Program-made: the position numbers and the translations under genes | Source: Paraglaciecola sp. | GTDB taxonomy: Bacteria; Pseudomonadota; Gammaproteobacteria; Enterobacterales; Alteromonadaceae | Assembly (NCBI RefSeq): GCF_030730205.1 | Contig: NZ_JANQVQ010000202.1 | Coordinates: forward strand, 1-41,398 | Length of the DNA: 41,398 nt | Direction: 5' to 3' | The notes under the pieces: model-generated | Seen by the model: the letters and a program-made list of their open reading frames with translations, nothing else | What the model was told of the DNA's origin: nothing | Database searches by the model: none | Part shown: one piece after another, positions 1 to 41,398 of the stretch | Position numbering within the stretch: the stretch's first letter is position 1 | Layout: each line of letters starts with the position of its first letter

Positions 1-258
1 CAAGGGGTTGGAAAGTTTGGTGATTCCTTTAAAAACGCTCAGGCCTTTGTGATCAAACGCTTTGACCGTGTTGATGGTCAAGCTATACACATTGAGGACT
101 TTGCGCAAGTGTTTGGTGTCTATCCTCAAGATAAATACAAAAAAGCCAGTATGCGTAATATTGCCCAGGTTATCGGTATCGAAGGTCAAGGCGAAGACAT
201 TGCCGAATTTACTCGCAGATTAGTGTTTAATACCGGTTTTCGCTTCGTCCCTGGTTAA
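1..258 (+). pseudogene. HipA-family toxin kinase, internal fragment truncated at its 3' end
   Basis: The reading frame is open from the first base of the window, so the gene begins upstream. It encodes the HipA signature region: a V-I-K-R-F-D-R motif followed by H-I-E-D-F-A-Q, then a K-Y motif and a helix ending in R-R-L-V-F-N. In intact HipA serine/threonine kinases the L-V-F-N is followed directly by the catalytic loop (I-G-N-x-D-x-H-x-K-N). Here the similarity stops at that point, about base 235, and six unrelated residues lead to a stop at 256-258. The lost loop carries the catalytic aspartate, so the product should be inactive as a kinase. Sequence beyond the breakpoint is a transposase remnant on the other strand. 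The partner HipB-type antitoxin would lie upstream, outside the window. Family assignment comes from motif recognition only. Confidence 0.75.
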
Positions 259-660
259 ATACATCCTCTTTATGATCACCTGCTTTTTGATCGCAACAAA
301 AAAGCTCTCGGCAAGCGCGTTATCAAGGCAGTTACCTATGCAACTCATCGAAGGAATAATATTTTTCTCTTGCATAAACGCCAAAGAATCAGCGCTGCTG
401 TTTTGGCCGACTCTGATATACGGCCATTAATACAGCTCGGATAACCAGATGCTTGTCCATGTTTTCATCCATTGACCAACCCACAACTCGCCGAGAGAAC
501 AAGTCTATCACTGTCGCTAAATACAGAAACCTCTCATAAGTTCGCACAGACGTGATGTCACTCACCCACGCGGTATTAGGTGCCTCAGGAGCGAAATCAC
601 GCTCTAATACATTATTTACAATCCGTTAATGTTTGCTGCCTTTGCAACGGATCAACTCAG
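236..660 (-). pseudogene. Decayed IS3-family transposase (OrfB, rve integrase domain) remnant
   Basis: Read on the minus strand, the DNA encodes A-W-V-S-D-I-T-S-V-R-T followed by Y-L-A-T-V-I-D-L-F-S-R-R-V-V-G-W-S-M, and later S-M-S-C-I-G-N-C-L-D-N-A-L-A-E-S-F-F. These are hallmark blocks of IS3-family OrfB, including the first catalytic aspartate of the DDE triad (in V-S-D-I-T) and the final glutamate (in A-E-S-F-F). The copy is broken: an in-frame TAA near the N-terminal side, a frameshift after residues P-K-Q-Q-R, and loss of the usual H-S-D-Q-G-S block with the second aspartate. Its C-terminal end (T-R-D-E-A-K-T-G) runs into the hipA fragment at about base 236, so the end of the element is missing. 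No terminal inverted repeats or target duplication were found; it cannot transpose by itself. Confidence 0.85.
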
Positions 661-667
661 ACGGATA

Positions 668-1519
668 TTAGAGCAACAACATTCTTTTAATATCACTCGG
701 CTTTGAGTATTTATTGCCACCTCTATTTGCTCCGGTAATCCACCAGAAAACCATACCCGCATCTGAGCAATCAAACTTGTTAGTTTGAAATTTGACTACA
801 CCGTCTTTTTCCGCATAGGCGAGCATGTCCCAAATATATGCAATGCCGGCATGACTATGGTTTCTAGCCCAATCCCAAGTCTGAGTTGGGGTTTGCAATC
901 CAACGTTTTGATCACCAATTTGATGTTCGCTTACACCAAAGTCTAAAATCTGTTGCCAAGTAAAATAGTCGCCACTATTGTCATTGGCAGGGTGATGAGA
1001 GACTACATGGACGTGTTGACGAGAGCTAGGTCTCGATGCTTCCAAAGCATATCCGATAACATCAGGCTCCCCTGCTTCAATAATCCAAAGTGGATCTTCT
1101 GCAGTAGACGCATTAATTGCATCACGTAAATCATTAACCGCACCTTGTTGATCTGTTCGACAATTATAATATGTCGTCAAATTATTAAAGGGGCCAAACA
1201 GCTCAATACTTTTACCACTGAGTTCATGCAAAATTTTCTGCCTTCTTAACTCGTTCGGAACATCTATCCGTTGTTTTCCTTTATTTTTGAAAGGATCTAA
1301 ATCACATGAATGTGAAAGATGAACTAAGCGATCGTTAAGGCCAGCTTTGCTCAAAAGACCTAACATTGTTGGCGTTGCACCGATGTCGTCAGGGTCAGGT
1401 GAATTGCCATCGATAACAAGCGCTAATCGGCCTATTGGAGGACTAATATCCGCAGCAGATTTTTCGGCACAGCTTGAAAAAGCGATAGCAAGTAATAGCG
1501 GTAGTACATTTCTTATCAT
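668..1519 (-). CDS. Putative lipoprotein with nucleoside-hydrolase-like fold
   Basis: 283 residues. A hydrophobic N-terminus ends in F-S-S-C at residues 14-17, a plausible lipobox, so the product is probably lipid-anchored in the outer membrane. Residues about 33-48 read L-V-I-D-G-N-S-P-D-P-D-D-I-G-A, resembling the Asp-rich N-terminal metal/ribose-binding motif of nucleoside hydrolases and of the related polysaccharide-associated nucleoside-hydrolase-like domains. A conserved-looking C-terminal block (D-C-S-D-A-G-M-V-F-W-W) may complete the site. The gene is the last of the minus-strand polysaccharide operon, 81 bases after the sugar porter gene, which suggests a role on sugars released from the polymer rather than on nucleosides. 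Start: ATG with an A-A-G-G ribosome-binding site nine bases upstream. Family call is tentative; substrate unknown. Confidence 0.5.
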   Translation of the reverse strand: MIRNVLPLLLAIAFSSCAEKSAADISPPIGRLALVIDGNSPDPDDIGATPTMLGLLSKAGLNDRLVHLSHSCDLDPFKNKGKQRIDVPNELRRQKILHELSGKSIELFGPFNNLTTYYNCRTDQQGAVNDLRDAINASTAEDPLWIIEAGEPDVIGYALEASRPSSRQHVHVVSHHPANDNSGDYFTWQQILDFGVSEHQIGDQNVGLQTPTQTWDWARNHSHAGIAYIWDMLAYAEKDGVVKFQTNKFDCSDAGMVFWWITGANRGGNKYSKPSDIKRMLLL

Positions 1520-1600
1520 GATCTTTTACCTTAGTGAATCCTCTAATTAAGTTTGTGTTCTAAGCAAGCTATTTCAGCTACGAATTTGCCTAAAAAACCG

Positions 1601-3001
1601 TTAGCCCTGCATCTCTTCTAGCTCTCTGCCTTTGGTCTCGAGCACTAATTTGAATACGAATATAATGGAAAGCAAAGCACCAAGTGTGTAAATACTGTAC
1701 GCACCAGCTAAGCCTATTGAGGCTAAGAAAACCGGAAAAGTAAAAGTGACAATAAAATTCGCAATCCACTGAGCAAAACCGGCAACGGCCAAACCAGAAC
1801 CACGAATTTGATTTGGGAACATTTCTCCTAGCATGACCCACATTACAGGACCCCAAGACAAATTGAAGAAAAAGACATAGGCATTTGCTGCAACTAGGGC
1901 AACCATTCCTTTATCGCCCAAACTTAGGCTACCGCTGGCATCTAAGTCTGCATTAGCAAACACATAAACCATGGTTGCAAGAGTTATAGTCATACCAATT
2001 GAGCCAATCAACAAGAAAGGCTTACGTCCAACTTTATCGATGAAATACATCGTAATAAAAACAGCTCCAATGCTCACCGCGCCGCTAATCACGTTAATCA
2101 TTAAGGCATCCGACTCAGAAAAACCAGCTGCTTGCCATAATACGGCACCGTAATAAAACACCACATTAATGCCTACTAATTGTTGAAAGATTGCCAGACC
2201 AATACCGACCCACATAATAGGGCGCATTTTGCCGCTAATCTTATCAATGAGATCTGATAGTTTTGGTTTTGTTTGTTGATTTTCTAAAGAGGCACTAATT
2301 TCCAGTAACTTGGCTTTTCCCTGTGCATCACCATATAAAGTACCTAATACATTTGTCGCTTTTTCACTATCTTTACTCATAACTAAATAACGTGGACTTT
2401 CTGGAATAAACATTAACGCGACTAAAAACAAGACTGCCGGGATGAGCTCAATCCAAAACATCCAGCGCCATGCTTGAAAACCCAACCAAAACTCAGCAGT
2501 GGAAGCACCAGCCAAATTGGCTAAAAAATAGTTACTCACAAAAGCAGAAAATAAACCGAAAATAATGGCTACCTGCTGCATGGAAGATAGAGTGCCTCGA
2601 AAACGAGCTGGTGCTATTTCGCTGATGTAAGCGGGAGCCATAACTGAAGCGGCACCAACCGCTAAGCCACCTAAAATTCGATATACCACGAACTCTAAAG
2701 ATGAGGCCGCAATCCCCGACCCCCAAGCACTTATAATGAAAAATACCGCTGCAGTAATAAGGAGAGGTCTTCGACCAAATCTGTCAGCTAAACGACCTGC
2801 ACTGAAAGCGCCTATCGCACAACCGATTAACATACTTGAGACATTAAAACCTGTGCCCGCACTATCGGACGCAAATGCACTTTGAAGTCCGTCTACAGTT
2901 CCGTTAATGACTCCGCTATCAAAGCCGAACAGGAAGCCTCCAATTGTTGCAACAAAACTGACGAGTACGATCATTAAGGTATTTTCTTTAGTTTGTATCA
3001 A
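1601..3001 (-). CDS. MFS sugar porter family sugar/H+ symporter
   Basis: Inner-membrane transporter of the sugar porter family (12 helices). Diagnostic motifs are all visible: G-F-L-F-G-F-D-S-G-V-I-N-G in helix 1, R-L-A-D-R-F-G-R-R-P after helix 2, P-E-S-P-R-Y-L-V before the central loop, F-Q-Q-L-V-G-I-N-V-V-F-Y-Y in helix 7, D-K-V-G-R-K-P, and the C-terminal L-E-T-K-G-R-E-L-E-E-M. I place the start at a TTG (3001) because A-A-G-G-A lies seven bases upstream; a longer frame begins at another TTG (3034) and an ATG at 2974 has no visible binding site. The gene is in the polysaccharide operon between a sulfatase and a nucleoside-hydrolase-like lipoprotein, so it probably carries a monosaccharide released from the polymer (rhamnose, xylose or a uronic acid). 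The exact sugar cannot be read from sequence. Confidence 0.9.
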   Translation of the reverse strand: MIQTKENTLMIVLVSFVATIGGFLFGFDSGVINGTVDGLQSAFASDSAGTGFNVSSMLIGCAIGAFSAGRLADRFGRRPLLITAAVFFIISAWGSGIAASSLEFVVYRILGGLAVGAASVMAPAYISEIAPARFRGTLSSMQQVAIIFGLFSAFVSNYFLANLAGASTAEFWLGFQAWRWMFWIELIPAVLFLVALMFIPESPRYLVMSKDSEKATNVLGTLYGDAQGKAKLLEISASLENQQTKPKLSDLIDKISGKMRPIMWVGIGLAIFQQLVGINVVFYYGAVLWQAAGFSESDALMINVISGAVSIGAVFITMYFIDKVGRKPFLLIGSIGMTITLATMVYVFANADLDASGSLSLGDKGMVALVAANAYVFFFNLSWGPVMWVMLGEMFPNQIRGSGLAVAGFAQWIANFIVTFTFPVFLASIGLAGAYSIYTLGALLSIIFVFKLVLETKGRELEEMQG

Positions 3002-3139
3002 AACTCTTTCCTTATTAAATTTGACGCTGAACAACTTGTTGAAAACAATTTTAGTAGTGAGTGAACATTACAAATATACCGGCAAGACATTTAGGTTATT
3101 AACTTACAAACGGCTTTCAGTAAAAGGTTTCGTAACCCA

Positions 3140-4615
3140 TTATTTAAGTGTGTCTCTGGTATTAACAAAACTAGGACGGGCTTTTACCTCTTCCGTTCTT
3201 TGATCTTCATAACGCTCGATATATTCACCAGTACGCCGCTCAAACTCTTGTAAAATTGATTGATATTTAGCTGATTCAGCTAAGTTTGTCTGTTCTGCAG
3301 GATCTGCCTTTAGATCATACAACTGTTTAAAATCGTTTTTGTAAAACTCAACATACTTCCATTCAGTCGTTCTTATCCCTACCATTGGCGGAATAGACAC
3401 ACGTTTAGGCTGATACATATGTTCAAAGAAGAACTCCTTGCGCCACTCCAATGGATCCTGAACCGTCATTAAGGGATTCAAACTTAAACCTTGATAACTA
3501 GCTGGTATATTAACGTTCGCCAAATTCAAAATGGTGGGAGCAATGTCTATATTGAGCGCCATTTGCTGTTTAACTTTACCTTGAGATGATTTATTGCGTG
3601 GGTCATAAATAATCAGAGGAACACGTAAGTCTTCTTCCCAGCCAAACCATTTTCCTGCTAACTGACGTTCATTAATGTTGTAGCCGTTATCACCTGTGTA
3701 TATGACTATGGTGTTATCTGCTTGCCCCGTTTCTTCAAGCATCTTGAGTATCATGCCCACCCCTTTGTCTACTGCACTAATAGCCCTGTAATGACGCTTA
3801 ACCATTTTTTGATACATGGCCTCATCAGCGTAGCGATATTGCCAACGGACCCGACCAATGGAATTGCGTAAAAATTCAGGCAAATTGTCAAAATTAGCAT
3901 CGTCGGAAAATTTTGCCGCGGGGATTTCTACATCCGCATACCAAGACTCAAACTCTTCAGGATAGTGATACTGATCTTGTTCGTCAGTATCATGAGCGTG
4001 AGGATTCCAATAATTAACGGATATGGCCCAAGGTTGCTGAGTGTTGTTAGATTGAGTAATAAATTCTTTTGCTAATTCAGTTATGTAGTACGTTTGCGGG
4101 ATTGTTTTACCTTTGAACTCATTGGTTTTGGATTGCAAAAGTGGTTTAAAATAATCAAAATTTTGATGATCTTGATTCGAAAATTTAATTTCGTATTTGC
4201 CCACAAAACCAGAACGGTACCCACTCTCTTTAAGTAGCTTGGGATACATATTATTTGACTCAACCAAACCTGTTGCGGGGCGACCAAAAGTAAAGTCATG
4301 GGTGCGCTCAGTTAATCCGGTTAAAATACTCACTCGACTTGAGGCACAAATAGGCGTGGTAACAAAGGCGTTTTTAAACATTGTACCTTTGCCAGCTAAT
4401 TCATCTAAATTCGGTGTTTTAATAATTGGATGTATTTTACCCAGCAAATCCGCTCGATGGTCATCCGCTAAAATAAACAAAATATTAGGGCGTTTTTTTG
4501 CTACTTCAGATGACGCTGCCAGAGCACTCATATTGAAATGCATGAAAGCAAGCAAAAGTAAAACAAACGCGCTAGCTGGATTAAGAATTTTAAAACGACT
4601 GTCAAGTTGAAACAT
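3140..4615 (-). CDS. Secreted sulfatase, S1 family (cysteine-type)
   Basis: 491 residues with a signal peptide (about 1-33, cleavage near A-L-A/A-S). The enzyme hydrolyses a sulfate ester on a sugar in the periplasm or at the surface. P-N-I-L-F-I-L-A-D-D-H at 43-53 supplies the first calcium ligands (D51, D52). C90-A-S-S-R94 is the C-x-S-x-R sequence whose cysteine is converted to formylglycine, followed by the expected S-I-L-T-G. T-G-D-N-G at 307-311 provides the second metal-binding pair (usual form S-D-H-G, here D-N). Length is normal for the family. It sits 75 bases after the GH39-like gene in the operon. The maturation enzyme (FGE or anSME) is not in the window. A phenotype on rhamnose- or uronate-sulfate is an inference from neighbours. 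Confidence 0.93.
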   Translation of the reverse strand: MFQLDSRFKILNPASAFVLLLLAFMHFNMSALAASSEVAKKRPNILFILADDHRADLLGKIHPIIKTPNLDELAGKGTMFKNAFVTTPICASSRVSILTGLTERTHDFTFGRPATGLVESNNMYPKLLKESGYRSGFVGKYEIKFSNQDHQNFDYFKPLLQSKTNEFKGKTIPQTYYITELAKEFITQSNNTQQPWAISVNYWNPHAHDTDEQDQYHYPEEFESWYADVEIPAAKFSDDANFDNLPEFLRNSIGRVRWQYRYADEAMYQKMVKRHYRAISAVDKGVGMILKMLEETGQADNTIVIYTGDNGYNINERQLAGKWFGWEEDLRVPLIIYDPRNKSSQGKVKQQMALNIDIAPTILNLANVNIPASYQGLSLNPLMTVQDPLEWRKEFFFEHMYQPKRVSIPPMVGIRTTEWKYVEFYKNDFKQLYDLKADPAEQTNLAESAKYQSILQEFERRTGEYIERYEDQRTEEVKARPSFVNTRDTLK

Positions 4616-4690
4616 TACGAAACACCTACCTCATTTAAGCGTAAACTAGGTTGACTCATTCAACCTGTGTATAAAATATCTTGTACTTTG

Positions 4691-6412
4691 TTAAGCGTCT
4701 GGCCCAAAGCGAACTTCTACTTTTTGAACTGCAAAGGACGGTATATCGGTAGTTATTTCAATTAGCGATGAAGCCGAATTGCCTTCGCTGGTCTCCCCAA
4801 TCACCCAGTCTCCCCAAATTATGCTATTTGACTCGTTATATTTACGTTTATTGGCTAAATAGACCTTCTGACCTTCCGCGTTAAGTGCCTTAGCATTTGA
4901 AGCCGTTGTATTTACTTTACTATTCCACCAGCCTCCCTTTTCAATTGGTATTCGAGCCTTTGGGAAACTTGAAATAAAAAGTTGCTCGCTGTTGTTGTTG
5001 TTGTCAATGCTGCCAATACGATAACGAAATGCAGTCCCGCGGGCCTCAGCAACCTGCATTGATAACAAGGTTTTTTCAGGATTTTGGTTGGTTAAATCAC
5101 GATTGTTAAAATTAAACAGCAAAATATCGTAATCAGACTTTGTGACATTTTGGGTAAAAATACCGTCAACACGATTGCCCGCTGTCTGCGAAGTGCCAAC
5201 GACAGTATTAGTAAAAAGTGCATTACCAATCATAGTTAGCAAGGCTCGCTGAGTCAGTGCTTCAGGGACATAGTCTCCGTTATGACCGGTGCCCCACTGA
5301 AAAACTTCTTTAATATTGTTTTCGAGCATTAGCTTAGACAGCATCGCAAAAAATGCGGAGCCATGAGAGGTATTTACACTGATAAAACCAGCACGTTCCA
5401 TTTTAGATATAAGTTTAAATTCATGTATTTCAAAACTCGCCTTAGGATCCCAATCTGGATGTTGCTGTATTGGCGCTATGTCATGCTGGTAAACCAATTG
5501 CATATCTAGTTCGTTGGGATTAGTAATGTGCGGATAGTATGAAATTGCGACAAAGTCATAATGAACCTTATGCGCTTTTGCCCAGGCGATAAAATGAGGG
5601 GCATAGGCGTCTTCTGTATTACCAGAATAGTCAATATACCGTCCTTTAAATGACGCTTCGCGAAAGTGTGCGCCGATTTGTGCTTGTGGTAGGACACTAT
5701 GTACAGCCTCAACTGTATTTTTATAATGTTCAAAAAATTCTTGGCGCGTACCAGCCCAATGCTGTGGTCGAGTATCTATTTCTGAACCGACTCGAAAACG
5801 CCATTTAACTACCTTATCTTTGCCATAGGTTTTGATGAGATGTGTTGTTAAAGATTGGATGAATTGATGCCATGCAATAGGGTCATCAGGTGGAAGTCCA
5901 TTACCGTATACTCCGTTGGCGTCTTTTTTTAAATAGTGTTTTCCGTCAGGTTCATCGACAAATTCAAATCCTCGTTGAAAAGCCCACGGCGGATTATCTA
6001 AGACGATTTGAAAAATCTCCCAACCCGCATCAAGCCAACCATCAATTCTGTTAGTAACAACCGCAAAATCGTAAACATATTGGCTACCGTTCCATTTGTA
6101 AGCATCTGCGGCGATATCTTTAGATGCCCATCCTCCCAACATTCTTACTGCATTTAACTGGGGAGTTTGTCCAAAGTCAGCAGGAAATGAATTTACTGAG
6201 GCGTTTTGTGTTCTAACAGCCACATCAAAAAAGTCATACACTGCGCCTACTTTATTGTTTGCATCACTAAAATCAGTACTGAGTTTGATGGTATTTTCAG
6301 TCAGAGCACTCCTTGCCTCATCATTTGATGATGAGCTTGATGCGTAACAAGCACTGCAGAGTAACAGGGATAAAGCTAACAAAGATGCCGTAGATATCAA
6401 TTTTGTACTCAT
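4691..6412 (-). CDS. GH39-like glycoside hydrolase, exported
   Basis: 573 residues. The N-terminus is a signal peptide with a cysteine at 22 that could be a weak lipobox (C-S-A-C). Residues about 40-400 form a clan GH-A-type TIM barrel: M-L-G-G-W at 91-95, R-F-R-V-G-S-E211-I-D (candidate acid/base at the end of strand 4) and F-E-I-H-E331-F (candidate nucleophile on strand 7). W-R-F-R-V-G-S-E-I replaces the W-N-E-P of classic beta-xylosidases, as in divergent GH39 members. A beta-sandwich of about 150 residues follows. GH39 enzymes are known from ulvan and other algal polysaccharide loci, so a retaining exo-glycosidase on xylose-, rhamnose- or uronate-linked residues is likely. Operon position: 46 bases after the carbohydrate-binding lipoprotein. 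The start codon has only a weak binding site. Confidence 0.75.
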   Translation of the reverse strand: MSTKLISTASLLALSLLLCSACYASSSSSNDEARSALTENTIKLSTDFSDANNKVGAVYDFFDVAVRTQNASVNSFPADFGQTPQLNAVRMLGGWASKDIAADAYKWNGSQYVYDFAVVTNRIDGWLDAGWEIFQIVLDNPPWAFQRGFEFVDEPDGKHYLKKDANGVYGNGLPPDDPIAWHQFIQSLTTHLIKTYGKDKVVKWRFRVGSEIDTRPQHWAGTRQEFFEHYKNTVEAVHSVLPQAQIGAHFREASFKGRYIDYSGNTEDAYAPHFIAWAKAHKVHYDFVAISYYPHITNPNELDMQLVYQHDIAPIQQHPDWDPKASFEIHEFKLISKMERAGFISVNTSHGSAFFAMLSKLMLENNIKEVFQWGTGHNGDYVPEALTQRALLTMIGNALFTNTVVGTSQTAGNRVDGIFTQNVTKSDYDILLFNFNNRDLTNQNPEKTLLSMQVAEARGTAFRYRIGSIDNNNNSEQLFISSFPKARIPIEKGGWWNSKVNTTASNAKALNAEGQKVYLANKRKYNESNSIIWGDWVIGETSEGNSASSLIEITTDIPSFAVQKVEVRFGPDA

Positions 6413-6458
6413 ATGCTCTGTTTACCTATGCTTTGTTTACCGGATAAAAGAATATTAA

Positions 6459-7709
6459 TCACTTTAAAACAATGCCTCGCCAACGTCCTCTGGCATAGGC
6501 AGTGCCGCCATTTTCAGGAATTTTGCCATTGGTAACAGCCATTATTTCTACGCTTAAAACATCCCCAGATCGTAGACGAAAGTCATCTAATGGAAAGTAC
6601 ACTTCCTGATAATCCCTTGCTGTAGCAGGATTTTGAAATTCACCTAGCAATCGATCATTTAACAAGACTCGATAACGCGACTCACCATCGATTTCAGCTA
6701 AAGTCACTAGTGTGGCATTGTTATAATGGCGCTTATCAATCCCTTTCATTATCTTGGTATCAACCACATAGCTGGCACGAAAAAAGTTATCTCGTACTTC
6801 CGTTTTTCCCGCATTGATCGCCAATACATCACGAGCTTTATCGTGGTAGATAGCATGTTGAGATGCGTTATTTGCCACAAATAAATCGGCTGAACTCAGT
6901 ATAAAATCGTATTCATAAATGTCTGTGTAGCGAGCTTTGAGAGGCATAGGCTCTGCGTTATATACCGTTTCACTAGGACCTATTCCTAATGGTGTGAAAT
7001 CAGGGTTGTTAGTTAAAATTATCTTATCTAATTCAAAGCCATCTTCTCGCATAGATACAGACAACAGATGTTGGCCGGGTTGAGCAATATCTATCCATAA
7101 ACTCAAGGGGGAGCCACAATGATTAGCAGGCGAGCGCTGAGCTGAAGACCAGGTCCACTGATTTTTTCCCGTGCATAGCTGTAAACGTTGAGCGCTTGCT
7201 GGCCAGAGTCCATTGATACCAATATGCAGACCATTGTCTTCGCTACCGGTGCTATAAGCCCGAGCCCAAATGTAATAACGCCCTGATTGGTTGATATACA
7301 CCGGGTAACTTAATATTCCGAGCATGCCTGGGCTAGCAGAAAAATTAACACCATGCTGTAGTTCCTCACTATGGTTGGTACGAGTATCAGGCAAAACTTC
7401 AATGTAGGCTGCGCCACTCGCTCCCTCTGGATGGGGTAAATCTGTATCTTGTAAGCCATGTTTTACTGCCGAACTTTTGTCAAAACGATACCAACGCCGA
7501 ATATCGGCTTTTACCTGAGCAGCAAAGTGCTCTGCTTCGATTACGACCATGCCATTTTTTTCTTCAAAGCTAGGAATCGAATTTGGCTGAGCGTTTAATA
7601 GTTGCAAGGATGCTTGAGGTTTTGTTTCCAACTTGGAGCGTGCACCATCAGGATGAACACAGCTTAATAGTAGTAAACTACTAACTATTAAAAAGGGGGT
7701 TTTATTCAT
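6459..7709 (-). CDS. Carbohydrate-binding-module-type lipoprotein
   Basis: Lipoprotein with no recognisable catalytic domain. I choose the ATG at 7709 because A-A-G-G-A-A-G lies seven bases before it; a frame-extending ATG at 7730 has none. The signal ends in L-L-L-S-C. The first domain (about residues 40-235) starts with V-V-I-E-A-E-H-F and ends with F-E-L-D-K-I-I-L-T, the pattern of CBM35/CBM6-like beta-sandwiches and of the C-terminal domain of GH115 enzymes. A second beta-rich domain (about 255-416) looks like another sugar-binding or jelly-roll fold. It lies between the GH78 and GH39-like genes, so it probably binds the polymer at the cell surface, holding substrate near the enzymes. A hidden hydrolase or lyase function cannot be excluded; no catalytic motif was seen. 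Confidence 0.65.
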   Translation of the reverse strand: MNKTPFLIVSSLLLLSCVHPDGARSKLETKPQASLQLLNAQPNSIPSFEEKNGMVVIEAEHFAAQVKADIRRWYRFDKSSAVKHGLQDTDLPHPEGASGAAYIEVLPDTRTNHSEELQHGVNFSASPGMLGILSYPVYINQSGRYYIWARAYSTGSEDNGLHIGINGLWPASAQRLQLCTGKNQWTWSSAQRSPANHCGSPLSLWIDIAQPGQHLLSVSMREDGFELDKIILTNNPDFTPLGIGPSETVYNAEPMPLKARYTDIYEYDFILSSADLFVANNASQHAIYHDKARDVLAINAGKTEVRDNFFRASYVVDTKIMKGIDKRHYNNATLVTLAEIDGESRYRVLLNDRLLGEFQNPATARDYQEVYFPLDDFRLRSGDVLSVEIMAVTNGKIPENGGTAYARGRWRGIVLK

Positions 7710-7791
7710 TCCATACTTCCTTAATTTCATTCACAGAGACTCCGCTAAAGCGAACCGCAATAAAGCTTTTTTAGGGCTATTCGCTGCGGTT

Positions 7792-10599
7792 TTAGAGTGA
7801 ACTCAATTCACCTTGGATCTGATAAATCCCAGGTTCAAGGTTAGATAATGAATGACTGATTTGTGATTTTTCATTCAACAATAATGACCCCTCCTTTAAA
7901 CTGGGAAGTACCACATCAGCTTGAGTATTTTTGGGGATGTTCACCACCATATTTAGTTGATTAGACTTAATGCTCCAATCAACACTTACATCGCCTTGTG
8001 GCGTGGTATAGCTGCCTTTTGCGCTGGTTAAGTGAGTGCTAAATTGAGGTTCGATTCGAATACGTTTAAATCCTGCTTCAGCGGGGGTAATGCCCAAAAT
8101 ACCTTCGTAAAACCATCTTGAGATGGTGCCATAAGCATAGTGATTTAATGAGTTCATACCTTGTGGGTTGAATCCCTCCTCTAAGGAGTAAGAATTCCAG
8201 CGTTCCCACGTCGTGGTTGCACCGTTATTAATCGAATGAAACCATGAGGGGTACGTCTCTTTAAACAGCAATTCGTAAATTAGATCGCTACGCCCCGCAT
8301 CTTGCAATACTGATGTTAGCAATGGGGTGCCTAAAAATCCGGTACGTAGGTGATTATCCGCTTGTTCGAGCAGCTCAAATAATTTTTGCAGTGCCAAGGC
8401 TTCTTCTTCCGTTTTGAACAAGCCAAATTCTAAACCTAATAAATAACTCGTTTGTGTCGCTAATCCTTTTTTAGGTTGTAATTCTTCGTCAAAAAAATGC
8501 TGCCTAAAGGCACTCACTATTTCTGAATGCAGCGTCCCTAAAACTTTTACATCATCTGTCTTACCCAAGACTTGAGCAGACTTCATGGTGAGCTGCACTG
8601 AACGGGCATAAAAGGCCGTGGAAATTAGACTATAGTCAGTATCTCCTCGGTTCCCTCCCTCTCCGTCTTCCATGCGTCCTTCGTCAGGATAGGGTTGCAA
8701 CCAATCACCAAAGGTTTTCATACTGGAGATATGATCTTTACTTTGGCTAGCATGGTAACTTAGCCAGCCTTTCATCATCTCATAGTTATCGGCCAGTATG
8801 CTTTCATCCCCTGTGACTAAATATAACTCCCAAGGAATAATTGTCGCTGCATCACCCCAACCAGAAGAAGCCCAATTGATCCATTTAACAAAGGGAATAT
8901 ATAAGGGGATCATCCCGTCTGCGGTTTGATCTTCACGCATACTTTCTAGCCATGCCGCCCAAAAGCCGTAAACATCGGCCATATACATTGAAGGGGTCAC
9001 AAAAACATTAGCATCACCAGTCCAGCCTAAACGCTCATCCCGCTGAGGACAATCAAGCGGTATGTCGTAAAAATTACTGCGAAGACCCCATACGATATTT
9101 TCCGACAACTTGTTTAGTTTTGAGTGTGAACTGACAAAATTATCATACAGCTTAATATCTGAATGCTGAACCAAAGCCACCAGCCAATCTTTCGACGCAG
9201 TTTGACTGGCATCAAAACCACTAATTTCGACATAACGATAACCATGGAAGGTAAAAGTAGGCTGATAGTTGATAATGCCAGTGGTTGCAGGTAGGTAATA
9301 ATCCGTTGACTCAGCACTACGATAATTATCGGTATAAAACTGGCCTTTGTGCAGGGCTTCTGCAAACCTAATCTTCACTTCCTGCCCGGCGATAACAGGG
9401 ATAGTTACACGCGGCACCCCAACCATATTTTGGCCAAAATCAAAAATAGCTACATCGTCTTTTTGACTCAACACCTCCACAACAGGTAAGGTTTGAGTTA
9501 TGCGAATAGGCTCATGGCGTTTAGGAGCCAATTTGACTTGTTGGTCGAGCGCTTCGCTGTGTGCAGATTGCCAGTCGCTGTAGTCAAAACCAATATCGTT
9601 CCAACCTGACATCTCGTAAGCCTGCTCATAACGCTCTCCGTCATAATTACTAGCAAAACGAATAGGTCCTTGTTGACTTGCCATCCAGGAACTATCAGTG
9701 TTGATAAGCTGTTTTTCACCATTTTGATAAATGATTTCGAGTTGGGCTAAAAATCGCGGAGCTAATAAGTGATCTTGCGCTTTTAAGTCAGCAACACGGC
9801 CTGAATACCAGCCACCCGCGAGGCTGGCAGCAAGCGTATTTTCACCTTGTTGCAATTGCGCACTTAGATCATAGGTTAAGGTTTCAATACGCTTTTTGTA
9901 GGGTGTCCAACCTGGTGTCATTACATCTTTATCTGAGACCGGCGAACCGTTTATAAAAGGCTTAAAAAGGCCTTTAGCGCTAACATATAAACGCGCCTGT
10001 TTAATTGGCGCAGATATTTGAAATGATTTTCGTAAATATTGTGGTGTGGCTAAGGTTTGCTTGCTGGCTTGTTTATCTTGCGCCGTGTCAGGGTGCCCTA
10101 TCCACTCAGCCTCCCAATCAGCATTGCTCAGTAAACCAATTTCTACACTTTGTACATCACTCCAGTTTGATATTCGCTGATTTTCATCCCATAGGCGCAC
10201 TCGCCAAAAGATTTTTTGTCGTGACGCCAAGGGTGTCCCTTGATAACTGATCCAAGACGTTTGGTCAGATAGTACCTTTTGACTGTCCCATAAATCTGCT
10301 TTAGCAGTAAACAAACTGGGATCACTAACGACTTGTAACTGATAAGCCGTTTGTGAATTGGCGCTGCTGTTTGCGGGTATGATCCAGGAAAAACGGGGGA
10401 CTGATTCGTAATAGCCCAGTGGATTAGTAAACCCTTCCCCAACCGTTAACTTTGCAGGACCTTGAGGCAAAGACAAGAGATCTTTATTTCCCTGTTGAAT
10501 ATCACATGAGCTTAAGCAAAGTATTAGACCGACAAGAAATAAGCTACCAATCCGACTAAGACAATAGGGGCTTTTAGAAACACGCTTAGAAAATAACAT
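7792..10599 (-). CDS. GH78 alpha-L-rhamnosidase lipoprotein
   Basis: 935 residues, full length for GH78. The signal peptide ends in a lipobox (L-S-S-C, residue about 32). The order is an N-terminal Ig-like domain, a rhamnosidase beta-sandwich (about 185-350), a concanavalin-like domain, an (alpha/alpha)6 barrel (about 480-835) and a C-terminal beta-domain. D-C-P-Q-R-D-E522-R-L-G-W-T-G-D holds the general acid and conserved acidic residues. T-T-T-W-E799-R-W sits about 135 residues from the end, the position of the catalytic base in characterised GH78 enzymes, which invert configuration. It should release L-rhamnose from non-reducing ends in the periplasm or at the surface, feeding the rhamnose operon nearby. 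Start: ATG with G-G-A-G five bases upstream. It follows the upstream sulfatase by only 18 bases, so the two are co-transcribed. Confidence 0.95.
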   Translation of the reverse strand: MLFSKRVSKSPYCLSRIGSLFLVGLILCLSSCDIQQGNKDLLSLPQGPAKLTVGEGFTNPLGYYESVPRFSWIIPANSSANSQTAYQLQVVSDPSLFTAKADLWDSQKVLSDQTSWISYQGTPLASRQKIFWRVRLWDENQRISNWSDVQSVEIGLLSNADWEAEWIGHPDTAQDKQASKQTLATPQYLRKSFQISAPIKQARLYVSAKGLFKPFINGSPVSDKDVMTPGWTPYKKRIETLTYDLSAQLQQGENTLAASLAGGWYSGRVADLKAQDHLLAPRFLAQLEIIYQNGEKQLINTDSSWMASQQGPIRFASNYDGERYEQAYEMSGWNDIGFDYSDWQSAHSEALDQQVKLAPKRHEPIRITQTLPVVEVLSQKDDVAIFDFGQNMVGVPRVTIPVIAGQEVKIRFAEALHKGQFYTDNYRSAESTDYYLPATTGIINYQPTFTFHGYRYVEISGFDASQTASKDWLVALVQHSDIKLYDNFVSSHSKLNKLSENIVWGLRSNFYDIPLDCPQRDERLGWTGDANVFVTPSMYMADVYGFWAAWLESMREDQTADGMIPLYIPFVKWINWASSGWGDAATIIPWELYLVTGDESILADNYEMMKGWLSYHASQSKDHISSMKTFGDWLQPYPDEGRMEDGEGGNRGDTDYSLISTAFYARSVQLTMKSAQVLGKTDDVKVLGTLHSEIVSAFRQHFFDEELQPKKGLATQTSYLLGLEFGLFKTEEEALALQKLFELLEQADNHLRTGFLGTPLLTSVLQDAGRSDLIYELLFKETYPSWFHSINNGATTTWERWNSYSLEEGFNPQGMNSLNHYAYGTISRWFYEGILGITPAEAGFKRIRIEPQFSTHLTSAKGSYTTPQGDVSVDWSIKSNQLNMVVNIPKNTQADVVLPSLKEGSLLLNEKSQISHSLSNLEPGIYQIQGELSSL

Positions 10600-10617
10600 A
10601 GAATCTCCATTGGATAA

Positions 10618-12351
10618 TTAGTTGCTTAAAACAAAGCTACTAACGTCGCTTTCTTGAAAACCAATACGATGAGCAATGGCTTTAATTTCTGTGTTTGGCG
10701 CTAAGGTAATTGGAGCTTGATACAAGTCCCAATCAACAGGTTCAATACCTTTTTCAATAACTTTGTATACGATAGTGGCACCTTGGGTTGAACTACCTAT
10801 AGTTAAGACACCTTGTTGAAAATCAAAACCAGGGGCGATGGTTTGAGGCTGACTATTACGTCCTTGCCACAGATTGCGAATAAGCTGTCTCTCTGGAACA
10901 TTAGGGGTATCGCCAATACGAGTTAACCAGTGATCCAGTTCTACACTTAACTCATGTAGTTTGTTTTGATATTGCGGCTCCGACGCCAAATTGATGAGTT
11001 CATGGGGATCATTTTGCGTATCAAATAATTCCTCTTCGGGTTTACTCTCTCTAAACCACTGAGCTTGATATTGATTTAATTTACCCTCGCCCTTTAACCT
11101 CAACAACTCTTGCATTGTTGGAATTTTTTCACGGTACTCGACAGGTAAATAATAGCCTTGCTCAGGACGATAATTCCTAATGTATTTAAATCGTTGGTCT
11201 TTCACTGCACGAATGGTGTCGGTGTAAGCGTCAAAGCGATCTGCCGCGGCATGAATATATTTGCGTGGTTTATCCGTGTTATGAATAAAATCGCGCCCAT
11301 GCATATAATCAGGTATTGGGACACCGGCAAGCGCCATAGTAGTGGGTGCAAAATCCACAAAACTAATCAATTGATCATCAGATGTAGACGCATTTTGAGC
11401 ATGTGGATAGCGAATTATCAGCGGAACTTTTAAGCCACTATCATAAATTAAGCGTTTTTGTCGAGGCAAAGGCCCGCCATGATCAGAATATAAAACAATA
11501 ATAGTATTGTCGTATAAACCGTCATCTTTTAACTGCTGAATGATGGCTCCTATCTGCTGGTCGGTTTCTGCTAGATTGTTATACATTTTCCACATATCCC
11601 TGCGTACCAAAGGGGTGTCGGGAAGATAAGGCGGAATATTAAACTCGGTGTCTTTTGCGACATGTACAGGAGTCTCGCTTTCACTAGTTTTACTGTTTGG
11701 ACTTGGTGGTAGTTTTGCGATCCTTTGCGCGTCATCAGAAAAATAATAACGTGATTCTATATGCCGAAAGCCATAAGGTTCGAACAAGCCAGACTCGTGT
11801 GTTGTGGTAAAATTAAACACGGCATAAAAAGGTTTATCTTTAGGTCGATTGCGCCAGTGAGCATAAGGGCTACTGTCATCCCAGGCCCCTTTAGGCGCAC
11901 TAAATTGATAATCGGTTTTCAGATTATTACTGGTGTAGTAGCCATGTTCGCGCAGATGTTGGCTGAGCATTTTAGCTTCAGGCGGTGGCACCGCCTCATA
12001 CTTAGGAAGACCAGTCTCTTTTGTATTTGACGTTGTGCGCATGTTATTTGCTCCAACCGCAGTTGGATACATCCCCAGCGCTAGGGCCGCACGACTAGGT
12101 GAACAAACCCCAGAAGTAGAATAAACATTAGTATATGTCACACCTTGTGCAGCCAAACTACTAATGGTCTGTGTTTCTATTGTATCGTCACCATAAGCGG
12201 GAATGATTGGACTCATATCCTCAATCACCAACCACAATATATTCGGTTGTTGCTGAACGGCATCAGTATTTTGGGCAAAAGCTACTGGGCTCAATAACAA
12301 GCCAATGCAATAAAAAAACTGCCATATTTTTTTACTATTTATGTCTGACAT
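10618..12351 (-). CDS. Secreted sulfatase, S1 family (cysteine-type), with C-terminal chitobiase-like domain
   Basis: 577 residues from the ATG at 12351, which has G-A-A-G-G four bases upstream; a longer frame would need a TTG at 12381. Signal peptide about 1-26 (A-F-A/Q-N). P-N-I-L-W-L-V-I-E44-D45 gives the first metal ligands with E replacing the usual first D. C83-S-P-S-R87 is the canonical formylglycine signature. Y-S-D-H-G-G is the second metal motif. After the sulfatase fold ends, the last 75 or so residues (I-G-S-S-T-Q-G-A-T-I-V-Y and following) look like the small beta-sandwich seen at the end of hexosaminidases and several sulfatases. It is the first gene of the seven-gene minus-strand run. 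It likely removes a sulfate that blocks GH78 or another exo-enzyme; sulfate position is unknown. Confidence 0.93.
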   Translation of the reverse strand: MSDINSKKIWQFFYCIGLLLSPVAFAQNTDAVQQQPNILWLVIEDMSPIIPAYGDDTIETQTISSLAAQGVTYTNVYSTSGVCSPSRAALALGMYPTAVGANNMRTTSNTKETGLPKYEAVPPPEAKMLSQHLREHGYYTSNNLKTDYQFSAPKGAWDDSSPYAHWRNRPKDKPFYAVFNFTTTHESGLFEPYGFRHIESRYYFSDDAQRIAKLPPSPNSKTSESETPVHVAKDTEFNIPPYLPDTPLVRRDMWKMYNNLAETDQQIGAIIQQLKDDGLYDNTIIVLYSDHGGPLPRQKRLIYDSGLKVPLIIRYPHAQNASTSDDQLISFVDFAPTTMALAGVPIPDYMHGRDFIHNTDKPRKYIHAAADRFDAYTDTIRAVKDQRFKYIRNYRPEQGYYLPVEYREKIPTMQELLRLKGEGKLNQYQAQWFRESKPEEELFDTQNDPHELINLASEPQYQNKLHELSVELDHWLTRIGDTPNVPERQLIRNLWQGRNSQPQTIAPGFDFQQGVLTIGSSTQGATIVYKVIEKGIEPVDWDLYQAPITLAPNTEIKAIAHRIGFQESDVSSFVLSN

Positions 12352-12939
12352 TTTACCTTCAATTAAAGTAACAATTAACAATTAACAATCAAAAAAAAGC
12401 ACAAATATCTTTAAACAACTCTTAAAAAATCTAAAAAAAATTGTGTTTTAATATAAAAACACTAAATAAATCAGTAAATGCATGCCCGCAAAAGATATGT
12501 CATTTACAATCAATTCACGTCAGTATCACTTAAAAAAAACAAAATTTCTATTAATTTTTTTCATCTTTAGGATGTGAATATCGTTTTTATATCTTGAGAC
12601 GACGCAAAGAAAAACGGATTCCAAGAAAGATACTAGTAGGGGAAAATCAACTAAATATTTTTTATTTATATCGACGACCCACTATAGTTGCGTTTCAGGG
12701 CGCTTAGGCGTTATTGGGAAGTAGTATTCAGGTAAAAAAATAAGCTTCACTCTATTCAAGGTATCAACCATTAATTTTCAGGTTTGAATTAGATGGGGAA
12801 GCAGAGATGATTCCCAAGTTGATATCAGTTGGTATATAGCGCAAGTTGATGGCCATAGTATGTGCATAAAGGTAATAAGCCTGCGGGCGCTTGGATGATA
12901 GTCGGCATGATGCTTATCAATAATTTACTTATGGTGGAT
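12352..12939. other. AT-rich intergenic region upstream of the polysaccharide operon
   Basis: About 590 bases without a credible gene. The part next to the sulfatase start is very AT-rich with several A-tracts and must hold the promoter of the minus-strand operon. It contains a 20-base near-palindrome listed separately. The portion nearest the LysR gene (12780-12930) has a short plus-strand open stretch encoding S-W-Y-I-A-Q-V-D-G-H-S-M, with no start or binding site; it may be gene debris but I recognise nothing in it. Confidence 0.5.
12443..12462. promoter_or_regulatory. 20-base near-palindrome, candidate operator of the operon starting with the sulfatase
   Basis: G-T-G-T-T-T-T, a six-base A/T centre, then A-A-A-A-C-A-C: perfect seven-base arms. 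It lies about 92 bases upstream of the sulfatase ATG, where a repressor or activator of the operon could bind. Symmetry and position are seen; the function is inference and no cognate regulator is identified. No copy was noticed in front of the other operons. Confidence 0.3.
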
Positions 12940-13869
12940 TTATCTTACTGATGTTGAACCTTTTATCGGTAGAAAGTAATGAGAATGGGCTAGATACTTA
13001 TCTTTAATGTGCTCGATTAACAATTTAATTTTATTAGGCAGCTGTTTGGTAAAGGGATAAACGGCATACACCCCAATCCTCTTGCCAACTGAATCAGGAA
13101 ACAATTCAACAAGTTTTCCTCCTTTCAAATCTTCGTACACCAAGCATCTAGGTAGATAGGCAATGCCATAATCTCCCATCGCCGCCTTACGTAACGCCGC
13201 TGCATTATTACTAGAAAATGTGCCTGAAACTTTTACTATGTAGTTATCCATATCTGACTTAAATTCCCAATCACCCGCTCCCGAAGTTTGATAAGCGTAT
13301 CGTAGGCAATTGTGGCTAGCCAACTCAATTGGTTGTTTGGGTTGACCGTGTTGCGCTATATAAGCCGGCGAAGCACAAACAACCCACTGGGAGTCTATAA
13401 TATGCCGAGCGATTAAACTCGAGTCATCCAAATAACCCGTTCTGATCACAATGTCATAACCTTCTGCAATTAAATCAACCATGCGATTATCAAGCGACAT
13501 ATCAACGGTTATACCTTGATGGAAATGACAAAATTCTGTAACAGCATCAGCTAACAATAAATCGCCAGATATCGTCGGCACCGACATTTTAATATGGCCG
13601 CTTAAGTTTTCGCCAAACCCGGACACTGAATCAATTGCATCAGCTGTTGCTTGGCTGATCAACTTAGCTCTTTGCACTAAAATGCGACCGGCTTCGGTTA
13701 AGGTGAGTTTGCGCGTGGTTCTATACAATAATTGCACTGCTAGCTCTTTCTCAAGTCGTGCAATTCGTTTACTGACTACAGAATTAGTTAAGTTATTTAT
13801 TTCCGCGGCCTTAGTAAAACTACCCAGCTCAATAACTTGTGAAAAAAGGATTAGATCATTAGCTTGCAT
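12940..13869 (-). CDS. LysR-family transcriptional regulator
   Basis: 309 residues. The N-terminal winged helix-turn-helix (about 1-60) reads L-I-L-F-S-Q-V-I-E-L-G-S-F-T-K-A-A followed by S-V-V-S-K-R-I-A-R-L-E, with L-L-Y-R-T-T-R-K-L-T-L-T-E-A-G after it, the classic LysR pattern. The remaining residues (about 90-300) form the periplasmic-binding-protein-like co-inducer domain. It is divergent from lldD with 130 bases between, the usual arrangement in which a LysR protein controls the neighbouring gene and itself. It may therefore respond to L-lactate or another rhamnose breakdown product. No convincing T-N11-A operator could be singled out in the intergenic DNA. The start ATG has no strong binding site. 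Confidence 0.93.
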   Translation of the reverse strand: MQANDLILFSQVIELGSFTKAAEINNLTNSVVSKRIARLEKELAVQLLYRTTRKLTLTEAGRILVQRAKLISQATADAIDSVSGFGENLSGHIKMSVPTISGDLLLADAVTEFCHFHQGITVDMSLDNRMVDLIAEGYDIVIRTGYLDDSSLIARHIIDSQWVVCASPAYIAQHGQPKQPIELASHNCLRYAYQTSGAGDWEFKSDMDNYIVKVSGTFSSNNAAALRKAAMGDYGIAYLPRCLVYEDLKGGKLVELFPDSVGKRIGVYAVYPFTKQLPNKIKLLIEHIKDKYLAHSHYFLPIKGSTSVR

Positions 13870-13999
13870 AATTAGTTAACTTTAGGAAAAAATGTATTTC
13901 ATTATTTCTATTTATCAGCAAAAAATAAAGATGTAGTTTAAGGAAACACAACAAAACATACCTTTTCTGTGTGTGCACCTTAAAATTGAGAATTAAAAA

Positions 14000-15136
14000 A
14001 TGATTATCTCTGCATCAACCGATTACCGCAAAGCAGCTCAAGCCAAACTTCCTCCATTCTTGTTTCATTATATTGATGGTGGCTCTTATGGCGAACATAC
14101 ACTTAAACGAAATACCCAGGATTTAGCCGAAGTCGCATTAAGACAAAGGGTATTAAACAACATGTCTGATCTTAATTTAGAAACCGAAATCTTCGGTGAA
14201 AAACTAGCTATGCCAATTGCACTTGCCCCTGTTGGGCTAACAGGAATGTACGCAAGAAGAGGTGAAGTACAAGCTGCCAAAGCTGCTGATAATAAAGGGC
14301 TGCCATTCATTATGTCTACGGTTTCTGTTTGCCCTATCGAAGAAGTGGCTCCCGCAATTAAACGCCCAATGTGGTTTCAGTTATATGTCCTTAAAGACCG
14401 TGGTTTTATGAAAAACGTCTTAGAGCGTGCTAAAGCAGCTGGAGTCACTACCTTAGTATTTACCGTAGACATGCCTGTGCCCGGTGCTCGTTATCGTGAT
14501 ATGCACTCTGGCATGAGCGGCCCCAATGCAGCTTTTCGACGAATAGTACAATCTGTGTTTCATCCTCAATGGGCATTTGATGTTGGACTTTTTGGCAAAC
14601 CTCATGACTTAGGCAATATTTCTACCTACCGCGGTGAGCCGACAAAACTTGAAGATTACATTGGTTGGCTAGGAGATAATTTCGATCCATCCATTAGCTG
14701 GAAAGACTTAGAATGGATTAGAGACATCTGGGATGGCCCTATGGTGATTAAAGGTATTCTAGACGTACAAGATGCTAAAGATGCGGTTAGTTTTGGGGCG
14801 GATGGTATTGTGGTTTCTAATCATGGTGGTCGGCAACTTGACGGCGTCTTGTCATCAACCAAAGCATTACCTGCGATAGCAGATGAAGTTAAAGGTAGTT
14901 TAAAAATATTTGCCGACTCAGGTATCAGAACGGGCTTAGACGTGGTTCGAATGTTAGCCCTAGGCGCAGACTGCACTTTACTTGGCCGTTCATTTATTTA
15001 TGCATTAGCCGCACAAGGCCAATCAGGTGTTGAGAACATACTTGATTTGTATGAAAAAGAAATGCGTGTGGCTATGACATTGACCGGAGCAAAAACTATT
15101 AATGATTTAAACCGAGATTCTTTAGTACATTTTTAG
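14000..15136 (+). CDS. lldD: FMN-dependent L-lactate dehydrogenase (quinone-linked)
   Basis: 378 residues, co-linear with E. coli LldD from the first residues (M-I-I-S-A-S-x-D-Y-R) to the end. The enzyme oxidises L-lactate to pyruvate at the inner face of the cytoplasmic membrane and passes electrons to quinone. S-N-H275-G-G-R-Q-L-D-G carries the catalytic histidine and an FMN-contacting arginine; A-L-A-P-V-G and F-T-V-D-M-P-V-P-G are further family blocks. Its presence here makes sense because the RhaEW fusion encoded nearby turns the lactaldehyde half of rhamnose into L-lactate, which LldD then feeds into central metabolism. It is monocistronic on this strand, with a hairpin at 15157-15195 as a likely terminator. 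Regulation is probably by the divergent LysR protein. Confidence 0.97.
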
Positions 15137-15156
15137 CCGCGAAATTGTCGTTTATT

Positions 15157-15195
15157 ACCCTGTTCATTTAAAAAGGTATCATGAAAAAACAGGGT
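15157..15195 (+). terminator. Hairpin, likely terminator of lldD
   Basis: A-C-C-C-T-G-T-T pairs with A-A-C-A-G-G-G-T, with an inner C-A-T/A-T-G pairing, followed by G-A-T-T-T-T-T. It begins 21 bases after the lldD stop. The loop is long for a classic intrinsic terminator. Confidence 0.5.
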
Positions 15196-15381
15196 GATTT
15201 TTAAAGCAGAGCATCAACGTTAAGAGCTTATCTTTGATCAGTTTCACTGCCAATTCAAAAAACTATTTTGACCAATATACAAATGTCTTTAAGCGTAATT
15301 CAACTACTAACTCAAATTAGATGACAGTGTTGCCATTGTAATGGTGTTTTGAAATTTTATACATTAAAGAAATCATTGCGG

Positions 15382-15418
15382 AGTCAGTATCCATCAAAAT
15401 TGATGATGAATACTGACT
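15382..15418. terminator. Hairpin downstream of the permease gene
   Basis: A-G-T-C-A-G-T-A-T pairs with A-T-A-C-T-G-A-C-T around an inner A-T-C-A/T-G-A-T stem. It lies 64-100 bases beyond the minus-strand permease stop. There is no T-run on either side, so it may be an RNA-stabilising hairpin rather than an intrinsic terminator. Confidence 0.35.
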
Positions 15419-15481
15419 AGTGCCAAAAATTCCAATTGGTGTTTAGATTGCCACGCCCCTTAGACCTCTAACTTTATAATC

Positions 15482-17140
15482 TCATTCAGTGTCCTGTGCT
15501 AAATAGGCATACGTCGCAGTAATAAAATAAAATAATGTGGGCACAATTAACCATGTAGTGATAGTGTCAATATCATTATTCATATAAGACATGACACCCA
15601 TATACAAACAAGACAATAACGCTCCCCAAGAGAAGTATTTCGCTACTTTAGCTGGTAATGGAACACTTCTTTTTGAAATATGGGCGGCTACTGCATTCGA
15701 AGACAAATAGTCACGCTCTTTGGCTTGTCTATCTGACTCAGCTTTTTCAGCGATAGCAGCTTCGGGATAATTATCATTGGCCCCCATTACTGAAGCAAGA
15801 CCGATATAAAGCAACGTTGCGAAAGTCCACAGAGGGACCAAGATAAAAAATAAATGAAGGATACCTAAAGTTTCAACAGCAATGCCTCCAATCATGGACA
15901 CTACCCAAGTAATAAAAGCAGCTTTATTTGTTTTATTGCCTTTATACAATGACCAATATCGCGTAAAGCCGATCTTAGGGAATATCCAATGTTCAGTGAC
16001 AATTATCGCTCCAACTGGGGCGAGTAAAAGTCCCATGTAACCAACGAAACCTAATAATCCTGAGAAAACGAATGGCGAGCAGGCAATGATAGTAGTAACA
16101 ATACCGACTATAATCGTTACTTTACTACGACCCCATTGATGATTTAAGGAGCTAAATGCTAAACCAGCTCGGTAAATAGTTGGATTAGATGTAGTCCAAC
16201 CCGCAATAATAACCGCTAAAATACCAGAGGCGCCTAAAGCTTGGTAAGCAACAGATCCAGGATCAATCGCAGTAATACTTGTTTTTAGTAAGATAGCGGC
16301 ACCCGCCCCCATAATACCTGCACAAATCCAAGCTAAATAATGCCCAATAAACATACCAAGAGCAGAAAAATATCCGTATTTCGGGCTCTTAGCAAAACGT
16401 AACAAAGTCATGTCACCTAAACTTCCATGCATTGCCAAGTTGGCTACCCAAGCAAAAGCAGCAACGTGCAAAATACCAATGTCACTCTGCGTTTTAATCC
16501 AGATAGATTCATTTGCAACGCGCATAAAATCACCGAAACTATTGATGCTATCTATTCCGCCAGTTGTAGACACAGACGTTGGCAGCATGACAAGAGCGCC
16601 AACTAAAAACATTAATATCATCCAAGGTGCACACACCTCTGCAAAAGCCGCAAGTTTCTTGAAGCCCTTGACTGCCATGTAAACAACAACTGCACCTACC
16701 CCAAGTACAACCAATACAAAGCGGAAATCTGTCGGAAAATAACCTACTTGATCTTCAATACCGAAAAGTATTCTTACCGCAGATGCAGAGACAGTGATCA
16801 TCGCCCCTGCTAAAACACAAAACAAAACACCGTTAACAACACTGTATAATTTTATGGTTCCCGGACCAGCAATCTTTTCTAAGTATGCATACAATGTTAA
16901 CCGAGTATCTGTAGCAATGGGGGCCGTTACCAAACCCCAAGTTAGCACCGCAAGTAAATTACCGAAGAGTAAACCTATAATTACATCGGTTGCACCTACA
17001 CCCCATGATACAAATAGTGCACCAATTACAAATTCTGTACCCGCAACATGTTCTCCCGCATAACTCGCGGCGAATGATTTTGCGGATTGCAATTTTTCAG
17101 GGCTTACAGGTCTAGTCTCAAATTCTTCTGCTGTCGACAT
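15482..17140 (-). CDS. NCS1/cytosine-permease-type membrane transporter, candidate rhamnose-pathway importer
   Basis: 552 residues from the ATG at 17140, which has a near-perfect G-G-A-G-G five bases upstream; the longer frame from 17188 is less likely. About 12 hydrophobic segments are visible. The first membrane helices (F-V-I-G-A-L-F-V-S-W-G-V-G-A-T-D followed by G-L-L-F-G-N) resemble the purine-cytosine permease (NCS1) superfamily of cation symporters. Members usually carry nucleobases, hydantoins or vitamins. Here the gene is the third of a rhamnose operon, 132 bases after rhaI, with no nucleobase genes around, so a role in rhamnose or rhamnose-product uptake is a reasonable inference. 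A charged cytoplasmic stretch (about residues 460-500) interrupts the C-terminal helices. Confidence 0.75.
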   Translation of the reverse strand: MSTAEEFETRPVSPEKLQSAKSFAASYAGEHVAGTEFVIGALFVSWGVGATDVIIGLLFGNLLAVLTWGLVTAPIATDTRLTLYAYLEKIAGPGTIKLYSVVNGVLFCVLAGAMITVSASAVRILFGIEDQVGYFPTDFRFVLVVLGVGAVVVYMAVKGFKKLAAFAEVCAPWMILMFLVGALVMLPTSVSTTGGIDSINSFGDFMRVANESIWIKTQSDIGILHVAAFAWVANLAMHGSLGDMTLLRFAKSPKYGYFSALGMFIGHYLAWICAGIMGAGAAILLKTSITAIDPGSVAYQALGASGILAVIIAGWTTSNPTIYRAGLAFSSLNHQWGRSKVTIIVGIVTTIIACSPFVFSGLLGFVGYMGLLLAPVGAIIVTEHWIFPKIGFTRYWSLYKGNKTNKAAFITWVVSMIGGIAVETLGILHLFFILVPLWTFATLLYIGLASVMGANDNYPEAAIAEKAESDRQAKERDYLSSNAVAAHISKRSVPLPAKVAKYFSWGALLSCLYMGVMSYMNNDIDTITTWLIVPTLFYFITATYAYLAQDTE

Positions 17141-17272
17141 TTTGCCTCCACATGCCGGTTTCTGCTTTCCCATCAAAGCAACCGACACTTATTATTGTTT
17201 TAGTTTAAAAAAAACAGCAAAGAAACACTCCGTCTCTTTGCTGCCTGCACTGTATGTAGGGTACAGCGTCTA

Positions 17273-18565
17273 TTAAACGATACCTGAGCCACTCACGCCG
17301 CTTGATGGACGCTTGGCTGCGATGTTTGTACGATAATCTGCTTTTCTATATGTAGCTATCGGGTCGATCGCCCCGCCTTTTTGCAAGCGTGCCATCGCTA
17401 AAATCGGTGTAACATCAATATTAAAAGCATTTTTTAACGTATTACTTGCCATAAGTGCATCGTTATTCGTTTGATATTCTGTTAATTTTGAACGATCAAC
17501 TAATAGCGCAGACACGTAAGAACGTTGAACGCTAGCTGCCGAATTCATCAAACTTTCAATTGGGTCAGTCACATTATGTGATTGGTCAAGCATGTAGTTT
17601 GGTTTGAAACCTTCTTGATTACGATATTCTGCATCAACTAACTCATTAAAAATGAGAAACTGTTGGTAAGGGTGCAAACTACCGCTATCTAAGTCATCAT
17701 CACCGTACTTGCTATCATTGAAGTGGAAGCCGCCTAATTTTTTGAATTGAATGAGGCGAGACACAATCATTTCAATATTTACATTCGGGGCGTGGTGTCC
17801 GAGATCAACTAATGACTTAGCTTGGTCGCCTAGCTCCATTGCAGCAAGGATATTACTACCCCAATCTTGGATAACAGTTGAATAAAATGCGGGCTCAAAC
17901 ATTTTATGTTCAATATGCATTTCCCAATCATTTGGTAATCCTGCATAAATTTTCTTCATACTATTCAGATAGCGTTCGAACGCACTCTGAAAATGTTGTT
18001 GGCCAGGATGATTCGAGCCATCACCAACCCACACAGTTAAGGTTTTCGAACCTAAAATTTTGCCCCACTCAATGCAATCTAAATTGTGTTGAATCGCTAA
18101 TTCACGAGAAGCTTCACTAGTATTACTTAAACTGCCGTATTTAAAGCTATGTTCTTGATTCGGTTGATCTTGGAAAGTGTTCGAATTGATTGAATCCCAT
18201 TTCAACCCTAGGGCATCTGAAGTCTGTTTTAACTCAGTAAAATCATCTACTTTATCCCAAGGAAAATGCGGAGAAACTCGTTCAGTACATTGGGATAAAT
18301 CATTAATAACAGCGCAATCTTCTAATTTTTCGAAGATATTACGTGGCTCGCTCTTGCCAGGAAAACGGGCAAAACGTGTGCCGCCTGTGCCAGTACCCCA
18401 AGAAGGTACAGCAATCTGAAATGCTGCGGCCTTAGCAGTAATCTCTTCAATATTGATATTATCACGGGCTAGCTTGTTACCAAGAGCAGCGTAATCTTCT
18501 TGTAAAAATCCTTCAAGTTTTGCATTTTGCTCTGCAATTAAGCTTTTATCGATACGTTGTGTCAT
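17273..18565 (-). CDS. rhaI: L-rhamnose isomerase (RhaI type)
   Basis: 430 residues, matching in length and residue numbering the Pseudomonas stutzeri-type L-rhamnose isomerase rather than E. coli RhaA. It converts L-rhamnose to L-rhamnulose in the cytoplasm using two metal ions. The structural-metal ligands fall at E219 (H-I-E-H-K-M), D254 (S-L-V-D-L-G-H-H), H281 (G-F-H-F-N-D) and D327 (M-L-D-Q-S-H); the catalytic-metal ligands at H257, D289 and D291 (Y-G-D-D-D). It starts 25 bases after the rhaEW stop, with A-G-G-T about eight bases before the ATG, so the two are translated from one message. It defines the operon as rhamnose catabolic and supports a rhamnose-rich polymer as the substrate of the whole locus. 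Confidence 0.96.
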   Translation of the reverse strand: MTQRIDKSLIAEQNAKLEGFLQEDYAALGNKLARDNINIEEITAKAAAFQIAVPSWGTGTGGTRFARFPGKSEPRNIFEKLEDCAVINDLSQCTERVSPHFPWDKVDDFTELKQTSDALGLKWDSINSNTFQDQPNQEHSFKYGSLSNTSEASRELAIQHNLDCIEWGKILGSKTLTVWVGDGSNHPGQQHFQSAFERYLNSMKKIYAGLPNDWEMHIEHKMFEPAFYSTVIQDWGSNILAAMELGDQAKSLVDLGHHAPNVNIEMIVSRLIQFKKLGGFHFNDSKYGDDDLDSGSLHPYQQFLIFNELVDAEYRNQEGFKPNYMLDQSHNVTDPIESLMNSAASVQRSYVSALLVDRSKLTEYQTNNDALMASNTLKNAFNIDVTPILAMARLQKGGAIDPIATYRKADYRTNIAAKRPSSGVSGSGIV

Positions 18566-18590
18566 TATTATCTACCTAATTAATCTTTGA

Positions 18591-20783
18591 TTAGCGTAAA
18601 AACGCTTCATGTAAACCACCGTCTACGCTAATAATTTGACCTGTTGTTTTACTCAATTGACCTGAAATCATTAAATATGCAGCTTCTGCTTGGTCAGCTG
18701 GCGTTATAGGTTGCTTAGTCAGTGTGCGCTGAGCATAAAACATAGCCAATTTATCGCGTAACTCATCATCTGAATCAGAAGAACCAAATTCAACATTATA
18801 CTTAGTCAAAGAAGCAATAACTCGGTCACGAGGAAACATAGTGCTTCCTTTGACGACAGTTGCAGGCGCTAGACCATTCACGTTGACTAAGGGAGATAAT
18901 TCTACTGCTAATTCTCGCACCAAATGGTTAGCTGCCGCTTTACTAGTGTCATAAGCTAACGAGCCTTTTTTAGCCACCGCCGCATTAACACTGGTTGTTA
19001 AAACCAAAGAACCTTGAAGACCTTGAGCTTGCCAGATTTCATTCGCTTCGGTGCCAACGATGTAGCCACCTTTTACGTTTACCGCAAAACTCATATCAAA
19101 CATTTGATCGTTATTCATACCCGCCTGGCCGGGTGCTAAAAATACCCCAGCGGTAACAATGACATTATCAATTCCGCCGTAGGCTAATATAACTTGCTCA
19201 AACATTTCTTTTACGCTGCAGCGATCAGTAATGTTAACCGCTACGGCAATAGCTGGACCGCAAGAAGAAATACCACTGCCTGCTACACCTATTCCTTGAC
19301 CATAAATAGCCGTCAATTCATCAGCGGTGGCTTGAGCAGCTTCAAAGCGAAGATCAGCACACACAACGTGAGCACCCTCTTTTGCGACTCTGAAAGCTGT
19401 TTCTTTACCGATCCCATCACCTGCACCTATAACCACTACCACATTACGGGCTAACGGAGCCTCTTTAGGCATGCGCTGCAACTTGGCTTCTTCCAGTGCC
19501 CAGTATTCAATATCAAAAGCTTCCTGCTGAGGTAAAGCGGTGTATTCGCTAATTGCCTCAGCGCCGCGCATTACTTCAATCGCACAATTATAAAATTCAG
19601 TGGTAACTCTAGACTCGCTCTTATTTTTACCCCAACCGATAATGCCTACACCTGGAATTAAAATAACGGTAGGGCTGGGATCTCGCATGGCAGGCGAGTC
19701 AGCACGTTTGCAATTATCGTAATACGCTTTGTATTCAACTCGGTACTTTTCAATGCCAGCATTCAGTTTTTTCACTAGCGTATCGAAGTCATCTTCGTTT
19801 GGATGAAAGTCAACATAGAGTGGCTGAATTTTAGTACGTAAAAAGTGATCCGGACATGACGTACCGAGTTTAGCTAAACGTTGAGCATCGACACTATTGA
19901 CAAAGCGAAGTGCATTTTCGTCGGCTTGAACAGTTGCAATAAATTTAACTTTATTGGACAAAATACCACGGGCAACTGGAAGGAATTTAGTCAGCAATGC
20001 AGTCCTGTCACTCTCAGACAAACTCTCATACTTTGATCCACCAAATGTAAGTTCACCTTTGTCGTGATCCTCAATATAGCGTGCGGCGGTTTCAATAACC
20101 CACAGTGAAGTCTCGTAACAACTTTTACTTTCGCTTTCCCAATTCGTGTGACCATGTTGACCTAACAAAATACCAATGCTATCTGGTTTCGCCGCATAAG
20201 CATCTTCACATACCTTGGCAGCCTCCCAGCCCGGGCGCATCCAAGGAACATAAGCCATTTTGCCACCCCAGATCTTGTCTGTAAGGGCTTCTTGATCTTT
20301 GCATGATGCTACGGCTATAACGGCATTAGGATGAAGGTGATCAACATGTTTTTGTGCAATCATTGAGTGCAAAGGAGTATCAATAGATGACGCGCGGGGA
20401 TTGAGACAAAAGTTACAATGTTTATACATACCAATCATGGCATCTTCGCCCGGAGACTTGTACCCCGTGACTGGAAATGCATGATAAGTGGCGTCTAAAG
20501 CTTGCAGTTTACCTTGGTATAATGATGAAAAATTTTCTATTCTCGCTGTTCGTAAATCACCGCCAGAACCTTTAACCCACAATACTTCGACACTCTCACC
20601 GGTTAAAGGATCACGTTCAATTAGCTTAGCAGAAGTGTTGCCCCCCCCCGTATTAGTGATACGTTGGTCAGCACCTAAAATATTGGATCGATAAACTAAA
20701 CTTTCCAAAGGTGATAAATTACTTGCAACTGCATCATCCCAATTATAATTGACATGTTTAAAGTCTTGCTTTTTGTCCGTCAT
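18591..20783 (-). CDS. rhaEW: Bifunctional rhamnulose-1-phosphate aldolase / lactaldehyde dehydrogenase (RhaEW)
   Basis: 730 residues, a fusion. The N-terminal class II aldolase domain (about 25-430) has N-T-G-G-G-N-T-S at 44-51 for phosphate binding, zinc ligands in H-V-D-H149-L-H151-P and a later G-Q-H-G; it splits L-rhamnulose 1-phosphate into dihydroxyacetone phosphate and L-lactaldehyde. The C-terminal short-chain dehydrogenase domain (about 445-730) has V-I-G-A-G-D-G-I-G (usual T-G-x-x-x-G-I-G, here starting I-G) near 449-456 and catalytic Y611-D-T-S-K615; it oxidises lactaldehyde to L-lactate with NAD. This is the first gene of the minus-strand operon and diverges from the TonB receptor gene. 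An odd feature is an unbroken run of nine G bases in codons 45-48. The kinase that makes its substrate is not encoded here. Confidence 0.96.
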   Translation of the reverse strand: MTDKKQDFKHVNYNWDDAVASNLSPLESLVYRSNILGADQRITNTGGGNTSAKLIERDPLTGESVEVLWVKGSGGDLRTARIENFSSLYQGKLQALDATYHAFPVTGYKSPGEDAMIGMYKHCNFCLNPRASSIDTPLHSMIAQKHVDHLHPNAVIAVASCKDQEALTDKIWGGKMAYVPWMRPGWEAAKVCEDAYAAKPDSIGILLGQHGHTNWESESKSCYETSLWVIETAARYIEDHDKGELTFGGSKYESLSESDRTALLTKFLPVARGILSNKVKFIATVQADENALRFVNSVDAQRLAKLGTSCPDHFLRTKIQPLYVDFHPNEDDFDTLVKKLNAGIEKYRVEYKAYYDNCKRADSPAMRDPSPTVILIPGVGIIGWGKNKSESRVTTEFYNCAIEVMRGAEAISEYTALPQQEAFDIEYWALEEAKLQRMPKEAPLARNVVVVIGAGDGIGKETAFRVAKEGAHVVCADLRFEAAQATADELTAIYGQGIGVAGSGISSCGPAIAVAVNITDRCSVKEMFEQVILAYGGIDNVIVTAGVFLAPGQAGMNNDQMFDMSFAVNVKGGYIVGTEANEIWQAQGLQGSLVLTTSVNAAVAKKGSLAYDTSKAAANHLVRELAVELSPLVNVNGLAPATVVKGSTMFPRDRVIASLTKYNVEFGSSDSDDELRDKLAMFYAQRTLTKQPITPADQAEAAYLMISGQLSKTTGQIISVDGGLHEAFLR

Positions 20784-21139
20784 TTTCCGTTTAACTCCAA
20801 CGCTAAGTAGTCTATGAATAACTAACCCGAATTTATAACATAAATATTACATCCATCACAAACATAGTCAAGCATTTTTAGTCACATTCAGTCAGCAACA
20901 TCCATGTTCAGCAATTAATTGTAATACTCTATTTACATTATCTTTCATTGTGATTATTGCTAAAGGTCAATCACGATAGTCGCCTAGCTATTTTCTGACC
21001 AACCAGCAAAATTTCAGAGAGGGAAAATGTTCACATTAGGTTATTTATGACTATATTTGATAAGCAATGTTTATTTATTGTTAATTACATGCTTCAATTG
21101 TGAACTCGTCTGACGAAGACACTGACATTTAGGAGCATC
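20784..21139. promoter_or_regulatory. Divergent promoter region between the rhamnose operon and the TonB receptor
   Basis: 356 AT-rich bases. Two symmetrical elements stand out: the perfect palindrome C-A-A-T-T-A-A-T-T-G at 20912-20921, and G-T-G-A-T-T / A-A-T-C-A-C arms separated by 13 bases near 20950-20974. A candidate promoter for the receptor is T-T-G-A-T-A (21057-21062) with G-T-T-A-A-T 17 bases later. A-G-G-A-G at 21131-21135 is the receptor's ribosome-binding site. Coordinate control of both sides by one regulator is plausible; the actual operator is not proven. Confidence 0.4.
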
Positions 21140-24100
21140 ATGATGAAAAAAATTTTAAATAGAAAATTAAGTATCGCTGTGGCTGTTGCGGCCGCTTTAA
21201 ATGGGACAATTAGTTCAGCTCTAGCTCAATCAGTTACTAGTTCTGCAGAACAAAATGAAGCTGAGACTTATGAAGTGATTGAAGTCTCAGGAATTCGGAA
21301 CGCACTTGCAAGTGCATTGGCTGAAAAACGTGCATCAGCAAATATTAAAGAAGTAATTGAAGCTGAAGATATTGGTAAATTACCAGACAACAACTTGGCC
21401 GAAGTGCTAGAAAATATAACAGGTGTCCAAATAACCAGAAGCTCTGGAGTTGGTACTGGCGTCCAAATTCGCGGAACATCCGATAACAGGGTGGAAATAA
21501 ACGGTGTTTCCTCAGTTAGTTCAGGAGCAGGTCGCACAGGAATAAGTTTTGATGACTTACCCGCAGCGTTAATTGCGTCGCTGGAGGTGACCAAAGTACC
21601 TGAAGCTAGGACCGTTGAAGGATCTGTAGGCGGTACCGTCAATTTGAGAACATTACGTGGACTAAGTTTAAAGGAACAATTAATCCAATTTCGTGTTCAA
21701 GGAGAAAATAGTGATGTTGCTGATAGCACAGTTCCAAAAGTTTCAGGTACTTTTGGAGATAAATGGGAAACTGATTTCGGTAAGGTTGGTATTGTATTAA
21801 CGGGGAGTTATGCTGAACAAGACGTTTCGTCTATCAATCCTCGTTTTGACAGGGATAGAGTCGTAATGCCAAATTCAGGTTTGGTGAGCGCTGAGAGTTT
21901 TCCGTTTTTAAGAACACAGTTCTTGGACCAACCCTTCCGTACTTTTAATTATGAAACAAAAAACTTTACAGGCTCTATAGAATTTCAACCCACAGATGAT
22001 TTGAAGTTTTACTTTGATGCAACTATAAATGATCAAGAGAGAGCACAAAAAAGCGCTCGAGCATTCTTTTCTGGCACTGGGGCTAATACTGTAATTAACA
22101 ATACAACCAATACCGGATTTGAAACTGTTAATTTGGGTAGCGTCGATGGACAATATGGTACTTTAAATTTAGGTGAAGTTCAGGTTGTCACAAGCGGTAT
22201 ATTAGGAGTGGGTGGAACAGATCCTAATTTACGAGTGGGGACTAATACATCTTCTCGATTAACGTTGAGCCGTGTATTTGCATTGGGCAGCGAATGGAAT
22301 ACCGACAAATTTAAGCTGACTGGCGAGCTTTCATATTCAGACTCAGAAACCGATTTACCCTCCCTTAATTCTGAATTGGATTTTATTAATCCAAACTCAC
22401 CTCAGCCAGGACCTACCGGACCAAATGACAACGGTACTCCCGCTATTTTTAATCTGTCAGGTAACACCTTTGAGTTTGGTATTGCACAAGGTTTAGCGGA
22501 AACGCCGACTACCGCTCAATTGCTTGACCCCAATAATTATGGGCTCAGATCGATAGGAAACAATCTTAATACTCGAGAAGGGAGCGAGGCTGCTGCTAGA
22601 GTAGATATAAGTTATGATATTTCGGGAACTAATCCTCTTTTCACTGATATCAAAGCGGGGGTTCGTTGGAATAAGACTACATCCACGACCAATAACAATC
22701 TCTCGAATAATTCCTTTGGCAACATCGACCGTCCAAGGGCAAGTTTATTTGAGAGTATTATTGCTCCGGGAGCTAACAACTTTGATGCTGCAGATAACAG
22801 AACGCTATTTATTCCTGATTATTTAGTGATTGATAGCGATATTGCTTTTAACAATCCACAATTAGTTATTGATACAGTTAACGACGCAATAATACAAAAT
22901 AATGCGAATGTTGGCGCTAATAACAACTTATTGGCCACACCAACTGTTCAAGTATCCTCTTTCTTTGACATTGATGAGGAAACAACAGCTATATATTTAC
23001 AGGGTGACTATGAATTAGAAATCAAGGATATTTTGTTCAACGGTAACGTGGGTGTACGTTATGTGAATACAGACCTTACCTCTTTTGGTACAAGCCTAGG
23101 TGAAGCAGATGCAACCACTGGTGAAGCTAACATCATTCCAAGCACTGTAAATACAAGTTACGACTTTATTTTGCCCAGATTCAATTTAGTCGCCGAGCTC
23201 TCCGAAGATTTTTATGTGAGAGCGGGTATTGCACAGGATATTAGAAGACCCAATTTTGATTCCTTGTCTACTTCTACTTCCTTTTCTCCAAGCCCTTCTT
23301 CTGTGGTTAGAGTAGGTAATCCAGAATTAGTTCCAGAAAAAATTTGGTCGTATGACTTATCATTCGAGTATTACTTTACCCCCTCAAGTTTAATCTCACT
23401 CGGATTCTTTCATAAAGATAGAAAAGACTTAATTACGAGGATCCAAGACGAACCAGATGAACCTATTGGGCCTACCGGACAAATTGAGCGTGATGTCACA
23501 GCACCTTGTGAAGGAGGGGGTATCTTTAACCCAACCGTGCCACCAGAAAACTTCAATGTTTTCTCAAGTCGTACAGACGTAACTGGTATCTGTGTCGCAA
23601 GGCAAACGCAAATCAATGCCAATGGTTCCGAGACTCAAAGCGGGATAGAATTAACTGCCCAGTATGATTTAGCAGAATTTGAAGATAGCTTAGGGTGGGC
23701 TTCAGGTTTTGGTATTATTGCTAATTATACCTATCAAAAATCAGGGGCAAGTTTAAAATCTTTCCATAATGGTTCAGCCGCAATTAATCAGATATTAGGT
23801 CGTACCGATGTTGATAATAGTACAGCAACTTTAGACGATGATGTCGTAACACAGCGCATAGTATTAGATGACTTATCAGAAAATGCTTACAACATTACAC
23901 TTTTCTATGACAAGTATGACCTAAATGTTCGTATGCGTTACACATGGCGTGACGCATATACACAAACTGAAAACGTGATGCGATTTGATATCCCGCCGGT
24001 TATAGGTTCCAGAGGACAATTAAACGCTAGTGTTGGATACGACATCAACGACAAGGTTTCAGTTGGTCTAGAGGGAGTGAACTTAACTCGAGAAGACAGT

Positions 24101-24190
24101 ACTAAGTGGTGTTTCAACGAAGGTACTCTTTTATGTGAACAAGACATTACCGATCGAAGAGTAACTTTGGGTGTAACCGTTAAACTATAG
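21140..24190 (+). CDS. TonB-dependent outer-membrane receptor (oligosaccharide import)
   Basis: 1016 residues with a signal peptide (about 1-29, A-L-A/Q). The plug domain (about 60-175) has I-G-K-L-P-D-N-N-L-A-E-V-L-E-N-I-T-G-V-Q-I, then I-R-G-T-S-D-N-R, and ends in V-G-G-T-V-N-L-R-T, typical of the carbohydrate-linked receptors of marine Gammaproteobacteria. The rest is a 22-strand barrel, ending in V-T-L-G-V-T-V-K-L with terminal hydrophobic residues. There is no N-terminal STN domain, so it does not signal through a sigma/anti-sigma pair. Diverging from the rhamnose operon and next to GH88, it most likely imports oligosaccharides of the polymer. Two ATGs lie three bases apart; A-G-G-A-G is seven bases before the second, 21143, which may be the true start. 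A strong terminator follows. Confidence 0.95.
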   Translation: MMKKILNRKLSIAVAVAAALNGTISSALAQSVTSSAEQNEAETYEVIEVSGIRNALASALAEKRASANIKEVIEAEDIGKLPDNNLAEVLENITGVQITRSSGVGTGVQIRGTSDNRVEINGVSSVSSGAGRTGISFDDLPAALIASLEVTKVPEARTVEGSVGGTVNLRTLRGLSLKEQLIQFRVQGENSDVADSTVPKVSGTFGDKWETDFGKVGIVLTGSYAEQDVSSINPRFDRDRVVMPNSGLVSAESFPFLRTQFLDQPFRTFNYETKNFTGSIEFQPTDDLKFYFDATINDQERAQKSARAFFSGTGANTVINNTTNTGFETVNLGSVDGQYGTLNLGEVQVVTSGILGVGGTDPNLRVGTNTSSRLTLSRVFALGSEWNTDKFKLTGELSYSDSETDLPSLNSELDFINPNSPQPGPTGPNDNGTPAIFNLSGNTFEFGIAQGLAETPTTAQLLDPNNYGLRSIGNNLNTREGSEAAARVDISYDISGTNPLFTDIKAGVRWNKTTSTTNNNLSNNSFGNIDRPRASLFESIIAPGANNFDAADNRTLFIPDYLVIDSDIAFNNPQLVIDTVNDAIIQNNANVGANNNLLATPTVQVSSFFDIDEETTAIYLQGDYELEIKDILFNGNVGVRYVNTDLTSFGTSLGEADATTGEANIIPSTVNTSYDFILPRFNLVAELSEDFYVRAGIAQDIRRPNFDSLSTSTSFSPSPSSVVRVGNPELVPEKIWSYDLSFEYYFTPSSLISLGFFHKDRKDLITRIQDEPDEPIGPTGQIERDVTAPCEGGGIFNPTVPPENFNVFSSRTDVTGICVARQTQINANGSETQSGIELTAQYDLAEFEDSLGWASGFGIIANYTYQKSGASLKSFHNGSAAINQILGRTDVDNSTATLDDDVVTQRIVLDDLSENAYNITLFYDKYDLNVRMRYTWRDAYTQTENVMRFDIPPVIGSRGQLNASVGYDINDKVSVGLEGVNLTREDSTKWCFNEGTLLCEQDITDRRVTLGVTVKL

Positions 24191-24207
24191 AATAAAGCCG
24201 ATTTATT

Positions 24208-24241
24208 AAGATCTCCAGTCACTGAGCTGGAGATCTTTTAT
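24208..24241 (+). terminator. Intrinsic terminator after the TonB receptor gene
   Basis: Perfect 11-base stem (A-A-G-A-T-C-T-C-C-A-G with C-T-G-G-A-G-A-T-C-T-T), eight-base loop, followed by T-T-T-A-T-T. It starts 18 bases past the receptor stop. Confidence 0.85.
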
Positions 24242-24289
24242 TAGGCGAATTAATTGTACTTCTCACTCTATTTGTAAAAGAGAATAGAA

Positions 24290-25948
24290 ATGAAAAATCT
24301 CACAGTCGCTATGTTGTTACTTGGTATCGTTGGTTGTGCCAATAATGAAAACTTCCAAACTAACAAGTATCAGCTCAAACATGAATCCAAGCTATATACT
24401 GACGGATATTTTAGCTCAATTGATGCTAAAAAAAATCTAACTTTTGCAAAAGAACAATACTTAAAAATGCTGTCCAACCTCAATACCCCTAAGCTGTTGG
24501 ACTCTGCTCTGTTATGTCAGCAAGCTAATAATATTTGTTTTCCCCGAGCTGAAGTGGATGAGAAGATTCACATGGAGCAGCCCGAAAAATGGACAAATGG
24601 ATTTTTCCAAGGAGTTTTATGGCAAATCCTCGCCAATAAACAATACATTTCTGATTTCTCAGTAGAACAAGAAAATGAAATGTATGAAAATGCTAGCTAT
24701 TTCCAGGATGCAATAATCGGTGAGTCATTAAGAACCAATACACACGATCTGGGATTTTTGCTTTATGATTCTTTTGGAGAGGCACTCCGCTACGATGGAT
24801 TAAAGCTAGAACAACAAAAACGTTATAAACAAGCTTTGTTGGACGGCCGAAACAGTTTAGCGACCCGTTATTCACAAAAGAATGAAGTCTTTAAATCTTG
24901 GGATTGGAAGCCAAAATTTACCACCCAATTTATAGCAGATGGAACTTTACTGAAAGATACCTTCGAATTACGTCAACCTTGGGCGTTTCCTGTAATAGTC
25001 GACAATATGATGAATTTGGAGTTTATGCTTTCCAGTGACCAACAATATCATCATGAGTTAGCTTACAAACACGCCTTCAGCACTAAAAATAATCATTACT
25101 TTTATGCCGATTCTGATGAGGATAAGCGTTTTCCAATCGCTTACCATGTTTTCGATTATGGCGAACATAAACCTGGTAATTGGCAAGGATTAGGCAATGT
25201 TTCTGCATGGGCTCGAGGACAAGCTTGGTCTTTATATGGTTTTGCAACCGTAGCGGAAGCCGCTAAAAACGAGAACAGTAAACAATCTGTCTATACAGAA
25301 TTTCAAGCATTTACAGACCGTCTATTCGATTCTGTCGTTCACTTAACATTAGATGACCCAATACCTATTTGGGACTTTTTTGCCAATCGAGATGATGCTT
25401 ATCATATTGCAGAAAACGTATCAAATAACACAGCGGTCTATTCTAATATTTTAAATCTATGCGACGAATACATTCCGTCAACTATTCTACCTTACAAAGG
25501 TTGGAGACCAATTCAATATCAAGCCTCAGTGTTGGCTAAAGAGTCATATTTGTTTTTGAAAACAGTAAATTCGATTAAAGATGAACCCATGATACAAGGT
25601 GATATGTTGACACCTTGTGGAACAAAAGCTTATGTACTAAAAGACCGCGTGATACCTAAAGATACATCAGCCGCGGCACTTTATGCAGCAGCTGCTTATC
25701 GACTTGCGCAATTTAGTGATAATAAAATGAGAAAAGAAGAATACATAGAATTTGGCGATAAAATCATGCACGTGCTAACAAAACACTATTTAACGAGTAA
25801 AACAAAAGATACGAGTTTTAAATTGGGCTTTGTGCTTGAAGAGGCTACCGGTAATTTGCCAAACAAAAGTGAAATTAATACTCCTATCGTGTATGCCGAC
25901 TTTTATTTTATAGAAGCAAATATCCGTAAAATTGAATTAGAAATGTAA
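24290..25948 (+). CDS. GH88 unsaturated glucuronyl hydrolase, lipoprotein
   Basis: 552 residues. Short signal ending in the lipobox I-V-G-C16. The (alpha/alpha)6 barrel shows the GH88 blocks: K-W-T-N-G-F-F-Q-G at 100-108, T-H-D153-L-G-F, V-D238-N-M-M-N-L-E, W-A-R-G-Q-A-W and P-K-D-T-S-A-A-A. D153 and D238 correspond to the two aspartates essential in characterised unsaturated glucuronyl hydrolases, which remove the 4,5-unsaturated uronate left at the non-reducing end after polysaccharide lyase action by hydrating the double bond. It is longer than typical (about 380 residues), with extra N-terminal sequence and an insert around 250-290. It follows the receptor on the same strand but behind a strong terminator, so it needs its own promoter or readthrough. 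Its presence implies that a lyase acts upstream; none is encoded here. Confidence 0.88.
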   Translation: MKNLTVAMLLLGIVGCANNENFQTNKYQLKHESKLYTDGYFSSIDAKKNLTFAKEQYLKMLSNLNTPKLLDSALLCQQANNICFPRAEVDEKIHMEQPEKWTNGFFQGVLWQILANKQYISDFSVEQENEMYENASYFQDAIIGESLRTNTHDLGFLLYDSFGEALRYDGLKLEQQKRYKQALLDGRNSLATRYSQKNEVFKSWDWKPKFTTQFIADGTLLKDTFELRQPWAFPVIVDNMMNLEFMLSSDQQYHHELAYKHAFSTKNNHYFYADSDEDKRFPIAYHVFDYGEHKPGNWQGLGNVSAWARGQAWSLYGFATVAEAAKNENSKQSVYTEFQAFTDRLFDSVVHLTLDDPIPIWDFFANRDDAYHIAENVSNNTAVYSNILNLCDEYIPSTILPYKGWRPIQYQASVLAKESYLFLKTVNSIKDEPMIQGDMLTPCGTKAYVLKDRVIPKDTSAAALYAAAAYRLAQFSDNKMRKEEYIEFGDKIMHVLTKHYLTSKTKDTSFKLGFVLEEATGNLPNKSEINTPIVYADFYFIEANIRKIELEM

Positions 25949-26322
25949 CGATTAAAACCATTCCGATCGCTCTTAACCCTTTTATCACAATGTCACGGAT
26001 ATAAAACTGCTGAAAGTGTGCCGGAAGTAAGCATTATTTAAAACAAAGCTTACTTCTCACCCCGCCTAAAATTAACCTAGTTCAACAGGAAATTTAGCTT
26101 AAGGTATATACACAACTGAAAGGATTGAGCATTGCTTATATCAAACTAACTAAGCCGAAGTATTTACCAAATTGATGTATACCAAGTATCAATTTTCAAT
26201 TCAAATGACATATTCAAATTAGCAAATGCGCTAGGCTGTTCACCATGACTGGCTAGGCACCGATAATAGCGAGCAAAAGCGAGCACTTTATACTGATTAA
26301 TTTGCTTCACGTAAAACAGTGA
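25949..26322. other. Intergenic region between convergent GH88 and YhdH/AcuI-type genes
   Basis: 374 bases. It contains a perfect nine-base inverted repeat at 26024-26056 (G-A-A-G-T-A-A-G-C and its complement, 15-base loop), which could form a hairpin on both transcripts but lacks a T-run. No open frame of interest was seen. Confidence 0.5.
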
Positions 26323-27330
26323 TTATGCATTTCTTACATTAACTAAATAGCGACCAATTACTTGGCCTTTCAAAAATTTATCTAGATACTCAGGGGTCTC
26401 TTGCAAAGATATTTCGTGATGGTATTTTTCCAAGTCTGCCAATTTCATATCAGTAGCGACACGCTGCCAAATATCCTGTTTATCTTTTAGAGGTATATAA
26501 ACCGAATCAACACCCAACAATGATATACCACGGGTAATAAAAGGAATTACACTCATAGCGATTTCAGGTGAAGCAGCTAAACCAACTGATGCGACTCCAC
26601 CGCCAGGTTTAAGTTGTTTAAGTAAACCTGTTAGGAAGTCACCACCAAGAGTATCAATTGCGTGCGCCCATCTTGGTTTTCCAGCCAATGCATCTTTCAC
26701 ATCCAAAATGGAGTCTCTGTGTAATACTTCTGTCGCACCTAGCGCCTTGAGTTTTTCTGATTGTTCTGGCTTACCTGAAAAGGCCACCACTTCGTAGCCC
26801 AACTGACTAAGCAAAGCGATGCTAATACTACCTACTCCACCCGTAGCTCCTGTGACAGCTACACGTCCGTCACTGGGTGACGCGCCCATTTTTTCTAACT
26901 TTTGAATACATAGTGCCGCCGTCAAACCTCCCGTGCCATAAATCATCGCTTCTTTTAATGTAAGAGTATCCGGACGAAGAACAGCCCAGTTTGCAGGAAT
27001 CGATATTTTCTGGCCAAGGCCTCCAGGGGTGTTCATACCTAAATCATAACCAAATACAAGAACTTCGTCTCCTTGGTTGAATATTCCTGATTTGTCATTT
27101 ACAACCACCCCCGCAGCATCAATGCCTGGAGTATGAGGAAAGTGCTGACTAATACGTTTATTACCACTTGCTGACATAGCATCTTTAAAATTGAGTGATG
27201 AATAATGCACATCTATAAGTAGATCATTTTCCGGCAATTCAGAAATGCTGCGTTTTATCACGCTTTTAGTAAAGCGATGATCACTTTGTTCTTCAACAAC
27301 TAACGCTTTAAAAGTATCACTTGTGCTCAT
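26323..27330 (-). CDS. YhdH/AcuI-family NADPH-dependent acryloyl-CoA reductase or quinone oxidoreductase
   Basis: 335 residues, a zinc-less medium-chain dehydrogenase/reductase. S-S-L-N-F-K-D-A-M at 44-52, P-G-I-D-A-A-G-V-V, and the nucleotide-binding V-T-G-A-T-G-G-V-G-S-I-S in mid-protein are all features of the YhdH/YhfP group, which includes AcuI, the enzyme reducing acryloyl-CoA to propionyl-CoA with NADPH. There is no structural-zinc cysteine cluster. Start: ATG with A-A-G-G-A seven bases upstream. It is alone on its strand, between GH88 and GH43. It could detoxify acrylate derived from DMSP, which green seaweeds such as Ulva contain in quantity; that link is inference. A general quinone-reductase role is the alternative. 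Confidence 0.88.
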   Translation of the reverse strand: MSTSDTFKALVVEEQSDHRFTKSVIKRSISELPENDLLIDVHYSSLNFKDAMSASGNKRISQHFPHTPGIDAAGVVVNDKSGIFNQGDEVLVFGYDLGMNTPGGLGQKISIPANWAVLRPDTLTLKEAMIYGTGGLTAALCIQKLEKMGASPSDGRVAVTGATGGVGSISIALLSQLGYEVVAFSGKPEQSEKLKALGATEVLHRDSILDVKDALAGKPRWAHAIDTLGGDFLTGLLKQLKPGGGVASVGLAASPEIAMSVIPFITRGISLLGVDSVYIPLKDKQDIWQRVATDMKLADLEKYHHEISLQETPEYLDKFLKGQVIGRYLVNVRNA

Positions 27331-27802
27331 AAAAAATCCTTATATTACCTTAGGGATTGTAAGACGACAATTTGGCTTGGGCCAAATCAAAACGGTTGCC
27401 GCTTCTATTAATACTAGTAAGTGAACGACTCGATAGTGTCATCATTGCACTACCTCAACTACAATACAATCTGTAGTACGCTGATACCGTGCTCGGTCTT
27501 CTTCTTTCATCAAGTTCAGTGACATCCAAGAAACGGAACAGAAAATAAAACGAAGATATGGATGTCTTGGCTAACGTTTAGTCTTTAATTTCAGGCTAAA
27601 TAACAATACTGACCGAATTTTTACTGTAAGTTAGCACAACTGCTCAAAATACAGTTCTCCAGTAAGCGGAAAGGTTTGAGGCTTAAATACAGCTCAGCTC
27701 CTATATAGAACTCTCAAAGAAGCACACATCCCATCAATAATTTCGATCAATTATGACTATTTATGCGCGTTCAGTTATCAATATAAGTCACAATGTGTCA
27801 AA
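27331..27802. promoter_or_regulatory. Divergent intergenic region upstream of YhdH/AcuI-type and GH43 genes
   Basis: About 470 bases without a credible gene. A tight inverted repeat A-T-T-T-G-G-C / G-C-C-A-A-A-T with a four-base centre lies at 27370-27387, about 40 bases upstream of the YhdH-type start, where it could serve as an operator. Otherwise I see no recognisable site. Confidence 0.35.
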
Positions 27803-27874
27803 ATGTTAATCTCATTGGATCTCATAATTAACATTTATTCTGGTATCAAAATCATCATGATAAAAATAAAACGT

Positions 27875-29659
27875 ATGAACTATAAGTCAACTGGCTATAC
27901 CTTGCTTTTGCTTTCAATCTTGGCAGGTTGTCAAACTGAAACTAGCAAGATCAAAACCATTGAAGTGGCTGACCAAACGCAATCTATTACAGGAAGCTTT
28001 GGTGACCAGGGAGACGGAACCTATATAAATCCTATTTTGAATGCAGACTATCCAGATTCAGACATCGAGCAGGTGGGAGACACCTATTATATGATCACAT
28101 CTAAACAACACATGTCACCTGGAATGCCAATTTTAAAATCGAAGGACATGGTTAACTGGGAAAATGTAGGCCATGCCTTTCCAAATCTGTCATGGGCCCC
28201 AGAGTATAATTGGGACAGAATGAATGGATATTCATTTGGAGTATGGGCTGGAGATCTTGCCTATCATGAAGGTAAATGGTTTGTATATCAAATCGATTAT
28301 CAGCATGGATTAATGGTAACAACAGCAGATAATATTGAAGGCCCTTGGAGCAAACCTATTATGATGCTCCCGAAAGCCGACGTACTTGACGATCCTGCTG
28401 TATATTGGGACAAAGAAACTAAAGAAGCCTACATGATTGTTAACTCTGGTACTAAACAAAAAAGTGCGAGTAACAAAATTGAAGGAAATGAAAATCGTAT
28501 TTACAGAATGAGTTGGGACGGAACTAAGATACTCGATGAAGGTAAGTTAGCTTATACAGGTATGGGGGCTGAAGCGGCCAAAATTTATAAAAAAGATGGC
28601 TTTTGGTACATATTTCTGGCCCAGTGGACGATGGGGGATACATCTACAAAGCCAGGAGTCAAAAATCCTAAAAACGATAGAAAGCAGATTGTTCTTAGAT
28701 CTAAAGAGAGTATTTACGGTCCATACGAAGTTCGAACAGTGTTGGAAAAAGGTTCAGCATTTGGAAACCGCAGCGCAAGTCAAGGCGCTTTGATGCAAGC
28801 ACCTGATAAAAGTTGGTGGTATATGCATCAGCTAATTCAAAATGACGACATCCCATTTCAAGGTCGTCCACAATGCTTAGAACCGGTGACGTGGATCAAT
28901 AACTGGCCAATAATTGGAGTAGACGAAGACAACGATGGAATAGGCGAACCGGTAAAACGTTTTGAAAAACCTATCAAAGGCTACCCTATTAACGCACCGA
29001 AATCAGATGATTCATTCGCAAATTCTATTTTAGGCCCCCAGTGGGAATGGAACCATAATCCAAGAGATACACACTGGTCATTGACCGAACGACCTGGTTG
29101 GTTGCGTTTAAAAGCAAGTAAAGTTCTACCAAAAGGACCGGAATATGGCCCTAAGATTAACGAGTGGACTAACAATGATGGCTCAGATGGTGATTTTTGG
29201 AGAGCCAGTAATACAGTCAGCCAACGTATAATGGGTATCACTACAGGTACCGCAACCGCAAAATTTGACATCTCGGGGCTTGCTTATGGACAACTTGCTG
29301 GTTTCGTTCGTTATGGTGGTACGTTTCATTTATTAGGTGTTGAACGTTTACATAGTGGCGAAAAGCGCTTGTTTTATATGGATGGCATGAGCAACAAAAT
29401 TGAAGGTCCAGTAATTGAAGGGGACATCTTATTTGTACGTACTTCAAATGCTAGAAACCAAGCTACTTACGAATACAGCACTGATGGTAAGAGTTTTCAA
29501 GCTTTTGGACCTACATTTACGATAAGTTTTGGCAAGTGGACCGGAGATAGACTGGGTTTCTTTTCATGGAATGAAAGGGAAGATGCTGGTTTTATTGACG
29601 TAGATTGGTTTTCATACGATTACGATGGACCTAAAGGGAAAGAACAAATAGTATTTTAG
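27875..29659 (+). CDS. GH43 family glycoside hydrolase (beta-xylosidase/arabinofuranosidase type), lipoprotein
   Basis: 594 residues from the ATG at 27875, chosen because it gives a compact lipoprotein signal (M-N-Y-K-S-T-G then a hydrophobic stretch ending L-A-G-C). In-frame ATGs at 27803 and 27857 also exist and none has a clear binding site. The five-bladed propeller (about residues 45-370) shows A-D-Y-P-D-S-D-I (catalytic base), L-D-D-P-A-V-Y-W-D (pKa-modulating aspartate) and G-A-E-A-A-K-I-Y (general acid), plus S-Q-G-A-L-M-Q-A-P. A C-terminal beta-sandwich of about 200 residues follows, as in many two-domain GH43 exo-enzymes. GH43 inverts configuration and typically removes xylose or arabinose; xylose occurs in ulvan, which fits. 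It is monocistronic, separated from GH88 by the opposite-strand reductase gene. Confidence 0.87.
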   Translation: MNYKSTGYTLLLLSILAGCQTETSKIKTIEVADQTQSITGSFGDQGDGTYINPILNADYPDSDIEQVGDTYYMITSKQHMSPGMPILKSKDMVNWENVGHAFPNLSWAPEYNWDRMNGYSFGVWAGDLAYHEGKWFVYQIDYQHGLMVTTADNIEGPWSKPIMMLPKADVLDDPAVYWDKETKEAYMIVNSGTKQKSASNKIEGNENRIYRMSWDGTKILDEGKLAYTGMGAEAAKIYKKDGFWYIFLAQWTMGDTSTKPGVKNPKNDRKQIVLRSKESIYGPYEVRTVLEKGSAFGNRSASQGALMQAPDKSWWYMHQLIQNDDIPFQGRPQCLEPVTWINNWPIIGVDEDNDGIGEPVKRFEKPIKGYPINAPKSDDSFANSILGPQWEWNHNPRDTHWSLTERPGWLRLKASKVLPKGPEYGPKINEWTNNDGSDGDFWRASNTVSQRIMGITTGTATAKFDISGLAYGQLAGFVRYGGTFHLLGVERLHSGEKRLFYMDGMSNKIEGPVIEGDILFVRTSNARNQATYEYSTDGKSFQAFGPTFTISFGKWTGDRLGFFSWNEREDAGFIDVDWFSYDYDGPKGKEQIVF

Positions 29660-29672
29660 ATTTTTGGCAACC

Positions 29673-29700
29673 CAAGCAGCGAAACTTTATTCACTGCTTG
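29673..29700 (+). terminator. Weak hairpin after the GH43 gene
   Basis: C-A-A-G-C-A-G pairs with C-T-G-C-T-T-G around a 14-base loop, 14 bases after the stop; the tail is A-T-T-A-A rather than a T-run. Confidence 0.35.
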
Positions 29701-29776
29701 ATTAACGTAGTTGAGTAAGTCCGGACTCAACCTTATACGTTTCGGATACGGGGCTTGAATAACCACAGACGACTAA

Positions 29777-30101
29777 TTTGGTCGCTTGGTGGCAGGCGGA
29801 GGCGTGAACCTGTCTCAATTGGAGATGAATCGCCGCTTTGAAGGTCAAATCGGCGACACGGATTCAGAAATTAATTTGGTTGCTGTTTTCCATGACAGCG
29901 AATACGCCAATAAAGGTTTTGGCATAAACGACTCGTGAGCTGCGGCATCTAGGCTGAATGCTACTGCTGTTAGTGGTGGCTTGGGACCCAATGATATGGA
30001 TAATAATTACCGACATAACATCAATTAAAAATTGGCAAATTTATGGTAAAGCGCTGTTTGAATAGTTCAGTTGGGACGTTCAAGAAAGTTTGAGCTATTA
30101 A
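29777..30101 (+). pseudogene. Decayed coding remnant, family not recognised
   Basis: No start codon or binding site, but the translation has the look of real protein: R-R-F-E-G-Q-I-G-D-T-D-S-E-I-N-L-V-A-V-F, then H-D-S-E-Y-A-N-K-G-F-G-I-N-D. An in-frame TGA follows at 29936-29938, after which the same frame resumes (A-T-A-V-S-G-G-L-G-P-N-D-M-D-N-N-Y) to a TAA at 30026. A shift into another frame gives N-W-Q-I-Y-G-K-A-L-F-E, a stop, and F-S-W-D-V-Q-E-S-L-S-Y. Alternating polar and aromatic residues suggest the last strands of a beta-rich, possibly outer-membrane, protein. The disruptions mark it as dead sequence. I cannot assign a family. Confidence 0.4.
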
Positions 30102-30137
30102 AATTTAATACAATTTAGTTATGTTAACTACTGCAGT

Positions 30138-32306
30138 TTACCTCCGCACTTTATTTTTATTCTCATAGCTCGCCAATAATTGACTTAACTCTTTATTGGC
30201 AGGCCAACGACTTAATGAGGTTTTTAAAACGTTTATTGCGGTATTTGTGTGCATCTGATTATCCAAAGCAATGGCATACACATAAGCGTGGATGAATTGA
30301 GATTCTGGGCTTTCGTAAGCATTTCTTAGATATACTAAGGCCTTCTGATAATCTTTTTGCCTTATGTAAAAAAGCCCGAGAGAATGATTAACATCAGGGT
30401 TATTAGCGTCAATTGTCAATGCTTCCTGCAAATATTGCCTCCCTTCCTCATCGCGCTTTACTTGACGATAAAAGTCGGCTATCTGTAAAAAAGACGGTAT
30501 ATAGCTTCGCTCGATTTCAATGGCATTCAAGTAGCCTTGTTCAGCTGATTTAAGATTTCCAAGATTGAATTCTAGACTCGCCAAGTTCATTTGCGTTATC
30601 GGCGAGTCAGCATTTAAACCCAACATATAGCGATATTCAACCAGCAGATCTTTGAGTATAAGTCGTTCTTGTTGAGTCATAATTGGCAGAGCATCAACTA
30701 ACACCCGAGCAATTGAAAATCGTACGATGGGATTACTTTCTCCCAAGCTATTTTTTAATACTTGCCAGCGGTCTGCCGGATGCAGAACTTCTAAAGCTTC
30801 AACCGCCCCCCGTCTTATTAGGGAGTCAGAATTAGATAATTGTTTAATGGTTAATTCAACACTAGCCTGGCTAGGTTGCTTGCTGCTTTCAAGTAACATT
30901 GATGCTTTGCGGATCGCACTATCACCACCTTGAGTATAACCCTTTTCAAGATACGTTTTTATCGCCTGATCCACTTTTGCATCGCCGGATACAATTAACT
31001 TATGAACCCTATCCCAGTCTTTAACCTTAGCTTTTTGCCATTTATTTTTAGCTTCAGCTACCCAGAAAGCATCCTCTTTCTCATGACAAGCTAAGCAAGC
31101 ATTTGGCTCTTCGGGATCAGAAGAAAACTGGAAAGTTGGAATAGAGAAACTATGGTCCCGTCTTCCATCTACGCCCATGTAAACTTTATCGGGCATATGG
31201 CAATTAATGCACATTGAGCCTTCACTGCCTTGCTCATGCCTGTGGTGATCTGGTGAATTAAAAGTTGAAGCCTGATGACACTGCAGACATAAACCATTAC
31301 CCTCAATTTTGACTTTGCCGCTGTGGGCATTGTGACAATTTGAGCATGTCACCCCGGCTTGATACATTTTGCTTTGTAAAAAAGAGCCTAATACAAATAC
31401 TTCTTCTTTAATTAAACCATTTTGATGATACAGCGGCTCTCTGACCCACTCAATTCGGTATTTATCAAAAAAACCTCCTTTGTTCGACTCGTCGGTAAGT
31501 GGCGAACGTAGAGAATGACATTTACCACACATATCAATTTCGGTATCAAGCGGTTTTCCATGTGACTCTGCTATAGTTTTTCCTGGATTGAAACTCCATA
31601 GGTTTTGAGTTGGTAAAGATTGTGTAAACCCTGAATTCGATTTATCTAATTGTTTCGCATTAGCTAGCTCAATATGTCGCTGACCTGGACCATGACAACT
31701 TTCACAAGCAACATTAATTTCACTATAAGTCGTATTATAACTGTTCGTTGTGAGATCAAAATTTTTCTGAAGATTTGTCGAATGACATTCTGCACAACGC
31801 CCATTCCAATTTTGAAAATGTCGCTGCCAAAAAAACGGATGTTTGGGGGTTATATTTTCAGTAGGCTGAAGATGATACCAATGTTGCCCCCCTTCTTTTT
31901 CACTACGCGAATCCCAAGCGATATTAAAAGCCTGTAGTTTTCCATCCCCAATATTCAATAAATATTGTTGTAAAGGAAAATAACCGAACGTGTAATCAAC
32001 AGTGAAAATCGCACGCTTTCCTTTTGAATCAGTCGTCTCAACGTAAAATTTATTATCTGTTTTGAAAAAACGAGTTTTAATATTGTGAAATTCAACCTCT
32101 ACATTGTTAAAGTCACCCAGTACCGACTCGTCTGTCGGTATCTGCATAGACTTATAATGATCTGACGCTTCCCAAGCGGAAAATTCAGCTTCGTGACATG
32201 ATTGGCAGGTTTTAGAGCCAACAAAATCAACTTGTTCTGCGTTAATATGACTCACAAATATCAACAATATAACGAGTAAGGCAACCCGCTTTGATTTTTT
32301 ATACAT
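30138..32306 (-). CDS. Periplasmic octaheme c-type cytochrome with HEAT-like and TPR repeats
   Basis: 722 residues with a signal peptide (about 1-23, I-N-A/E). Eight C-x-x-C-H haem-binding motifs occur in the first 400 residues: C-Q-S-C-H, C-A-E-C-H, C-E-S-C-H, C-G-K-C-H, C-S-N-C-H, C-L-Q-C-H, C-I-N-C-H and C-L-A-C-H. The layout resembles cytochrome c554/doubled-C-x-x-C-H proteins. Residues about 445-545 form HEAT-like helical repeats (S-L-I-R-R-G-A-V-E-A-L and similar), and about 560-715 are tetratricopeptide repeats, including N-P-D-V-N-H-S-L-G-L-F-Y-I-R-Q-K-D-Y. It should be exported and haem-loaded in the periplasm, where the repeat region may hold a partner. No electron donor or oxidoreductase lies beside it. 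Redox partner and substrate are unknown. Confidence 0.9.
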   Translation of the reverse strand: MYKKSKRVALLVILLIFVSHINAEQVDFVGSKTCQSCHEAEFSAWEASDHYKSMQIPTDESVLGDFNNVEVEFHNIKTRFFKTDNKFYVETTDSKGKRAIFTVDYTFGYFPLQQYLLNIGDGKLQAFNIAWDSRSEKEGGQHWYHLQPTENITPKHPFFWQRHFQNWNGRCAECHSTNLQKNFDLTTNSYNTTYSEINVACESCHGPGQRHIELANAKQLDKSNSGFTQSLPTQNLWSFNPGKTIAESHGKPLDTEIDMCGKCHSLRSPLTDESNKGGFFDKYRIEWVREPLYHQNGLIKEEVFVLGSFLQSKMYQAGVTCSNCHNAHSGKVKIEGNGLCLQCHQASTFNSPDHHRHEQGSEGSMCINCHMPDKVYMGVDGRRDHSFSIPTFQFSSDPEEPNACLACHEKEDAFWVAEAKNKWQKAKVKDWDRVHKLIVSGDAKVDQAIKTYLEKGYTQGGDSAIRKASMLLESSKQPSQASVELTIKQLSNSDSLIRRGAVEALEVLHPADRWQVLKNSLGESNPIVRFSIARVLVDALPIMTQQERLILKDLLVEYRYMLGLNADSPITQMNLASLEFNLGNLKSAEQGYLNAIEIERSYIPSFLQIADFYRQVKRDEEGRQYLQEALTIDANNPDVNHSLGLFYIRQKDYQKALVYLRNAYESPESQFIHAYVYAIALDNQMHTNTAINVLKTSLSRWPANKELSQLLASYENKNKVRR

Positions 32307-32847
32307 CTACTGAAAACCAAATAATCATAAATAATCACAAACTAACAATGATTAATAAATATTACTCAATAAGTGTAACTATTCCTAATTTTTTGATCTC
32401 ATACTTTTGCTTTATCTAGACAGAAAGGTCAATACGAAATTTAGGCATAGTGAAAAAAGCTACTTCACACCTTATTTTTGATTAAGATTTATATATCAAC
32501 CTAAGATCAGGCTAATTAAAATAGGCTTGTTTGATTCAAAAGTAAGTAAAACTGAAAGGGTCGAACTATGCCAATGTTTTGTCAGCAGGTCTAAAAAACA
32601 AAGCGCCGAGGTACAAAATAAAACCCTATCGGACATCCAATCGATTAATGAGTAGCTAAAGCCAGAACTAAAACTATTTGCTAAAAAAAGCATACTCGGC
32701 AGAATAAGCTATTGAGATTAATAGAAAAAATTGAAGGCTTTCTGCCAAAAACAGCCAATGTTAAACGCTTAATTAGGCAGGCAAGCGAGAACAAGTACAA
32801 GCAGCAAAGGTGTTTGTTGTAATCCACTTTTTTCGCAAAAAAACAGA
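32307..32847. other. Intergenic region between the TonB receptor and the octaheme cytochrome
   Basis: About 540 AT-rich bases. Short open stretches exist on both strands (for example 32690-32810 on plus and 32496-32693 on minus) but none has a binding site, a recognisable motif or convincing codon use. The promoter of the cytochrome gene must lie near 32310-32400. I see no terminator with a T-run for the TonB receptor transcript. Confidence 0.45.
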
Positions 32848-35800
32848 TTAATATTTATATAAAAAACCCATATAGAAAGTACGCCCGCTAGTAGTAGAGT
32901 TATATGGGCGATCTGTCGAGTCACTGTACTGCTCTTCTCTTTGATTAGTAAGGTTTTGTGCCTCTAAGCTGAATTGCCACTGCTGACTCAACTGCAAGCT
33001 AAAACTCGCATCAATATAAAAGGTGGAGTGAAAACCCGTTTCATCTTCGTCTTGTAAAGTCATTGGATTGACTTGATGGATATAATTGTCTCGATAGGAT
33101 GCTGAAATTCGCCCACTCAGGATTTTGTCGTCGTAATATAATGTTACCGCAGCGGTTTTTTTCGATAAATAAGGTAACGCCTTTTGAAACAAAAACTCAG
33201 CGTCGTTATTGTAGTAATTCTTCTTTCCATCCGTATAGTTAAAGTGGCCAATTAGGCCGACGTGTTGCCATTTAGATGTTAAATACGACCACTCGTATCG
33301 CAGCATGGTTTCAAAGCCAAACAAAGAAACAGATTCAGCATTTTGATTAGTGACCAAAGTAATAACTGAGTTGTCGGATAGATTGCTAGATTGCCATTTG
33401 TTTTCTAGTCCCGTTTCAGCGAATGTTAATGAGCTTGCTTGTGGTGCAATAAAATCATCAATCGATTTGTAGAAAGGCGTTACTGAAAATGATACGTGAT
33501 CTCTTGCTTCCCATTCTAACGAGACGTCAATATTCGTCGAGGCATAGGGTTTTAAGTTTGGATTGGAGGCATACATAACTTGGTCGGTAGGGTCATATTC
33601 AGTATAGCCCTTCAAAGCGCTAAGTGAAGGACTGGCTAAATTACGAGACAAACTGAATCTAGCTGTATAGCTTAACGATGGTCGCCAAACCACATTCACA
33701 CTAGGCAACCAATTTACATGTTTGTTGCTATGCTGAAGACGAGAATATTCATTCACAACCGTTGTTGTTTCTTGTTGGTAACGACTGCCAGCGACTAGTG
33801 TAAACTGCTTGTATTGCCAGTTTAATGTAAAAAAAGCAGATGATTTTTGTTCTGTTAAGTCGTCATCAAACTGTTCAATCAAAGCAACATTATTCTTTAG
33901 TGAATAGGGATCAATTCCAAAGTGCTGAATGGCATCGTGGGTTTGCAAACCTAACCAACTGACTTTGGGATGAGAATCAACTAACTGGATATATTCCATG
34001 GGTAAGGATTGTGCTGTTGTTGACCATGTATCTAACAATAAATTAGTTTGATATATAGATAATGTTTGAGTGTCAAAGGTCGTGTGTTCAGCTCCCCATT
34101 GCCATAACAGGTTAGGTGAGAATTGATATTTTAAGGCTATTTTGCCGTGCTGATAGCGGGTAGTCGCAAAATATTCTTCAAGGTCAATTTCTCGCATTGT
34201 CCATAAGTCTCGTTGAGTTAGATCACTGCCATATTGAATATCCGCAAAAAACCGGTCAGCGCGGTAATCGATACTAATATCTGACATGCCTTGGGTATAA
34301 ATCTTATTACTGGTGGGAATGTCAAAGTCAGATTTTTCTGATCCTAACAGCAACGCCAATGACCATTGTTCCGATAAGCTAAAGGTACTGTTGAATACCG
34401 CTTGTTCATAGCTTGTATCGGTACGCTGGGCTCGGCTTTCCGTTGCCACTCTGGCATTATTAAAAGCGCTGTAAACTAGCTCGTTATTGGCATTTAACTG
34501 GGCATCAACAAATTCGGTGATGCTTGAGATTATAGGCGTTGATTGCTCGCCTCGTGGATATAGGTGAAACTCGTTCCTTGTTGCGCCTAACACAGCGTGC
34601 AAAATGTCTAAACGAGCTGAAGACTTTTCACTTTGGTATTCCAAGGCCAAGTTTAGCCCCCGTCTTTGTTGTTCGCTTTGCCATAAAGAATAACGATTAC
34701 CGCGCGGCACAATGACTTCATTATTGGCGAAGCTTTGTTGCACCTCGGCAGATAAAGCGTCTAATGTAATTCCGTTAGGCGTAATAGCCCGCCATCTAAT
34801 TGTATTTGCCCCTCGTTCCTCTACAAACCTTTCGCCATACGAGGCGGATAATAGCGCTCCCCAATTACCCCATGTATTCGAGATTAAACCTGTTATACGC
34901 GGCGCGACATTATCAGAATATTGGTTCTTGCCAAGTTGAGGCGCGAGTACAAATTGAAAGCCTTTTTGCGCAAAGGGACGATTAGTTTGCAGTGCTAATG
35001 TACCCGCTAACCCGCCAGTAGTTTGTTCCGCACTATAAGATTTTAGCACTTGCGCTTGACTGAATAATTCAGATGAAAACACATTGAAATCTAATGAACG
35101 ATCATGTTGTTTTTGCACACGGCTGTCCATCGGCGAATCATTATTTGCCAGCACAGGCATGCCATTTATGGTAACTAAGGTAAAATCAGGAGACGTACCT
35201 CGAAGCGAAACTTGGCGACCTTCACCTGCTTCTCTGGTGATCACCACGCCTGGAATTCTTTGCAATGATTCCGCCATATTAATATCAGGATAATTCGCCA
35301 TATCATCAGATACTAAAGCATCAGACACCGCCACTGTGTGCGTTTTTAGCTGTTTCGCTTTATCTAACGAAGCCCGTAGGCCGGTCACTATAATTTCATC
35401 GATACTGCTTTTAGCTTTGTTCGGGACATTTTTGACGGCTCGAGATATTTCAATCCCAAACGGAGTGATAGTGCAATTCCATGGGCTTTGCTGTGTCATT
35501 ATTTCAAGTGCGGCTGACAGACTATATAAGCCTGTGATATTGATTTTATTTTCGGTTATATCGCTAACGCCCTTGATCACAAATGGGACTTGGTAAACTA
35601 AGGATATGTGTTTTATTGCCGCTTCAATAGAGCTGTCTTGTATCTGAATATATTGTTTTTTTTCAGTGTTTGTCTTTAAATACTGAGTGTTGTTAGCCAT
35701 GGCTAAGGGCAAACAAAAAAACAAACTCAGTATTAACCCGGTTATCGGAACATAACAACGGTATTGCCGATGATGGTATGTACGTGGAATGGCGAAACGA

Positions 35801-35889
35801 AATCCTAGCAATAAAGCATTTAAAAAACCGAATTCAAATTGAATTAAGTTGTTTTTACTAATTGCTAAGCAGGATTTTATCGGCTTCAT
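32848..35889 (-). CDS. TonB-dependent receptor with N-terminal STN signalling domain (FecA type)
   Basis: About 1013 residues from the ATG at 35889, which overlaps the end of the anti-sigma gene by 32 bases; the frame also opens at a TTG (35919). The signal segment (G-L-I-L-S-L-F-F-C-L-P-L-A-M-A) is preceded by an unusually long 45-residue leader, so the true start could be internal. Then come an STN domain (about 75-140: I-Q-D-S-S-I-E-A-A-I-K-H-I), a plug (about 160-290: M-A-E-S-L-Q-R-I-P-G-V-V-I-T-R-E-A-G-E-G) and a barrel ending in T-F-Y-M-G-F-L-Y-K-Y with the terminal aromatic signature. The STN domain talks to FecR-type anti-sigma factors, matching the genes just upstream. The substrate is probably an organic phosphorus compound given the Pho box and phosphoesterase. 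Confidence 0.93.
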   Translation of the reverse strand: MKPIKSCLAISKNNLIQFEFGFLNALLLGFRFAIPRTYHHRQYRCYVPITGLILSLFFCLPLAMANNTQYLKTNTEKKQYIQIQDSSIEAAIKHISLVYQVPFVIKGVSDITENKINITGLYSLSAALEIMTQQSPWNCTITPFGIEISRAVKNVPNKAKSSIDEIIVTGLRASLDKAKQLKTHTVAVSDALVSDDMANYPDINMAESLQRIPGVVITREAGEGRQVSLRGTSPDFTLVTINGMPVLANNDSPMDSRVQKQHDRSLDFNVFSSELFSQAQVLKSYSAEQTTGGLAGTLALQTNRPFAQKGFQFVLAPQLGKNQYSDNVAPRITGLISNTWGNWGALLSASYGERFVEERGANTIRWRAITPNGITLDALSAEVQQSFANNEVIVPRGNRYSLWQSEQQRRGLNLALEYQSEKSSARLDILHAVLGATRNEFHLYPRGEQSTPIISSITEFVDAQLNANNELVYSAFNNARVATESRAQRTDTSYEQAVFNSTFSLSEQWSLALLLGSEKSDFDIPTSNKIYTQGMSDISIDYRADRFFADIQYGSDLTQRDLWTMREIDLEEYFATTRYQHGKIALKYQFSPNLLWQWGAEHTTFDTQTLSIYQTNLLLDTWSTTAQSLPMEYIQLVDSHPKVSWLGLQTHDAIQHFGIDPYSLKNNVALIEQFDDDLTEQKSSAFFTLNWQYKQFTLVAGSRYQQETTTVVNEYSRLQHSNKHVNWLPSVNVVWRPSLSYTARFSLSRNLASPSLSALKGYTEYDPTDQVMYASNPNLKPYASTNIDVSLEWEARDHVSFSVTPFYKSIDDFIAPQASSLTFAETGLENKWQSSNLSDNSVITLVTNQNAESVSLFGFETMLRYEWSYLTSKWQHVGLIGHFNYTDGKKNYYNNDAEFLFQKALPYLSKKTAAVTLYYDDKILSGRISASYRDNYIHQVNPMTLQDEDETGFHSTFYIDASFSLQLSQQWQFSLEAQNLTNQREEQYSDSTDRPYNSTTSGRTFYMGFLYKY

Positions 35890-36859
35890 AGGCCACGGTG
35901 AATTGGTGCGCACTCGCAATGAGAGCTAATGACTGTTCGGCCTTATCAAGTGGGAAACGTCCACTAATTTTGCGATTAAGTAGTTCTTGAGTCGTTATTT
36001 CAACAGGCTGTCCAATGTAACGTTGCATATGCGCCACTACGTCTTGCAGCGGTTGTTGTTCAACTTCCAACCAACCACTGCGCCAAACAGGTAACATTGG
36101 TAGCGGTTTGGTTGGCAATTTACTGGCTTGTCCATTTTCGAGCAGAAGTTGTTCACCTTTGGTTAGAATGAATACATGATCAGCGTTTATTTGAACACGT
36201 CCCTCATAAACAGTAACCAGAGTGCGTTGATTGGTATGGTCTACATCAAATGCGGTACCTAGCACCCGTATTTGTATGTCCCCTACATCAATAACAAACG
36301 GACGTTTTTTATCTTTGGCAACATCAAAAAATATTTGACCTTGATCCATTAGCGCATATCGAGACGTACCGGTTTGCTCCACATTTAGTTGGCTATCCGC
36401 ATTCAAATGAACTTGTGTACCATCTTGCAAAACTTGAGAGAAACGAGCACCGACTGGGGCTTGAATTTGCTTTTGATATATTGCTTGGGGAACAGCGGCT
36501 ATTGGCGACGAATCATCGGTCGTATTTTGCGAAAACATAAAAAAAGCGGTAACAAGTGCGATACAGCAGAAGCTCGCAGCGATGTTGCTTGGATTGAATT
36601 GAAAGAAGCTAAAAACATGAGGTTTATCGCTATTCTGGGGATTATTCCTGGCTGTATTTTTATCGTTCTTAGTATTTTTTAGGCTAACATTCATTGCCGC
36701 AGTCAATTCTGATGACTGCATTACTTGACTGATTTTGCGGTAAGCTTCAGCATTTTCGGGCGTGGTTAACCAGCGCTCAAATTTAACTGTTTGCTCGGCG
36801 TTAAGAGCGTCTTGTTGATCAAACCAGTCTGCGGCTTGTTCTAATGTATCTTTATTCAT
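35858..36859 (-). CDS. FecR-family anti-sigma factor / cell-surface signal transducer
   Basis: 333 residues. The N-terminal cytoplasmic helical domain (about 5-50: A-A-D-W-F-D-Q-Q-D, later F-E-R-W-L-T-T-P-E-N-A-E-A-Y) is the DUF4880-type sigma-binding region. One transmembrane helix follows (about 93-112, I-A-A-S-F-C-C-I-A-L-V). The periplasmic FecR domain (about 130-225) contains G-T-A-F-D-V and V-T-V-Y-E-G-R-V-Q-I. The C-terminal segment (about 255-330) has the STN-like fold that contacts the receptor's signalling domain (L-N-R-K-I-S-G-R-F-P-L-D). It holds or activates the ECF sigma factor encoded 84 bases upstream, depending on the ligand state of the receptor encoded immediately downstream, whose gene overlaps its 3' end. 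The three genes form one operon. Confidence 0.94.
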   Translation of the reverse strand: MNKDTLEQAADWFDQQDALNAEQTVKFERWLTTPENAEAYRKISQVMQSSELTAAMNVSLKNTKNDKNTARNNPQNSDKPHVFSFFQFNPSNIAASFCCIALVTAFFMFSQNTTDDSSPIAAVPQAIYQKQIQAPVGARFSQVLQDGTQVHLNADSQLNVEQTGTSRYALMDQGQIFFDVAKDKKRPFVIDVGDIQIRVLGTAFDVDHTNQRTLVTVYEGRVQINADHVFILTKGEQLLLENGQASKLPTKPLPMLPVWRSGWLEVEQQPLQDVVAHMQRYIGQPVEITTQELLNRKISGRFPLDKAEQSLALIASAHQFTVAYEADKILLSN

Positions 36860-36943
36860 GTACTGTTCTCAATGTACCAGATGATTTTGCATCAATTTCT
36901 TTATTAAACGTTTAAAAATTAGGAAAGGTGACAATTTTTATGC

Positions 36944-37444
36944 TTATTGCCAATCATTTTTTTCCGCGAATAAAGCAATATCTACCATGGCACGATTAAT
37001 GTGTTTTTTTACCGCTTCTAACGACAATCCCATCTCTGTTGCAATCACTTCTCGGCTCTTACCCTCCAGGCGTCGCATTTTAAAGACTTGTTGTCTTAAA
37101 GGTGGCATCTCATCTATAACCTTCGACAGTATTTTTACTTGTTCAAGTTTAATGAAATCATCTTCCAATTGCGGACCTTGTGTATGCTCGTCGACCATAT
37201 CAGATTGGCTTAGATGTTTTTTTTCCGTGCGCCAATGATCAAATAAAGCCGATTTAGCAACGGTAATTAAGTAAGCGAGCGGATTATCTAACTTTTGTTC
37301 TGAATCTTGTTTTTGATTATTTCGAATCGTTCGTAACATGGTTTCTTGCAGCACGTCATTGGTCACGTCAGCGTTTTGGGTTCGTGCTTGAACAAAAGTT
37401 CTGATTTTCGGCATCAGCTTAATGAAAGGATCGTTTTTTTTCAT
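36944..37444 (-). CDS. ECF-family RNA polymerase sigma factor (FecI type)
   Basis: 166 residues, the usual ECF size. Region 2 (about 10-80) includes D-V-L-Q-E-T-M-L-R-T-I-R-N and the -10-recognition stretch N-P-L-A-Y-L-I-T-V-A-K-S-A-L-F-D-H-W-R. Region 4 (about 105-160) includes L-P-P-type helix P-P-L-R-Q-Q-V-F-K-M-R-R-L-E-G-K-S-R and the helix-turn-helix I-A-T-E-M-G-L-S-L-E-A-V-K-K-H. It should direct RNA polymerase to the receptor promoter and possibly the divergent phosphoesterase gene when released by the FecR partner. The upstream region carries a PhoB box pointing at this gene, suggesting that phosphate starvation sets its level while the receptor-FecR pathway sets its activity. Start ATG has no strong binding site. 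Confidence 0.95.
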   Translation of the reverse strand: MKKNDPFIKLMPKIRTFVQARTQNADVTNDVLQETMLRTIRNNQKQDSEQKLDNPLAYLITVAKSALFDHWRTEKKHLSQSDMVDEHTQGPQLEDDFIKLEQVKILSKVIDEMPPLRQQVFKMRRLEGKSREVIATEMGLSLEAVKKHINRAMVDIALFAEKNDWQ

Positions 37445-37613
37445 AAGAATATTCGCTCGAACTTATAAAGTCGAAATACAAGGCTACCCTAACGTTATAT
37501 TTGGCGGCACCAATAACACTTTGAAAATTATCTAAAAATAAGACAAAGCTGTTCAGTGAAAATTTGCTAGTGAGACCAATTATTAGTCAGCATTACAACC
37601 ACGCGGGAGCGTT

Positions 37614-37619
37614 ACGATA
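37614..37619 (-). promoter_or_regulatory. Candidate -10 element paired with the PhoB box
   Basis: TATCGT on the minus strand (4/6 to TATAAT), separated from the PhoB box by ten bases, the spacing seen in the E. coli pstS promoter. The resulting leader to the sigma start would be about 160 bases. Confidence 0.5.
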
Positions 37620-37629
37620 CGGCTTGATT

Positions 37630-37647
37630 ATGACAATTTAGTGACAA
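37630..37647 (-). promoter_or_regulatory. PhoB box
   Basis: On the minus strand: TTGTCAC, four bases TAAA, TTGTCAT. This is the two-heptamer arrangement of the PhoB-binding site (consensus CTGTCAT, A/T-rich four-base spacer, CTGTCAT), with 6/7 matches in the second heptamer and 5/7 in the first. It points toward the ECF sigma gene. PhoB boxes replace the -35 element of sigma-70 promoters activated under phosphate limitation. The match and the spacing to the -10 element are seen; regulation is inferred. Confidence 0.7.
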
Positions 37648-37790
37648 AATAGCGTTGAAAAAATATATAAAAAATGCTGTCCCCTTCTTCATTTTAGCGC
37701 CGTCTTATGCGCAGAGAACCTTGATGAATATCGCCAACTTAAAGCCTGATATTCACAATGAAAATTACTTTTATTAATGAGGAAACCGCT

Positions 37791-40703
37791 ATGAAATTGA
37801 AACATTTCACACTAACGTTAGCCACCATGTGTGTGCTTAGCGCCTGTAATATCGGCGACGACAATGACGCCGAAGTGAGTGCACTGCAAGCACAAGTTGC
37901 ACAACTGCAAACCGAACTCGACAACATAGATACAGCAAATGATGCAGAAGTTGCTACGCTGAACGCCACGGTTGTAGCGATGCAAGCACAGATTGATACG
38001 ATGACAGCCGAGTTAGTGACCTTACAAGAAACATCTAGCAATGCCTCAACAAATGAAGATATTGCCGCTTTGAAGGCCGAAATTGCAACCCTGCAAACCA
38101 AGTTAGATGCGCTAACCGCACAAGCACCTGTTTTAGGCAGCAATGCCACCTCAGGCGCAAACGTCCTACCTGAGGATGCGGATAAAGTTTTACGCTTTGC
38201 TATTTTTCCAGATACTCAAGGCCGAGATGACGACAATATGTCTGTGTATGTTGATGTTGATAAAGACGGCAATACCTTGTCGATTAAAGAATACGTTGGT
38301 GTCGATTACAATGGCGATGGTTATTATGATGCTGGAACTAAAAGTCAGAATGATGCGGTTAAAGCCAATGATTGGGATGAAGATGGTATTAGCTACTTAG
38401 TTAACGTTGAAGACCCTTTTCACCCGTATATTGAAGTAGACAGTGACGGCGAGCCCATAGTAGTCGCACCTGAAGATCGTAAAGACTTTGGTCCTGACTG
38501 GAAAGTGCTACCTTTACCTCTAGTAGAAGCCGTTACCGATAAAATGATTGAGCTAAATGTCGATTTGGTTTTAGCCACCGGCGACATTACCGAATACCGT
38601 GCTGAATCTGACTATGTGCAGTGGATGGAAAAAGTGGCAGGGCCACTAAGAGAAGCTGGAGTAAGTGTTTTCCCTGCAAGAGGAAATCACGAAATCGTAA
38701 ATGGTAGAAACTGGCCTGCGTGGTTCACTAACGAACAAGAGTGGGAACGTCAGTCAGTCAATAATGTTTACAACGGTATTAACCCTTATGAAGGTTACGA
38801 GCAGGTTGATTTTGACCAAGGTTATAAGCTGTATCAAGCATACACAGGCTCGCTAGTCCGTGAACATTTAGATAATGGTAAAGCGGTAGGTTTTCCTGGT
38901 GCTGAAGACTTGGTTTATTATTTTATTGAAGATAAAACCATGTTTATTGCATTAGATTTCTACTTTTCAGAGCTGTATAGCAGTGCCTATAGAGGTACAT
39001 GGACAATTTTAAGAGAATGGTTAAAAGAAGTCATTACCGCCAATGCCGCAGACGTTGACCATATTGTCGCTTTTGGGCATGAACCGCTATCAACTAAAAA
39101 GCGTCCACAAACTTATCAGGTCGAAATTTACGATGCCTATGTAGCAGACCGAATTGCTTTGCAAAAAGCAAAAGATGTGGCTCAAGCGACTTTTGATAAT
39201 GCCATTGCAAACAACGAATCTGCTGAAGAAATTGCGGTTTATAGCAATGTTTTAGAGACAGCAAACAGCGCATACGAAGAACTAGAAGAGCCAAGTCTGA
39301 ATGGTTACGATATAGGTCAATTGGGCTACCTGAAATTGCAAGATGAAGCCGAACCAGGATTGGCTGCAGACATATTAAACTTGTTCAACAATTACCAAGT
39401 TACATATATTGCAGGGCATGATCACCAATATGCTCGCAGTTTAATTCATCCGACATCAGAAGATAAAGATACCGCTAATGGATTCACCCAAATCATTGGT
39501 GGTAACGCATCATGGAAGGCCTATGAAGATCTATATGGTATGCACGATGAACACGAAACGGGCTTATTCATCAATAACTTCTACGACACAATTACAGGTG
39601 GAAATTTAACTAACAGTCAAGGTACTAAATACGCAAGTGTGAGTTCTGACCTTGGCAATGGTATTTCATTTGTTATTGTTGAAGTGAATGGCCGTCAAAT
39701 TACCACTAAGGCCTATTACGCAGACCATAACTTAACTGAAGTGGATATGAATTTGGGCGCGCATTATGATTACGATAGTAACGCTTGGTGCACCTATTCT
39801 GGCGATTACATGGTAGCAGGCGCGAGCACGACCAAAACATGTAACCAAGTTAAGTGGCAAGTTTTAGATGAAAATACCCGCACCACAGATGCGACCGTAC
39901 GAGTTGTTGCACCTGATCAAAACTACTATGCACACTCAGAAGCAAAGACAGAAGATGGTTATATTGGTTCTCAAGCCACTATCATTGATGGCTACAACCT
40001 TACGTACAATAGCTCATATGCCGCTTCCGTTGGTGAAGTGGAGCGCTTACGCGAACTATTCTCTATGAGCTGGTTTATCGATCAGGATGCTACCACCCTA
40101 TCGGATGTATTATTCCTAAGCGGAAATCAAACGCAAGAAGGTTCATACTTTAATCAATATGGGGACCTAGTTGCGCCTATCGTCGACGTAGATGCAGGTG
40201 TTTTAGCCTTAGGTGAATCTGCTTCGTTAACCTATGTTAACCAAAACGGTGAGCAAGTTAACAATCCAACTCACACGACACGTGATGGCATATTTGTCAA
40301 AGGAACCGATATTGAAGCATCGTTAAACCCATCTCTTGCTAACGGTAACCCGAGCGGCAATGACGCTAACTGGAATGGTCGTTACCTTGCAGATGGTTTA
40401 GATTTTGCCGACGCTATGACATTAGTTATGACCGCACCTGAAGGATATACCTTAACGGATTTAACCATCGGCCGTTTCGATGAAGCAACCCAATCATGGG
40501 TCCCGGCGTTTAGTGATGAATGTTATATCGAGAGTGGTTATTCAGATCATTATTCTACTTATTACAGACTCACAGACCAGCACCCAGAAGGCGGCTTTCA
40601 AGTGCCTAATTGCCAACAACGTTATTGGGGCTATGTTAAAGATAGCAACACAATTTGGGGTTTTGTGCACACAGACGGTAAATTTGCAGTCATAGAAAAG
40701 TAA
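37791..40703 (+). CDS. Lipoprotein metallophosphoesterase (calcineurin-like) with N-terminal coiled coil
   Basis: 970 residues from the ATG at 37791, preceded by G-A-G-G-A-A at seven bases; an in-frame ATG at 37758 lacks one. Lipobox L-S-A-C at about 16-19. Residues about 25-110 are alanine-, leucine- and glutamine-rich heptads (A-L-Q-A-Q-V-A-Q-L-Q-T-E-L), a coiled coil that may form a stalk. The metallophosphoesterase domain shows D141 (F-P-D-T-Q), G-D265-I-T-E (usual G-D-x-x-D), G-N299-H300-E, G-H430-E and G-H543-D-H545, a complete dinuclear-metal set. An acidic insert rich in D-x-D-x-D/N-G (about 150-230) resembles calcium-binding loops, and an alanine-rich helix pair (about 445-500) interrupts the domain. 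The C-terminal 350 residues are unassigned. It likely releases phosphate from an organic ester at the cell surface. Confidence 0.88.
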   Translation: MKLKHFTLTLATMCVLSACNIGDDNDAEVSALQAQVAQLQTELDNIDTANDAEVATLNATVVAMQAQIDTMTAELVTLQETSSNASTNEDIAALKAEIATLQTKLDALTAQAPVLGSNATSGANVLPEDADKVLRFAIFPDTQGRDDDNMSVYVDVDKDGNTLSIKEYVGVDYNGDGYYDAGTKSQNDAVKANDWDEDGISYLVNVEDPFHPYIEVDSDGEPIVVAPEDRKDFGPDWKVLPLPLVEAVTDKMIELNVDLVLATGDITEYRAESDYVQWMEKVAGPLREAGVSVFPARGNHEIVNGRNWPAWFTNEQEWERQSVNNVYNGINPYEGYEQVDFDQGYKLYQAYTGSLVREHLDNGKAVGFPGAEDLVYYFIEDKTMFIALDFYFSELYSSAYRGTWTILREWLKEVITANAADVDHIVAFGHEPLSTKKRPQTYQVEIYDAYVADRIALQKAKDVAQATFDNAIANNESAEEIAVYSNVLETANSAYEELEEPSLNGYDIGQLGYLKLQDEAEPGLAADILNLFNNYQVTYIAGHDHQYARSLIHPTSEDKDTANGFTQIIGGNASWKAYEDLYGMHDEHETGLFINNFYDTITGGNLTNSQGTKYASVSSDLGNGISFVIVEVNGRQITTKAYYADHNLTEVDMNLGAHYDYDSNAWCTYSGDYMVAGASTTKTCNQVKWQVLDENTRTTDATVRVVAPDQNYYAHSEAKTEDGYIGSQATIIDGYNLTYNSSYAASVGEVERLRELFSMSWFIDQDATTLSDVLFLSGNQTQEGSYFNQYGDLVAPIVDVDAGVLALGESASLTYVNQNGEQVNNPTHTTRDGIFVKGTDIEASLNPSLANGNPSGNDANWNGRYLADGLDFADAMTLVMTAPEGYTLTDLTIGRFDEATQSWVPAFSDECYIESGYSDHYSTYYRLTDQHPEGGFQVPNCQQRYWGYVKDSNTIWGFVHTDGKFAVIEK

Positions 40704-40793
40704 TACTTATTCAACATTATTTTACCTATTGAAGGCATAAAAGGTGGGTACATGTTTACAAAAATGTCTATCTTGATGACGGTCTATTGAATG

Positions 40794-40833
40794 AACTTTG
40801 AGTTGCCAGACTATTAATCGGTAACTCCAAGTT
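40794..40833. repeat. Imperfect inverted repeat downstream of the metallophosphoesterase gene
   Basis: A-A-C-T-T-t-G-A-G-T-T-g-C-C pairs with G-G-t-A-A-C-T-C-c-A-A-G-T-T around a 12-base loop, with two internal mismatches. It is 90 bases past the stop and lacks a T-run; it may stabilise or terminate the message. Confidence 0.4.
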
Positions 40834-40896
40834 CTATTACTAGTTGAATTTATTAGATGCTCAAAAAGTAAATTCAAAACATCGAATAGTTTTTTA

Positions 40897-40969
40897 CCCC
40901 GTCCAATAATGTCTTAGAGGCCCTGCTATTTATTTGTAAATACAGGGCTTTTTTATTTTCCCCGTCCAA
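40897..40969 (+). repeat. 10-base direct repeat pair flanking a terminator
   Basis: CCCCGTCCAA occurs at 40897-40906 and 40960-40969, both copies preceded by a T-rich tract. The copies bracket the terminator hairpin and lie close to the integrase. Possible remnants of an attachment site or small duplication; not proven. Confidence 0.4.
40920..40960 (+). terminator. Intrinsic terminator
   Basis: GCCCTG plus TATTTA (one bulged C) pairs with TAAATA plus CAGGGC around a four-base loop, then six T bases. It is more than 200 bases past the phosphoesterase stop, so it may have belonged to another gene now missing. Confidence 0.8.
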
Positions 40970-41007
40970 ATCGGTTTGCAGATGTCCGTTACCAACTACC
41001 TGTTTAG

Positions 41008-41398
41008 TGGTGGTCAGCCATTATTGCATACAGTAAAGCCGAACCAAAAAAATACTCAGACGGTGAAGGGCTATACTTTTGCGTCCGCAAACAGGGCTCG
41101 CCTTATTGGATGATCCGCTACACCACAGCCAAAGGAAGGCGAGAAGCAACCTTGGGGCAATTTCCTTTAATGTCATTGGCAGACGCAATAATTGCCGCTG
41201 CTTATTTTCGAAAAGAAGTACGTTACGGCATAGATCCTCTTCTGGAAAAACAGAAAATCGAGTTACCTAACTTTGAAACCGTGGATCAACTGTTCCATGG
41301 CTGGTATCGAACCGATCTGAGTCGACGACTAAAGCACCCAAAAATTCCGTATCGGGTTTACACCAAAGACATAAGCCCAGTCATTGGCATTAAGTGTA
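41008..41398 (+). CDS. Tyrosine recombinase (P4-type integrase), 5' part, cut by window end
   Basis: The frame encodes K-K-Y-S-D-G-E-G-L-Y-F-C-V, then S-P-Y-W-M-I-R-Y, R-E-A-T-L-G-Q-F-P-L-M-S-L-A-D-A and Y-G-I-D-P-L-L-E: the N-terminal DUF4102 arm-binding domain of P4-like integrases, followed by the start of the SAM-like core-binding domain. The catalytic domain with R-H-R-Y residues would lie beyond the window. The open frame begins after a TAG at 41005-41007 and has no ATG or GTG before the conserved block; an overlapping frame starts with ATG at 40982 and would need a frameshift to join. So the start is either non-canonical or damaged, and the gene may be inactive. It indicates a genomic island or plasmid-integrated element to the right. 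Confidence 0.8.

Follow-up and report, generated by a model that had tools for sequence, protein, structure and literature searches.

Genes and features of the locus

The window, by which we mean the whole stretch of 41,398 nucleotides of Paraglaciecola sp. DNA that was analysed, carries an ECF sigma factor gene with regions 2 and 4, a FecR gene as the next gene downstream, and a TonB-dependent receptor gene after that, all on the minus strand, and a metallophosphoesterase lipoprotein (PE) gene that diverges from them on the plus strand (Table 1). Gene calls and Pfam matches (PF08281, PF04542, PF04773, and PF00149) confirm an earlier note on this DNA, which had described the sigma gene, the following FecR gene, and the divergent phosphoesterase. 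The receptor gene lies mostly beyond the interval 35858-40703 that the note had assigned to the module; a possible TTG start exists upstream at 35919, and the fecR gene overlaps the receptor gene with either start (35886 or 35919). Among the window proteins scanned, there was no siderophore-synthesis family, no SusD family, and no PI-PLC. The genome itself has one PhoB gene and a single partial PI-PLC match above the cut-off (41.8 bits, model positions 236-307).

Table 1. Positions of the genes and candidate regulatory elements of the module in the window
Feature	Position	Strand	Evidence
TonB-dependent receptor, STN-like N-terminal region	32848-35886 or 32848-35919	-	Pfam barrel 8e-32, Plug 1e-13, TIGR01782 8.1e-130
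FecR-type anti-sigma factor	35858-36859	-	PF04773 1.7e-21
TGTCACC, candidate ECF -10, internal fecR-receptor promoter	36927-36933	-	also in L019, L020
ECF sigma factor, phosphoesterase-linked clade	36944-37444	-	PF08281 3e-13, PF04542 3e-8
TATCGT, sigma70-like -10 of sigma operon	37614-37619	-	10 nt from PhoB box
Putative PhoB box, two 7-mers 11 bp apart, between divergent promoters	37626-37647	-	14.8 bits, conserved
Candidate ECF promoter of PE	37657-37684	+	AT-rich -35 region GAAAAA; -10 TGTCCCC at 37678-37684
Metallophosphoesterase lipoprotein (PE), 970 aa	37791-40703	+	PF00149 5.5e-9, lipobox

The receptor had been described as an STN-domain protein. Its barrel and plug are called by Pfam, whereas the STN domain is not called in the window protein even at an E limit of 10 (the HMMER filters drop weak matches), and this region can only be aligned to that of homologues. 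Pfam calls STN in the homologous receptors of the related loci L020 (25.4 bits, below the cut-off of 28.4), L110, L073, and L025, and not in that of L029; the N-termini of the window receptor and the homologous receptors align at 18-33% identity.

The PE gene probably starts at 37791 rather than 37758. Its product consists of a lipobox (LSAC), a long N-terminal helix or predicted coiled coil, a calcineurin-like domain (PF00149 at residues 247-438), and a large C-terminal part, and the motifs GD, GNHE, H430, and GHDH are invariant in 11 sequences. The predicted structure has low confidence (mean pLDDT 60.6), and its fold matches, to Lmo2642 (3e-4) and more weakly to GpdQ (0.035) and Rv0805 (0.05), give only a hint towards phosphodiesters.

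Putative promoters between the divergent genes

The box upstream of the sigma gene reads TTGTCAC-TAAA-TTGTCAT-AATC, and TATCGT lies 10 nt past its 7-4-7 core. In other words, the sequence has the arrangement of a Pho promoter, with two direct 7-mers 11 bp apart and a -10 element about 10 nt downstream, and it points at the ECF sigma gene as the earlier note had stated. The note had also proposed scoring the site with a PhoB matrix. Our 18-mer matrix was built from 17 boxes in the phoB/pst promoters of relatives, taken from 17 loci (11 phoB and 6 pst) among 30 phoB/pst loci (21 + 9), leaving out repeats of boxes already used, loci without a match, and matches judged weak or misplaced. The training boxes were located with the consensus TGTCA-N6-TGTCA, allowing up to two mismatches, and the matrix therefore leans towards it. 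The window box scores 14.8 bits, the same value as the weakest training box reaches in leave-one-out scoring; with both strands counted, it ranks first of about 82,800 positions in the window. Bare TGTCAY-N5-TGTCAY pairs occur five times in the genome versus four for the reversed control, so that counting does not separate the site from chance. Its assignment as a putative PhoB box is based on conservation and fixed geometry, and not on the score alone.

Both are seen in relatives. The earlier note had made its reading depend on the box being kept in orthologous loci, and had suggested a search for conserved synteny; the full layout, including the box at 15.0-19.8 bits, is present in L019, L020, and L022. 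The box is also found in L023 (12.9 bits), where PE and its upstream region are present and the contig has no sigma gene, is kept in L107 and L109, and is conserved across genera. Paraglaciecola chathamensis S18K6 and Aliiglaciecola are among the marine bacteria with the module. Among 18 sigma clusters with a forward box of at least 9 bits, TAnnnT lies at exactly 10 nt in 61%, and at offsets 2-9 and 11-14 in none.

On the other side of the box, an ECF-type motif had been sought ahead of the phosphoesterase gene, and TGTCCCC is indeed found there, 30 nt from the box. The loose pattern GAAAA-N14-18-TGTCCCC has six sites in this genome, that of the window included, versus two in the control. The box faces the sigma gene and not PE. 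PhoB probably acts at the PE promoter too, judging from the motifs. It should be mentioned that the PE gene of L024 has neither a Pho box nor TGTCCCC upstream.

A sigma clade with phosphoesterase partners

The clade of the window sigma factor comprises 30 entries (support 100/99). A search over 369 genomes of the class returned this genome only; a separate search gave 67 sigma entries, from which 40 new regions were fetched. A gene for PE, PI-PLC, or another metallophosphoesterase (MPE) is present in 28 of the 45 sigma-anchored loci, and the number rises to 36 if the CehA-like X503 is accepted, although eight of these 36 depend on X503 alone and its CehA match is below the cut-off. The remaining nine have no such enzyme gene in the fetched stretch, and two of them have a PI-PLC gene 10 and 32 kb away. 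At the level of genomes, a clade sigma factor is present in 31 of 34 genomes with PI-PLC-C1 versus 25 of 361 others.

In several sister modules, PI-PLC (PF16670), a PF00149 enzyme, and the ECF sigma factor occur together. Sister modules of this sigma clade differ in the enzyme encoded next to the sigma gene, which may be a PI-PLC, a metallophosphoesterase other than PE, or a metallohydrolase resembling CehA. Loci L021, L024, and L029 gave no match to FecR. Some module loci also carry NPP1/NLP genes. NPP1/NLP proteins of plant pathogens reportedly bind inositol-phosphorylceramide lipids, which would make inositol phospholipids of eukaryotic membranes a plausible substrate.

Promoter signatures across the clade

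Upstream regions were scored for genes with an upstream gap of at least 60 bases, which retained 27 of 31 sigma clusters; one PI-PLC-X gene, as well as any porin genes, is counted among the 292 controls. A Pho score of at least 9 bits is reached by 19 of the 27 sigma clusters (the other eight having no such box) and by 31 of the 292 controls (p=1.6e-11). An intergenic region between divergent genes is scored for both of them, and related genomes are not independent samples, so that counts overlap and p-values are no more than indicative. The same threshold is reached upstream of enzyme genes for PI-PLC (10/11), PE (4/5), and MPE (5/7), and by 4-7% of dinucleotide shuffles of the same regions. 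TGTCCCC is found upstream of PI-PLC (8/11), MPE (5/7), PE (3/5), and fecR (4/8), versus 2/27 for sigma genes and 3/292 for controls. The three controls with the motif all belong to the NPP1/NLP family, lie in module loci, and may themselves be members of the regulon. When the best box per region is considered (at least 8.5 bits), the distance from box to TGTCCCC belongs to one of a small number of spacing classes in 32 of 36 cases. The relaxed motif TGTC[CA]CC lies near fecR in 20 of 47 cases of the module set, counted without the 60-base filter, versus 4 of 292 control genes counted with it.

As a comparison, we scored 11 further ECF-FecR modules from five genomes: their Pho scores are 0.7-6.7 and TGTCCCC is absent, whereas five of the seven clade members in those genomes score 10.6-19.8. 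We also considered whether the clade sigma factor controls distant PI-PLC genes. In this out-of-sample test the signature was mostly absent and the idea is unsupported: among 12 such genes (more than 12 kb from a clade sigma gene or on another contig), TGTCCCC occurs in none, TGTCACC in one (at -308), and a box of at least 9 bits in three. In genomes without a sigma match, one of three PI-PLC genes has the composite promoter (G922).

Comparison with known systems

The earlier note knew of no standard named system of this exact composition. The logic has a precedent in the PUMA3 (VreA-VreI-VreR) system of Pseudomonas aeruginosa, and the gene content resembles the PUSI locus of Flavobacterium johnsoniae. 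In PUMA3, the operon for the sigma and anti-sigma factors is driven from a PhoB box, and target genes are expressed only if a pho box precedes their ECF promoter; secretion systems and secreted proteins are given as its regulon (PMC4971064). Our locus likewise has a putative Pho box at the sigma operon and beside the candidate ECF target promoters, here as sequence motifs. By contrast, VreA lacks a barrel and its operon has the order A-I-R (PMC4971064), whereas here the receptor has a full barrel, the order is sigma-fecR-receptor, a single box lies between two divergent promoters, and the neighbour is a phosphoesterase.

The PUSI locus (PMC8115612) brings together genes for an ECF sigma factor, a SusCD transporter, PI-PLC, and a metallophosphoesterase. 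They are listed as responding to phosphate depletion by induction, which for the ECF gene was seen in the transcript, its protein change not being significant; the term "pho box" has no match in that text. The window has an ECF sigma factor and a PF00149 enzyme, with no PI-PLC and, unlike the Bacteroidetes SusC/SusD pair, no SusD family among its scanned proteins; the likeness is one of gene content. With FecI-FecR-FecA iron signalling (PMC9249621), it shares the ECF sigma factor, the FecR anti-sigma factor, and a TonB receptor of putative signalling function, but that system is Fur-regulated, whereas here a putative PhoB box and phosphoesterases accompany these genes.

A proposed mechanism and its alternatives

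Surface signalling of the FecIRA type is best known for iron. We consider it quite probable, reading from sequence, that this module instead performs phosphate-gated cell-surface signalling for organic-phosphorus scavenging, PhoB supplying the sigma factor and FecR and the receptor gating it by ligand. At low phosphate, phosphorylated PhoB on the box and the housekeeping sigma70 would together transcribe the sigma-fecR-receptor operon, as the conserved promoter suggests. FecR would then keep the sigma factor inactive; its release would come when a phosphorus-containing ligand occupies the receptor, whose STN region would signal via FecR, as is known of the family, in which a bound ligand triggers proteolysis of the anti-sigma factor and thereby frees the sigma factor. 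The freed ECF sigma factor, together with PhoB on the same box, would then transcribe PE from TGTCCCC and also boost fecR and the receptor from TGTCACC, according to the conserved motifs. Finally, the lipoprotein PE, probably at the cell surface, would hydrolyse phosphoesters, most likely phosphodiesters, and its products may act as ligand feedback or enter via the receptor. The two-key switch of the earlier note is thus supported by the conserved box and TGTCCCC and amended in that PhoB probably also works at the PE promoter, while the phosphate response and the ligand gating are predicted from the sequence.

A simpler scheme would dispense with the second key: PhoB and sigma70 would drive both the sigma operon and PE, the ECF sigma factor would serve other genes, and TGTCCCC would be incidental. 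The box does sit between the sigma and PE genes, and the PE relatives L026-L028, which have no sigma gene in the locus, look directly Pho-driven, with TAnnnT placed 10 nt from their box. However, the window box points to the sigma gene, TGTCCCC lies on the PE side, and this motif recurs ahead of other enzyme families, mostly at few spacings, against only three of 292 controls, all NLPs; we regard the simpler scheme as improbable. A function in sensing carbohydrate for a neighbouring polysaccharide locus appears very unlikely. GH78, GH88, GH43, and sulfatase genes lie near the module in both the window and L025, GH113 lies near PE in L018, and the receptor matches TIGR01782, but the recurrent partners are phosphoesterases, and no glycoside hydrolase was found among the scanned neighbours in L015 and L016. 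Least likely of the three is an ordinary iron/siderophore FecIRA module with a Pho box by chance, as the FecI/FecR/receptor composition and the chance occurrence of bare half-site pairs might allow: the box is conserved and enriched over the clade and absent from the 11 other FecI-type modules, and the scanned window proteins lack siderophore synthesis.

Beyond the phosphate-gated module proposed for the window, there is a broader reading on which we are evenly divided, namely, that organophosphate sensing is the dedicated role of an ECF sigma clade found in the Alteromonadaceae and some of their relatives, and that these sigma factors function only jointly with PhoB, at composite promoters. 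The sigma gene would be expressed from a Pho box with a sigma70 -10 at 10 nt, and the enzymes from a Pho box at a few fixed distances from TGTCCCC. If true, this phosphorus-dedicated branch of FecIRA would offer a testable case of combined control by a sigma factor and an activator, in which the ECF sigma factor and PhoB share promoters at set distances, and would represent a route by which marine bacteria obtain phosphorus from organic molecules. It yields candidate enzymes and receptors, as well as a sequence signature for finding more such modules.

Gene content and Pho box of the locus

At the right end of the window, which is a 41,398-base contig from a draft genome, the genes for an ECF sigma factor, a FecR protein and a TonB receptor form a minus-strand trio opposite the plus-strand gene for a metallophosphoesterase lipoprotein (PE). 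The earlier note had read this arrangement from the sequence, together with a PhoB box and a -10 ten bases on, directed at the sigma gene, and both elements were recovered. On an 18-mer matrix built from 17 boxes upstream of the phoB and pst genes of relatives, this box scores 14.8 bits and ranks first among about 82,800 window positions; the training boxes, each left out in turn, score 14.8 to 25.0 bits. The bare box pattern is not rare across the own genome. The box is conserved in the orthologous regions of related loci (L019, 19.8; L022, 15.5; L020, 15.0; L023, 12.9 bits), and in L020, from a genome of the same genus (G089), the box and its flanks align although the rest of the intergenic region has drifted.

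Features of the phosphoesterase module and its surroundings in the window
Feature	Position	Strand	Remarks
ECF sigma, FecR and TonB receptor genes	right end of window	-	gene calls and domain matches
PE, metallophosphoesterase lipoprotein, 970 residues	37791-40703	+	right end of window
Pho box	37626-37647	-	TATCGT ten bases downstream of box
Partial probable integrase	41110-41397		contig end, adjoins module; Arm-DNA-bind_3, 9.5e-8
722-aa protein, multihaem cytochrome and TPR matches	30138-32306		between polysaccharide genes and module

GH78, GH88, GH43 and sulfatase genes lie close to the module in the window (3140-29659) and in L025 (327-8696), from Pseudoalteromonas A601; a Rep3-type initiator gene is on the same L025 contig.

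Relatives of the phosphoesterase

Scanning genome contigs with an alignment of PE yielded 101 matches to the pattern, 11 of them PE relatives; 5 of 147 whole genomes of the family have one. PE is 95 and 91% identical to that of the window in two Aliiglaciecola genomes and 80% identical in Paraglaciecola chathamensis, a member of the window's own genus, and this closer match outside the genus suggests horizontal transfer. A sigma gene of the type described below lies within seven of the 11 loci (L019, L020, L021, L022, L024, L025, L029), in at least four gene orders, and no FecR homologue was found within L021, L024 and L029. Within the other four (L023, L026, L027, L028) no sigma gene was found. 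L023 still has a box and TGTCCCC, a candidate ECF -10, upstream of PE, and its contig of 9,957 bases yielded no sigma, FecR or receptor gene. The boxes before PE in L026, L027 and L028 are followed exactly 10 nt later by TAACAT, TACCTT and TACCTT, respectively (in L027 the second-best box, 10.1 bits), and from their promoter sequences these genes look to be under direct Pho control without a second key. The L028 relative is in two parts (2183-6200), separated by two ORFs that may belong to a transposase. Counting the window, 10 of 12 PE upstream regions reach 9 bits; L024 (-1.1) and L029 (6.1) do not. In L029, receptor, PE and PI-PLC genes are consecutive in one row, and the receptor, in which no Pfam STN domain was found, is preceded by a box of 8.9 bits and TGTCCCC.

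A sigma clade linked to phosphoesterases

At E<=1e-28, a first sigma alignment, run on the order, matched 5 of 394 genomes; a richer one matched 1 of 369 in the class, the own genome, and 56 of 395 in the family (67 rows). The 45 sigma-anchored loci are five regions plus 40 of the 67 rows, picked in list order, non-randomly. By blastp (1e-6), 36 of the 45 have a gene related to PE, to PI-PLC, to a further metallophosphoesterase (MPE) or to X503, a CehA-like protein that scores 60 bits against the CehA/McbA metallohydrolase model, under its cut-off of 80. X503 is the sole partner in eight, and therefore PE, PI-PLC or MPE support comes from 28 of 45, including weak PI-PLC matches in L142 (4e-8) and L144 (3e-8). 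At the same threshold no such homologue was found in nine loci (L075, L114, L122, L125, L138-L141, L145); a PI-PLC lies 10 kb from L114 and 32 kb from L075, L122 carries a pair of NPP1/NLP genes, and in L125 there is a PAP2 protein.

In a tree of 42 sigma factors, 30 module sigmas form a single group (support 100/99). Eleven further FecI-type sigmas, taken from five genomes, fall outside it, and among these lies the remaining module sigma, the 31st, from L145. Genes of the necrosis-inducing NPP1/NLP family recur beside the clade (L120:424-1209, L122:7454-9158, L132:8268-9056, L146:5200-6024), with TGTCCCC upstream in three of five; NLPs are reported to bind inositol-phosphorylceramides (PMC6743777). 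One subgroup of the clade (L076, L121, L123, L124, L126, L127, L134, L137) has a CehA/McbA-like lipoprotein alongside. The four regions scored upstream of its gene all lack both box and TGTCCCC, but the receptor gene lying upstream is preceded by a box of 14.3 bits in L076 and of 11.8 bits in L123.

Composite promoters

Grouping the loci at a sigma identity of 70% gave 31 clusters, 27 of which had enough upstream gap to be scored. Boxes of at least 9 bits precede sigma in 19/27 clusters, the second receptor in 11/17, fecR in 2/8, PI-PLC in 10/11, PE in 4/5 and MPE in 5/7, categories that overlap because many of these genes lie back to back and so have one intergenic region and box in common; among control genes of the same loci the count is 31/292. 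Dinucleotide-shuffled versions of these regions reach 9 bits in 4-7% of cases. TGTCCCC is upstream of PI-PLC in 8/11, MPE in 5/7, PE in 3/5, fecR in 4/8, the second receptor in 4/17 and sigma in 2/27, with 3/292 in controls, all three NPP1/NLP genes. A candidate for the shared ECF motif that the earlier note had proposed seeking before the phosphoesterase, TGTCCCC, is present.

A forward box of at least 9 bits stands before sigma in 18 clusters; in 61% of these TAnnnT follows exactly 10 nt past the box, and in none does it occur at offsets 2-9 or 11-14. The sigma genes of L123, L127 and L073 have a TGTCC element close to the box instead, as if the sigma factor drove its own gene. Of the 36 listed distances, measured from the end of the box to TGTCCCC, 32 fall into a few classes: 9, 20, 27-28 or 36-38 when box and motif point the same way, and 9, 11, 22-23 or 30 when they are opposed. 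The remaining four (-128, -101, -44, 61) are outliers. The distance is 30 in the window, L019, L107, L108 and L109. Spacing is shared by descent among related genomes, yet some classes are common to different enzyme families too.

Eleven other ECF-FecR modules of five genomes have box scores of 0.7-6.7, and none has TGTC[CA]CC upstream of sigma or in the sigma-fecR gap; in the same genomes, 5/7 clade members score 10.6-19.8 and 4/7 have the gap motif. Assuming that two draws of 395 genomes are identical, the clade sigma occurs in 31/34 genomes with PI-PLC vs 25/361 others. Of 36 PI-PLC genes, 21 have a clade sigma no more than 12 kb away. Of the 12 in sigma-bearing genomes that sit farther off or on a different contig, none carries TGTCCCC and a 9-bit box precedes three, so the composite promoter marks module-linked genes, not PI-PLC at large. 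Genomes with no sigma match supplied three PI-PLC genes; one of them (G922) has both elements.

Mechanism and known systems

The sequence itself shows the gene content, conserved box, -10 distance and recurrent TGTCCCC; by inference, PhoB would bind the box and sigma70 would use the sigma-gene promoter; the ECF sigma, gated by ligand through FecR and the receptor, would recognise TGTCCCC; and PE would hydrolyse phosphoesters at the surface. The AlphaFold model of PE has low mean confidence, and its closest solved structure is Lmo2642, followed by GpdQ and Rv0805 with weak scores.

PUMA3 of P. aeruginosa requires PhoB for making the VreI sigma factor, and VreI needs PhoB at target promoters, where a pho box lies upstream of the -35 (PMC4971064). 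The earlier note is right in substance, but the logic of its proposed two-key switch, phosphate scarcity plus ligand sensing, has a precedent in PUMA3. The F. johnsoniae PUSI locus (PI-PLC, another phosphodiesterase, ECF sigma, SusCD) is reported to respond to phosphate depletion (PMC8115612). Titles and abstract openings searched, a scope that leaves out most subscription papers, gave no account of the module in Alteromonadaceae. A PUMA3-like logic would here be applied to phosphoesterases, in a sigma clade that none of the titles and abstract openings searched describes.
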